A DNA stretch of 44,047 nt from a virus. The translations under genes were made by a program, and so were the position numbers. Under the pieces are notes generated by a model. It was not told the origin of the DNA and made no database searches. It worked only from the letters and a program-made list of their open reading frames with translations. The stretch is taken from IMG/VR virus record IMGVR_UViG_3300045141_000167, positions 1 to 44,047 of that record. One strand, 5' to 3'. Positions 1 to 44,047 of this stretch are shown in pieces. Every line of letters starts with the position of its first letter. The stretch's first letter is position 1.

Positions 1-127
1 GAAACCATTTGATGAAACGTATCTGCCTTTATTTTTACGCCAGACTGATCAGCAATCTTATATGCTGCCTGACTAGCTGCTTTTAATTCGGCGGTGCTTT
101 CAATGGATGGCTTAGCAAGATCGCGCA
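1..127. repeat. 127-nt terminal overlap, identical to 43921-44047
   Basis: Bases 1-127 are identical to 43921-44047. The repeat lies inside an open reading frame that becomes intact on circularisation, and its length equals a common assembler k-mer. It is best read as the overlap of a circular contig, not as a biological terminal repeat. Confidence 0.93.
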
Positions 128-536
128 GTGCAGACACGCCAGACCGTATAGCCGTACCAGCAGAGGCAGGGCTACCGGGGGCAGCCAATGCTGCGATTCC
201 TGTGGCTGGCGTAACGGCAGCCTCAGTGACTTCCCTTGAGCCAGAAGGACCAGCAGTGCCAGCGTCCATGAATTGTCTGACCTTCCCTGCGGCGTCCATG
301 ATAAGGCCAGGAACGGCCGGGACATACTTTCCCTCTTGAGTTTTGCCGATGGGAAGAAATTCCGATCTAGCTTTGAGATCGTCTTTAACGGGTACATCGC
401 CCGATGCTGTTTTCTGAATGTCAGACGAAGCGTGTACGGCCCGCACGCGGTCTAGCACATCTTGCTGTGAAGCTCCGTCCGGCGCGGTAACACGGTACTT
501 TGATCCATCGGGTGACGTGATTTCAAATGTGGGCAT
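1..536 (-). CDS. Ejection/internal virion protein, N-terminal part (gene crosses the circular junction)
   Basis: This is the first part of a 547-aa protein that continues at 43920 and ends at 42813. The ATG at 536 overlaps the stop of the preceding gene (TAATG). The N-terminus reads MPTFEITSPDGSKYRVTAPD, a short beta-rich module that I know from the start of many phage internal and ejection proteins. From position 536 the frame stays open through base 1 and is in phase with the reading frame at 43928 (528 nt, 176 codons, upstream of that internal Met). Its place as the last of three Gln/Ala-rich genes after the connector genes suggests a DNA-ejection protein. No enzymatic motif is seen. The role is inferred from position and composition. 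Confidence 0.85.
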   Translation of the reverse strand, partial: MPTFEITSPDGSKYRVTAPDGASQQDVLDRVRAVHASSDIQKTASGDVPVKDDLKARSEFLPIGKTQEGKYVPAVPGLIMDAAGKVRQFMDAGTAGPSGSREVTEAAVTPATGIAALAAPGSPASAGTAIRSGVSALRDLAKPSIESTAELKAASQAAYKIADQSGVKIKADTFHQMV

Positions 537-1750
537 TACTGTATTTTTTCGATCTTCCATTCACCGCCGCTAGTCGGTTTGGACGGGGCAGCGGCAGAAG
601 ATTGGCCGCCGGTAACGTCTTTCATGGCCTTTTGAGCGCCCGACAATTCAGACGCTATTTCTTTATTGATCTGCTCGACCGCGGCATTGATCTGTCCCTT
701 AGACCATGCAGTATTAAGATTGTCCCACGCTTCCCTTCGCGCGCTGTCCGTCAGTTGTGCGTTGCCACCGCCAACTGCGCGCGCATAGTTGTTTACGAGC
801 GTGTTCACCGCTATTCCGAATTGAACTACGTTGGGATCGCCGGTCCCCTTGCGCACCGCAAGAATAGCCGCATTTAGGCTCGGATATGACGTTCTATCTA
901 CCTTGGCGGACGTTTCCAAAACGCGAACGCTGGCCGCCTGTGCAGCATCCATAGCGACAGTGACATTTCCAACCCGCAGACCCGCCGCGCTGGCGGCACG
1001 CTTTTGTCCCATGAACCTAGCAGTTTCGGCGTTCACCTGATCGGCTGGTATATTTCTAGCGATCGCCAATTCTGCGGCGGCGTCCATTATCTTTTTTCGT
1101 TCTTGACTGGCACTTCCTCTATAGCCAAGACCAGTAACGGCGGACATGTTCCCACCAAGAACCTGTTCCGCCCTGAATATTGTCTTGGCGTCGTACTTCT
1201 GGCGAATGGCAGATTCGTGATCTCCAAGACCCTCGCCCGGAGCGGGGCCATCGGGGTTTTGAAGCATCGGATCTTGGCCCTGGCTTTGAGTTGGTAAGCC
1301 AGCCACAGCTCTGTTCTTATCAATCTCTGACTGCACCAACTCTCGCTTCTGTGGCCCCTCTTTTGCGCGAGCTAATGCACCCTCAGTTACGGCCTGCGAC
1401 GGCCTCTCAGCAAGAGATGCCACAATAGAGTCAATAGTGGGCGGCAATCCAAGGTTCTTATCAAATCCGCCAATCATGTCCTTTAACGACACAATGGCAG
1501 GATTAGACGCAAGCTGCATTGGTCCCCAATCGGGATGGGCAATCTTTAATTGATTAGCTGTTTCGTCAAGATGAGCAACAGCATCAGATCGCAATTTCAT
1601 AAACTCGGCGCGCTGTATGTTCTGTTGCTGGTTCTGTTGATGCTGCTGTTCAAGCTTCAACATACCCTGTTGGTAGTCGGCCTGATTGTTTAAGGCCTCT
1701 TGTTTCTGATAGCCAGAAGTGAGACCGCCGAGGAAAAAACCGCTAGGCAT
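536..1750 (-). CDS. Putative DNA-ejection protein, 404 aa
   Basis: The protein starts MPSGFFLGGLTSGYQKQE and is followed by a Gln/Asn-rich, probably coiled-coil stretch (about residues 15-50, many QQ and QN pairs). The rest is mostly helical, Ala-rich sequence with no catalytic motif. It sits between two other ejection-type proteins downstream of the stopper gene, as in short-tailed phages that inject internal proteins to build a DNA conduit. The function rests on gene order and composition only. Its stop overlaps the next start (TAATG), so translation is probably coupled. Confidence 0.75.
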   Translation of the reverse strand: MPSGFFLGGLTSGYQKQEALNNQADYQQGMLKLEQQHQQNQQQNIQRAEFMKLRSDAVAHLDETANQLKIAHPDWGPMQLASNPAIVSLKDMIGGFDKNLGLPPTIDSIVASLAERPSQAVTEGALARAKEGPQKRELVQSEIDKNRAVAGLPTQSQGQDPMLQNPDGPAPGEGLGDHESAIRQKYDAKTIFRAEQVLGGNMSAVTGLGYRGSASQERKKIMDAAAELAIARNIPADQVNAETARFMGQKRAASAAGLRVGNVTVAMDAAQAASVRVLETSAKVDRTSYPSLNAAILAVRKGTGDPNVVQFGIAVNTLVNNYARAVGGGNAQLTDSARREAWDNLNTAWSKGQINAAVEQINKEIASELSGAQKAMKDVTGGQSSAAAPSKPTSGGEWKIEKIQ

Positions 1751-1759
1751 TTTTATTCC

Positions 1760-2527
1760 TCACAACAATGCCAATGATGCAGCAAGTGTAGCGTCGCCAC
1801 CGCCAAGAGCCGCAGCGCTTCCAAAGTCTATGCCAGCGCCGGCTGTCCCGGCCGCAGTTGTACCGCCAAACATGCTGCCTAAACTGCCAAGTGCATTTGT
1901 CCCCGCGCCCTTGAACAAGCTACCACCTAACATGCCAAAGAAGCTACCGGCTCCCTCCTGAGATTTAGCAATCAATTGGGCGTTGGCCGTAGCAATCGCC
2001 GCGCCAATCTGATTGTTGGTTGCAGTGAGAGACGCAGCCGATGCTGATTCTATATTGCTCTGTTGGATGGCAGTGGAGAACGATGCCGCCTGAGCATTAA
2101 ATTGCTGCTGAATTAACTGCTGACTAGCAGACAATTCCTGCAAGTATGATTGTGCTTCAAAGTTTGCCTTGGTTTGTGCTTCATCGGCGGCGGATTGGCT
2201 GAATGCTGAATTGGCAAACGACGATCCGAGAATTCGCCGCTGTGCCAGATTATCGCTGAGATTGGAACGAGCGGCCTGAAACGTGCTGGTGATGTCGCCT
2301 AATCCAGCCTGACGGAATTGGGAAAACCCCGGCGCCACCGTCTGACCGAGCGCACCAAACGCTCCGGCCGCTTGTCCGAATGTTGATTGCAGGCCGCCGA
2401 TATTCGCCGCAAGTCCGGGGCTTTCCGATACTTTCCCGCCACCACTAACGCCATATCCGAGTGGGTTACTGAATCCTTTTGGCGTATAGCTGATCTGCGG
2501 TGTACTGCCGCCAAATAGTGATGACAT
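1760..2527 (-). CDS. Putative ejection/internal virion protein, 255 aa
   Basis: The sequence is Gly/Ala/Ser-rich: a glycine-rich N-terminus, a central helical Gln/Ala/Ser region (about residues 90-185), and a Gly/Ala-rich, weakly hydrophobic C-terminus. Ejection proteins of short-tailed phages often look like this. Its ATG overlaps the preceding stop at 2527. There is no recognisable domain, so the call is positional. Confidence 0.7.
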   Translation of the reverse strand: MSSLFGGSTPQISYTPKGFSNPLGYGVSGGGKVSESPGLAANIGGLQSTFGQAAGAFGALGQTVAPGFSQFRQAGLGDITSTFQAARSNLSDNLAQRRILGSSFANSAFSQSAADEAQTKANFEAQSYLQELSASQQLIQQQFNAQAASFSTAIQQSNIESASAASLTATNNQIGAAIATANAQLIAKSQEGAGSFFGMLGGSLFKGAGTNALGSLGSMFGGTTAAGTAGAGIDFGSAAALGGGDATLAASLALL

Positions 2528-3081
2528 CAGGCAGCTTTCCTATCGCGAGGAATTATTGTCTCGAATAACTGACAATGCTTTCCTCCAATAAGTATCTCAG
2601 ACGTTCCAATCCGGCGCATAATTCCATGTTTCATACACGCCTCATAAGCTTTACGATGCTCCGGAAGTGCGGCCCCCATGAATCCAAAATCATGCCTTGC
2701 TGCATTGAAAAATCCCACCGTGCATTCTATGATGTTTCTCTTAGATGCCCACGGCATCCATGAGATATTGAGAACCATCAAACATGAATTTCCTGGACCC
2801 CATGCCGCCAAAACCAGACCAACAGGAATAATTCCTTTTTTCGTTCCAGCGGACAGAGTCCATGCCGCATGGCACTTGCTGACGATGAACGTCTGAAACT
2901 CCGTCTTAAATTCTTCCGGCGACAGACCAGATTTGAGCCAATCAAACGCTGCGTGCTTGTACGCGGCCCAGGCGTATTTCACGTCCTCATCTTCTATCGG
3001 TCGGTAGTAAATCGTTCGCTTGAGCGTTCGCCGCAGCCGCCATTTACGAGGAGGCTGCGCGGAATCGGAGTCCGATTTCAT
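2527..3081 (-). CDS. Internal virion protein, acetyltransferase-like fold possible, 184 aa
   Basis: A basic N-terminus (residues 10-27) is followed by a compact domain. The middle part has an alternating hydrophobic pattern, then FFNAARHDFGFMG and LPEHRKAYEACMKHG, which resemble the distant GNAT-like proteins found among phage internal virion genes. I cannot point to a clear acetyl-CoA binding loop, so activity is uncertain. The start overlaps the end of the stopper gene by 38 nt. An alternative reading is a purely structural protein. Confidence 0.6.
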   Translation of the reverse strand: MKSDSDSAQPPRKWRLRRTLKRTIYYRPIEDEDVKYAWAAYKHAAFDWLKSGLSPEEFKTEFQTFIVSKCHAAWTLSAGTKKGIIPVGLVLAAWGPGNSCLMVLNISWMPWASKRNIIECTVGFFNAARHDFGFMGAALPEHRKAYEACMKHGIMRRIGTSEILIGGKHCQLFETIIPRDRKAA

Positions 3082-4666
3082 TGATTGAAAAGTTGTTATT
3101 GCCTATGACCTCGACCAACAATTGAAACTCGTTGTCGTGGCCGGGAATGTTGATTTTGTTGCGTGTCATCTTCCCCGATATTTGATTCCATCCAATTCCG
3201 CTATTCCAGTACGATCCCGCGCCGCTCCAATAATGGCCAGCCGCTGCCGCCGCCAGCGTAGTTGTTAGAGACTGGTTGAATATGTTTTCGCCCTGATACT
3301 GGAATGTCAGTGTCAGCGTGCTCGAAGTCTGCTGCTGACCATATTTAACATAACCTTCCACATCATAAGCCTTAGAATCCAGTCGAGAAGAAATAAGCTT
3401 AGACAGAAATTGCGTGTCAATGGTGCTCGTTCCACCATCACCCGCCGCTCCCTTTCCTTCCATCCGATATATGTTGCCAGCAGAATCCCCCATGAAAATA
3501 TATTCCAGCCCGTCCACAGGATCGAGCATCGACATAACCATAGTCGGTCGAAACGCCATGCTGTGACTGGTTGTCCAGCGCATCCATGGACTCAAAGATC
3601 CCTGTCCACCAAGCTCTCCGCTGTCGCGGATGGCAACATCGAGAACCCAGACCTCGGAAACTCCGGAGGGGAAGCAATAGGCTTTCCGAGTTCTAGAATT
3701 GAAAACGATCGTCCAGCCCGGATAGGTGCCGACAACATCGGCCACGATAGCGGTTAGGTCATCTGCCTCGGAATTACCGTAAGTGTTGGTATCCCGCACG
3801 CTCTCAATGCGACCGGGGCGGCCATATATAAAATCCGTCCCTATCTCGGCAATCGACTCCGCGCCGGACGCTGACGAATTGGCATAGAACGTGCTGAACG
3901 CAAAGTTGGTCGAATCCGTACCCGTTAGCCCGAATATCTCTCCACGCTCGCTAGAGAGCATAGTGCCAAGATACGTCACCAGATAGCCGTTGATTGGCTT
4001 GAGATCCGGCGTCAGCAGAAAAAACGGATCGCCAGCACCCAAGGAATTCGACGGCCGGTTTACGATGGTGATGGTGGTAAAATCGCTACGCTTGGCGCCG
4101 ACAATGAGGTGCGGCGTTGCGATTCCAGAAAACACATTGGCGAATATCGCTCGCTCGGTTTGAACACTACAATAGCGCGCCAGGAACGTTCCGAACGGAT
4201 TGCCGGCCTGATCGGTAAACGTCACCGTGGAGAATGTCGTACCGTCCCACTGGTAGACAGGATCAACTAGGTTTAGGTCAGTAATGATAACCCTGTCCGT
4301 CAAATTCCAGACATGGGTTCTCCAGTGTCCGCGCAACTGGCACGTCGCGCTGCAGCTCCCCTTGCTGGTGAAGGTCGAATGACCATCCCACTGATAGACC
4401 GTGTTACCGGCCTGAAACAGCGTCGTAACCGTTCCGTCAGTCTTTAAGAGACTTGCCCCGCCGCGAACGGCCGCAGCATTAGGCACGGTGCCGACCAGAT
4501 CGAACGGCGGGCGATTGCGCAGGTTGCGGTTCTGAATGTCGATTAGAAAGTTAAACCCGCCTGCAGATTCCCGTCCGTCTATCTCATCCGGCGAGGCTCG
4601 AGTATGCAAACCTCCGCCGAACTTGAGAATTACGTTCTGTTCCTCGGGGCCTATCTTTTGAACCAT
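3044..4666 (-). CDS. Tail/neck structural protein (stopper or needle-type), 540 aa
   Basis: This 540-aa beta-rich protein starts MVQKIGPEEQNVILKFGGGL and contains repeated Tyr-Gln-Trp-Asp and Gly-rich strands (for example TVYQWDG and PVYQWDG near residues 90 and 138). The order coat, SAP protein, adaptor, then this protein matches the head-closure (stopper) or tail-tube proteins of P22-like genomes. Its ATG overlaps the stop of the adaptor at 4666. Virion assignment is fairly sure; the exact position in the tail is inferred. Confidence 0.72.
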   Translation of the reverse strand: MVQKIGPEEQNVILKFGGGLHTRASPDEIDGRESAGGFNFLIDIQNRNLRNRPPFDLVGTVPNAAAVRGGASLLKTDGTVTTLFQAGNTVYQWDGHSTFTSKGSCSATCQLRGHWRTHVWNLTDRVIITDLNLVDPVYQWDGTTFSTVTFTDQAGNPFGTFLARYCSVQTERAIFANVFSGIATPHLIVGAKRSDFTTITIVNRPSNSLGAGDPFFLLTPDLKPINGYLVTYLGTMLSSERGEIFGLTGTDSTNFAFSTFYANSSASGAESIAEIGTDFIYGRPGRIESVRDTNTYGNSEADDLTAIVADVVGTYPGWTIVFNSRTRKAYCFPSGVSEVWVLDVAIRDSGELGGQGSLSPWMRWTTSHSMAFRPTMVMSMLDPVDGLEYIFMGDSAGNIYRMEGKGAAGDGGTSTIDTQFLSKLISSRLDSKAYDVEGYVKYGQQQTSSTLTLTFQYQGENIFNQSLTTTLAAAAAGHYWSGAGSYWNSGIGWNQISGKMTRNKINIPGHDNEFQLLVEVIGNNNFSINEIGLRFRAASS

Positions 4667-5334
4667 CAGCCCCTCGGAGAGTAGTTTTCCCGCATTTTTT
4701 CTTCTGTGACAAACCGAGAGGCCCGACCGATTGCCTGCATGAATAACGCTTGGTCGAACTCGTTACGCATTTCCCGCTTGTAGAGCTGCACCCAGCACGG
4801 AACCATGGCGCGGAACGTGGCATCATTGAACGGAACCAGATCGGTTGCGTTCACCAGCGCGAGGTTCTTTTCATATTGGTAGGTGTAAGTTCGGCCGTTT
4901 GATGCGGAGTCAGGAGCCCGGTCTAGCCGCAGTTTTCCGTTAATAGGGCTAATTACCCCCCATGTTGGAAGTCCGGTGTTTGTCTGCTGCGGGTCGAGAA
5001 GAAGAAGAGCGTTATAACCTTCCGTATATTCAAATAGATATTGACTGTTGGGTTTGTCGATCATTTCCCAAATCAGTGTTACGAGGTCCGCAGCTAAGGA
5101 GTATTCCCGAATTCCCGTTGCTAGCGTAATCGTGCTTTCCGCCTGTTCGTTCGGCAGCGACTTGTTAGAGGACGAATAGAGTTCGTCAATCCCCTCGTTC
5201 GTCACCTGTACGGCAATATCAATATTATGCTGGATCGAGGAACTAGTGAGAGACGCAAGCAATCCGGCATTTCCCGCAATGACGTTGACTCGTTTTAAGG
5301 TTTCGTTGACCGCATCCAATAACGTGTGTGCCAT
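4666..5334 (-). CDS. Head-to-tail adaptor protein, 222 aa
   Basis: The all-alpha N-terminus (MAHTLLDAVNETLKRVNVIA) with a Glu-Leu-Tyr segment near residue 50, a central beta region, and a C-terminal helical part is typical of connector (adaptor) proteins that bind under the portal of short-tailed phages. It lies directly after the coat module and ends on the start of the stopper. The stop-start overlap (TGATG type) implies coupled translation. Confidence 0.72.
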   Translation of the reverse strand: MAHTLLDAVNETLKRVNVIAGNAGLLASLTSSSIQHNIDIAVQVTNEGIDELYSSSNKSLPNEQAESTITLATGIREYSLAADLVTLIWEMIDKPNSQYLFEYTEGYNALLLLDPQQTNTGLPTWGVISPINGKLRLDRAPDSASNGRTYTYQYEKNLALVNATDLVPFNDATFRAMVPCWVQLYKREMRNEFDQALFMQAIGRASRFVTEEKMRENYSPRG

Positions 5335-5795
5335 TACGCCGCTCTAAGTTTCTCGCGCAATGTCTTTAGATTATCGGTCCTGGCTAGTTTGATGCCTCTA
5401 TTCCTGCACTCGCGGCGTAATTCCTGGATGCTCATTCTATCGACCATCAATTCCGATACCGGGTTTTTCTGAGGTATTGGCGCTGAATTCGTCTTGCCCT
5501 GCTGATCGTCCCATTGCTTTTGCAATAATTGCGCTGCCGTAATGGATGGCCGTGGATCATCCTTTGATCCCGTTGACCATTCATTGCGCCAGTCGGTCGG
5601 CTGTCCAAGAACCCTATTCGGGATAGGAATGTCGATAAAGCCAGCCACGCGCAGCTTGTGACGCATCAGGTCGGCGGGCTCTGCGCGGTTGATGTTGGCA
5701 ATGCCCTTGCTCTTGGCAAAGAAATACAATTCGTCCGGCAATGCCTTGTCGAGATTATCGCGCGGATCGTCAATGCGTTGCAGAACTGCGCCCAT
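5334..5795 (-). CDS. SAP-domain-like head protein, 153 aa
   Basis: I use the ATG at 5795, preceded by AGGAG six bases upstream, rather than the upstream in-frame ATG at 5837, which would overlap a terminator stem. The C-terminal 33 residues (MSIQELRRECRNRGIKLART onward) match a SAP-type helix-turn-helix (L..ELR..C..RGI...). The N-terminus carries short DDPRDN and PDELYFFAKSKG motifs. It probably serves head completion or DNA contact, inferred from its place between coat and adaptor. Confidence 0.72.
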   Translation of the reverse strand: MGAVLQRIDDPRDNLDKALPDELYFFAKSKGIANINRAEPADLMRHKLRVAGFIDIPIPNRVLGQPTDWRNEWSTGSKDDPRPSITAAQLLQKQWDDQQGKTNSAPIPQKNPVSELMVDRMSIQELRRECRNRGIKLARTDNLKTLREKLRAA

Positions 5796-5807
5796 GATTT
5801 CTCCTGT

Positions 5808-5834
5808 AAAAAGGGGCAGGATTGCTCCTGCCCC
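5808..5834 (-). terminator. Intrinsic terminator after the major capsid gene
   Basis: On the minus strand a perfect 9-bp stem (GGGGCAGGA / TCCTGCCCC) with a GCAA loop is followed by TTTTT. It lies 26 nt after the capsid stop and just before the SD of the next gene. It would lower expression of the downstream connector genes relative to the coat protein. Confidence 0.88.
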
Positions 5835-5860
5835 CAAGTTTTTCTACTGCTCAAATTATA

Positions 5861-7176
5861 TTATGGATTGAGCAGACTTGCACCGCAGCGAATGCTCCTG
5901 CCCCAATTCGCATTGAGGACCGCGCCCGCGAAGAACAGCTTGTACGAGAGCGTGGAGATTTCGTTGAACGGATCGGCCGCGCCGGACGAACCGAGCGGAT
6001 GGTTGATGATCTCCCACCCTCCGGTATTGTCGCCGGCCCGGAAAATTCCGTCCGTATGTCGCATTCCCAGACCCACGGAGCCGAGCGCATCCCGGCCGTA
6101 GATGGGAATGTAGTAGAGGTCCGCGTTCGCGGTAGTAAACCGGATTGCGGTTGTCGCACCGCCCGATCCGGCGCCAATCGAGGCGTCGGGCGTTTGGATG
6201 AAACGAACGCCATATCCGGCCAGAGAGTAGTAACCGAACTCGCCCGGCATGATCTGAGTTTGCTGGGCATACTTTTCCACCGAGGTAAAGCCGGTGAGGG
6301 CGGAAATATCCACCGCTACGTCGGGATGGCACAGTCCCCAGAACGATTCCAGAATGGGGACGGTAGCCTGCTCCAACGCGCCGGGAGTGATCCCGGTGAA
6401 CGGCCTTGCCACCAAGCGGGCAAGCTGGTTGACGACATATTGAATGTCGCCCGCCGCCACCTTGGCAACGATCGCACCGGCCGATGCCACGTTGTTAGCA
6501 AAGACCTGCGTGAGATTTTGCTCGGTGATATTGCGCATCAACTGATTGAGCGAACGGCCGGCCGACTCGCCGAGCGTTCCGATCAATTCGTTGGTGGTGC
6601 CGTTCGGATTGTAGAGGTCCACTTCCTCGTTCACGATGTAAACGTTTATGTTCATTTCGGATCGCTAATCCGAAACCGCTTTCGCAGCTAACGGTTTCCC
6701 GTTAGACCAGACTATATCTTCACCCTTTCAGGTGCTGGGCGCTTCCGGCCGCTTGGCCGTACTCCCTTGCGGGATAGTCGTTGAACCTTCCTCTTTCGAG
6801 GCTTGGCTGCTGATTGCCCTCGGCGTTACGCCGTTAGGGGGTTCCAGCAATTCACCCAGTTTAAGGTCAGCCAATTTAACTGACCGTATTTGCTTACGGT
6901 AGCCAGAACATCGGTGAAAGTCGGAGTGGCAGACGAACGGCCGCCCATGAACGCCAGCGCGCCGGTCAACTCGGTGAGTGCCGAGGTTGACGGAGCGAGT
7001 TGTTCAATGCGCCGCCATTTGATGGTCGAGGTACCCATCTGCTTATTGAGGGTACCGGGTTGGGTTCCGACAAAATACGGACAGAGTTGCTGGGCTCTGC
7101 GCAGGAACGTCTGCTGGAATACCGCGTTTATCGGTTTCGTAAGAATACTTACGTCGTCGGTTACTGTCAGCGCCAT
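5861..7176 (-). CDS. Major capsid protein (N4-gp56-like), split by a group I intron
   Basis: The spliced gene is join of 7176-6879 and 6642-5861: 298 + 782 nt, 359 aa. Exon 1 starts MALTVTDDVSILTKPINAVF behind an AAGGAG SD and reaches ATVSKYGQ. Exon 2 continues FYIVNEEVDLYNPNGTTNE. The joined SKYGQ-FYIVNEEVDLYN segment restores the continuous block expected in N4-gp56-type coat proteins. Without splicing, exon 1 would run into the intron and stop after 116 codons. The scaffold gene lies just upstream and an intrinsic terminator just downstream. The coat assignment is firm from family pattern and gene order; the exact splice points come from the intron structure and the restored frame. Confidence 0.93.
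6643..6878 (-). ncRNA. Group I intron, subgroup IA, 236 nt, no internal ORF
   Basis: Counted from the 5' splice site (nt 1 = 6878). P1: exon GGUCAGU pairs with intron GGCUGACC (nt 7-14), placing U.G at the splice site. Element P is AAUUGCUGGAA (27-37); Q is AAUCAGCAGCC (64-74); R is GUUCAACGACUA (93-104); S is AAGAUAUAGUC (159-169). P3 is CUGGGUG/CGCCCAG (20-26/138-144); P7 is GACUA/UAGUC (100-104/165-169). Two hairpins, P7.1 with a GCAA loop and P7.2, lie between P7 and P3', which is diagnostic of IA introns. P6a, P8, P9 and P9.1 carry GAAA tetraloops, and P9.2 is an 8-bp stem. The intron ends in G (6643). Its first four bases UAAA can pair with the 3' exon UUUA (P10). Confidence 0.95.
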
Positions 7177-7203
7177 GTTTATCTCCTTGGCGTTGAGCTA
7201 CCG

Positions 7204-7815
7204 TTATTCAAAGCCGAAATGCTCCCGATTGTATTTGCGGAGTTCGGCATCGGTCATGGCCCCAAAGTTGGGAGCCGGTTCCACGGCAGCCTTGGCTGAA
7301 GCGCCCCGAACCGCCGCCGCCACCGCTTCCCGATCGTCAGTCGCGTTCCTGTCCGGCAACGAGCCGGCTTTCTTCGCAAGCTGTCGTCCTAGCTCTGCCT
7401 TCACCTTGCCCCATTTCTGCGAGTTTTGCTCTCGCTGGAGCCAAGCCTGGGCTAGTCTCGGATCGCGTCTCGCCTGTGCGTCCAGCCATGCCTCGACCAT
7501 TTCATCGTCAAAGACTTCCTTCGGCACGTCGCCGCGAATGTCATCGACGGTTTCGGCTATGGCGCGCTTGTTCTTTTCTTGCGCCCATTCCTGGGCTTGG
7601 CTTTTAAGCGCCTGAACGTCTTGCGCGAGAGCGTCGGGTAGTGTCGGTTTGGTATCGGGTGATGAAACCGTGTCCGGCTTTTTCGTGCCTTGGTCGAATT
7701 CGGCCAGAAGCGAGTCCAAGTCGTCCACGTCTTTCCGTGCGCTGTCGGTAGCGTCGGCTACAGGCTTCGCCTGAGCGTCCGCCGTATCAACCACGGGCTG
7801 CTGGTTATCACTCAC
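7204..7815 (-). CDS. Putative scaffolding protein, 203 aa
   Basis: The start is a GTG (GTG AGT GAT AAC) that overlaps the end of the preceding small gene. The protein is acidic and helical, rich in Asp, Ala and Lys at the N-terminus (DDLDSLLAEFDQG), with a C-terminal helix (MTDAELRKYNREHFGFE). Position between portal and coat, and composition, match scaffolds of short-tailed phages. No sequence signature proves it. Confidence 0.75.
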   Translation of the reverse strand: MSDNQQPVVDTADAQAKPVADATDSARKDVDDLDSLLAEFDQGTKKPDTVSSPDTKPTLPDALAQDVQALKSQAQEWAQEKNKRAIAETVDDIRGDVPKEVFDDEMVEAWLDAQARRDPRLAQAWLQREQNSQKWGKVKAELGRQLAKKAGSLPDRNATDDREAVAAAVRGASAKAAVEPAPNFGAMTDAELRKYNREHFGFE

Positions 7816-8041
7816 TAGTCGTCTCCTTGTATTGCCCGGTCAGCAGCGCCAGCCATGCCTCATGCTGGTCGCATCGACCCGACGTGTAAATCCATAAAGC
7901 GCGGGCTTTCTCAACCTCGCCCGCCTGGGAGTGCTTGAAGCGCGGGAGGCGCGGGGCCTCCACCGCCGTCAGCAGGTCCGGGAACGCCGGATGCTGCCGC
8001 AGGTCCGCCAGGAGCGCCGCCACCGCCGGATTTGGCCTCAT
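7808..8041 (-). CDS. Small conserved head-module protein, 77 aa, overprinting the portal 3' end
   Basis: The protein reads MRPNPAVAALLADLRQHPAF and later RFKHSQAGEVEKARALWIY. The first 131 nt lie within the portal gene in another frame, and the stop overlaps the scaffold start. I recall similar small proteins between portal and scaffold in related phages. No function is known. The overlap explains why the portal tail there is Gly/Pro/Ala-rich. Confidence 0.75.
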   Translation of the reverse strand: MRPNPAVAALLADLRQHPAFPDLLTAVEAPRLPRFKHSQAGEVEKARALWIYTSGRCDQHEAWLALLTGQYKETTSE

Positions 8042-9848
8042 TGACTAATTCCTCAATGTTGGTCCAACCGCCCTCGCGCAGAATATTGTCGATAAGCTTT
8101 TCGGTATCCAGTCGCGGCTTCATTTGCATCTGAACCCGCATCACATCGACTTGAAGTGCCTGCATGGCAGCGGCGACCTTGGCCTGCGCCTGCTGCTGCT
8201 TTTCCTGCGGCCCGCCCGAGCCTAGCCACTCAAAGGACGCTTCCTCGGGAAGCATGGATTTGTCGAGCTCGACGTATCCCTTGAAGGCGTCGATGAATAG
8301 TTCGATGTTCTCATTCTTGCCCAGAGCATCACGGCCGAGCGTGTATGCAATGTTTAGCCAGCTTGTCAGCGGACCATGACCGATCTGGTTGACGTAATCG
8401 ACGGTACGGGCTGCGCCCCGCTGCAGTTCGGTTTGCTTGGCACTTGCTGTCGTATGGCTCTTGGTCTGTGCGCCGACCCGCGCCGGTAGAACGCCGGTCA
8501 ATTCCGCATAGAGATTGATGAACTGTAAAGCCGCGTTCGCCAATGCGCTCGGATCGCCGCCGATCTCGGCATATACCTTGACCGGGTCAGTCGAGGGCCA
8601 CAACGCACCCGGATAAATCTCCGGGCCGCCTGCTTGAGCGAATGCTGGATCGTTACGATCAAATCCGACCGGAGGCGAATTTTTTAGCATTGCCGCGTCT
8701 AAATATCGATTGACCGAATCGGTACCCGCCATCTGCACTGTACGACCCTTCATCAGCGGCGAGGTCGGATAGGCTACGTCAGCACTTTCATGCAGATACG
8801 GAAATAACAGATAACTTGAGAATGGATGCTTGCGAAAACGGAACCGGATGACTCCGCGGCTAGATGCGCCGCCGGGCTCAGTCCCGCCCATCGCGACGGT
8901 AATGATGGCGCCATGCAGCACGATGCTGCGCACCGTCTTGCGGGGAATGACAATATCCCCCTCCATTTCCATAATCTTCACATAGCCCGCCTTGTCGGGC
9001 GTAATCCTCGCCAGCTTCGCCGGCATCCAGCCGCCATCCTCATCGTCAGGATCGGTAGAGCCCTTGTTGGCCGCTATCGCTAGATTCTCATATTTCAGAT
9101 AATCGACCGCGATATGAGCGGGGCCTAAAACCGTGGCCGAGTGAAGCGTAGGCTTAGGTTCCTCGAGATATATGTTCTTTATAGAGCACGGCACGATGGT
9201 TGGAATGCGCTGGCGATCGGTTCGCACGCCCCTAGCTTCCGTGATCCATAAATTCTTTCGTTCCAGCCGCGCTCTGCCTACGCCAATTCCATACTTGAAC
9301 GATTCGGCATTGATGATGTCGAACCGAGAATTATGGTCGTATTGCCGGAAGTAATGCAGCAGGAACCCGGCAACGATCTTGTCGGCCTCGATCTGATTTA
9401 CCTTCGACGGAATGTAATTCTCATCGCCGAGTATCTTGATACCGCCGTGACCCTCGACGTTGCGAAGATACTTATCAGTGACCTGGGCGTGCGCGCGAAA
9501 CCACTCGCCATGATCGTCGAACATCATTCTTCGCGAATCTGAGGTCAGAACCTCAAGCGCCTGCGCCTGCAATGGCAGTTCAGTTTCCGCCATCCATTTT
9601 TTTCTAGCGTCTATCTCGCCGTTTGGCAGCTTCTTGAACTCGACCGATGGCTCCATTGCCACCTGCCGGTCTATTTCCTCCCAGGCTCGTTCCTGCGGCT
9701 GTCGCGCTGTCTCGCGCCGCTTGTATTCCTCTACGATGAAATCCGCAGTCCATTTCCAATCGCTATTGTCGAACTTTCTTGCGCGCTTTACGTCCGCGGT
9801 GGATCTATCGACCTCTTGTATTCTGTCGGTCTTATCGTTCTTTGCCAT
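7911..9848 (-). CDS. Portal protein, 645 aa
   Basis: The length and order (terminase, 117-aa gene, portal, scaffold, coat) fit a P22-like portal. Features include the N-terminal WKWTADFIVEEYKRRETARQ helix, a PLQAQALEVLTSDSRRMMFD segment near residue 100, and a long C-terminal helical barrel-like part with Gln/Ala repeats (about 555-590). The last 43 residues are Gly/Pro/Ala-rich and are shared with the overprinting 77-aa gene. Twelve copies would form the DNA entry vertex. The ATG overlaps the previous stop (TGATG). Confidence 0.88.
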   Translation of the reverse strand: MAKNDKTDRIQEVDRSTADVKRARKFDNSDWKWTADFIVEEYKRRETARQPQERAWEEIDRQVAMEPSVEFKKLPNGEIDARKKWMAETELPLQAQALEVLTSDSRRMMFDDHGEWFRAHAQVTDKYLRNVEGHGGIKILGDENYIPSKVNQIEADKIVAGFLLHYFRQYDHNSRFDIINAESFKYGIGVGRARLERKNLWITEARGVRTDRQRIPTIVPCSIKNIYLEEPKPTLHSATVLGPAHIAVDYLKYENLAIAANKGSTDPDDEDGGWMPAKLARITPDKAGYVKIMEMEGDIVIPRKTVRSIVLHGAIITVAMGGTEPGGASSRGVIRFRFRKHPFSSYLLFPYLHESADVAYPTSPLMKGRTVQMAGTDSVNRYLDAAMLKNSPPVGFDRNDPAFAQAGGPEIYPGALWPSTDPVKVYAEIGGDPSALANAALQFINLYAELTGVLPARVGAQTKSHTTASAKQTELQRGAARTVDYVNQIGHGPLTSWLNIAYTLGRDALGKNENIELFIDAFKGYVELDKSMLPEEASFEWLGSGGPQEKQQQAQAKVAAAMQALQVDVMRVQMQMKPRLDTEKLIDNILREGGWTNIEELVNEAKSGGGGAPGGPAAASGVPGPADGGGGPAPPALQALPGGRG

Positions 9849-10201
9849 CAGTGCATTGATCTCTTGCGGCCAGCCTCAAGATCTCTTGCGGCTTCCAGAA
9901 TTATGTTTTGAATTCTTATCTGCAGCTTGGCCTCTAGAGAATGCCCTTTGTCGTGGAATGCGTCAAATAGTTTGCATCCGCATTCACCCCCGGTAAAAGC
10001 CTCGCTATACCAAAGCGTAGCAAACCCACCGAACGGGAATTCCTCTGGCGTTGCGTCCACGTTGAACACTTTAAGAAATTGCAGCATTGACGGTGTAATG
10101 AATCCATCGGCTATGAATATTTCACGGCCGATTACATGAGTTCGATGAACTGGCTTTATAGAGGATCTGTTCAAAATATCTTCTAGCTTGTCTTTTGTCA
10201 T
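9848..10201 (-). CDS. Unknown protein between terminase and portal, 117 aa
   Basis: It begins MTKDKLEDILNRSSIKP; its start overlaps the terminase stop (ATGA). A central GGECGCKLFDAFHDKGH stretch holds two Cys and two His that could bind a metal, but no known family is recognised. It is translationally coupled to both neighbours, which suggests a packaging or head role. Confidence 0.7.
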   Translation of the reverse strand: MTKDKLEDILNRSSIKPVHRTHVIGREIFIADGFITPSMLQFLKVFNVDATPEEFPFGGFATLWYSEAFTGGECGCKLFDAFHDKGHSLEAKLQIRIQNIILEAARDLEAGRKRSMH

Positions 10202-11661
10202 ATCCTCGCCGTGCTGATAGGCCGTTGTGGAGGATGCGACGAACGAACACCATAGGAATCCGGCGCAACCGCGTAACGTTTCATCATCACCGCGTAAAAC
10301 GTTGCTTTCAAAATATCATCCCTCTGACTGACGATCTTGCCGTCCTTGCGATGCAGACTGCGCTTTTCCTCAAACCATAACGGCAGATTGGAAAACACCT
10401 TGAACCGATTGGTGCTCATGCGCTCCAGTATTTCGTCAACGATCGGCTCAACCGGCTGCGCCCCGCCCGCCTCTTTCTCGCCGTAGCGCGACCGCGGATA
10501 ACACGCTGATTTCGTTAGCATATTCACGTTGTGATCGCGGTAGTGCTGCGCCAATGTCTTGCCGCCCGACTTTTCCCTATTCATGCCGTCATGCGGCCAA
10601 GCAACCGGAATAAACTTGTTGGTTTTGTTAAGCCATGCGGCGTGGTAAGCCGCCGTCTCGTTCTTGGCCCGATAGCAGTCAATCACATAGATGCAATCGG
10701 CAGGCTCGCGATCCCAGGCAATCTCCACTCCCGCTGCAGGATGGTCGATGCCGAAGTCGCAGCCTTTGATGCGAGCGTAATGACCAGGAATCCGAAACGG
10801 GTCGATGCGTATTTCATCGTCCGGTATAGGGAATACAGCACCTTCTCCCATCATCGGAACGCCGCGAGTCCTGGCGTCGAGCTCGTAGTCCCGATACCTA
10901 GCCCGCGCTTCCGCCTTCTTTTCCTCGGTCAAGTGCGGGGCGTCATCCCAGGTCGCGCCCTTTAGAAACGTGCCCGGCTTTCCTTCCATGAAATGCTCGA
11001 CGATATTGGTCATGCCCTGCATCGGCGTGAAAGTAACGAACAGGATTCCGTTAGAGGTTAGAATTCGTGTTTGCGATTCAGAAAATATCTTTTCCTCGCT
11101 GGCGGGGGGTTCTTCATCGAGCCATACGACATGCGGCGCGGTCCCCTGCCACTTCTGCCAGCCCTGCTCATATGTTTTGAGGTAACAGGTCGATATTCCT
11201 CCGGCCTCGTGCTTGACCTGAAACGTATCAACAACATTCTTTACGCCGGCCTGCCGTGTCGTCGGCTTGCCAACAATCAATGCTCGAGGAACCGTACCGC
11301 TGCCTAATTCCTCTCCCAACCCACCAAGTAATTCCGCCTGCACAATGTCGCGCGATGTCTCATTGGTCGGCGATCCGGTCCATACTAGAGTTGGCTTTTC
11401 AAACCTCTTTCCCTCCCACCAATCGGGATATTTCCCGGTCAGATGGTAGGTAAGTTCGCACGCGCCGCAAAAACTTTTTCCAATCCGATTCGCCGCCATG
11501 AGCATTCGTTCGGCGTGGTCGCGGCCGGCGGCGTGGAACTCCTTCTGCCAAGGATATGGCTTGTATAGAGCAATACGATTGCCGGCGATACCACGCCTAA
11601 ATTGACTTATAAGTTGCGCCAGACGCGCCGAGTCTTCCGTCTTTACGGCGAACCCAGCCAT
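10198..11661 (-). CDS. Terminase large subunit, 487 aa
   Basis: This is the DNA-packaging ATPase/nuclease. A Walker A-type loop AANRIGKS is at residues 56-63, Walker B HVVWLDEE at 177-184, and the nuclease entry motif KGCDFGIDHPAA at 299-310 with its acidic residue. A coupling-type segment LFVTFTPMQGMTNI lies at 207-220. The length is normal for short-tailed phage terminases. Its start overlaps the gene before it by 19 nt. The small subunit is not adjacent but lies 14 kb upstream in the same direction. Confidence 0.93.
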   Translation of the reverse strand: MAGFAVKTEDSARLAQLISQFRRGIAGNRIALYKPYPWQKEFHAAGRDHAERMLMAANRIGKSFCGACELTYHLTGKYPDWWEGKRFEKPTLVWTGSPTNETSRDIVQAELLGGLGEELGSGTVPRALIVGKPTTRQAGVKNVVDTFQVKHEAGGISTCYLKTYEQGWQKWQGTAPHVVWLDEEPPASEEKIFSESQTRILTSNGILFVTFTPMQGMTNIVEHFMEGKPGTFLKGATWDDAPHLTEEKKAEARARYRDYELDARTRGVPMMGEGAVFPIPDDEIRIDPFRIPGHYARIKGCDFGIDHPAAGVEIAWDREPADCIYVIDCYRAKNETAAYHAAWLNKTNKFIPVAWPHDGMNREKSGGKTLAQHYRDHNVNMLTKSACYPRSRYGEKEAGGAQPVEPIVDEILERMSTNRFKVFSNLPLWFEEKRSLHRKDGKIVSQRDDILKATFYAVMMKRYAVAPDSYGVRSSHPPQRPISTARI

Positions 11662-12239
11662 AGCTTCGTTCTCCCGGACATACTCGTTACCTTTCCCTCA
11701 AACGCGAATTTTATGGCGCGTTGCCAGTGCGGATCATCGTCCGTCACTTCGGTAGTGAACCGGCATTTGCGCCACGGCGGCTCGCCATTATGGCCGCTTT
11801 CATCGAGCGGCATCCCAGCCAGAACGATATGATCGTAGCCGAGAGCAAGTGATGTCAGGATGGCTCCCAGACCCGAACTGCCGCCGCCGTTCCACGGCCA
11901 GATCCATTCCGTTCCTTCGGTACGAGAATGACACGCAACCGGCATACCGAATTCGTGCATGTATTCGTCGCGCCGGCATCGCACATGACGCATCAGGACT
12001 TCGGCCACGTTGGAATAGGCGTGATCGACCCGGCCGGGGAATACCTCGACCAGACGATTAACCAGCATGAAGTCCCAGTAGGGGCGGGAAACTCCATTGC
12101 CGGAATGGCAGCCGAACCGTTCCAGATCGTCCCAGATACAGCGGGCATCGCCGCACACGACGATGTTGCCACCATGTCGTCCGGCAATGGCTGGAAACGA
12201 AGATGCAGAAATACCGTACTGCCCCAGGTACTCCTTCAC
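11643..12239 (-). CDS. Rossmann-like/glycosyltransferase-associated protein, 198 aa
   Basis: The N-terminus has a hydrophobic strand with GRHGGNIVVCGDARC. The middle has LALGYDHIVLAGMPLDESGH, a pattern I associate with phage proteins near terminases that are distantly related to MptE/DUF115-type sugar-handling enzymes. No catalytic residues can be assigned. Two genes upstream lies a glycosyltransferase-like protein, so a joint role in glycan or virion decoration is possible. Confidence 0.65.
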   Translation of the reverse strand: MKEYLGQYGISASSFPAIAGRHGGNIVVCGDARCIWDDLERFGCHSGNGVSRPYWDFMLVNRLVEVFPGRVDHAYSNVAEVLMRHVRCRRDEYMHEFGMPVACHSRTEGTEWIWPWNGGGSSGLGAILTSLALGYDHIVLAGMPLDESGHNGEPPWRKCRFTTEVTDDDPHWQRAIKFAFEGKVTSMSGRTKLWLGSP

Positions 12240-12712
12240 TAATTCGCCGAACCCTTGATGACCGCAAAGTTAATCAGCGGCGAGTCACTTGTCGTACCGG
12301 CAGTAGTAAAAAACGTTACCTTGAACGATCCAGCAGCAACGGCGGTAACAAATAACTCGTAGAGGTTGGCGCCGACAGTGGATTGCTGGTTGAGGACAAT
12401 CACGTCGTTGGCCTCTATGGTGCTATTGGTCACGGTAAACGAAGCCGGCGTTGCCGAGCCGGCCGCAGCCAAGAGCGTTATCTGTCCGGTCGGACCGTTG
12501 CAAATGACGGTCGTAGTTCTGGTCGTGATCTGTGTAACGGAGCATCCAGTGCCTTGTCCGGTCGCGTAACCGACGCCCTTAGTATATTGCGTGAACCAGT
12601 TTTCGAGGAACGTCTCGTTCATCACCGGATAGGAATAATTGAACGTGTACGCCGAAGCTATGCCGCCGAGCACGGCAACGAGATAGGCGGTTGCTAGAAG
12701 TTTGCGAAACAT
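12239..12712 (-). CDS. Exported beta-rich virion-associated protein, 157 aa
   Basis: A clear Sec-type signal peptide spans residues 1-21 (MFRKLLATAYLVAVLGGIAS, ending A-Y). The rest is a beta-sandwich-like sequence. Its C-terminus (VTAVAAGSFKVTFFTTAGTT onward) resembles a module common at the ends of phage capsid-decoration and tail proteins. A signal peptide is unexpected for a cytoplasmically assembled virion protein. ATGA-type overlap with the next gene indicates an operon. Confidence 0.7.
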   Translation of the reverse strand: MFRKLLATAYLVAVLGGIASAYTFNYSYPVMNETFLENWFTQYTKGVGYATGQGTGCSVTQITTRTTTVICNGPTGQITLLAAAGSATPASFTVTNSTIEANDVIVLNQQSTVGANLYELFVTAVAAGSFKVTFFTTAGTTSDSPLINFAVIKGSAN

Positions 12713-12715
12713 GGT

Positions 12716-13345
12716 TTAGGCTCCGTATCTGAATTGCCCGATGTGACCGAGGCGCACACTCGGATCCATAATGATCTTGTATCCCGCCTCGCGCGCAAGG
12801 CGACACCAATGATAGTCCTCCGACTCAAACCCGTCGTTATGGATCGGCGTCATGTAGAGCGCCGGCACGCGGCCGTTTGGCCCTTCGTAGCTAGGCGCGT
12901 TATATTGTAATTTCTCGATGACCTCGCGTTTGATGCACATGAAGCCAGTGCCGGCGTAGTCAACCTCGATAGGTCCGTTGAACTGGTCGAGATCCTTGAC
13001 CAGTTGACCGTCCTTCCAGGCGGCGAACCATTGCTTATCCTGCTTCTTCATCGCATATACGCCGACACCAATATCCGCTTCCAGATTCCACACCATCGCC
13101 ACATCTTTAGCGGTGAACTCTATATCGGCATCCAACCAGAACATATGAGTATGTTCAGTGGTCAGAAACGAAGCGGTCATTTCGTTTCTGGCACGCGTCA
13201 CCAGACTCTCGTTGGTGCCGATCAGCCAATCGTGAGAGATGCCATTCTTTGTAAGTTCCTCCTTCAAGTTCAGGCAGGAACAGAAATGCTGGGCCGTGAC
13301 CATGCCGCCGTAGCAAGGCGTGGCAAACAAAATGCTCAGTTTCAT
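12716..13345 (-). CDS. Glycosyltransferase-like protein (GT-A fold), 209 aa
   Basis: The protein starts MKLSILFATPCYGGMVTAQH and carries FWLDADIEF with the DxD motif at residues 72-74, which binds the metal and nucleotide sugar in GT-A enzymes. Further GT features are the RARNEM segment (51-56) and the late YHWCRLAREAGYKI segment. It is short for a full GT2 enzyme but typical of phage versions. It may modify the host surface, the virion or DNA; the substrate is unknown. Confidence 0.8.
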   Translation of the reverse strand: MKLSILFATPCYGGMVTAQHFCSCLNLKEELTKNGISHDWLIGTNESLVTRARNEMTASFLTTEHTHMFWLDADIEFTAKDVAMVWNLEADIGVGVYAMKKQDKQWFAAWKDGQLVKDLDQFNGPIEVDYAGTGFMCIKREVIEKLQYNAPSYEGPNGRVPALYMTPIHNDGFESEDYHWCRLAREAGYKIIMDPSVRLGHIGQFRYGA

Positions 13346-14199
13346 TCACGGAATATCTTCTTGAGAATATGTTCCGGTATCTGCGGATCGCCACCCTCGC
13401 GACCGGGCTGCAGGTAGTCCATGACGGCGTTGATCGGCAACTGTATTTTCGTGGTGTCGGTGATCTGCAACGGCGCTACGAAAGTGGGGCTGATGGGAAT
13501 TACAAGATTGTAGCCCGGTGCAGGATGGCCGACCCAAACCGGGGCGGTGATGTCGTAAGTATAGGACGCGGACCAGTCTCGTGTTGGCGACTGACCAACC
13601 GCGCCGTAGAACTGCGCCGTTGGCGGCATACCGATGGTACGATCGGGTGGCGTCCGCCAAGTCCAGATGGCGGGCGTAACGTCGTAATTATAGTACGGCT
13701 GCCAGCGCTTGGTCGGCGGCTGCCCGGCTGGCGGATTGAATAGTATCTCTGCCGGCCGGATCGACCCAGCCCATGACCAGAAGGTTTCCGGCTGCGAATA
13801 GTCGTAATGCCACTGTTTAGTCGGTGCCTGACCGGGCGCGCCGTAGAACGTAACGAAACTAACCGGAGTGGAAATAGTCGGTCTGGGCGGAACCCAATTC
13901 CAGGTAGAATCCGGTACATAGGTGGTATAGGACGCCCAGTTCTTTGTCGACGCCTGACCAGGCAACCCAAAGAAAGTTACGGCAGGCGTAATATTAGCAG
14001 TTAGATGCGGCGGCGGATTCCACACCCAATCCGCGGTGTAAGCGGACTCAAAAGACCTTCTCCACCGCGGTGTAGGTGGCTGTCCTCCGGCTGGAATGAA
14101 TAGGATAGGCGCTGGCTGGGCACCGGCCCAGGTCCAAATCCCCTGCCAGTCTAAGGCCGGTCGCGGGACATAAAGCGGCGGCCGTGCAACAACCGCCAT
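13342..14199 (-). CDS. Trp/Pro-rich protein with five ~41-aa tandem repeats, 285 aa
   Basis: Five copies of a ~41-residue unit span residues ~28-225. The core is (A/G)xxGQxPTKxW, then YxYD, then xxWxWxxPP. Each unit carries several Trp and Tyr plus a GQ(P/S)PT(K/R) turn, which suggests a repeated surface-binding or virion-decoration element. The C-terminal 60 residues are not repetitive. I do not recognise a named family. The stop overlaps the glycosyltransferase start. Confidence 0.8.
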   Translation of the reverse strand: MAVVARPPLYVPRPALDWQGIWTWAGAQPAPILFIPAGGQPPTPRWRRSFESAYTADWVWNPPPHLTANITPAVTFFGLPGQASTKNWASYTTYVPDSTWNWVPPRPTISTPVSFVTFYGAPGQAPTKQWHYDYSQPETFWSWAGSIRPAEILFNPPAGQPPTKRWQPYYNYDVTPAIWTWRTPPDRTIGMPPTAQFYGAVGQSPTRDWSASYTYDITAPVWVGHPAPGYNLVIPISPTFVAPLQITDTTKIQLPINAVMDYLQPGREGGDPQIPEHILKKIFRE

Positions 14200-14217
14200 T
14201 TACGTGCTCCTACCAAA

Positions 14218-14745
14218 CTACATCGTCTCGTAGATCATGTGCGAGCCGCAGGCGCCGGTGGTACCGCCGGTAAATGCCGACAGCGAAATCTCTCCCGCTA
14301 GTCCGGTGGTCGGCGCCGCATTTCCGAGGGTAACGAATGCTTCCTCGATCTTGTTGGCGCGCCAGAAATACACACCGCCAAAAGCATTGAGGCTGCAGTT
14401 GGCCAAGTGCGCGGTCGATGACCGCTGCGGTTTGGTTGTAGCCCACTGATTGCCGGTCAGGGCAATCGCCGCGGCTGCGGCGCCAGCAGGATTGCTGAGG
14501 GTATCGGTCTGCCCGGCCAGCCGGGTATTCGTGCTTGTGCCAACCGTCGAATCGTAGGACAGCAACATGAATGTCGGCGAGGATGACGACGCCGCCTGTC
14601 CGCTGATGGACACTTCATAGATATAGTTCAGTTGCGTGGAACTGCCGCCCTGCAAGATGTGCGGGTAGGTAGCGTCAACAAGGTTTGCCCCGTCCGCGGT
14701 CGCGGTCGGCGTCAGTGTGGTCATGGAAGCAATTCTGCGTGCCAT
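14218..14745 (-). CDS. Beta-rich structural-type protein, 175 aa
   Basis: The sequence is rich in Thr, Ser, Ala and Gly (LTPTATADGANLVDATYPHI) and looks like a virion decoration or tail-tip protein. There are no catalytic motifs. It sits in the same minus-strand operon as the repeat and LamG proteins. Confidence 0.65.
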   Translation of the reverse strand: MARRIASMTTLTPTATADGANLVDATYPHILQGGSSTQLNYIYEVSISGQAASSSSPTFMLLSYDSTVGTSTNTRLAGQTDTLSNPAGAAAAAIALTGNQWATTKPQRSSTAHLANCSLNAFGGVYFWRANKIEEAFVTLGNAAPTTGLAGEISLSAFTGGTTGACGSHMIYETM

Positions 14746-14748
14746 AGC

Positions 14749-15075
14749 TTAGGCTCCTTTGGCTGCGTTTTCGAGGAATTCATCTATGATTTTGGCAACT
14801 GGCTTACAGACGCCAGTGCGAAGCCGAGTTGCCTCGCAAGTATCACAGATGTAGTGGTCGCACTTTGGGCAATAGCCCCTCTCCCGCTCGCGCAGGGGAT
14901 TCTTCACGATCTGTCGTGTACAGTGATTGCAGCGATATGTTGCCGTCTCTAACAGCATGCCGCGACCGACCGGGATTGTTCCACGCCCGGCCTGCGATGC
15001 TTCTTGTGGCGTGATTCCTTCGCCAAGCCGGTGATCTATCTTCAGATAGCCTTCCAGCTCTTTCTTGGAGAACAT
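14749..15075 (-). CDS. Zinc-ribbon protein, 108 aa
   Basis: I use the ATG at 15075, which overlaps the stop of the LamG gene (TAATG). Six cysteines at residues 49, 52, 69, 72, 77 and 80 (CNHC, CPKC, CDTC) form a clear zinc-binding ribbon. The N-terminus is a short helical region (MFSKKELEGYLKIDHRLGEG). Similar small Cys-rich proteins occur near phage tail genes. A structural zinc site is more likely than DNA binding, but this is not proven. Confidence 0.75.
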   Translation of the reverse strand: MFSKKELEGYLKIDHRLGEGITPQEASQAGRGTIPVGRGMLLETATYRCNHCTRQIVKNPLRERERGYCPKCDHYICDTCEATRLRTGVCKPVAKIIDEFLENAAKGA

Positions 15076-15812
15076 TACATCATCACTAGTTCGGGATAAT
15101 TGGCGAACGTGTCCGGTGGTATAAATGATGGCCCCTGTGGCCAACGAGGAGAGAAGGGCATGACGGGAGGACCGGCTGCCAAAGTAGCACCCGTAACAGT
15201 TAAATTCAGGGCATTGCCACTAATGTCGGGCTCTGGCGATTGAATCCCGTCCAATGGATAATAAGCCAACAAACTCACTGGGCGGATAGTGTATGGCCTC
15301 GCACCGTTAGTTAAGGCGCTAATTTCTGCTGCCGTTAAAACTACGTTCCACATGCCAAATTCGGCAAGAGCGCAAGTGCAAGCACTATTGCCGGTGGTAG
15401 CATCTGTGTTTCCTATAGAAAGACTGCCAAGGGTGCCAAAGGTTGGGTTGACTGAACTGGTTCCTTTTGACACTGCGGCGGCATAGTAAGTGGAAAGCGG
15501 AGTGACGTTGTTCCAAGTTAAAATGTGATTTTTCCATGCCCCGCTGCTGAATATGCCAGTATCCGCTGCTACGATGCGCGCATCATTACTTGCATTCCAT
15601 CCTATATAAACGTTGTTATCAGTGAATTTCTGAAATGAAAGAGCCTTCCCCGCAGTATAATTATACCACCAGAACATATGCTGTGTGCTGTCGCCACTAC
15701 TCCAAGCTGTCGGTTGAATCCACATAGAAATTGTGCCAGAACCGCTTTGCGACGGTGCTTTCGGAGCCGCCTGTGTTAGTCGAGGGGTGAACCCCGAAAA
15801 AGCCCGCGCCAT
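15075..15812 (-). CDS. LamG/concanavalin-like carbohydrate-binding protein, 245 aa
   Basis: The pattern GTISMWIQPTAWSS, then KNHILTWNNVTPLS, LGSLSIGNTDATTG, and ALAEFGMWNVVLTAAEISAL is that of a LamG jelly-roll domain covering most of the protein. In phages these bind host surface glycans or decorate the virion. The start overlaps the previous stop. It is one of two LamG proteins in this region (the other is at 19421-21031). Confidence 0.82.
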   Translation of the reverse strand: MARAFSGFTPRLTQAAPKAPSQSGSGTISMWIQPTAWSSGDSTQHMFWWYNYTAGKALSFQKFTDNNVYIGWNASNDARIVAADTGIFSSGAWKNHILTWNNVTPLSTYYAAAVSKGTSSVNPTFGTLGSLSIGNTDATTGNSACTCALAEFGMWNVVLTAAEISALTNGARPYTIRPVSLLAYYPLDGIQSPEPDISGNALNLTVTGATLAAGPPVMPFSPRWPQGPSFIPPDTFANYPELVMM

Positions 15813-16102
15813 CAGATAATCCCGGCGCGTTTCTCAAGAACATGACAGGCAAGCAGAGTCTGCTGCTGCGCGGTGGCCCCTGGCATTGATGCGGTGATCT
15901 GCGCCGACAATCCATTTATGATGGTCGTGGCACCGCCCACCGCAATCACGGCCGCATTCAATGTTGTGTCGAACGCAACGTCTACGGCCGCCGCCGCCGC
16001 CTGTATCTGAGTTAGATTGAAATTCGCTGTGACAGAAGAGATAAAGACGACATTGGCCCAATGACGGGCCACATCTTGTTGCTGTTGTACCGTGAGCGCC
16101 AT
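15812..16102 (-). CDS. Small helical protein, 96 aa
   Basis: The ATG at 16102 has a GGGAG SD and reads MALTVQQQQDVARHWANVVF. An upstream in-frame ATG at 16180 lacks these features and overlaps the previous gene. The sequence is helical and Ala-rich. There is no recognised domain; the role is unknown. Confidence 0.7.
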   Translation of the reverse strand: MALTVQQQQDVARHWANVVFISSVTANFNLTQIQAAAAAVDVAFDTTLNAAVIAVGGATTIINGLSAQITASMPGATAQQQTLLACHVLEKRAGII

Positions 16103-16106
16103 CGCA

Positions 16107-16595
16107 TCACTCCCAAACCAATGAGAATTGCCAAACCGAGGCGGCGGCCAGTGTCCAGCTTGTAGTGTTGAACGTGGCAAGAATGGTGGTGATCTGATTT
16201 GCAGTAGGCGCGGTAGCTGTAAGTGTTATTTTATTCTCCACTAATATGTCGGCAGTAGCCCAGGTCTGGGATAGTTGGGTTTCCGAGGTCAGCGTCGTTA
16301 CGCCGATATTGGCACCAGCACTGGTGCTAGCGTCTTTGACGGTAAGCTTGGCAACACCAGTTACGGCGTTCGCCATGGCAAGTATGCGAAGTTTTAAGAC
16401 GCCGGTTGGAATGACCTCGGGCATATTGAACTGAAGCACAGCGGGAGCGTCGGACGTAAGCGACGCGATGACGCCAACTCCCTCTAGGGCGCCCGCGGTG
16501 TTGGTGTTGGTGGCGGGGACATAGAACGATGGATAAAGAAGCCCCGATGCACCGCCGAGGTAGATTGAGCTGGGAAGAAGTGGGCCGCCCGCCAT
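16107..16595 (-). CDS. Beta-rich virion-associated protein, 162 aa
   Basis: It starts MAGGPLLPSSIYLGGASG. The middle (LQFNMPEVIPTGVLKLRILA) has the alternating pattern of a jelly-roll fold as seen in head-fibre and decoration proteins. No enzyme motif is present. The start overlaps the stop of the metallopeptidase-like gene. Confidence 0.68.
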   Translation of the reverse strand: MAGGPLLPSSIYLGGASGLLYPSFYVPATNTNTAGALEGVGVIASLTSDAPAVLQFNMPEVIPTGVLKLRILAMANAVTGVAKLTVKDASTSAGANIGVTTLTSETQLSQTWATADILVENKITLTATAPTANQITTILATFNTTSWTLAAASVWQFSLVWE

Positions 16596-16891
16596 TAGTG
16601 TCTCCAGCCGTTACAGTGTGCGAGTTCGTGAGCGCGAAGGGCCTCGAGAACCTCCGGCGAGGAACCCGGCGTGGCAACGGGCAAGTAGATCGTGCAGGCG
16701 CCTCTGGCAACTGCGGCACAGGCGCGGGCGTTCATCCCGCAGCGGGCGTGTATTTGTTCCCGCGTTTCATAGTGCGTAACAAGATGCCCGCGATAGGCAT
16801 GGTTGTATTGAGACGGAGCCTGCTGCGGCCAGGGACTGACGCCCATGTCGTTGCCACAGCAGAGCGCGAGGCCGACTAGATAGCCGATCAT
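16595..16891 (-). CDS. Exported HExxH metallopeptidase-like protein, 98 aa
   Basis: An N-terminal hydrophobic segment (MIGYLVGLALCCG) looks like a signal peptide or anchor. The C-terminus has RAHELAHCNGWRH with the zinc motif H88-E-L-A-H92. Four other cysteines could form disulphides in the periplasm. I recall such proteins in phages of this host group. A role in cell-wall or surface proteolysis is possible, but the substrate is unknown. Confidence 0.72.
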   Translation of the reverse strand: MIGYLVGLALCCGNDMGVSPWPQQAPSQYNHAYRGHLVTHYETREQIHARCGMNARACAAVARGACTIYLPVATPGSSPEVLEALRAHELAHCNGWRH

Positions 16892-17343
16892 TTGGACGCT
16901 ACCGTCAGCGTGGACGTGCCGGCGGCGCAGGAGCCGACCCCTAGCTGTAAATAACGGAACGCCAGGGGCGACAGCGCAATGGTAGCACCGACCGTACTGT
17001 TATTATAGTTCTTGATGACTGTCGCGGCAGCCGCCAGCGTGTCAAGAAGAAGAAAGTTGGTACCGTCCGAAGAAACCGAAACTGTAACTGCCGCGGTTGC
17101 TGCGGAGCACGCCATATGAATTGCCAGAACCTGAGTGTTGCTGCCAAGATCATAGTTGTAGGTTACCGCAGTTCCTACCGCCGACACCTTACGGTCGCGC
17201 AGCAATAGATTCTGATTCAGCGGCGACGCCGACCCCATCGCCTGCTCTACCGCGATCTGCGCATGGGCCGATGTGCAGTAGCCAATAAAAAATAAGCCGC
17301 CAATAATGGCGGCCGCCGTAACGAGGTTGAAATATTTCCTCAT
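16888..17343 (-). CDS. Exported beta-rich protein, 151 aa
   Basis: A strong Sec signal peptide (MRKYFNLVTAAAIIGGLFFI, then GYCTSAHAQ, cleavage after AHA) precedes a beta-rich domain with a single VSVSSDGTNFLLLD segment. Two late cysteines might form a disulphide. ATGA overlap links it to the neighbouring gene. Export suggests a periplasmic or surface role. Confidence 0.7.
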   Translation of the reverse strand: MRKYFNLVTAAAIIGGLFFIGYCTSAHAQIAVEQAMGSASPLNQNLLLRDRKVSAVGTAVTYNYDLGSNTQVLAIHMACSAATAAVTVSVSSDGTNFLLLDTLAAAATVIKNYNNSTVGATIALSPLAFRYLQLGVGSCAAGTSTLTVASK

Positions 17344-17471
17344 GGCTTCTTCCTAGTTTTCGTCCGCTTGACCAAAACAGTCCTATCCAGCTTGCCAGGC
17401 TTTTGCGCACGCGGCGCCGTGTAGAGCCGTGTGATCTGTCGCATCACCTTCTTGCTCTTGAAACCCTTCAC
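17340..17471 (-). CDS. Very basic 43-aa protein with GTG start
   Basis: The GTG at 17471 overlaps the stop of the preceding gene (GTGA). The product (GTG-KGFKSKKVMRQITRLY...) carries about 14 Lys/Arg and ends KRTKTRKKP; it could bind nucleic acid. A longer frame from 17600 exists but would overlap the previous gene heavily, so the short version is preferred. Confidence 0.5.
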   Translation of the reverse strand: MKGFKSKKVMRQITRLYTAPRAQKPGKLDRTVLVKRTKTRKKP

Positions 17472-17686
17472 TTCGGCACGCGCTTCTGCAGCCGCTGCAC
17501 CGGGCTCTCGTCCGGTGAACCATGACAATCCGAGCCGTGCCCCTTGGTCTTGCTGGTCCCCGGATCGTTGGTGTCCGACGTGCCCTCCGTGGCTCCCCAC
17601 GCCGACGCATCGTCAGCATTGATGGAGAGCGGCACGTCCACAATGCCAAGGAAAGGATTTGCTGAACTCTTCTTGGAGGTCGGCAT
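17468..17686 (-). CDS. Unknown hydrophilic protein, 72 aa
   Basis: It begins MPTSKKSSANPFLGIVDVPL and is followed by a disordered Ser/Thr/Gly/Asp-rich tail. Start and stop both overlap neighbours. Composition suggests a flexible virion or assembly protein, but no family is recognised. Confidence 0.6.
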   Translation of the reverse strand: MPTSKKSSANPFLGIVDVPLSINADDASAWGATEGTSDTNDPGTSKTKGHGSDCHGSPDESPVQRLQKRVPK

Positions 17687-17994
17687 CAGTCAACTCCACC
17701 ATCGGAAATGGAAGCAGGAAGCTTGCACAACGTGCGCGGCGTTCCCGCCTGACTTTCCTCATATCCTCCATGCTTGGCATGGTCGCCGGGTAGCCGCCGC
17801 ATCGTCCGCGGCGAGCCCGGCATGTGCTCCTGATGAGTACCCTTCGATGGAGTACTGCCGCCGGAGTACATGGACTTCGAAGGCAGCCGGAGCATGGTCG
17901 GCGTGTTGCGGCTGTAATTGACCGGATCAAGCTTACTGTCCTCCTTGATCGTGGTCGTGTTTGGTGCGTTAATCACATTGCCTTTCTTCCGCAT
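17686..17994 (-). CDS. Unknown low-complexity protein, 102 aa
   Basis: It begins MRKKGNVINAPNTTTIKEDS and is rich in Ser, Pro, Thr and Gly throughout. It is probably disordered. The stop overlaps the next ATG. The conserved-looking start and operon position support it as real. Confidence 0.6.
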   Translation of the reverse strand: MRKKGNVINAPNTTTIKEDSKLDPVNYSRNTPTMLRLPSKSMYSGGSTPSKGTHQEHMPGSPRTMRRLPGDHAKHGGYEESQAGTPRTLCKLPASISDGGVD

Positions 17995-18005
17995 CTGCCT
18001 TCTCC

Positions 18006-18491
18006 TTATCCCGTGGCCGACTTGGTGGGGCCCAGGTTCACAACCGGCTGACTGGCTAGCTGGCTGGCCGACTTGTCAGCCGCAGCCTTCGCCGCATCGG
18101 CAGCCGCCTTGTGATCCGCAGCCGCCTTGTCCATCACCGGCTTGCGCCCAGTCCACAACGCATCGTCAACCGCCTTCGCATTCATGAACACACCAGGCGG
18201 ATCGGCGGCCAGAACAAACGTGCCCGTCACCGGGTCGTGCGCCTCAGCCCGCAAACCAAACCTCGTTACCTCCCATTCCACAGGCGCACTCGCACGCTCC
18301 CATAAAACCCTCGCCTCCAAATCAGCCGCAGTCTTGACCGCCGCATCGTCAACCTTCACCTTCTCCGCACCCGCCGGATACGGAACCAGCGGCACAACCG
18401 ACCGCTCCATCCACATCGCATGTCGCCGCGCCTTGAGTTCTCCAACATCTGCGATCAAACGCTGCACATCTTCTTTCGTATGCATCTTCAT
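18006..18491 (-). CDS. Unknown protein with Ala/Lys-rich helical C-terminus, 161 aa
   Basis: The N-terminal helix MKMHTKEDVQRLIADVGELK is followed by a mixed region and a C-terminal Ala/Lys/Asp repeat (about residues 120-142) that could form a helix or coiled coil. ATGA overlaps link it to 18775-18488. No domain is recognised. Confidence 0.62.
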   Translation of the reverse strand: MKMHTKEDVQRLIADVGELKARRHAMWMERSVVPLVPYPAGAEKVKVDDAAVKTAADLEARVLWERASAPVEWEVTRFGLRAEAHDPVTGTFVLAADPPGVFMNAKAVDDALWTGRKPVMDKAAADHKAAADAAKAAADKSASQLASQPVVNLGPTKSATG

Positions 18492-18775
18492 TTCCTTTGC
18501 TTGCTGGGTTTTGAATCGTAGAAAGGATCAATAAAACCCTTGGGGGAGAAGTGCCTGCCAAACCCGGATCCCGGCAGAGCGCCCCCGACTTGGGGAAACT
18601 GATCAAAAATTGGAAACTGCAACGTCACGACAGGCGAGAGCGTCACCGCCACAACGGACACGCCATCGCCACCAAGCAACAAGAGGCCGTCCACCGTCGA
18701 TACGAATTCCTGCGGAACTCCAAGAAAAACATTGCCGTTTAAATCAATTGCTATACGTTCCTCAAGACCCGGCAT
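18488..18775 (-). CDS. Unknown protein, 95 aa
   Basis: It starts MPGLEERIAIDLNGNVFLGV with a beta-rich middle and a basic end (SKPSKQRK). It overlaps the next gene by ATGA. A virion-associated role is plausible from context only. Confidence 0.6.
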   Translation of the reverse strand: MPGLEERIAIDLNGNVFLGVPQEFVSTVDGLLLLGGDGVSVVAVTLSPVVTLQFPIFDQFPQVGGALPGSGFGRHFSPKGFIDPFYDSKPSKQRK

Positions 18776-18786
18776 TAGGTATCATC

Positions 18787-18921
18787 ATGATGAAAGTTAA
18801 AGTCCTTCTATTACCCGTCCGCTGGCGCCGCACCCTATTTCCAATATTATCTCTGGCGGTAGCCGTAGCCGTCATGTACGCGGCTAGGTATGCGGCAGTC
18901 GTGTTTATCGACAACTTCTAA
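18787..18921 (+). CDS. Small membrane protein on the opposite strand, 44 aa
   Basis: This plus-strand ORF starts MMKVKVLLLPVRWRRTLFPI and contains one hydrophobic helix (about residues 19-40). It fills the 142-nt gap between two minus-strand genes exactly, its stop overlapping the convergent stop at 18918. The SD is weak. It may be a real small membrane protein or a chance ORF. Confidence 0.38.
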   Translation: MMKVKVLLLPVRWRRTLFPILSLAVAVAVMYAARYAAVVFIDNF

Positions 18922-19424
18922 TTACTTAATGGCAACCACGCTACAACATCGGTTGAATCTTGTCCGCCCGGCGCCATAAATGCCGAAGCAGATGGAACTA
19001 CGGTCGCCAGAACAAACGTTCCCGAACGTAGATCCACGCTGGTAATATTCCAGGTAAATGTAAACGTTCCAAATGATTGCTCAGCGCCGCCGCCTTGCGG
19101 TTGGCCAAAAATGGGAACGCTAATAGTTTGTGGCCCCGAAACCGAACCGCCTCGGGTGTATATGGAAAAACTACCTGGTACGCCCGGAACCGTCAGGACA
19201 GTCGGCGCGGTGCCATGTACAACGATATTGTCTGGAAAGACGCCGGCTCCTGGAATATAAACCATGTTGATCGTTTGCAACGGCCTGATCGTGTAAAGTA
19301 ATTGATCTACAATTACGGATAATGCCTCCAGTGTTCCGGTTACCGTGCCCAGGAGATGAGATACTATTTTCAGATACGGATCATTATTACCCGTCGGATC
19401 GGTGACCCAGATTGGTATGCTCAT
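18918..19424 (-). CDS. Tail-associated protein, 168 aa
   Basis: It begins MSIPIWVTDPTGNNDPYLKI. It is beta-rich, with a helical segment at residues 20-45. The stop sits at the start of the only gap in this run. Its start overlaps the end of the LamG protein gene. Confidence 0.62.
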   Translation of the reverse strand: MSIPIWVTDPTGNNDPYLKIVSHLLGTVTGTLEALSVIVDQLLYTIRPLQTINMVYIPGAGVFPDNIVVHGTAPTVLTVPGVPGSFSIYTRGGSVSGPQTISVPIFGQPQGGGAEQSFGTFTFTWNITSVDLRSGTFVLATVVPSASAFMAPGGQDSTDVVAWLPLSN

Positions 19425-21031
19425 GTCGGCACCAGCACAATTTTTCCTGGTGCGGTCGCCGCATCCGTCAGCGTTCCAGTCTGCGTTTGTAGGTCCGCAA
19501 GTTGCTGAATGCGGACGTCTAAGTTGCCGCCCATGATTGGCGTATGTCCGTAGAGTTTGTCTGCCGCCCCGGCGAGAAATATGTCGGGGATTATCTCCTT
19601 CTGGAGACTGCCGAGCACATCAGGTTCCCACCGGAAAGCCTGGCGTAAGATGTTTGAGCCAAAGATGGTCAGGGCCGGATGCACCGGCTCGATGCTAACG
19701 ACGCCGCCAAGAGTTTCAGTAACATTCACAAATTTTGCGATGATGCTCGGGGGGACTCCCCCACTAAAGATGAACGAAGTATCGAACCAGATGGATAGGT
19801 CAGCAATGTCACCCTTGAAGAAGTTGCCCTGCGTGTCAGTTCCTATGTAGAAAGGTTTCCCGTTCGTTGGGGCAGAGCTGAATGCGCCTCCTGTAGCCTG
19901 AGGATTACCGCTCGCCGCCTGGCCGTTAACGAGCAGGAGGGCCTGATTCGCCCCCGCGTCGATCGTTCCCATCATATGAAACCAGCCGGGGGGAATAGGC
20001 GTATCAAAGAATAATTTGTTGTTGCCGCTGCCTTGAGAAAACTCCAGCTTCCCACTTAGCGATGGATCAATATTAAACCAGCCTGCGAACGATATTATCC
20101 CTGTGTCGTCTGTGGCAAGAACGTCCGTAGTAACTAGTCCTGTTGCTCCGTCGAAGTGGACTGCGTTGGGCGTATAGCCGTTGGGGTTCGCCGGAGTCCC
20201 GATCGGGACGAGCGGCGGGAAGCCTGGAACGGGAGCATTACTGAAGATCATCGCTCCGTTCGAATCAATGATCTGGAGCTGAGTTACGTGATGGAATCGA
20301 CTGATGGCGACAGCGTTAGTCGTAGCGTCGTAGACGAGGCGCAAGTATCCGTCGAGGATTAGATTAGGATCAAGCGCCAGCCCGCCGTTTGTCTCTAGAA
20401 TAGTTGGAAGCTTCGCCAATACCCAGACGCCCGGCTGTGGCAGAAGCCCAGTGAACTGTTGCGCGGCACGAACAGTTACGACTTGCGATGCCCCACCGGC
20501 ATTATTAACAGCAAGGTTGACGGGGCCAACATCGGCACCCTGCTTGGATACGTCGGGATAGCCGAGCAGGTACCAGACTTCATGAAACGTGTTGGTGAAA
20601 CTGCCGGACAGTCCGCTAGCCGCTCCACTTGTGGATAGACTATTTATTAACTGGAACGTTGATTCGCCAGACTGAGAGCCTTTTGGCAGACCGGAGCTGA
20701 AAAACCCGGAAACCTGCAAGCCCTTGAGATCTTGAATGAACGTGGAATTTACAAAGTTCAAGTATAGAGTGGCCGGAAAGTATTGCAGCGCAAGGTGAGT
20801 GGAGAACGACGTAGGATCAGCAACTCCGCAGACCACCATGACCCAGTAGCCGGGCGACTGGGCACCGAATTGGGTGACCGTTACTGGCGTTTCTATCGCG
20901 CCTGCCAGGGTCCCAGGCTTTAATAATGGATCAACTGCTGCTATGTCGAACGAATCGTAGAACAGTAGATTCCAAACCGAACCTTGCCGTCCAGCAGCGG
21001 CCGGAATGATGATCCCCGCAGGAAATTGCAA
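19421..21031 (-). CDS. Large tail-associated protein with LamG domain, 536 aa
   Basis: The C-terminal half contains a LamG-type jelly roll at about residues 290-420 (AVHFDGATGLVTTD, IISFAGWFNIDPSL, FYIGTDTQGNFFKGDIADLS). The N-terminal half is beta-rich with a separate domain. The C-terminal 80 residues have helical segments. It probably binds glycans on the host surface. It lies next to the spike and a pair of paralogous small proteins. Confidence 0.75.
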   Translation of the reverse strand: MQFPAGIIIPAAAGRQGSVWNLLFYDSFDIAAVDPLLKPGTLAGAIETPVTVTQFGAQSPGYWVMVVCGVADPTSFSTHLALQYFPATLYLNFVNSTFIQDLKGLQVSGFFSSGLPKGSQSGESTFQLINSLSTSGAASGLSGSFTNTFHEVWYLLGYPDVSKQGADVGPVNLAVNNAGGASQVVTVRAAQQFTGLLPQPGVWVLAKLPTILETNGGLALDPNLILDGYLRLVYDATTNAVAISRFHHVTQLQIIDSNGAMIFSNAPVPGFPPLVPIGTPANPNGYTPNAVHFDGATGLVTTDVLATDDTGIISFAGWFNIDPSLSGKLEFSQGSGNNKLFFDTPIPPGWFHMMGTIDAGANQALLLVNGQAASGNPQATGGAFSSAPTNGKPFYIGTDTQGNFFKGDIADLSIWFDTSFIFSGGVPPSIIAKFVNVTETLGGVVSIEPVHPALTIFGSNILRQAFRWEPDVLGSLQKEIIPDIFLAGAADKLYGHTPIMGGNLDVRIQQLADLQTQTGTLTDAATAPGKIVLVPT

Positions 21032-21379
21032 TTAGAATCTCCCGAAGGCTATCCACTGGTTTAGATCGAACTGGATGAAACCGAGCAGAGCGTATTGGCC
21101 GAGAGAGATAATTGACGCTGTGGGGAATAGTGCGCCGCCTAAGGCCGCGTTCACGACCAGTTGACCAGCGCCTAGCTGCACGCACGTGATCTGCGCGCCA
21201 ACCGGAAACCCCAGAGGTATCGTCGCCGTCTGCGTGGAGCCAGAATTAAAAATAACAAATGCCTGCGCATCCGCCAGACCAAATGTGTACGTCACCGCCG
21301 TCACTACATGGATCGGCGTCGGCGGCAATAGCGTCGTCGTCTGCAGCGTGAACGGCGTCCCCGGAATGGAAATCGACAT
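21032..21379 (-). CDS. Small beta-rich protein, paralogue of the 23724-24083 product, 115 aa
   Basis: It begins MSISIPGTPFTLQTTTLLPP. The 23724-24083 protein starts with the same MSI(S/T)IP(G/S)TPF.L.TT pattern and has a similar length. The two copies flank the spike gene. They may be trimeric tips or chaperone-like modules for the spike; this is inference. The start overlaps the spike stop (TAATG). Confidence 0.72.
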   Translation of the reverse strand: MSISIPGTPFTLQTTTLLPPTPIHVVTAVTYTFGLADAQAFVIFNSGSTQTATIPLGFPVGAQITCVQLGAGQLVVNAALGGALFPTASIISLGQYALLGFIQFDLNQWIAFGRF

Positions 21380-23727
21380 TAATGCGTCGTCCAGTTCGTG
21401 CCATCACATACAACTGGTACGGTCACACTGCCGCCGCCAACATAGGTCGCCCCATAGGTCGGCGCGGTGGCATCACTGACCGCGATTCGCGAGCCCTTCA
21501 GGTTGGAATTACAAGTCGCGATCGTATCCGAGGTAAACAACGGAGCCCCCAGGCTGCTCATCAAATTAGTGCCGCCCACGAAGCCCCTTCCGTTACTGTC
21601 GTAGCCATGCAGTATTCGTGGGTTGACTGATTTCCACACGAAGTCGAGCCACTGCTTGCCCTGGGCGTCAGCAATCGGCGTGCCCCAAAAGCCTGCCGCG
21701 CCACAGCAGCCGCCACCGACTGAGAATGCCGCGGGGACGGAAACAGTCAGGCAGTTCGCAAATCCGGGACTAAAGGAGCATGGACCGCCGTTTGCTGTGA
21801 CCAGCGCCACCAACGGCATCGCGATAGTTCCAAGCCCAGAAGTAACCGCATCGGCCCCAGGGATAAGGATGTAACTCACATTTGGCGTTACGTCGCCGCC
21901 AATGCCGCCGCCGACACCGACTTGGTTGCTGCCGGCCTGGGTGACAAACCCTTGTCCAGAGTTGCCGGAGCCGACAAATCTTCCCAGTGCTGCCGTGTCC
22001 CAATTCGGCTCGCTCGCATTGAGCGCCGTATTGCCGACGATCATATAGAGCGTATCGGCGACATTGGAGTCAAACGGATGGCCGCCATCGCAACCGGCGT
22101 TGGCTGTGAATGAGTTTGCCGTATTCGAGGCAATCGTGCAGGCTTTCGTGAAGCCACCGCCGCCATAGCGGTACTGATAGGAGTAGCCGACCCACTGGTT
22201 GACCGTCCAGCCCGGGCTACCAGCATCAACTAGCGTACTAGTTGTTGACGAGGACGTGTTGATATGTCGCCATGTCGTACCGCCACCGTTGACGAGAACG
22301 AAGTTGCGTCCCTTGGTATTATTTACGCTAGGATGAACCTGCGACCCAGGCATGTACTGGAAATTCTGGAACCAATCCAACAGATCCGCTCCGATCGTCT
22401 CGCTTGAGAACACATCGAACGGACCGCCACCGGTATTGCTCAGCAGGATGTCGCCTTCCGAACGCGCGCCATTAATCGTTGAGACTTCAGTTGCCACCCC
22501 GCCTGGAGAGGCGACGTCGGCACCAAGTACCGAGGCTTGATAAAGCACCGGCGAGAAATTGAACTGATCCGTGTTCTGATTCTCAAAATGCGTGCCGTAG
22601 AGCGAGACCGAACCGCCAAAGCTGAGAATGCAACTGCCGGCCCAGAAGCCCTGGCAGTCACCATTGATAATGACGTGCTCAAGAGCGTTGTTGCCACCAA
22701 GTATCAATCCAGCAGAGGAGGCAAATCCCAGAAACACTGGGTTGATATACGTTACCGTGTCGCCCTGTGCGCCACCACCCGAGCGCGACACCTCAATGCA
22801 AGCGCCGTTAAAACCAACGGAGCAGAACATGTCGTAGAGCGTCAGCTGCTGGGTCTTTAGCCCGCTTGAGTTGCCGCTGCCGACATTGTCCAGCGAGATG
22901 AGCGGGACCGGATTGGAGCTCGGAGTGTTCGTGGCCCCGCCGCCATAGCTGAGATTGAATATTTGCCCATAGACACAACTGTCGCACAGCCACATGATCG
23001 AGTCGGCCGCGCCTTTCCATTTCCACATCGGGCTGACGCCACCGCCGTTGTTGGGAAAGCCGCGCCCGGCGAACCAGTCAACAAATCCTTTCTGATGTGA
23101 GTAGATTTGCTGGTTAATTCCATACTGTCCGCTGGGGACGTAGAACGTCAGGTTCCCCACACCGGCGTTCCACGTACCGGCGGCAGGCATCGAGTTTGGC
23201 GCAGCATTCCTCGCATACGCCGCATACTTCGCCTCTTGCGTCCCTACCGTGTCCCAGGTCGTCCCCACCGAATACACGGGAGATTGCCGCCACTGCGGAT
23301 TCGCAGAAATGTCGCCGCTCGTTATCGTAGTCGCGCCGTTGTCCGCCTTGGCACCAAACCAACCAACACTCATGCGGTCAGTAGCGACAAAGTTCAGCCC
23401 GCACCAGCGCCCAGTCGAATCTTGTATCGCATTCCACGACGTAGATGACTGACCAGAACAGATATACGGCGCACCATAGCCGAGATCGTTGGCAACCAAA
23501 TAACCGGAACTTATGAACGCTCCGCCACCAGTATCGGTCGTAGGAATAGCAGCACGCGCCGGACCCGTCGCAATGCCGCCGCCACCACTGCCGCCACTAG
23601 GAATCGGACCTGGAGGCGCAGGAACCACTCCGGCATTGCCGCAAACAGTGCCGGGCTGGAACACACCATTACACTGCGCATGAGCCGAAGAGATAAACAA
23701 AGCCAACAGAGCAAATATCTCAATCAT
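21379..23727 (-). CDS. Tail spike-like beta-helix protein with signal peptide, 782 aa
   Basis: The chosen ATG at 23727 overlaps the previous stop (ATGA). The first 17 residues, MIEIFALLALFISSAHA, form a Sec signal peptide, followed by Gly/Pro-rich linkers. The central ~500 residues have the irregular Gly/Asn/Ser repeats of a right-handed beta-helix as in pectate-lyase-type spikes (for example NALEHVIINGDCQGF, GSVSLYGTHFENQN). It likely recognises or degrades host polysaccharide. The signal peptide is unusual for a tail spike. Confidence 0.78.
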   Translation of the reverse strand: MIEIFALLALFISSAHAQCNGVFQPGTVCGNAGVVPAPPGPIPSGGSGGGGIATGPARAAIPTTDTGGGAFISSGYLVANDLGYGAPYICSGQSSTSWNAIQDSTGRWCGLNFVATDRMSVGWFGAKADNGATTITSGDISANPQWRQSPVYSVGTTWDTVGTQEAKYAAYARNAAPNSMPAAGTWNAGVGNLTFYVPSGQYGINQQIYSHQKGFVDWFAGRGFPNNGGGVSPMWKWKGAADSIMWLCDSCVYGQIFNLSYGGGATNTPSSNPVPLISLDNVGSGNSSGLKTQQLTLYDMFCSVGFNGACIEVSRSGGGAQGDTVTYINPVFLGFASSAGLILGGNNALEHVIINGDCQGFWAGSCILSFGGSVSLYGTHFENQNTDQFNFSPVLYQASVLGADVASPGGVATEVSTINGARSEGDILLSNTGGGPFDVFSSETIGADLLDWFQNFQYMPGSQVHPSVNNTKGRNFVLVNGGGTTWRHINTSSSTTSTLVDAGSPGWTVNQWVGYSYQYRYGGGGFTKACTIASNTANSFTANAGCDGGHPFDSNVADTLYMIVGNTALNASEPNWDTAALGRFVGSGNSGQGFVTQAGSNQVGVGGGIGGDVTPNVSYILIPGADAVTSGLGTIAMPLVALVTANGGPCSFSPGFANCLTVSVPAAFSVGGGCCGAAGFWGTPIADAQGKQWLDFVWKSVNPRILHGYDSNGRGFVGGTNLMSSLGAPLFTSDTIATCNSNLKGSRIAVSDATAPTYGATYVGGGSVTVPVVCDGTNWTTH

Positions 23728-24083
23728 TTCTGATACCATCCACCTGTATCAGGCCACAACGTCACACCACCAAAGTTCGACGTCAGCATAATGCTCGCCA
23801 AACCCATGATCGTCTCAGCACCACTCGGCAGTATCGTAATAGGATGCGCCACCGCAAATCCGCCACGGTCAATGATAGATGTCGGAACGCCGCCTCGAGA
23901 TCCCGCCGGCGGAAGCTGGATCGTTACCGCACCATTGAAATTCACCAGAATATCGCCAGCCAGACCACCAGTGAGCGTGTAGGTGCCCGAGTTCACCAAA
24001 ATCGGCGGTGGTGGAGGCAATAATAACGCCGTCAGTAACGTCGTCGGTAACACAAACGGCGTGGACGGAATCGTAATCGACAT
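23724..24083 (-). CDS. Small beta-rich protein paired with spike, 119 aa
   Basis: It starts MSITIPSTPFVLPTTLLTAL and has a proline run (LLPPPPPI) near residue 23. It is paralogous to the 21032-21379 product by its N-terminus. Its stop overlaps the spike start. The role is unknown. Confidence 0.7.
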   Translation of the reverse strand: MSITIPSTPFVLPTTLLTALLLPPPPPILVNSGTYTLTGGLAGDILVNFNGAVTIQLPPAGSRGGVPTSIIDRGGFAVAHPITILPSGAETIMGLASIMLTSNFGGVTLWPDTGGWYQK

Positions 24084-24194
24084 CTATCCCTCAATTGAAT
24101 CGCGCGGGGCACCATGCTCAGCAGCACCACGGGGGGATTTAATGCCGCCCGCCATCAGGATCGTGTCAAGCGACCGACAGCGCCGCGCGAACCG

Positions 24195-24371
24195 TCAAAC
24201 CTTGGCACGATGCCGCCGAACAGCATCGCGAACCTGTGCCCGCCGCTTCTGTGGATCCCGGTACTTGTACGTCGAACACGTCCCAGCCTGTGGCTTCGCT
24301 ACCGCCTTCGGCTCAACCTCAGCCATCAGATGCCGCTCACGCATCGCCCGTAGCTCATCAAGCTTGCTCAT
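24195..24371 (-). CDS. Small basic MSKLDEL protein, possible DNA-binding, 58 aa
   Basis: The start at 24371 (MSKLDELRAMRERHLMAEVE) follows an array of GTAATCCAT repeats. Upstream in-frame ATGs lie within those repeats and are probably not used. The C-terminus is basic (KYRDPQKRRAQVRDAVRRHR). I recall MSKLD-type small proteins in phages and plasmids of this host group with possible regulatory roles. It might bind the adjacent repeats. Confidence 0.6.
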   Translation of the reverse strand: MSKLDELRAMRERHLMAEVEPKAVAKPQAGTCSTYKYRDPQKRRAQVRDAVRRHRAKV

Positions 24372-24374
24372 TCT

Positions 24375-24448
24375 GTAATCCATCCCGTAATCCATGTAAT
24401 CCACAGGTAATCCATGCCTGTAATCCATAGCGCATGCATGTAATCCAT
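24375..24448 (+). repeat. Six-copy GTAATCCAT iteron-like array
   Basis: GTAATCCA(T/C) occurs at 24375, 24387, 24396, 24407, 24420 and 24440, with start-to-start spacing of 12, 9, 11, 13 and 20. The third copy (TAATCCACA) is one mismatch from a DnaA box (TTATCCACA). An AT-rich stretch with AGCTAA repeats follows (about 24545-24630). It could be a regulator-binding site or part of an origin. The interval 24449-24614 has no gene I can support. Confidence 0.7.
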
Positions 24449-24614
24449 AGCCGATTGAAAACCGCCGGATGATAGAGAAGCAATAGGCGAAATTCCCACC
24501 AACCCTCGGGGTGGGTGCACACCCCCGCCCTAGCCACGATCGAAAGCATTAACGTGATGTTAACCGCATATCATAGCTAAGCTATTGATTGCATTGAGTA
24601 TGTCTATTCATCAG

Positions 24615-24797
24615 CTAAGCCACAGCTAATGGGGCCATAGGGCCTACGCTATTCATGGGCTCGAGCTCAATGCAGCTAACCGTTTGAAACCACACACACA
24701 CAAGCGGTTTACACCTAGATAAAGTGGGCCTTTGTTTGCCAGGGCCATTATCCCATTGCACTGGACTAAATCCAGCGGCGCCCACAGCCGGGTTCAT
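24615..24797 (-). CDS. Unknown small protein, 60 aa
   Basis: The ATG at 24797 overlaps the stop of the preceding 36-aa gene (ATGA) and reads MNPAVGAAGFSPVQWDNGPG. A longer in-frame extension to 25070 would overlap two other small genes, so the coupled start is preferred. No function is recognised. Confidence 0.5.
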   Translation of the reverse strand: MNPAVGAAGFSPVQWDNGPGKQRPTLSRCKPLVCVWFQTVSCIELEPMNSVGPMAPLAVA

Positions 24798-24904
24798 GAG
24801 TGCCCTAAAACAGCGAAGCGCGCTATGAGGGCAATTATCGAAACAATGGTAAGCCCACCGATAATAAAAGCCAGACAGCCAATCCAGGCAAATCCATCGT
24901 TCAC
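24794..24904 (-). CDS. One-helix membrane protein, 36 aa, GTG start
   Basis: A strong AGGAGG SD lies 4 nt before a GTG start. The product has one hydrophobic helix (GCLAFIIGGLTIVSIIALIA). It is followed by a coupled ORF. It could be a holin-accessory or signalling peptide; the function is unknown. Confidence 0.6.
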   Translation of the reverse strand: MNDGFAWIGCLAFIIGGLTIVSIIALIARFAVLGHS

Positions 24905-24972
24905 GCAACCTCCTACAAACACATAGCCATTTCGGATATCCGCATCTGGTGCATAGTTTATCTGGGTCAACG

Positions 24973-25158
24973 TTAAGGATGGTAGTCAAACACTTCCACC
25001 TTTCGACACTCGCATTGTAACTGTACCTCGTTAACGCTGGCCAATTGCTTGGTATACTCGCTGTAGGCATTGCAAGATGCTAGCCGCCAGAATGCTGAGC
25101 CCCACACATCGCCTGTGCTATAATGCAGAACTAGCAGCCACACTGCGGCGTATTTCAT
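24973..25158 (-). CDS. Small exported Cys-containing protein, 61 aa
   Basis: The N-terminus MKYAAVWLLVLHYSTGDVWG is a plausible signal sequence. Three cysteines follow, two of them as CEC. It begins 2 nt after the stop of the preceding exported protein, so they probably form a pair. Confidence 0.52.
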   Translation of the reverse strand: MKYAAVWLLVLHYSTGDVWGSAFWRLASCNAYSEYTKQLASVNEVQLQCECRKVEVFDYHP

Positions 25159-25159
25159 C

Positions 25160-25381
25160 CTAGGCTTGACCTGGGATGACGTAATGGCCTGGGACGCATT
25201 TCCACTTAATTATCTGCCAATTAGCGTATTGCGGATTATCCTTGAGCCAAGCGGCTATTTCTTGTTGGCCGTCTATTTGGCATGATTGCCAGGTTAGTTG
25301 GCTGTCCATTGCGCTGTCGCTTATGATTTTTTCGACGCAGATTGCCCCTGAGCATAGAACTGCGACCAGTGTAACGAACAA
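25160..25381 (-). CDS. Exported small protein, 73 aa, TTG start
   Basis: The start codon is TTG (TTG TTC GTT ACA). The N-terminus is hydrophobic and signal-like (FVTLVAVLCSGAICV). The mature part has a WLKDNPQYANWQIIKWKCVP ending that I have seen in small exported proteins of phages and Hyphomicrobiales. No SD is evident; translation may be coupled to the gene before. Confidence 0.62.
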   Translation of the reverse strand: MFVTLVAVLCSGAICVEKIISDSAMDSQLTWQSCQIDGQQEIAAWLKDNPQYANWQIIKWKCVPGHYVIPGQA

Positions 25382-25385
25382 TTAA

Positions 25386-25688
25386 TTACGGTGCTGGCGT
25401 ATTGGCCGCAACCGCTTGAGCTAATGCGTTGGTATTAGCTGTGATGGCATCAACAACGCCCTGAACCGCTGCAGGATCATTTGATGCGATTGCGGCTTTA
25501 AGCAATGCGGTTAGCTGTTGCAACAATGTCACTGTTGAGCCCACAACTGTTGTATTGGCGGTTACAGCATTCTGCACGTCTTGAATTGTCGCCATAAGTC
25601 TAGCCTCCTGTTTGAGTAGTAAATCCAGTTTATATTCGATCCGATTGAGTTGGGCGCCGGTTGGATCAATCCATTGCCAAAACGCCAT
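25386..25688 (-). CDS. Coiled-coil phage protein, 100 aa
   Basis: A GAGG SD precedes ATG at 25688. The N-terminus (MAFWQWIDPTGAQLNRIEYK) is amphipathic; the rest is a regular helical region with VQNAVTANTTVVGS and VVDAITANTNALAQAVAANT. Such proteins are common in phages near lysis or terminase genes. The function is not known. Confidence 0.72.
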   Translation of the reverse strand: MAFWQWIDPTGAQLNRIEYKLDLLLKQEARLMATIQDVQNAVTANTTVVGSTVTLLQQLTALLKAAIASNDPAAVQGVVDAITANTNALAQAVAANTPAP

Positions 25689-25796
25689 CTATTCCTCTGC
25701 TTCGCTCATATAATCATCTGGATCATCGGGCGGTTCGTTATCGTTGGCTTCCCATTCATCGGTTGGCATGAGGCACAGCAATAGAAACTCAATCAA
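25689..25796 (-). CDS. Acidic 35-aa protein, TTG start coupled to the small terminase
   Basis: TTG at 25796 overlaps the small terminase stop (TTGA). The product has a short hydrophobic start (MIEFLLLCL) and a very acidic tail (DNEPPDDPDDYMSEAEE). An ATG at 25769 would give 26 aa. The acidity could mimic DNA, but no evidence supports a specific role. Confidence 0.5.
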   Translation of the reverse strand: MIEFLLLCLMPTDEWEANDNEPPDDPDDYMSEAEE

Positions 25797-26284
25797 TGCT
25801 TGGTCTCTTGCCATTCGATACCCTGATCCTTGGCTAATTGTGCAGCGAGCTCTGGCGATAGCTGGGCGATCTCACGCAATGTCGCCATTGGATCGGCGAC
25901 CGTTACTTCCATGTGGTCAACATAATGACCTTCGGCCTTGCCAATAAGTTCTTCGGCTCGCACTGCAGCGCCAATATTGTCTGTATCAAGCGCAATCTGT
26001 TGCAGGCGATCGAGCCGTGAAATATGCTGTTCCTTGCTGCGCACGGCATGACCTAGCTCGGCTTTGCGCGCTGCAGCGAGCCATAGCGCAACGTTAGCAT
26101 TGTCGCACAACCGCGATGCGGCAACCCAAATGCTTTCTTTCTGCATACTCGACGTGTCGTAAGCACCGCGGTAAGCGTCGCTAGCTGTCTTGCCCGACAA
26201 AATGCCGGCGACAAAGTTCCGTTGCTGTTCGGTGATGTCGGGAAGCTCTGCGCCCTCTTCGATTGGCGTTATCTTGCGTTGCAT
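25793..26284 (-). CDS. Terminase small subunit-like protein, 163 aa
   Basis: The segment ITEQQRNFVAGILSGKTASD with AYRGAYDTSSMQKESIWVAA is the helix-turn-helix core typical of phage small terminase subunits, followed by a helical central domain and a C-terminal segment (MATLREIAQLSPELAAQLAK). It recognises the packaging site and regulates the large subunit. It heads the leftward late operon but is 14 kb from the large subunit. The 5' region carries an operator-like palindrome. Confidence 0.82.
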   Translation of the reverse strand: MQRKITPIEEGAELPDITEQQRNFVAGILSGKTASDAYRGAYDTSSMQKESIWVAASRLCDNANVALWLAAARKAELGHAVRSKEQHISRLDRLQQIALDTDNIGAAVRAEELIGKAEGHYVDHMEVTVADPMATLREIAQLSPELAAQLAKDQGIEWQETKH

Positions 26285-26302
26285 GTTTTATTGCATACCT
26301 GC

Positions 26303-26356
26303 TATGCCGTTATGGCATACATTTTCCTATTGCACCCAATGTGCCGTTATGGCATA
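26303..26356. promoter_or_regulatory. Two TATGCC-N5-GGCATA operator-like palindromes
   Basis: A perfect inverted repeat TATGCCgttatGGCATA is at 26303-26319 and an almost identical copy TGTGCCgttatGGCATA at 26340-26356. They lie in the 121-nt divergent region between the small terminase and the plus-strand operon. A third hairpin-forming palindrome GTCGGA/TCCGAC is at 26366-26383 in the plus 5' leader. Confidence 0.75.
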
Positions 26357-26358
26357 TT
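26330..26358 (+). promoter_or_regulatory. Promoter for the 26.4 kb plus-strand operon
   Basis: TTGCAC (-35), 17 nt, CATATT (-10). The second operator palindrome covers the spacer and -10, so a regulator bound there would block transcription. Confidence 0.55.
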
Positions 26359-26405
26359 ACCGATTGTCGGATTGCAGTCCGACTAACACGAACCGCGAGG
26401 ATCAA

Positions 26406-26675
26406 ATGACAACACTCGTTTTAGTTTATCAAGGCGGAATAGCAAACGTTTTTGAGCTTTCCGACAAAGGGCAAAAGCGCATTCTCCAAGCATCATTCAA
26501 CGAATGTGAATGGTTTATGCGCGGCGCTCAATATGCTGGTGCTGACGTTGACGTAGCCGGCTGTAACATGGCTGGCGACATAGCGAACATGGCATGGACG
26601 CGAAATCTCGAATTGTTGCCCTTCCATGACAAATTCGGCTGCGCATGGATGCAAAAACAAAATTCGGCAGTGTGA
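26406..26675 (+). CDS. Unknown early protein, 89 aa
   Basis: ATG at 26406 follows AACCGCGAGG with a 5-base gap. It starts MTTLVLVYQGGIANVFELSD and has two cysteines and many aromatic residues. It is the first gene of a plus-strand operon in an otherwise leftward half. No family is recognised. Confidence 0.68.
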   Translation: MTTLVLVYQGGIANVFELSDKGQKRILQASFNECEWFMRGAQYAGADVDVAGCNMAGDIANMAWTRNLELLPFHDKFGCAWMQKQNSAV

Positions 26676-26676
26676 C

Positions 26677-26736
26677 ATGCCCCGCCCCTCAATCGACTAC
26701 ATCGAAATGCTGCAAGACCCAACCAATGGAGAATGA
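26677..26736 (+). CDS. 19-aa peptide MPRPSIDY..., possible leader
   Basis: The ORF reads MPRPSIDYIEMLQDPTNGE and its stop overlaps the start of the next gene (ATGA). A second copy of the first 25 nt occurs at 27282 and also opens a short peptide. These may be coupling leader peptides or remnants of a duplicated gene start. Confidence 0.45.
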   Translation: MPRPSIDYIEMLQDPTNGE

Positions 26737-26924
26737 CGATGAGCCAGATAGATGCAATGGCAAAGCAACTTGATGCGGCATACCACGAAATATCAGAATT
26801 AAAGGGCGTGATCCAAGCATTGTTGCAGGCACACAGCGCAATAGTTGTCTGCCACAAAGACGCAATGCAGCATCGTGATTATGCAAACGCAATCAAACAA
26901 CTGCAAACCATCAGCCAATCTTAA
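26733..26924 (+). CDS. Coiled-coil small protein, 63 aa
   Basis: A GGAGA SD immediately precedes the ATG. The product MTMSQIDAMAKQLDAAYHEI is helical with a likely coiled coil. Translation is coupled to the short peptide before it. Confidence 0.65.
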   Translation: MTMSQIDAMAKQLDAAYHEISELKGVIQALLQAHSAIVVCHKDAMQHRDYANAIKQLQTISQS

Positions 26925-26960
26925 CCCGCGCCAATGGCGCACAACCGCGAGGAAAGTGTC

Positions 26961-27281
26961 ATGGCTAGACATATGAGCGAATGGAAACATCGCGAATTAA
27001 TGCTGCAGTACAACCGCGAGGATCACATGACAATGCAACACGTCACACGATACGTTCCAACATACGTCAAGGCAGACGGAATGCGAACCCTTATGAGAGC
27101 CGCACAAGGGCGAGACACGTTTGCCACAGAAGCTGAAGCGCAAGCCTGGATTGACGCAGTAACAAGCAACAATAGCGCCGACACGATCCAGCAAGTGTGG
27201 GGAGGCAACCCGCAGTTCGCGGTTCGCTCTTGCCCTTGCTATCCCGGCCACTTTGATCCGCAAACCGTGTGGTTTGATTAA
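26961..27281 (+). CDS. Unknown protein with two start-associated elements, 106 aa
   Basis: ATG 26961 follows one AACCGCGAGG element; ATG 27027 (MTMQHVTRYVPTYVKADGMR) follows a second, in the same frame, and gives 84 aa. The body has FATEAEAQAWIDAV and a C-terminal CPCYPGHFDP. The 84-aa form may be the original gene and the N-terminal 22 residues a by-product of element duplication. Confidence 0.62.
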   Translation: MARHMSEWKHRELMLQYNREDHMTMQHVTRYVPTYVKADGMRTLMRAAQGRDTFATEAEAQAWIDAVTSNNSADTIQQVWGGNPQFAVRSCPCYPGHFDPQTVWFD

Positions 27282-27282
27282 C

Positions 27283-27339
27283 ATGCCCCGCCCATCAATC
27301 GACTACGCGCCTAGGCGCACAACCGCGAGGGAAGTGTGA
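27283..27339 (+). CDS. 18-aa peptide MPRPSIDY..., second copy
   Basis: The ORF reads MPRPSIDYAPRRTTAREV; its end spans the AACCGCGAGG element and its TGA overlaps the next ATG. The first eight residues equal those of the peptide at 26677. Confidence 0.42.
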   Translation: MPRPSIDYAPRRTTAREV

Positions 27340-27521
27340 TGAACAGAATAACAGTAACTCAAGAAACCCTGACTGATGGTTCCAAAGTCTACAACATTGC
27401 CATCAGCGAGATGGCTTTACATGCATGCAGCGAACAAGACGCTATTACCTTGGCTGACACGCTAAAGACGCTAATAGACGTTAAGACCGTCGATCCAGTG
27501 GCAATTAAATTCGACTACTGA
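27339..27521 (+). CDS. Unknown small protein, 60 aa
   Basis: ATG at 27339 (in-frame GTG at 27336) lies behind the element with GAGGGAAG. The product begins MNRITVTQETLTDGSKVYNI and looks like a small alpha/beta protein. A GC-rich hairpin follows its stop. The function is unknown. Confidence 0.65.
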   Translation: MNRITVTQETLTDGSKVYNIAISEMALHACSEQDAITLADTLKTLIDVKTVDPVAIKFDY

Positions 27522-27528
27522 AACAAGC

Positions 27529-27561
27529 GGGGCGAGGCGGCTTGCAGGCCAACCTCGCCCC
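27529..27561 (+). terminator. GC-rich hairpin, possible attenuator
   Basis: A perfect 9-bp stem GGGGCGAGG/CCTCGCCCC encloses a 15-nt loop that contains a small inner stem (GGC/GCC). There is no T-run, so it may slow or modulate transcription or protect RNA rather than terminate fully. Confidence 0.5.
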
Positions 27562-27617
27562 TATCATTGCGGTTCCATATAGGCCCCGAGAACCGCGAGG
27601 AAAACGAGGCTCACACA

Positions 27618-27791
27618 ATGACAACTAAAGCTTATCTCACCGCGCTCAAAAAGCTAGGCCTTACCCCGCATGGTGTCGCAACACGCGCGACACTTGGCCT
27701 ATCGGCTCGGCAGCTTGCGCGACTTGCGGCCGGAGCCCCGGTCACCGAAACGCTGGCCAAGCTTATCGAATGCTTGTTAAGCCGCTCGTAA
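27618..27791 (+). CDS. HTH-like small regulator, 57 aa
   Basis: The protein MTTKAYLTALKKLGLTPHGV, then TLGLSARQLARLAAGAPVT, resembles a minimal XRE-like helix-turn-helix. It ends convergently inside the last codons of the ATP-grasp gene. It is the best local candidate to bind the divergent palindromes at 26303-26356; this is inference. Confidence 0.6.
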   Translation: MTTKAYLTALKKLGLTPHGVATRATLGLSARQLARLAAGAPVTETLAKLIECLLSRS

Positions 27792-29069
27792 TTGCTCCAT
27801 GCCGTCTGCTGCTTCCTCAAGAGCGTGAATGTTGTATTTCACATCGTAGCCAGTAACATGCTCTGCAATTATGGCCACAGCGTCAATCGCTTCCTGCTTT
27901 GTTGCTCCCCCCGCAACAATTCCGCCAATCTCGGGAAACGTCACCGATTGCGGGACGTAATACTGCTTTCCGCCAATTATCGTCAAATAATGCAACTTTA
28001 CGTTGTCCTCTAATTCCTTTGGAAACTCAATAGGTTGCCAGCCATGATTGGCCCAATCAGAAGTCAGAATAAGCTGCGCGCCCCATGCGTGCTTGAACTT
28101 CGGTTCTATGACCGCGCCAGCAGCACCCATCCATAAGATTTCCGCCAAGTTCTCAATCAAATACTGATAAAGCTCACCAGGTGGGCTCGCCATCCGGCAA
28201 CATGGATCAATCAAATACGGCGTATTGTCTTGCGCGATGCAAATTTCACTTGACCAGAACCCGCGGTATTTGAGATCCCGAAATAGCGGGCTAAGCTTAG
28301 AATTAACATAGCCAAGCGCACGCGGCATCGCCGCATAATCCGATACCTTGCCAATGTACCCCGCGTCCTTTGTTTCAATACCGAATAATGCTTGCTGCGG
28401 ATATTGGCCGTCAACGGTAAATCCATCGTACCCAACCTCTACCTTGGCATCTATCGGCTCTTCAACCACGAATTCCGTAATGTTTTTCTTTGCCCCTAGC
28501 GCGTGCTCGAGTTCGTCCAGGCGGGGCTCGATCAGTGGAAACGTTTTTGCCAAAAATGTTTCCATATCGCCACGAGTACGCGATATCTTCACAAACTGAT
28601 TATCATGCCGCTGCAAGTGCCGGCGCAGGTCGTAGGTGCCGGTTATCGCCCGATACGGCGCGACCGGCAGTCCCAAGTCACGCAGCCAACGTTTTGCCTC
28701 GGGACGCATGAACTCTAACGATTCAGCCAGTCCCGAACCCCATACACGCTTGCCAATACCTCGCAAATAGACTTGCAGCGGACCATGAAAGATATCGGGA
28801 AACACAAACAAATCTATTTCTTCGATATGCGGCCATATCGAATTGATGCGCGTAACCCCGGGGATACCATCGCCAATGATAACCGAATTGCCGCGCGGAA
28901 AACCTTGTTCCCAAGGACTGTGGTAGAACACTTGCCCGAAACTATGGGCCAAAGTTTGGGCAAGACTGGTATAGAGACCGTTATCAAACACACACACCGT
29001 TTTATCGGCTAGATACGGCCCAGCAAGCTTGTAGTCTACTGTTTGCGATATAAGGCCTGGGTCCGACAT
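27777..29069 (-). CDS. ATP-grasp ligase-like protein, 430 aa
   Basis: The layout is that of ATP-grasp ligases of the PurD/carboxylase type: an N-terminal Rossmann-like part (KTVCVFDNGLYTSLAQTLAH), an inter-domain RWLRDLGLPVAPYRAITGTY segment near residue 140, lysine-containing strand QFVKISRTRGDMETF (ATP loop), EFVVEEPIDAKVEVGYDG, and PYLIDPCCRM with a likely Mg-binding acidic pair. The substrate cannot be told. The ATG overlaps the stop of the frameshifted repeat gene (TAATG). Such an enzyme could join an amino acid or carboxylate to a phage product. Confidence 0.72.
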   Translation of the reverse strand: MSDPGLISQTVDYKLAGPYLADKTVCVFDNGLYTSLAQTLAHSFGQVFYHSPWEQGFPRGNSVIIGDGIPGVTRINSIWPHIEEIDLFVFPDIFHGPLQVYLRGIGKRVWGSGLAESLEFMRPEAKRWLRDLGLPVAPYRAITGTYDLRRHLQRHDNQFVKISRTRGDMETFLAKTFPLIEPRLDELEHALGAKKNITEFVVEEPIDAKVEVGYDGFTVDGQYPQQALFGIETKDAGYIGKVSDYAAMPRALGYVNSKLSPLFRDLKYRGFWSSEICIAQDNTPYLIDPCCRMASPPGELYQYLIENLAEILWMGAAGAVIEPKFKHAWGAQLILTSDWANHGWQPIEFPKELEDNVKLHYLTIIGGKQYYVPQSVTFPEIGGIVAGGATKQEAIDAVAIIAEHVTGYDVKYNIHALEEAADGMEQLRAA

Positions 29070-29475
29070 TATGGCGCCGATTGTGTGAAGTGCGTGATGA
29101 ACAACTGTGACGAGACCTCGTCAGCCTCAGTGAGCGTCAGCGTAGCGCCGACGAGCACCGTCGCGGCTGATGCAAGAGAATTCTTGCGTTTCGGTAGTCG
29201 CAAGAGCACCACCGACAATGACCGAAGCCGCGGCTGTGAGTGTGTCGGCCGCTTCGGTGATTGCCAGGCTTCCGCCGATGAGACCGTTCGCGGCGGCGGA
29301 AAGAGTATCGGCTCCTTCTGTTGCTGTTAAAGCCGCGCCGACCAGAACTGTAGTAGTGGCCGACAGTGTATCGTTAGCCTCGGTGGCCGCTAGATCGCGT
29401 CGCCGTGGCGCCGAGCTCGGTATCAATCGCATTAAGTTTCGCATTGCGCAGCAACACACCGTATTGCAGCGCCAT
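29069..29475 (-). pseudogene. 21-aa repeat adhesin-like protein with two +1 frameshifts
   Basis: The ATG at 29475 has a GGAGGG SD and reads MALQYGVLLRNAKLNAIDTE, a start I know from phage structural proteins, but meets a stop after 33 codons. Removing one base at ACG-C-GAT and one at CAA-G-AAT gives a continuous 134-aa product with four exact 21-residue repeats (xLAxTEAxDTLSAAAxVxVGG) and a stop that overlaps the ATP-grasp ATG. So the gene is either frameshifted, read by programmed slippage, or carries two sequence errors. The longest single frame is 29127-29459. Confidence 0.75.
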
Positions 29476-29481
29476 TGATAA

Positions 29482-29670
29482 TTACCCTCCAGTTAGCCAC
29501 ATCACTATGCCGCTGATTAATGCCAGTCCTAGACCAAAGGGTGCCCAGCCAGCATAGCGCGCTCCATTCATGCCCATGTCGAGAAAGGCAGTCACAATGC
29601 ACACAATGCACACTATTTCCGCAGTTACGAAGATCATCATGCTAGTAGGGAGACGCAATTCTAAGAATTG
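29482..29670 (-). CDS. Two-helix small membrane protein, 62 aa
   Basis: The start at 29670 (MQFLELRLPTSMMIFVTAEI) gives two hydrophobic helices separated by a short loop (FLDMGMNGARYAGWAPFG). It could be a holin-like or unknown membrane protein. A longer frame from 29796 would overlap the previous gene in another frame. Confidence 0.6.
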   Translation of the reverse strand, partial: QFLELRLPTSMMIFVTAEIVCIVCIVTAFLDMGMNGARYAGWAPFGLGLALISGIVMWLTGG

Positions 29671-29681
29671 CATTTCGCCAA

Positions 29682-30290
29682 TTAAGTGATTTGCCGCCCC
29701 ATGTCCAGAGCGCGCGCCAATGTGTTCAACCCAGTACGCAGCTTGCCATATCCGCCGTCGTTCCATAGCGCCGCCATTGGCCAATTCTCCACGCAAATGC
29801 CAAATGTTATTTTGCTCACTTCGTGGCCGTGTGATTTATCCGCTTCCATCAAAGCGTTATAACAGCCAGACCACTTGCGGCGCACATACAAAACCGTTTC
29901 CTCGATTGGCTCGTGTGTTGAACGACCGCCGCCAATCTCGAATGACGCCGCATGAGGCCCAAGGCTGTAGCCCATGATCGACGCATGGCGCCGGCACAGT
30001 ATCGACCACGCATCGCCCGCATCGAATTGCTCTTGCGATATTGAGCACGCATAATCGCCTTGCTGGCGCCGCAACAACAGTCGCCCGAGAGTGGAGCCGG
30101 CTTTGCTGTCCTCAGCTGTGCGTTTAACCTCAATACGGTGACCCTGAATTCTTTTAAATTCGAGCACTATCCCATCCTCCCTCAATTGCCGTTCGCGCAC
30201 TGCTAGGGCCTCTGGATGGATTTGCAGCGGTTCGCCCCGACTCTTGCCGTTGCGGTCGCGACGGACGTTAGATTTGCGGGGACGGGCCAT
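29682..30290 (-). CDS. Conserved phage protein of unknown function, 202 aa
   Basis: It begins with a basic MARPRKSNVRRDRNGKSRGE, then LGRLLLRRQQGDYACSISQE and QFDAGDAWSIL. I recall proteins with this MARPRK..N.R...G start and a central LG..LLR....I...Q..AG..W pattern in alphaproteobacterial prophages, often near replication or late-control genes. No named function. It overlaps its neighbour by 23 nt. Confidence 0.65.
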   Translation of the reverse strand: MARPRKSNVRRDRNGKSRGEPLQIHPEALAVRERQLREDGIVLEFKRIQGHRIEVKRTAEDSKAGSTLGRLLLRRQQGDYACSISQEQFDAGDAWSILCRRHASIMGYSLGPHAASFEIGGGRSTHEPIEETVLYVRRKWSGCYNALMEADKSHGHEVSKITFGICVENWPMAALWNDGGYGKLRTGLNTLARALDMGRQIT

Positions 30291-30573
30291 TTTCCACTCT
30301 CACATATTTTTCGCCGTTCCAGACATAGCCATGCTTTGCGGCTACTGCGTCGTAGTCGATAACCGGCGCATCCCCTTCATCTTTCCGAATAGCTCCGGCG
30401 ATATATTCGACAGGATTTTGCCTGTCGCTCGCGGCCTTTATTGCATTACGAGCGCCGTCGATTCCGCGCACCTTGAACAATTTTGCGATCATGCCGCCCG
30501 CATTTTTTCCTAAAATTTCTTTGCCATAATCAAACAGCAACTTCTCTGCTAATATCTGCCATTCATTTTTCAT
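30268..30573 (-). CDS. Unknown protein, 101 aa
   Basis: It starts MKNEWQILAEKLLFDYGKEI, with a C-terminal NPVEYIAGAIRKDEG segment of the kind found at the ends of replication-related phage proteins. The interval 30574-30776 upstream contains no ORF I can support on either strand. Confidence 0.58.
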   Translation of the reverse strand: MKNEWQILAEKLLFDYGKEILGKNAGGMIAKLFKVRGIDGARNAIKAASDRQNPVEYIAGAIRKDEGDAPVIDYDAVAAKHGYVWNGEKYVRVENGPSPQI

Positions 30574-30776
30574 ATGCGGACCCCTGTAGTTATATGCTGG
30601 CTGGTGAGTGCAGGAGCTTGGGCAAAGGACGACCAGCCCCAGCCTGTGCTGAGGTTGGTCCGTCCCTTGCGATATGCTGGCCGGAGCCGTGCTATCGCCT
30701 GGGCATCGATCACGTGCAGCTCGGATCGACTTGGTGCCAACTTCTCGGCGCTATGCTGCGCGCCGCTGACTATCCC

Positions 30777-30890
30777 TCACACCTTTCGGACCGGGACTGC
30801 ATCGTTGTCAGGCCCCACGATGATGCACCGCACCGGATGACTCGCCGTTGCAACCGCGATCATTCCGTCACGCTTCACAAAATTGGTCAT
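30777..30890 (-). CDS. Small protein, 37 aa
   Basis: The ATG at 30890 overlaps the GcrA-like stop (ATGA). The product MTNFVKRDGMIAVATASHPV is beta-like with a CIIVGPDND segment. Support comes from the overlap and the absence of other genes in this gap. Confidence 0.45.
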   Translation of the reverse strand: MTNFVKRDGMIAVATASHPVRCIIVGPDNDAVPVRKV

Positions 30891-31381
30891 GCCACTTGCG
30901 CCTTACGATCTCGGGCAAACTTGCGCTGATACAGCTCGAGTTCGGCGCGGGTACGCACGGGAATGTAGTTAAACGCCTTGCAGCAGTGATGTGCGCAGTA
31001 GGAATGCCTGCGCAGCGTTACATCGCCGCAGAACAGCATTTGGATGCCTTCATTAGCCACGGGCCACCGGCACTGATTGAGCTTGAGATCGAATATTCCG
31101 GTCGGGTTTTCGATGTGCTCGGGTTCAATTTCCGTCGCCATTTTTCCGTGCGTTGGCGGCTTTTGGCCGTACACGGCATATTTTCGTTTTGGCTTGTATC
31201 GCCGTGTCGGCCGTCCTGGGAATTGTACAAATTTAGATCTGAGCCCGATCCGATGCTGCTTGCCGATTATGGCGTTACGGGAAACGCCTATGATGTTGCC
31301 GATTTGCGAGCATGACAGCCTCTGCACGGTAAGCTCTGTCAGCAATTGCACTGCCGCATCGTCCCAGTTAAAGCCGGTCAT
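30887..31381 (-). CDS. GcrA-like cell-cycle regulator, 164 aa
   Basis: Starting at the ATG that overlaps the resolvase stop (ATGA, 31381), the protein has the GcrA N-terminal DNA-binding region (FNWDDAAVQLLTELTVQRLS, then SQIGNIIGVSRNAIIGKQHR) and a C-terminal Cys/His-rich motif (CRWPV, LFCG, HSYCAHHCCKAFN) like that of GcrA. GcrA in Alphaproteobacteria works with CcrM methylation and sigma70 to control cell-cycle genes. A phage copy may redirect host transcription or serve the late operon. Confidence 0.88.
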   Translation of the reverse strand: MTGFNWDDAAVQLLTELTVQRLSCSQIGNIIGVSRNAIIGKQHRIGLRSKFVQFPGRPTRRYKPKRKYAVYGQKPPTHGKMATEIEPEHIENPTGIFDLKLNQCRWPVANEGIQMLFCGDVTLRRHSYCAHHCCKAFNYIPVRTRAELELYQRKFARDRKAQVA

Positions 31382-31773
31382 GCGATTGGCCTCACTGTCA
31401 CGCGGGAGCCCTGCGGCGCCCAGCCCCATTCGACGGTGATCCGCCGCATGTGCTTAGGGCTATCGTCCACAATGACCTCGATGCGTCTCAGATAATCTAT
31501 GAGGAATTTCAATGAGTTATCTAGGTCTATGCGGGTGTGGTATTTGGATAAAACAATCAAAAGCTCGAATTTATCAATGCGTTTGCCGACGATGCGTTTC
31601 GGCCCCGACAGCATCAGCGCATCGGCACCCTGCATCCAATTTTTAAGTTTAGCTTGAGCCCGCCAGTCGATCTTGCGCGTGCGGTTGACCGAGGGCGGTG
31701 GTGGTAGGTCAATTGTGATATCGGGTGGAGCTCCGAACGGCGGGTCGGCAAAACTTGGCGCGCAAAAGCCCAT
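31378..31773 (-). CDS. rusA: RusA-like Holliday junction resolvase, 131 aa
   Basis: The ATG at 31773 has a GGAGGG SD six bases upstream; a longer frame from 31809 lacks one. The signature RIDLDNSLKFLIDYL...VIVDDS at residues 81-105 has the aspartates (83, 85, 103, 104) of RusA family endodeoxyribonucleases. It resolves recombination intermediates before packaging. It begins the leftward run after the HTH gene. Confidence 0.85.
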   Translation of the reverse strand: MGFCAPSFADPPFGAPPDITIDLPPPPSVNRTRKIDWRAQAKLKNWMQGADALMLSGPKRIVGKRIDKFELLIVLSKYHTRIDLDNSLKFLIDYLRRIEVIVDDSPKHMRRITVEWGWAPQGSRVTVRPIA

Positions 31774-31816
31774 GCGTTCCCTCCATGCCGACCAAACACA
31801 GGAACGCAACTAACAA

Positions 31817-32044
31817 CTATTCCGCTTGCGCGGACTGTACTTTTAGAGCATCGTCGTTCACAGGGAACGTGGCCAATAAGTATTCAAGGGTCACGCGAGC
31901 GGAAATAGCAGTGTCAATATCCGGCACGCCGAATTTCTCCCAGCGATGCACGGTCGATTGATCGACGCCGAAGCGCGCGCCAAAAACCCTCTGACTTTCG
32001 CCAAGCTTTTTGCGAACAGCCTTTAGTTCATCGCCAGTAATCAT
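31817..32044 (-). CDS. Cro/XRE-type HTH regulator, 75 aa
   Basis: The helix-turn-helix lies at about residues 15-37 (SQRVFGARFGVDQSTVHRWE). It is divergently transcribed from the 103-aa repressor-like gene. Its -10 box ends only 6 nt before the ATG, so the transcript is probably leaderless. It may act with or against the rightward HTH protein in a lysis-lysogeny switch. Confidence 0.85.
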   Translation of the reverse strand: MITGDELKAVRKKLGESQRVFGARFGVDQSTVHRWEKFGVPDIDTAISARVTLEYLLATFPVNDDALKVQSAQAE

Positions 32045-32050
32045 GCGCGG

Positions 32051-32080
32051 AGTATATGCGCAGTGAATAGCTCAAGTCAA
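32051..32080 (-). promoter_or_regulatory. Leftward promoter, probably giving a leaderless mRNA
   Basis: On the minus strand TTGACT (32080-32075), 18 nt, TATACT (32056-32051), then CCGCGC and ATG. Transcription would begin at or within one base of the start codon. Confidence 0.68.
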
Positions 32081-32116
32081 TGCCATATGCATAGAATTAA
32101 AATGCATATTGCATTT

Positions 32117-32425
32117 ATGTCAAATCCTTCCGATCGGCTTGTCAAAGCTAGAATACGGCTGTATGCCACAGCAGCGGACGCTGCGAGGGCTTTAGGGATG
32201 CAGTATCCAACATACGCCGCGCATGAAAACGGCTCCAGGGGCTTCTCTGACAATCTGGACCGCTATGCTAGGGCGTTTAAGGTCCGCGCCGAGTGGTTAC
32301 GGAGCGGCATGGAACCGATGAAATCGGGCGAACAGCCGCCGATTGTGGCAAAGCTCGAGGAACTGCCCCCGGAAAAGCGCAAACAAGTCTTTGAATACAT
32401 AGAATTTTTGAAGCAATCCGGCTAA
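32117..32425 (+). CDS. Repressor-like HTH protein lacking a peptidase domain, 102 aa
   Basis: The start at 32117 (MSNPSDRLVKARIRLYATAA) gives the N-terminus familiar from alphaproteobacterial phage repressors (DAARALGMQYPTYAAHENGS, then EWLRSG). Those are usually followed by an S24 (LexA-like) peptidase domain, absent here. The end instead is a short helical tail (LPPEKRKQVFEYIEFLKQSG). So it cannot self-cleave in the usual way. It lies upstream of the early promoter. Confidence 0.8.
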   Translation: MSNPSDRLVKARIRLYATAADAARALGMQYPTYAAHENGSRGFSDNLDRYARAFKVRAEWLRSGMEPMKSGEQPPIVAKLEELPPEKRKQVFEYIEFLKQSG

Positions 32426-32463
32426 TCCACAAAAAAATTTATGCACTGTCTATGCAATTTGCA

Positions 32464-32491
32464 TTGACACGGCCTATGCTTTATGCATAAT
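32464..32491 (+). promoter_or_regulatory. Early rightward promoter overlapped by operators
   Basis: TTGACA, 16 nt, CATAAT. One palindrome ends at the first T of the -35; another covers the -10. Confidence 0.72.
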
Positions 32492-32515
32492 GCAATCACA
32501 TTCGGGAGGGGTCAA

Positions 32516-32770
32516 ATGTCCTGCATCAGCCACGCCAAGCCCGTTAAAGGGGCCGCCAGCGAACCGACACTGCACAAGCCGACCTATTGGGTATCCATGC
32601 AGCGATGGATGAGCCTCACGATCGAGCAGCACCGCAATCTGGACAGCTATTGCCGAGACATGGGACTCGAGCTCGGCATCGACCTAATCGGAGATCGCTG
32701 CAATGGCGTTATGCAGACCGAATTACAGAAGGACAAGGACGAGGAACGCGAGGGGGATTGGACGCGATGA
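32516..32770 (+). CDS. Unknown early protein, 84 aa
   Basis: A GGGAGGGG SD precedes the ATG. The protein MSCISHAKPVKGAASEPTLH continues with an amphipathic region and an acidic tail (DKDEEREGDWTR). First gene of the early operon. The stop overlaps the next start (ATGA). Confidence 0.7.
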   Translation: MSCISHAKPVKGAASEPTLHKPTYWVSMQRWMSLTIEQHRNLDSYCRDMGLELGIDLIGDRCNGVMQTELQKDKDEEREGDWTR

Positions 32771-33003
32771 GAAAGCAAGCCATCAGCTACGATCAGGTCG
32801 TCGCATTGATCCGCCGCTCAGGCCCAAAGACGATGGTTCAGGTTGCCGAGGTCTTAGGCCGATCAACCACGTTCACCGCCGAGGCGATGCGCCGTGCTCG
32901 GCGCGATGCGGTGCTCAAGGTCATTGGCAAGGATGAATACGGCCGGCTGATTATTGCCGCAGTGCAGACTCACGACTGGCCCCAGAGGGAGGCGGCGGAA
33001 TGA
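32767..33003 (+). CDS. Winged-helix-like small protein, 78 aa
   Basis: MRKQAISYDQVVALIRRSGP followed by MVQVAEVLGRSTTFTAEAMR and a beta wing (VLKVIGKDEYGRLIIAA) resembles a winged helix-turn-helix. It may be an early transcription regulator. Overlaps on both sides show coupled translation. Confidence 0.62.
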   Translation: MRKQAISYDQVVALIRRSGPKTMVQVAEVLGRSTTFTAEAMRRARRDAVLKVIGKDEYGRLIIAAVQTHDWPQREAAE

Positions 33004-33095
33004 ACAACTTCACGCTTTTCATGGTCGCTTACACGATCAGCTTTATCACACACAGTTGCCTTATCCTGGTGATGTCAGGAGGGCCTGGCGCATGA
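33000..33095 (+). CDS. One-helix membrane peptide, 31 aa
   Basis: ATG overlaps the previous stop. The sequence MNNFTLFMVAYTISFITHSC with LILVM is a single membrane helix. Its end contains the AGGAGG SD for the next gene, so it may also serve as a coupling leader. Confidence 0.5.
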   Translation: MNNFTLFMVAYTISFITHSCLILVMSGGPGA

Positions 33096-33268
33096 AAACA
33101 TCCATGTGGAAAATCGAACTGCGCGAGGATCAATTCGAAATTCTGCAATTGCTCATAGATCGCAGCATCAACGAAGCAAATTCGGGTAATAAATCTTGGT
33201 TGCCTATGAAGATTGCAAAAATTGAGCTGGTCGAACTAGCAAATTATTTAATGGAAATGCACGGATGA
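33092..33268 (+). CDS. Unknown small protein, 58 aa
   Basis: It starts MKTSMWKIELREDQFEILQL. Mostly helical with a final LANYLMEMHG. It overlaps both neighbours by 4 nt. Confidence 0.62.
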   Translation: MKTSMWKIELREDQFEILQLLIDRSINEANSGNKSWLPMKIAKIELVELANYLMEMHG

Positions 33269-33762
33269 AAAATCTCGATCTCAAATATATTCAGGACGAA
33301 ATCACGGCATTGCTGCTCGCGCATCCCGAACTTGATGAGGATGAGGTTCTGCGCCGTGACAGCATCGAGGGCGAGACTGGCGCATTTGAATTTCTCTCGG
33401 AGATCGTTCGCAAGATCGGCGCCACGGCGGCCATCGCGTCAGGCACCGCCGACTATATCGGCGAGCTGCAGGAGCGAAAGCAGCGATTGGACCGGCGCGA
33501 ATATGCGCTGCGTGCCCTGATTTTCAAAGTCATGAACACGGCCGAGATCAAGAAGGTCGAGCTGCCGGAAGCTACACTGTCAATCCGTAGCGGTGTGCCA
33601 AAAGTGGTGATCGTCAATGAGCATGAATTGCCCATCGAGTTCATGCGCATCAAGAAAGAGCCAGACAAGAGCCTTATCAAGGCGGCTCTTGTTGCTAACC
33701 AGAATGTTTACGGCGCGGTCTTATCGAATTCAGAAGCAGTGCTCTCAATCAGAACCAAGTGA
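33265..33762 (+). CDS. Gp157-like phage protein, 165 aa
   Basis: The C-terminal part (LPEATLSIRSGVPKVVIVNE, FMRIKKEPDKSLIKAALVAN, VYGAVLSNSEAVLSIR) is the family pattern of siphovirus Gp157-like proteins, with a helical N-terminus and a central coiled coil (YIGELQERKQRLDRREYALR). The name comes from a Streptococcus phage; the molecular role is not known, though the gene often lies next to recombination proteins. Confidence 0.85.
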   Translation: MKNLDLKYIQDEITALLLAHPELDEDEVLRRDSIEGETGAFEFLSEIVRKIGATAAIASGTADYIGELQERKQRLDRREYALRALIFKVMNTAEIKKVELPEATLSIRSGVPKVVIVNEHELPIEFMRIKKEPDKSLIKAALVANQNVYGAVLSNSEAVLSIRTK

Positions 33763-33769
33763 GGATCAA

Positions 33770-34180
33770 ATGCTAGTTGATGATTTTTTTCCGAGCAAAT
33801 ATCTATCTTCGGACGATCTGCAGGGACGCGAGATCAGGCTGGTCATTGCGCGTGTCGAGAGCGAGGAAGTTGGCCGCGATCGTGACAAGAAACCGATTTT
33901 GTATTTCACCAAAGCCAAGAAAGGCATGGTGCTGAACAAGACCAATGCCAAAATGATCGCCGCGGCTTACGGCAAAGACACCGATCAATGGGAGGATCGG
34001 GAGATCATTATTTTCTCGATGAAGGTTCAATTCGGCGACGAAATTGTCGATGGCATTCGCGTCAAAATTCCGCCAGTGGCAGCAAAACCAAAACCGGCGC
34101 CGCGAAAGCCAGAGCCAGTAGATTACGAAGAAGTGCCGTTTGACGATAGCGTCGATGACATCGCGGACACGTTTCGATGA
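33770..34180 (+). CDS. Probable ssDNA-binding-like phage protein, 136 aa
   Basis: It starts MLVDDFFPSKYLSSDDLQGR, then REIRLVIARVESEEVG, PILYFTKAKKGMVLNKTNAK and a basic/Pro-rich linker with an acidic end (DYEEVPFDDSVDDIADTF). Such a folded core plus an acidic tail resembles ssDNA-binding proteins, and proteins of this type are commonly paired with Gp157. This is inference; no OB-fold signature is proven. Confidence 0.65.
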   Translation: MLVDDFFPSKYLSSDDLQGREIRLVIARVESEEVGRDRDKKPILYFTKAKKGMVLNKTNAKMIAAAYGKDTDQWEDREIIIFSMKVQFGDEIVDGIRVKIPPVAAKPKPAPRKPEPVDYEEVPFDDSVDDIADTFR

Positions 34181-34461
34181 CCGCGCACGCGGCGTTCCAA
34201 GCTGTATTTGTAACCTGCCGGCAGGTGCGGGATGAAGTTCATTTTATCTTCTCGGCGCCAGCCGAACAGGGAACAGATTACCTTGATCGCATAGGCGGCT
34301 TTCCTAAGCCGGGGGAATCCCGGTGGTGTGTAATCGCGCGTTTGAATTCTGGCGTTTCCCCCGATGCGCCAGACGAGGGTGATGCAACCCATGCCCCCCA
34401 GCCGACGCATCCGCAAGTCGCTGCCGCAAGCGAGCCCTCACATAAATTGGTGTGTCCCTAA
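34177..34461 (+). CDS. Unknown protein, 94 aa
   Basis: ATGA overlap at the start, TAATG at the end. The N-terminal half (FQAVFVTCRQVRDEVHFIFS) looks folded; the C-terminal half is Pro/Ala-rich. Confidence 0.6.
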   Translation: MTAHAAFQAVFVTCRQVRDEVHFIFSAPAEQGTDYLDRIGGFPKPGESRWCVIARLNSGVSPDAPDEGDATHAPQPTHPQVAAASEPSHKLVCP

Positions 34462-34934
34462 TGAAACACAAACAGCCGAAGATGGCGGGTAAATATGTTA
34501 AGGCTTTTAGCTGGCATACGCGTATTGAGAAATTTGTTTCTTCAATTATCGCAGAAACGCCGCTGCTCCATGTTTGCTCGGGACCAATTAGCCAATTCGG
34601 CAATGTTCGGTTGGATCGTTTCGTTAAACCTCAAGCTCCTGGCGTTATGGCCGATTGGTGCAATTTGCCGTTCAAAGACAATAGTTTTGAAGCTGTGTTT
34701 GCCGATCCGCCGTGGAATTTAGGTCAAATGAAAACTTGCGCGGATTTCTGCAAGGAGGGGCTTCGCGTGGCACCGGTTGTTTACTTGATGGCACCGTGGC
34801 TTTGGGTCACGAAGGGGGTCAAGCGCACTAACATTTGGGTCAGAGAATTTCCGGGCGTGAACGTGCCGATTTTAATTGTTCGCTATCAGCGCTCGGCTCA
34901 ACTTACTTTGGGGCTACCGAGTCCATATCCATAA
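34461..34934 (+). CDS. SAM-dependent DNA methyltransferase-like protein, 157 aa
   Basis: Motif I-like LLHVCSG is at residues 35-41 and motif IV FADPPWNLG at 80-88, with LPFKDNSFEAVF before it. The catalytic DPPW is typical of N6-adenine or N4-cytosine amino-methyltransferases. The protein is compact and has no separate target-recognition domain. It could protect phage DNA, but target and activity are unknown. The start overlaps the preceding stop (TAATG). Confidence 0.75.
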   Translation: MKHKQPKMAGKYVKAFSWHTRIEKFVSSIIAETPLLHVCSGPISQFGNVRLDRFVKPQAPGVMADWCNLPFKDNSFEAVFADPPWNLGQMKTCADFCKEGLRVAPVVYLMAPWLWVTKGVKRTNIWVREFPGVNVPILIVRYQRSAQLTLGLPSPYP

Positions 34935-34949
34935 CCGCGGCTGGAATGA

Positions 34950-35276
34950 ATGAGAATAAAAGACGAAACACACTTGGATTTTATTCGCGGCTTGCCGTGC
35001 GTTATCTGTCATGACAACACCACGACAGAAGCGGCACACGTTCGAATGCCAATGCTTAGAGCCGCCAAGAAAATCACCGGAATTGGCATCAAGCCGAACG
35101 ATTGCTGGACCGTTCCGCTTTGTTCAAGGCATCACAGACGCCAGCATGAGATTGGGTCGGAATCGAAGTTCTGGGGGGATTACGGGATCAATCCGGTCGA
35201 GATCGCGGCTTTTTTATATTGCGCGACCGGAGATCCAGAGGCGGGGGAAGAAATCGTGAAAAGATGCAAATGCTGA
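34950..35276 (+). CDS. HNH-like/DUF968-type nuclease protein, 108 aa
   Basis: Zinc-type motif C17-V-I-C20 with TEAAHVR, then PLCSRHHRRQHEIG, and a W/G/I end. The Cys-x2-Cys...AH...C..HH..QH pattern fits small phage HNH-fold (Ref/DUF968-like) proteins with recombination or nuclease roles. I do not call it a homing endonuclease: it is not in the intron and lies in a DNA-metabolism operon. Confidence 0.78.
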   Translation: MRIKDETHLDFIRGLPCVICHDNTTTEAAHVRMPMLRAAKKITGIGIKPNDCWTVPLCSRHHRRQHEIGSESKFWGDYGINPVEIAAFLYCATGDPEAGEEIVKRCKC

Positions 35277-35485
35277 TCGCTAAGTCGGAAGTACTGGAAA
35301 TTACCGGCAAGAGCTACAAGACCATCTGGACGTGGATGCAGGCCGGCAAATTTCCGCGCAGTCGCCTTGTCGGCGGCCGGGTCATGTGGCTGTCAGGAGA
35401 GCTAGACGCGTGGCTCGACGCACTGCCGGTGCAGCGTCTCAAGGGCGACGCGCCGGCTAAGGCTCAGCTAAGGAACAGCACGTAA
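35264..35485 (+). CDS. AlpA-like excisionase/transcription regulator, 73 aa
   Basis: It reads MQMLIAKSEVLEITGKSYKT, then IWTWMQAGKFPRSRLVGGRV and WLSGELDAWLD, the AlpA/MerR-type winged-helix pattern (S..T...M..G.FP). AlpA-like proteins act as excisionase or activate integrase genes. No integrase follows; a directly repeated sequence does. The start overlaps the HNH-like gene by 13 nt. Confidence 0.8.
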   Translation: MQMLIAKSEVLEITGKSYKTIWTWMQAGKFPRSRLVGGRVMWLSGELDAWLDALPVQRLKGDAPAKAQLRNST

Positions 35486-35675
35486 TTGTGGGTAACAGCG
35501 TGTTAATGGCTCGTAACAGGAAAATGCCGCGCTTGTAAAGCGATAGCGCAATTAGCTGAATGATCTCAAGGCGCAAAATGCTAAGGTCGAATTAAACGCA
35601 TATATCCGGTTAAGTATCTGCAATATAAGGATTTCTGTTGGATCGAGATCTGTTCCAGCTAAGGCTCAGCTAAGG
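35456..35675 (+). repeat. 18-nt direct repeat flanking a 202-nt non-coding stretch
   Basis: GCTAAGGCTCAGCTAAGG occurs at 35456-35473 and 35658-35675, and each copy is itself a repeat of GCTAAGG. The first lies in the AlpA-like coding end. The interval 35486-35693 has no ORF with a supported start. The related motif CAGCTAAG also occurs at about 24570-24675. It may be AlpA/excisionase-type binding sites or a scar of a lost segment. Confidence 0.7.
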
Positions 35676-35693
35676 CGCGAGCAAGGAGGGGAA

Positions 35694-35879
35694 ATGAGCG
35701 CGCAACTGTCTTGGATTATGAAAACGCGAGAACTGGAAGCCGAGATCGCCAAGCTGCGCGCTGCGCTTGAGGAACTTATCAGTGCAATTCAAGAGGATTG
35801 CGACGTGGTAGAACATCATTGGTTATATGAACAGGTGGAGAAGGCTCGCACGGCCCTCGCCAATGAGCAGGAGGGATAA
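35694..35879 (+). CDS. Coiled-coil cassette protein 1, 61 aa
   Basis: Behind AAGGAGGGG, the product MSAQLSWIMKTRELEAEIAK carries LEAEIAKLRAALEEL and ends ALANEQEG. The coiled-coil core and the tail recur in the neighbours, so these genes form a paralogous series. Function unknown. Confidence 0.7.
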   Translation: MSAQLSWIMKTRELEAEIAKLRAALEELISAIQEDCDVVEHHWLYEQVEKARTALANEQEG

Positions 35880-35883
35880 ACGA

Positions 35884-35991
35884 ATGGCGTGGGGTTACCC
35901 CGAATCTGCGCCCGAGGGTAGGGTTGGGATTAAATCGGGCTATCAGCAAACCCCTAGGCCCCACGTCGCCAATGAGCAGGAGGGGAAATGA
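35884..35991 (+). CDS. Cassette protein 2, 35 aa
   Basis: It reads MAWGYPESAPEGRVGIKSGY and ends VANEQEGK on a junction repeat. Compositionally unlike its neighbours. It may be real or simply an open frame into the repeat. Confidence 0.45.
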   Translation: MAWGYPESAPEGRVGIKSGYQQTPRPHVANEQEGK

Positions 35992-36311
35992 ACTTCGACA
36001 TGTACGAAAATAGGATTATTGATTTAAAGGCCGAAGTCACCAGATTGCGGGATCTCGAGGCGGCTACTTCGACGCGTTTGGAAAAAGCAGATGCTGATAA
36101 CGCCAGATTGCAAAGTGAAGTAAATTGTGCCCAAGCCGTCTTTGATAGCTACGCCAAGGAACACCAGCAATTCAGCGACCGCATAGACAGATTGCGCGCG
36201 GCGCTTGAGGAAATAAACCAACACCGAATGTTTATACCCGAAAAACAGGCTTACGTGGAATTGAAAGAAATAGCCAGAAAGGCCCTCGCCAATGAGCAGG
36301 AGACAAAATGA
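35988..36311 (+). CDS. Coiled-coil cassette protein 3, 107 aa
   Basis: It begins MNFDMYENRIIDLKAEVTRL and has a long heptad-like helix with IDRLRAALEEI near residue 66, ending ALANEQETK. Start and end are both ATGA-type overlaps. Confidence 0.7.
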   Translation: MNFDMYENRIIDLKAEVTRLRDLEAATSTRLEKADADNARLQSEVNCAQAVFDSYAKEHQQFSDRIDRLRAALEEINQHRMFIPEKQAYVELKEIARKALANEQETK

Positions 36312-36382
36312 TCATCGCTGGTATTGTAATTGGACTTTTGGCGGTGGTTGTTTGGATATGGCTATACCCCAATCTAACGTAA
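36308..36382 (+). CDS. One-helix membrane peptide, 24 aa
   Basis: MIIAGIVIGLLAVVVWIWLY followed by PNLT. The start overlaps the previous stop behind a GAGCAGGAG SD. Confidence 0.5.
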   Translation: MIIAGIVIGLLAVVVWIWLYPNLT

Positions 36383-36419
36383 ACAAAAATGGTCGCTAAC
36401 CCCAATAAGGACTAGAAAA

Positions 36420-36620
36420 ATGGTCATATTGGAAAGACATCCTGACAACATGGCTGTCCTGTACGGCAGCACCAATGAGGAATGGATCGTTTTGCCATAC
36501 TGGCCTTGCAGCGGCGCTACCGTTCGTAAAATTGCACCAGATAAGCTTCCGCGCACATGGATAGATGAATGCGCGATATTTGCAGATAAGGCCGTCGCCA
36601 ATGAGCAGGAGGAGAAATGA
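36420..36620 (+). CDS. Cassette protein 4, 66 aa
   Basis: It begins MVILERHPDNMAVLYGSTNE, a compact beta-like domain with WIVLPYWPC, and ends AVANEQEEK. Not a coiled coil. Function unknown. Confidence 0.65.
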   Translation: MVILERHPDNMAVLYGSTNEEWIVLPYWPCSGATVRKIAPDKLPRTWIDECAIFADKAVANEQEEK

Positions 36621-36832
36621 TGGAGCAAAAACTATTCGATGTGGCTCATTGGTGGGGACATGCGCGGTGTGCCGATGGTCGTATCATGGCGCATCATCCG
36701 CAATCGGACGATCCCGATCATGAGGTTGACGTAGGCCAATGCCCAAACTTTGAAATGGGTACTGGCTGTTGCGAACAATGCAAGGGGGAAGCACTTGGAC
36801 TCGCCCTCGCCAATGAGCAGGAGGGGAAATGA
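36617..36832 (+). CDS. Cassette protein 5, Cys/His-rich, 71 aa
   Basis: It reads MMEQKLFDVAHWWGHARCAD; five cysteines (including CCEQC) and five histidines suggest a metal site. It ends ALANEQEGK. Coupled to both neighbours. Confidence 0.65.
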   Translation: MMEQKLFDVAHWWGHARCADGRIMAHHPQSDDPDHEVDVGQCPNFEMGTGCCEQCKGEALGLALANEQEGK

Positions 36833-37035
36833 GCGACTATAGCAAAGTTCCACACCTCATCGACTATGTGCCGCAGCTTGAGGCCGAAATCGCCAAGCTG
36901 CGCGCTGCGCTTGAGCCGTTGAGCACCCAAGCAAAGAACTTTGCTGGTTTCGATAAGAGTGCTGCTGTTTCAGTCCCGGTTACGGTCGGGGAATTACGCC
37001 ACGCAGCCGCCCTTGCTAATGAGGCGGGGGAATGA
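36829..37035 (+). CDS. Coiled-coil cassette protein 6, 68 aa
   Basis: It contains LEAEIAKLRAALEPLSTQAK (residues 17-36), almost identical to the core of cassette protein 1, and ends AALANEAGE on a degenerate junction repeat. Confidence 0.68.
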   Translation: MSDYSKVPHLIDYVPQLEAEIAKLRAALEPLSTQAKNFAGFDKSAAVSVPVTVGELRHAAALANEAGE

Positions 37036-37286
37036 TCAAGGGACTTAGCACCATTCAGAAACTTCGCATGTACCCTGGCTACCACGGCGCCATCGAGGAT
37101 GCCGTAGCCGAAATCGAGCGGCTGCGCGCGGAGAACATTAAGCTACGCGCGTCGCTTGAGGGCGCGAGATCGCTAAACGTGGCCATCTATACGCTTGAAC
37201 CGCTGAGCGAGGAAAGCAAGAATCTATTGCTTGAGGAACGCGATTCAATCGATGCCGCCCTCGCCAATGAGCAGGGGGAGAAATAA
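37032..37286 (+). CDS. Coiled-coil cassette protein 7, 84 aa
   Basis: MIKGLSTIQKLRMYPGYHGA, then VAEIERLRAENIKLRASLEG and TLEPLSEESKNLLLEERD, ending ALANEQGEK. The LEPLS..(A/S)KN segment is shared with cassette protein 6. Confidence 0.68.
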   Translation: MIKGLSTIQKLRMYPGYHGAIEDAVAEIERLRAENIKLRASLEGARSLNVAIYTLEPLSEESKNLLLEERDSIDAALANEQGEK

Positions 37287-37289
37287 CCG

Positions 37290-37373
37290 ATGACCGCGAT
37301 GGGATGGGCTGCTGTTCTGTTGGTTGTGTTGGTTTTGGTGGCTTACTGCGTGTGGGGATGGTTGGTTAGCTGA
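37290..37373 (+). CDS. One-helix membrane peptide, 27 aa
   Basis: MTAMGWAAVLLVVLVLVAYC followed by VWGWLVS. The SD is the upstream junction repeat (GCAGGGGGAG). Confidence 0.52.
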   Translation: MTAMGWAAVLLVVLVLVAYCVWGWLVS

Positions 37374-37387
37374 GAGCAGGAGGGAAA

Positions 37388-37705
37388 ATGAGCGGTGGAG
37401 AGTATCGTACTTTGATGAGCGGTGCAGAGTATCGTACTTTGCTTGTAAAGCTAAACAATGAACTCGCAGATAAGGACATAGAGATCGCCAAGCTGCGCGA
37501 TGAGAACAAACAATTAGTAAACGATCACCACCGACTGTATGGCGCAGCACTCATAAAGGTAGATAAGCTGTGCTCGTCGCTTGAGAAAATTAAAAGAGTG
37601 ACGGACTTCGCGTCCTTTCACGGTCATTTAATGGAGGGAAGCGATGCAGCTCACAGGGCGCATGAGATCAGTTGCGACACCCTCGCCTCGCTTGGCATCC
37701 GGTGA
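37388..37705 (+). CDS. Coiled-coil cassette protein 8 with duplicated start, 105 aa
   Basis: The first 27 nt (encoding MSGGEYRTL) are repeated with one change (MSGAEYRTL), so two ATG starts exist at 37388 and 37415. EIAKLRDENKQL lies near residue 34. The last plus-strand gene; its end meets the leftward lysis-side genes. Confidence 0.68.
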   Translation: MSGGEYRTLMSGAEYRTLLVKLNNELADKDIEIAKLRDENKQLVNDHHRLYGAALIKVDKLCSSLEKIKRVTDFASFHGHLMEGSDAAHRAHEISCDTLASLGIR

Positions 37706-37745
37706 CAAGCACAGCCAAGGCAATCACAGCAAAAATCATTCTCAT
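37668..37745 (-). CDS. Small lipoprotein, 25 aa
   Basis: MRMIFAVIALAVLVTGCQAR has a lipobox LVTG-C at residues 14-18. It overlaps the preceding stop (TGATG) and the convergent gene end. An Rz1-like spanin lipoprotein is possible but it is very short. Confidence 0.5.
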   Translation of the reverse strand: MRMIFAVIALAVLVTGCQARRGCRN

Positions 37746-37894
37746 CACCGCCGCTCCGGCGCGATGATGCTAGGCATCGGCGCACGGTCGATCATCGGCT
37801 GTTCACAGTAGTCAGGGTAGCGACAATCGTTGCAACTACAATAATGAGGGTCGCCCGTACCCGTCGCGCTAACGAATGGGACTCCCGAAATCAT
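37745..37894 (-). CDS. Small Cys-rich protein, 49 aa
   Basis: It starts MISGVPFVSATGTGDPHYCS; four cysteines at residues 19, 21, 24 and 30 (C-S-C-N-D-C) may bind metal. It overlaps the preceding membrane protein gene by 26 nt. Confidence 0.52.
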   Translation of the reverse strand: MISGVPFVSATGTGDPHYCSCNDCRYPDYCEQPMIDRAPMPSIIAPERR

Positions 37895-38045
37895 GCAAGC
37901 CAAGGATTCCCACTAAGATGAATAGGATAAGCCATCCACCAAACGGTCCCCAAGAGTATTGCGTCGGCCTCCACGGATTCATTCCGAAAAGGCCGAAGAT
38001 GCCGACGAGAACGTAAATCAGCCAGAACCAGATATTTGCACCCAC
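37869..38045 (-). CDS. Two-helix membrane protein, GTG start, 58 aa
   Basis: An AAGGAG SD precedes GTG at 38045. The product has two hydrophobic helices (FWLIYVLVGIFGLFG and GGWLILFILVGILGL). An upstream in-frame ATG at 38105 lies inside the previous gene and is not preferred. Holin-like by topology. Confidence 0.65.
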   Translation of the reverse strand: MGANIWFWLIYVLVGIFGLFGMNPWRPTQYSWGPFGGWLILFILVGILGLHDFGSPIR

Positions 38046-38079
38046 TGTGTTTCTCCTTGTTTGGTGGCTATCGCCGAAG

Positions 38080-38652
38080 TCAATGAAACCACCTGATTGC
38101 TGCACTTGCGATTGCGACGACTACTCCCCACACAATTACGATCATGGCAAAACGGCCCTGCAAATTGGCGTAACTGTTGCTTAGACTGGAAACGTCTCTT
38201 TCAGTTGAAGTGCTGCGAATATCCAACTCACGGCGCAGCGCATCTAACGCAGAAGTGCCTTCCTTCGTCGTCCACATCAGACCCGACAAGTCGGACAGAG
38301 ATTTGCGAAATTCGTTCTGCGCTTCATTGCGCAATGCCTGCGCCTGTTCGGCCTTGTCCACGGCCTTCTCGGCCGCAGTAAGAGCTGCGTTCACCGCCTT
38401 TTCGGCGGCTACCATTGCGGTCGAGACAGACGTTTGTTGCGCTTCAAATCGCTGTTGTAATTGTAGACTTAGATCGGAAAACCTTTGATTGATGTGGAGG
38501 CTATAGGTGCCGAAATTCCAGCCGGTTTTGTCCACTGTCAAAGGTTCAATTGTCTGCCACGGTCTGTCACGCTCGCGACGCAATTGCTCAATGCTTTCGT
38601 GCATTGAAGAAATGCTGTCTCTGAGGGCTTTCAGCCCATTATCATCTGGCAT
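38080..38652 (-). CDS. Coiled-coil protein with C-terminal membrane anchor, 190 aa
   Basis: MPDDNGLKALRDSISSMHES starts a long helical region rich in Ala/Glu/Lys (VAAEKAVNAALTAAEKAVDK), then a single C-terminal membrane helix (FAMIVIVWGVVVAIASAAI). This type is common in phage lysis regions. It might work with the holin or membrane; unproven. Confidence 0.72.
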   Translation of the reverse strand: MPDDNGLKALRDSISSMHESIEQLRRERDRPWQTIEPLTVDKTGWNFGTYSLHINQRFSDLSLQLQQRFEAQQTSVSTAMVAAEKAVNAALTAAEKAVDKAEQAQALRNEAQNEFRKSLSDLSGLMWTTKEGTSALDALRRELDIRSTSTERDVSSLSNSYANLQGRFAMIVIVWGVVVAIASAAIRWFH

Positions 38653-38662
38653 TTTTTATTTA

Positions 38663-39100
38663 TTATTTTCCGCCTGCAGCTACATTGGCCTGCGCCGTCG
38701 CGGTCGCCGATTGAACGGTTTTAAGAGCCTGATAGGCCGCCGCTCCCGCGGCTACGGCTTGGGCCAGGCTATCCTTTCCGGCAACTGCCGCCTGCTGTTG
38801 TGCCGCGATCGCCTGATTGACGAGGCTCACCGCGGTATTAAGGCCGGCAGCTGCTAGTAGGACAGGAGCAGGAATGCCAACGCCGGCAGCGGCAACGATG
38901 CCAATGAGCCCAACAACGTCATTGGCAATCTCTTGCCCATGAGCGCCCATCCATTGCAGCGCCTTGTCAAAATCTAAGGCTATCGCCTCGAGATCGGCGA
39001 CGATTACTTTTTCAATGTTTGGCAGTGTCGTGGCAAAAAAATTGACAACATTAGTTTCAACGATGCCAAGTTTGGCTTCTACGTCGCTTAGAACGCTCAT
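38663..39100 (-). CDS. Ala-rich helical protein, 145 aa
   Basis: It begins MSVLSDVEAKLGIVETNVVN; a central hydrophobic stretch (VVGLIGIVAAAGVGIPAPVL) is followed by Ala/Gln-rich helices. It could be a membrane-interacting protein. No family recognised. Confidence 0.65.
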   Translation of the reverse strand: MSVLSDVEAKLGIVETNVVNFFATTLPNIEKVIVADLEAIALDFDKALQWMGAHGQEIANDVVGLIGIVAAAGVGIPAPVLLAAAGLNTAVSLVNQAIAAQQQAAVAGKDSLAQAVAAGAAAYQALKTVQSATATAQANVAAGGK

Positions 39101-39102
39101 GA

Positions 39103-39384
39103 CTATTCCTTTCGGTTGACGACTTCCAGCACCATTCGAAATAACGGGAGAGTTTTCGCAACACGTTCGACCAAAGCAATAATAGTCGGATCAACGTGTG
39201 GCAAAATCATCTGGGCATGGGGTAACATCGCTTGGATATGCGGCAATACCACCTGTACACGCGGCCAAATCACCTGAATGTCGGCTATGATATGCAATAG
39301 CTCGGGCTTTGCCGCCTCGATCTGCGCGATTTGTTCATCGCTAAAACCTTCGATGCGAAGGCCCATATTCTCGATGAACGACAT
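39103..39384 (-). CDS. Pro/His repeat helical protein, 93 aa
   Basis: It has a short imperfect repeat of about 7-8 residues, visible as VVLPHIQ, AMLPHAQ and MILPHVD (about residues 45-66), within a helical protein beginning MSFIENMGLRIEGFSDEQIA. Function unknown. Confidence 0.62.
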   Translation of the reverse strand: MSFIENMGLRIEGFSDEQIAQIEAAKPELLHIIADIQVIWPRVQVVLPHIQAMLPHAQMILPHVDPTIIALVERVAKTLPLFRMVLEVVNRKE

Positions 39385-39398
39385 CAGCTAATCTCCGA

Positions 39399-39563
39399 TT
39401 ACGGCGCCACCGATAGGTTATCGGGGTCAAGCGCCTTTAGTTCATCTATTGCTTGCTGGATCAGAGATTTCAGAATGTTATCGTCAGCTACATTCCAGTA
39501 GGAGCGAAGCAGACCTATAATCTCTTGGGCCAGTCCAAGCCTTACAGATACGGTATTGACCAT
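39399..39563 (-). CDS. Small helical protein, 54 aa
   Basis: The ATG at 39563 overlaps the lipoprotein stop (TGATG). It starts MVNTVSVRLGLAQEIIGLLR. No known family. Confidence 0.6.
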   Translation of the reverse strand: MVNTVSVRLGLAQEIIGLLRSYWNVADDNILKSLIQQAIDELKALDPDNLSVAP

Positions 39564-39760
39564 CAGTTAAAACCCATAGGAAAGCGTTGCCGGTAGATGC
39601 GCTCGTAACGTGCGCACTGGGAATTTCCATAGTGCGACCGGCACCATTCGCGATGTTGTTCAAGGCCAACGCCAGCGGCGCCTGCGGCCAGACCAATGCC
39701 CAGACTGACACAACCGCCGAGCGGCATAGTTAGAACGATGAAAAGAGCCAGGATTTTCAT
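39563..39760 (-). CDS. Small lipoprotein, 65 aa
   Basis: Residues 1-17 (MKILALFIVLTMPLGGC) form a lipoprotein signal with lipobox LGG-C17. The mature part has HREWCRSHYGNSQC. It overlaps the holin-like gene. It might be the outer-membrane spanin, but no inner spanin partner is evident. Confidence 0.65.
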   Translation of the reverse strand: MKILALFIVLTMPLGGCVSLGIGLAAGAAGVGLEQHREWCRSHYGNSQCARYERIYRQRFPMGFN

Positions 39761-40059
39761 TGTGCAATCACCTTTGGACCAGCGGCATCGGCCATTGCCG
39801 GCGACGTGGTTATGATAGCCTTGACCTCGGGAATAGCTGCGGCGCTGGCAAGCCGGCTTTGGTTAGTGCTCGCCAGTCCGTTCAATGCTGTCAGGAATGA
39901 CGATCCAACAACAGAAATAACGCCGCACCATGCAGTAACCGGCTTTATCAGATACTCAGGAATGGCATCGGTAAGAACTAGCGTTCCGCTGGTAATACAT
40001 ATCGCGGTAGTAACAAATATGCCAATCCAGAAGCGTAGCGTCGGGTCAATGTGCGGCAT
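39757..40059 (-). CDS. Holin-like membrane protein, 100 aa
   Basis: Two hydrophobic helices (about residues 9-29 and 40-60) follow a short MPHIDPTLRF start, with a hydrophilic tail. Position directly after endolysin and hydrolase fits a holin. The assignment is topological. Confidence 0.6.
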   Translation of the reverse strand: MPHIDPTLRFWIGIFVTTAICITSGTLVLTDAIPEYLIKPVTAWCGVISVVGSSFLTALNGLASTNQSRLASAAAIPEVKAIITTSPAMADAAGPKVIAQ

Positions 40060-40591
40060 TAGCGACCCCTATGAGATCCCTGATCTCGTTAAACATTATC
40101 GTTTGAGAATAACCCCAATCATCGGGGTGAGCGCCCCGGTGCTGCGTGACCAAAAGTTTGGTCGCGGAATTGTGCGTGATAATATATTGAGCCTGTCCCA
40201 ATCCCATCGTGTCGAGCCAGTAGGGATCGTAGATGCAGTGAGCACGAGTCACGTTTCCGGGAACGGTGATATAGCCGTTGGATTGTCGTTTATCGTCCAT
40301 TGAGGGTTGGAAGCCTCCGACAAAATCGACCATGTGCCCAGCCTTATTGTCGCCGTCCAAGTCACCGGCATATTGGGCTGCGCTGCCAGCCCCCAGACTG
40401 TCGCCGCATAAGCCGCGAAACCCCTTAAATCCATTTAGGAAATTATAGACCTGCTCGCGAGAGTTCCAACTCACTAGGATGACCGTAGCGCCGATCGCCT
40501 CCAGTCGCGTTCTGAGCTGTGGCATCCCCCATGTCGTTTCCGTCAGCGGAAACCCCATGCCGCCCATCAAAGCAATTCGCGCATTACTCAT
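40046..40591 (-). CDS. Serine hydrolase (lipase-like), 181 aa
   Basis: The ATG at 40591 overlaps the endolysin stop (ATGA). Residues 61-68 (LCGDSLGA) hold the G-x-S-x-G nucleophile elbow (S65); a later YDPYW Asp and an HRGAHPDDWG His could complete the triad. It may cut an ester in the outer envelope or be an accessory lysis enzyme. Confidence 0.72.
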   Translation of the reverse strand: MSNARIALMGGMGFPLTETTWGMPQLRTRLEAIGATVILVSWNSREQVYNFLNGFKGFRGLCGDSLGAGSAAQYAGDLDGDNKAGHMVDFVGGFQPSMDDKRQSNGYITVPGNVTRAHCIYDPYWLDTMGLGQAQYIITHNSATKLLVTQHRGAHPDDWGYSQTIMFNEIRDLIGVANAAH

Positions 40592-41241
40592 ACCGAGATC
40601 TCCCATTGAGCGATTAGTTTTTTAATCTCGGCAATGAACGAGTCGCACGGTTTGTTTTCCACAACAACAGGAGCAGGCGTTACCATTGAAAAACCCTTGC
40701 CGATTTCATCATCGAGCTCAGCAATAGCGCGGGCAATTATCACGCAGCCTAGTTGCGCATCCCAAGTGCCTCGAGACCACACCCCATCGGCAATATATTT
40801 GCCACCTTGATATATCGTAGTGCCACTCCACACATATCCGCTTGGGTGGCCGTGATTGCGCGGTCCAAAGCCATTCCACAATTCCCACTGATAGCAGGCG
40901 CGCTGCCAACTCCACTCGGATACGTCGGTGATGTGATCGAGCTTGAGTGCGTCCGCCGCCCCAGCTTCCCAATTCGAGAATGGTCCACGATTCTTCGGCA
41001 CTAGCGTCGTAGGACGATGCAGCGATTGTCCGTTCCCGAGGTAGGTATCAAATGATGGGTTTTCGCGCTCGAATACCGGCATTACCCACAATGCCGGAAC
41101 ACCGGAAATACTTTGCAACGCCAAAAATCTATCGCGATGCATAAGAAGTCTTTTTGCAACCGCGATAGCCTCGCTTGAGCGAGTTGGATTTGCCGCAGCA
41201 AGATTAGCTTTGTATTCCGGTTCTAGTTGGTCGAAGTTCAT
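40588..41241 (-). CDS. Endolysin (lysozyme family), 217 aa
   Basis: The core FERENPSFDTYLGNGQSLHR, TTLVPKNRGPFSNWEAGAAD, YQWELWNGFGPRNHGHPSGY and GKYIADGVWS matches phage lysozyme-family proteins with the T(L/H)VP.(N/G)RGPF signature. It cleaves peptidoglycan at lysis. It overlaps the next gene by ATGA, indicating coupled translation with the hydrolase. Confidence 0.85.
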   Translation of the reverse strand: MNFDQLEPEYKANLAAANPTRSSEAIAVAKRLLMHRDRFLALQSISGVPALWVMPVFERENPSFDTYLGNGQSLHRPTTLVPKNRGPFSNWEAGAADALKLDHITDVSEWSWQRACYQWELWNGFGPRNHGHPSGYVWSGTTIYQGGKYIADGVWSRGTWDAQLGCVIIARAIAELDDEIGKGFSMVTPAPVVVENKPCDSFIAEIKKLIAQWEISV

Positions 41242-42719
41242 GCCATTATTTCCTCGATGGTCATGAACCCTTGTCCTGTAAATCCTCCACCGCCGACAAT
41301 GGCACCTAAAAATGTGTTGGAATTTCCCGAGTTCGTAGTTCCGTTTTCACCGTAGAGGCCATACTGGGTGGGCGGCCAATTAGCGGAAGTCGGTGCGTCA
41401 AATGCCTGGCAAAATACCGCCCCTCCTGCAACTGTACTTCCATTTCCTGTAATAGCGGAAACCGAGCCGACGCCAACGGCCCCGGTATTTCTGAAAATCT
41501 GGAATGTCGGACTAACTTGGTTTCCGATAGAAATAAATCCAGAGGCTGTAATCCTGAATGGATTGGCGTTGCTTGTCGTCGTGACTGCCTGAGCTAACGC
41601 GGTAGCAATCGGGGTGCCAGCGTTAATTACTGTGGTTGTTGTTGTGGTAAGGGGAATATTCTGTACCACATCGCCCGGCTTTTTAACGCCAGGGCCGAAT
41701 AGCTGCACAGTGGTTGGTGCAATATTGTAGGTCCCGGCGGTAGCAAGTCCGGCAGAATATTCCAAGAATCCGGCGTGGCGGAATGCCTTGTTAGCAAGGG
41801 AAACACCATTCGGTGTATAAAAAACACCCGATGAAGTCGCTGCCGCGCTAATCCCGGTGGTTGATTGAAGCGTGGATTCGTTCGATGCCTTAAGTGTTGG
41901 TACGGTCGCCCCAGCGCCTGAATGCCACAGCGCCATGACCACGGTGCCGGCATTGTCAAAAAAATCAATCCAGAACCGGAATGGCACGCTATTTTGCGTG
42001 CCAAGCGTGGCACCTACCGCGTTGGTGCTTATGTTCAGTGCCGCGGTCAGCGTCCGCCATACCGGAGCGCCGCTTGCCAGAGTCGTGCTACGAAACGGGA
42101 TCAGCACCGGGTCGCCGGAGCTCGGGTCGTTTCCGGCTCCGGTCTTGACTGAAACGGTCAGAATATTAGAGGCAACCGAGGCTGTAAGCTGCAGATTGAT
42201 CGGCTCGGTGAATCCCCAGTTTGCGCCGCTCGTGGTGATCTGCGGCGCCCTCAGTCCGTAAGTAAACCAGTTCGTACCGTCTGTCTTGAGTATGCAGCCG
42301 GAGCCGGCCCCAATGACCTGCGTGGCAGACCCGTCAATAGTCTGACTGCCGCTACCATCGAGCGTAATCGTTCCGGTCGATTGATTGTTGACCGCGAAGG
42401 AAAACGGCGCATTCACAACCGTGGCATCGGGAGTTGTGATGATAATTCCCGCCACGGTAGCCTTGATAAGCCGGCCCTGGTCGGCCGCGGTGGCGTTGTA
42501 ATTTACGCCGGTCGATACGACCGTAGCGCCGTCCAATGTTTTCCCGAATGCCGCCGTAATATTGCCATCAACGGCAACATCAAATGTATTGAGCGGGTCA
42601 CCGATCTTGGTCTTGACATCAGACCAGCGTTGTAGATTGGTCGATACGGTCGTGCCGTCATCGGGTGGCGGATTGGCGTTGTAGCCAGATACCGACGTGC
42701 CCGGATACAGGTTTGCCAG
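41238..42719 (-). CDS. Tail fibre protein with probable CTG start, 493 aa
   Basis: The longest conventional-start frame begins at a TTG at 42536, but the frame stays open to CTG at 42719, which has AGGAG six bases upstream; just before it is a TAG. From CTG the protein reads (M)ANLYPGTSVSGYNANPPPDD, an N-terminus I know from phage tail proteins of this group (VSGYN..PPPDDG, then KTKIGDPLNTF). The rest is Thr/Ser/Gly-rich with a coat-spanning beta repeat. So the conventional start misses 61 residues. Confidence 0.8.
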   Translation of the reverse strand: MANLYPGTSVSGYNANPPPDDGTTVSTNLQRWSDVKTKIGDPLNTFDVAVDGNITAAFGKTLDGATVVSTGVNYNATAADQGRLIKATVAGIIITTPDATVVNAPFSFAVNNQSTGTITLDGSGSQTIDGSATQVIGAGSGCILKTDGTNWFTYGLRAPQITTSGANWGFTEPINLQLTASVASNILTVSVKTGAGNDPSSGDPVLIPFRSTTLASGAPVWRTLTAALNISTNAVGATLGTQNSVPFRFWIDFFDNAGTVVMALWHSGAGATVPTLKASNESTLQSTTGISAAATSSGVFYTPNGVSLANKAFRHAGFLEYSAGLATAGTYNIAPTTVQLFGPGVKKPGDVVQNIPLTTTTTTVINAGTPIATALAQAVTTTSNANPFRITASGFISIGNQVSPTFQIFRNTGAVGVGSVSAITGNGSTVAGGAVFCQAFDAPTSANWPPTQYGLYGENGTTNSGNSNTFLGAIVGGGGFTGQGFMTIEEIMA

Positions 42720-42730
42720 GGGAGGCTCCT

Positions 42731-42835
42731 ATGGAGTGGGGAATGCTGATTATTCTTCTCGCGCTGGCCTATGCTTTAGACCGACGCTTTGAAGAACTAG
42801 AAAACCGGAAAACTAGAGACTTCCTGGAGGATTAG
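42731..42835 (+). CDS. Small membrane protein on the opposite strand, 34 aa
   Basis: A GGGGAGG SD lies five bases before ATG. The product MEWGMLIILLALAYALDRRF has one helix and a charged tail. It fills the gap between two minus-strand genes and overlaps the end of one by 23 nt. Its SD and that of the divergent fibre gene share the same 12 bases. It may be a real short protein. Confidence 0.45.
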   Translation: MEWGMLIILLALAYALDRRFEELENRKTRDFLED

Positions 42836-44047
42836 TGTCGCCCTGCAAAAATGGCGATGCTCCTATTAGTCCCGGTCTTTGCGCCGCTTGAGCGGTGTCG
42901 GATAAAACGCCAGACCTTAGTTCTTTTCGTTTCTTCAAATAGTCCACTACGGGCTTTCCGCCTCTGACCATTTCTCGAAGCTGATCTGCCGCACGAGTCC
43001 TTGTTTTGTTTGCCGCATATCGTGCCACCGCACCAACAGCCGGAATAGCGAGCAATGGGGCAAGTGTAGGGTCCTGAAACGCCTTAAATGCAATTTCTCC
43101 GGTTAAAACTCCACCGAAGAACCCAGCAACCGGAGAGAATTTTCCCAATTTAGTCATAAGGTTTTGTAAGTTACCACCGCGGACAACATCTTTGATAGCC
43201 GCCTGCTCGTCAGGACTGAATTTTCTTAATCTATTTGGGTTATTTGCCAGCGACTTGAATTGATTGCGGATCGCATTTTCAAAACCAGATGCGCTATAAT
43301 TTCCCGCACTGTTGGCAGCCTTCTCAAACATCTGGTCGATCTGGTCCGACTTCGCGTGACGCGCCCATAACTGTCTTGCACTTTTTATAGCGTCCACAGC
43401 AACTTTACCGCCGTCCTTCGATAATGCAACTTGTTCATGAGCAGAGTGAAGATTTGCAACCTCTGCAAGCTTAGATGCTTCAGTTCTGTTTAAGAATCTC
43501 CCCTCCGATGTGACAAAACCATTGATGCTGTTGACTGACGTAACATTTTCCTTGCCCAATGATTTTTCCGCGGCCTCTTGAGCATCACTATGAATAGCTC
43601 CCTTAAAAATCTTGCTTCCCTGAGGGGTAATTACCTCGACAGCCGCACCAGATACCCTTTCAGGACTTGACGTAAATTCTTTTTCCGAAAGTCGGTCTAT
43701 AAAATCATCCATCTTTCCAGTTATAATCCTAGCAATTCTTCTTTCGTTGGCATCTATTGACTTTGCTGCTCCACCTGCAACTTGTCGAAGAATGTCCAAC
43801 TCAGACAGTGTTGGAGAAGCACCTTCCTCTATTTCTGATTGCAACCTTCTAAGCGCTGCCGCAGCCTTGGGCTGTATGTCTTTATCAAATCCAGCCTTCT
43901 TAACTTGTGGAACAATTTCCGAAACCATTTGATGAAACGTATCTGCCTTTATTTTTACGCCAGACTGATCAGCAATCTTATATGCTGCCTGACTAGCTGC
44001 TTTTAATTCGGCGGTGCTTTCAATGGATGGCTTAGCAAGATCGCGCA
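42813..44047 (-). CDS. Ejection protein, C-terminal part (continues at 536)
   Basis: This is residues ~136-547 of the junction-spanning ejection protein as printed here (127 nt are duplicated from 1-127). The segment contains long amphipathic helices (for example SEIVPQVKKAGFDKDIQPKA) and a hydrophobic patch near the C-terminus (about residues 440-490 of the full protein, including VAGFFGGVLTGEIAFKAF). It ends with a flexible Gly/Pro tail. The hydrophobic segment would suit membrane insertion during DNA entry. Confidence 0.85.
   Translation of the reverse strand, partial: RDLAKPSIESTAELKAASQAAYKIADQSGVKIKADTFHQMVSEIVPQVKKAGFDKDIQPKAAAALRRLQSEIEEGASPTLSELDILRQVAGGAAKSIDANERRIARIITGKMDDFIDRLSEKEFTSSPERVSGAAVEVITPQGSKIFKGAIHSDAQEAAEKSLGKENVTSVNSINGFVTSEGRFLNRTEASKLAEVANLHSAHEQVALSKDGGKVAVDAIKSARQLWARHAKSDQIDQMFEKAANSAGNYSASGFENAIRNQFKSLANNPNRLRKFSPDEQAAIKDVVRGGNLQNLMTKLGKFSPVAGFFGGVLTGEIAFKAFQDPTLAPLLAIPAVGAVARYAANKTRTRAADQLREMVRGGKPVVDYLKKRKELRSGVLSDTAQAAQRPGLIGASPFLQGDTNPPGSL

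Follow-up and report, generated by a model that had tools for sequence, protein, structure and literature searches.

Downstream of a gene for an AlpA-like excisionase, the window (the whole stretch of DNA analysed, a viral record of 44,047 bases) carries a row of ten small plus-strand genes. These array genes are separated by near-identical copies of a 26-letter sequence, the joint element, and each copy supplies the SD of the following gene, most of them its start as well. A GcrA-like cell-cycle regulator gene is found elsewhere in the record (30887-31429, minus strand), and, given that such a protein is encoded, the host is probably an alphaproteobacterium.

The array and its joint element

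The ten genes of the array are as follows:

g1, 35694..35879, plus strand: small coiled-coil (LEAEIAKLRAALE) protein of 61 aa, C-terminus ALANEQEG
g2, 35884..35991, plus strand: protein of 35 aa, C-terminus HVANEQEGK
g3, 35988..36311, plus strand: coiled-coil protein of 107 aa (RLRAALEEI..EIARKALANEQETK)
g4, 36308..36382, plus strand: single-TM peptide of 24 aa, ATGA-coupled to g3
g5, 36420..36620, plus strand: orphan of 66 aa, C-terminus KAVANEQEEK
g6, 36617..36832, plus strand: Cys-rich protein of 71 aa, C-terminus ALANEQEGK
g7, 36829..37035, plus strand: coiled-coil protein of 68 aa, degenerate tail ALANEAGE
g8, 37032..37286, plus strand: coiled-coil protein of 84 aa, C-terminus ALANEQGEK
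g9, 37290..37373, plus strand: single-TM peptide of 27 aa, without the tail
g10, 37388..37705, plus strand: coiled-coil protein of 105 aa, the final gene of the array, without the tail

A Pfam search of the array proteins returned no convincing domain, nor did the surroundings of the array yield a strand-annealing recombinase. No relative of g2 was found, and this gene is possibly a decayed cassette. The 5' end of g10 (37388-37441) consists of a 27-base tandem duplication with one mismatch, read as MSGGEYRTL MSGAEYRTL.

The copies of the joint element, all on the plus strand, are distributed along the array in the following manner:

35857..35882, plus strand: copy 1, stop TAA, next ATG 4 nt downstream
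35966..35991, plus strand: copy 2, ATGA overlap (start of g3)
36286..36311, plus strand: copy 3, ATGA overlap (start of g4)
36595..36620, plus strand: copy 4, ATGA overlap (start of g6)
36807..36832, plus strand: copy 5, ATGA overlap (start of g7)
37261..37286, plus strand: copy 6, stop TAA, next ATG 3 nt downstream
37009..37035, plus strand: degenerate copy, coding, ATGA overlap (start of g8)
37374..37391, plus strand: degenerate copy, SD half only, untranslated, after the TGA of g9
35679..35697, plus strand: degenerate copy, SD half only, at the head of the array, untranslated, with an in-frame TAA and no upstream start

When the window was searched with the 17-mer CGCCAATGAGCAGGAGG at up to 3 mismatches, seven matches were obtained, against a mean of 0.22 and a maximum of 2 in shuffled sequences. 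Six of these lie at 35858-37278 (four exact and two with one mismatch), while the seventh (19924, 3 mismatches) is probably fortuitous; the core TCGCCAATGAGCAGG is present six times, at 35857-37286. The six near-identical copies described by the initial annotation are thus borne out, and degenerate copies are present as it had stated (at 35679, 37009 and 37374), but two of these three are non-coding and retain only the SD half. The same holds in part for its claim that every copy unites a tail, an SD and a coupled AUGA, given that the tail and the SD are found whereas the ATGA occurs in only four of the six clean copies, the other two having TAA. Overlaps of the ATGA type with the SD inside the upstream gene are seen at g2/g3, g3/g4, g5/g6, g6/g7 and g7/g8, and the element-bearing junctions have intergenic gaps of -4 to +14. 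Full or partial copies precede nine of the ten array starts, and no recognisable copy lies upstream of the start of g5 (36420).

One explanation of these copies would be that similar optimal SD-start sequences arose independently at each junction, simply as strong ribosome-binding sites, as might be read from the two sites at which the SD half AGGAGGGGAAATGAGC stands alone. This is hardly credible, given that the TCGCCAATGAGC half lies outside the SD and that the matches far outnumber those in shuffles; the upstream half already refutes it.

Conservation of the DNA and the shared tail

At the C-terminus of the upstream gene the joint reads as (A)(L/V)ANEQ-x-x-K, the individual tails being ALANEQEG, HVANEQEGK, ALANEQETK, AVANEQEEK, ALANEQEGK, ALANEAGE (degenerate) and ALANEQGEK. 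Once the tails are removed, g1, g3, g7, g8 and g10 share an LRAALE-type coiled-coil motif, and g2, g5 and g6 resemble neither this family nor each other at E<=0.01, so that more than one family carries the tail. Restriction of the repeat to a single gene family by common descent, which according to the initial annotation would have argued against a recombination seam, is therefore not what was observed.

The QEGK portion is simply the SD read in the ATGA frame (CAG GAG GGG AAA TGA, i.e., Q-E-G-K-stop), and, among the phages at hand, Glu makes up 18% of the last five residues at SD-bearing ATGA overlaps, against 6%. At the DNA level, 15 consecutive nucleotides, TCGCCAATGAGCAGG, are invariant in eight clean copies aligned on AATGAGC, six from the window and two from a second viral genome (G001), and are followed on the 3' side by a looser RGRRRAAATGA that runs through the SD to the start. 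The information drops sharply on both sides of the block, where the flanks are near-random and unalignable. The A-N-E-Q codons show no synonymous change (p=1.5e-7 for six copies, under independent codon choice at the usage of the window), and, given that the synonymous sites are frozen, the conserved unit is the DNA or RNA rather than the peptide.

These observations bear on the idea that ANEQEGK is a selected peptide, i.e., a degron or a localisation or interaction tag shared by several small proteins, an idea which draws on the occurrence of the tail on at least four body types. It appears very improbable, as the conserved codons lack synonymous change, the degenerate copies retain the DNA and not the peptide, and, in other phages, the corresponding joints are untranslated or are read in two frames. 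The tags added by tmRNA have a hydrophobic ...LAA end, and the charged ...EGK end is unlike it. Given the frozen synonymous sites and the different frames or untranslated state of joints in other phages, nothing was found in favour of a functional tail or degron.

The conserved block reaches 12 nt upstream of the SD, and these nucleotides could constitute a functional signal. The main rival to the reading favoured below is a cis-acting RNA signal, in which the block before the SD would be the site of a phage or host regulator that sets the translation of all the small genes together, the copies being held identical by selection on the signal. Plain SD pairing leaves the 12 upstream nucleotides unexplained, the start-associated sequences (SAS) of cluster K have been discussed in similar terms, and full or partial copies stand before nine of the ten starts. 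The signal is nevertheless an unlikely explanation, considering that two degenerate copies retain the SD half only, that the RNA folding of the copies is no better than that of shuffles (z -0.7 to 0.7), and that a collinear relative (G007, below) uses an unrelated sequence at the locus, so that the regulator would have to change too. An SD-hiding hairpin (CCCUC/GAGGG) was also considered and rejected, as it forms in some copies and the shuffles are equally good.

Carriers, homologues and syntenic relatives

Besides the window, only one of the scanned viral contigs has the element at its gene joints, namely G001 (contig L130, IMGVR_UViG_3300046689_000729), where clean copies are located at 4426 and 4668 and a degenerate one at 4842, between genes other than those of the window. 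The two share one coiled-coil gene type, and G001 is a mosaic genome that has the tail module and one early gene in common with the window. The initial annotation had suggested searching related phages for conserved copies with differing content between them, and G001 has the element between other genes, without being collinear with the window. Given that the only other carrier is such a mosaic and not a close relative, vertical descent under strong selection may still account for the copies that the two genomes have in common.

A second, unrelated joint sequence, AATGAACGATG, stands before several unrelated genes of G001 (L130 3940-5072), and is also found in contig L162, at 2210-2226, before yet another gene. 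At L130 4399-4449, the ATG of this second joint abuts CTCGCCAATGAGCAGG, resulting in an ORF of nine codons, MLANEQEGK, as if two seams had come to touch after the loss of the gene between them.

Other searches for carriers were less productive. Among bacterial genomes, 41 contigs fit a loose version of the pattern, none of them with an array, and were treated as chance; the viral matches in L006-L010 and L081-L088 are single in-gene or unrelated occurrences. Terminase relatives are without the element, and the INPHARED phages gave no DNA match and no protein match to g5 or g6, the only hit being a weak one (E 0.8) for the coiled-coil protein of G001. Searches of IMG/VR with g6 and with the coiled-coil alignment yielded no confirmed relatives.

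Homologues of the array genes that lack the tail are found in L162 (IMGVR_UViG_3300050821_010577), where the homologue of g6 came to light only when the coiled-coil motif was searched for as a DNA pattern. Over 40 aa, its identity to g6 is 62.5% (E 2e-16 in the local set). It lacks the tail and extends some 50 residues past the point where g6 turns into ALANEQEGK; the corresponding DNA shows 72% similarity over 97 bases, ending before the element. At 2897-3091, the same contig has a tail-less homologue of g3 and g1, which shares 28 identical bases across the coiled-coil motif and ends in EIARKALAR-TGA, an SD-like run coming next. The 3' end of this homologue, GAAATAGCCCGCAAGGCGCTCGCTAGGTGAGCAGAGAGA, aligns to the joint of g3 with a score of 23, against 13 for the best of 500 shuffles, and a one-base indel would turn its ALAR-stop into ALANEQE. 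As the tail-less 3' end of this g3 homologue aligns with the element, the tail looks like the read-out of an old stop and SD, and was presumably gained in the window rather than lost in L162.

In both g3 and g6, the homologues with and without the block thus switch at or near the block. The initial annotation had held that relatives with the same genes and no repeat would speak against a seam, and L162 does contain such homologues, yet their 3' ends differ from those of the window at the joint, which fits a seam.

A second repeat at the DNA level, TGCGCGCKGCGCTTGAG, which encodes the LRAALE motif, occurs in the middle of the coiled-coil genes at 35755-35771, 36193-36209 and 36899-36915, and also at 37144 and 37569. 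The region of this motif includes 28 nt that are exact between g3 and L162, and G001 and L162 likewise share an exact run of 28 nt, in a different stretch.

The coiled-coil genes also raise the question of recent local duplication alone, through which one small gene and its start region would have been duplicated several times, the bodies then diverging quickly. The motif is present in five of the ten genes and is partly conserved in the DNA, as would be expected, but the bodies of g2, g5 and g6 are unrelated and g6 has a tail-less homologue elsewhere. Unalignable bodies beside 15 identical nucleotides would need selection or copying in any case, and this explanation is even less probable than the RNA signal.

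To the left and right of the array, gene order is collinear between the window and the relative G007 (58% for Gp157, 44% for the excisionase and 63% for the right flank), which has three other small genes at the position of the array. G007 possesses a joint repeat of its own, GCGAGGACAGGATGARCG, in two copies (0.01 expected; L214 8466-8642, minus strand), once coding for a tail, QARTG, with an ATGA overlap and once after a TAG stop. The comparison of cassettes is thus divided between G001, which shares the copies and is not collinear, and G007, which is collinear and has another repeat; no pair of genomes was found that differs by one cassette between otherwise identical joints. In G011, GGAGGCGTCAGGNNAATGA occurs twice between the same flanking genes, giving the tails EASGE and EASGQ, and the start repeat of the syntenic interval is in slight excess (13, against up to 11 in the control), the pattern being rare by shuffles. 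The equivalent repeat of G003 was set aside as hardly above the control (13 against up to 12). In L158, which was chosen through another gene, the common bases of a two-copy joint are read in two different frames. Private start-associated repeats before several unrelated genes were also observed in L068, L060, L043 and L061, e.g., TTGAAGGGTAAT, CCTAAAACAGGAGAATA, ACCCAAAAGGAGATTTAGAG and CACACACGAAAGG.

Start modules as proposed cassette seams

Taken with the evidence above, the most probable reading, and one held with reasonable though not high confidence, is that copied translation-start modules serve as cassette seams and that the shared tail is most likely a by-product. The module would combine the SD and start of one gene with the final codons of the gene before it, an ancestral small coiled-coil gene, and the seams would be the copies at which unrelated small genes were joined, fused or lost. 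A one-base indel may have put the old TGA out of frame, in which case the upstream gene would read through the SD to the ATGA overlap, and the need of every downstream gene for its SD is proposed to have preserved the block. Translational coupling would be expected at the joints in vivo, and we infer that the cassettes were moved by recombination, homologous or not, at the joint. The recombination seam put forward by the initial annotation gains partial support from the unrelated bodies, G001, the g6 homologue of L162 and G007; a repeat of 15-26 nt is short for general recombination.

Among known systems, the closest in position are the SAS of the cluster K mycobacteriophages, which have a 13-bp consensus, GGGATAGGAGCCC, in 11-19 copies per genome (PMC3203893, PMC12699233), and are non-coding and mostly located in gaps of >50 bp (PMC3203893). 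Both are short repeats with an SD core, placed in one orientation just upstream of starts, before genes of different families and limited to the non-structural part of the genome. On the other hand, the joint element does not match the SAS consensus at <=2 mismatches, lies inside the upstream gene with an ATGA overlap and gaps of -4 to +14 rather than in gaps of >50 bp, has six clean and three degenerate copies rather than 11-19, and belongs to a phage of alphaproteobacterial type. The initial description of the element as SAS-like, unrelated in sequence and coding therefore holds, with the position alike and the consensus and non-coding placement different.

Similarly, the boundary sequences proposed for phage mosaicism (PMC3029335) are short, conserved and found where genes meet, and homologous recombination could make use of them. 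The joint element resembles them in behaviour and is also short, conserved and located at gene borders, as a sharp block with unrelated flanks; boundary sequences have been described between genomes, whereas the joint element in addition has many copies within one genome and encodes a tail. The mobile regulatory PeSL cassettes of T4-type phages (Arbiol 2010 and Comeau 2014, as cited in PMC4503421) combine a promoter with a stem-loop, form repeated modules between small genes, as does the joint element, and are credited with cassette shuffling. The joint element differs from PeSL in being a translation start module. The array contains one promoter-like site (sigma-70-type scanned), against 2.1 in shuffles, and two terminator-like sites, against 2.6, none of them inside the elements, and the integron attC core sites GTTRRRY/RYYYAAC are absent from every copy.

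Ordinary ATGA translational coupling involves an overlap of stop and start with the SD inside the upstream gene. The joint element has the same arrangement, but ordinary coupling lacks one repeated sequence across unrelated genes, and here there is one. Given these likenesses and differences, the element is filed as a coding, overlap-embedded and lineage-private form of the start-associated or boundary sequences.

A census of exact repeats (k>=13, in register with a start, with unrelated flanks) found start-associated repeats in 15 of 107 viral contigs, a set that includes the window and G001, against 2, 1, 3 and 0 when four control offsets were used (Fisher test 2.6e-7; 4e-5 once near-identical contigs had been merged), and in one of 41 bacterial contigs. 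In another set of contigs, selected differently, the figures were five of 52 against four of 208 controls (p=0.018). The counts are rough, given that each open frame was taken to start at its first ATG, and they suggest that private joint repeats are common enough for a systematic survey.

A wider generalisation is tentative and, on balance, doubtful: in many phages, arrays of tiny non-structural genes may arise through the copying of a single start joint private to the lineage. The sequence of this joint, rather than the function of the genes, would define a local exchange system for orphans, with tails as a side effect, and the joint would be replaced wholesale between relatives. Tiny orphans in fast-changing arrays account for most of the phage genes whose function is unknown, and what is at issue is how they can be gained and lost without breaking translation. 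If the joint brings the next gene's start signal with it, any small gene could be dropped in already translatable, and the joint model predicts spurious common C-terminal tails, which annotators may mistake for protein domains.
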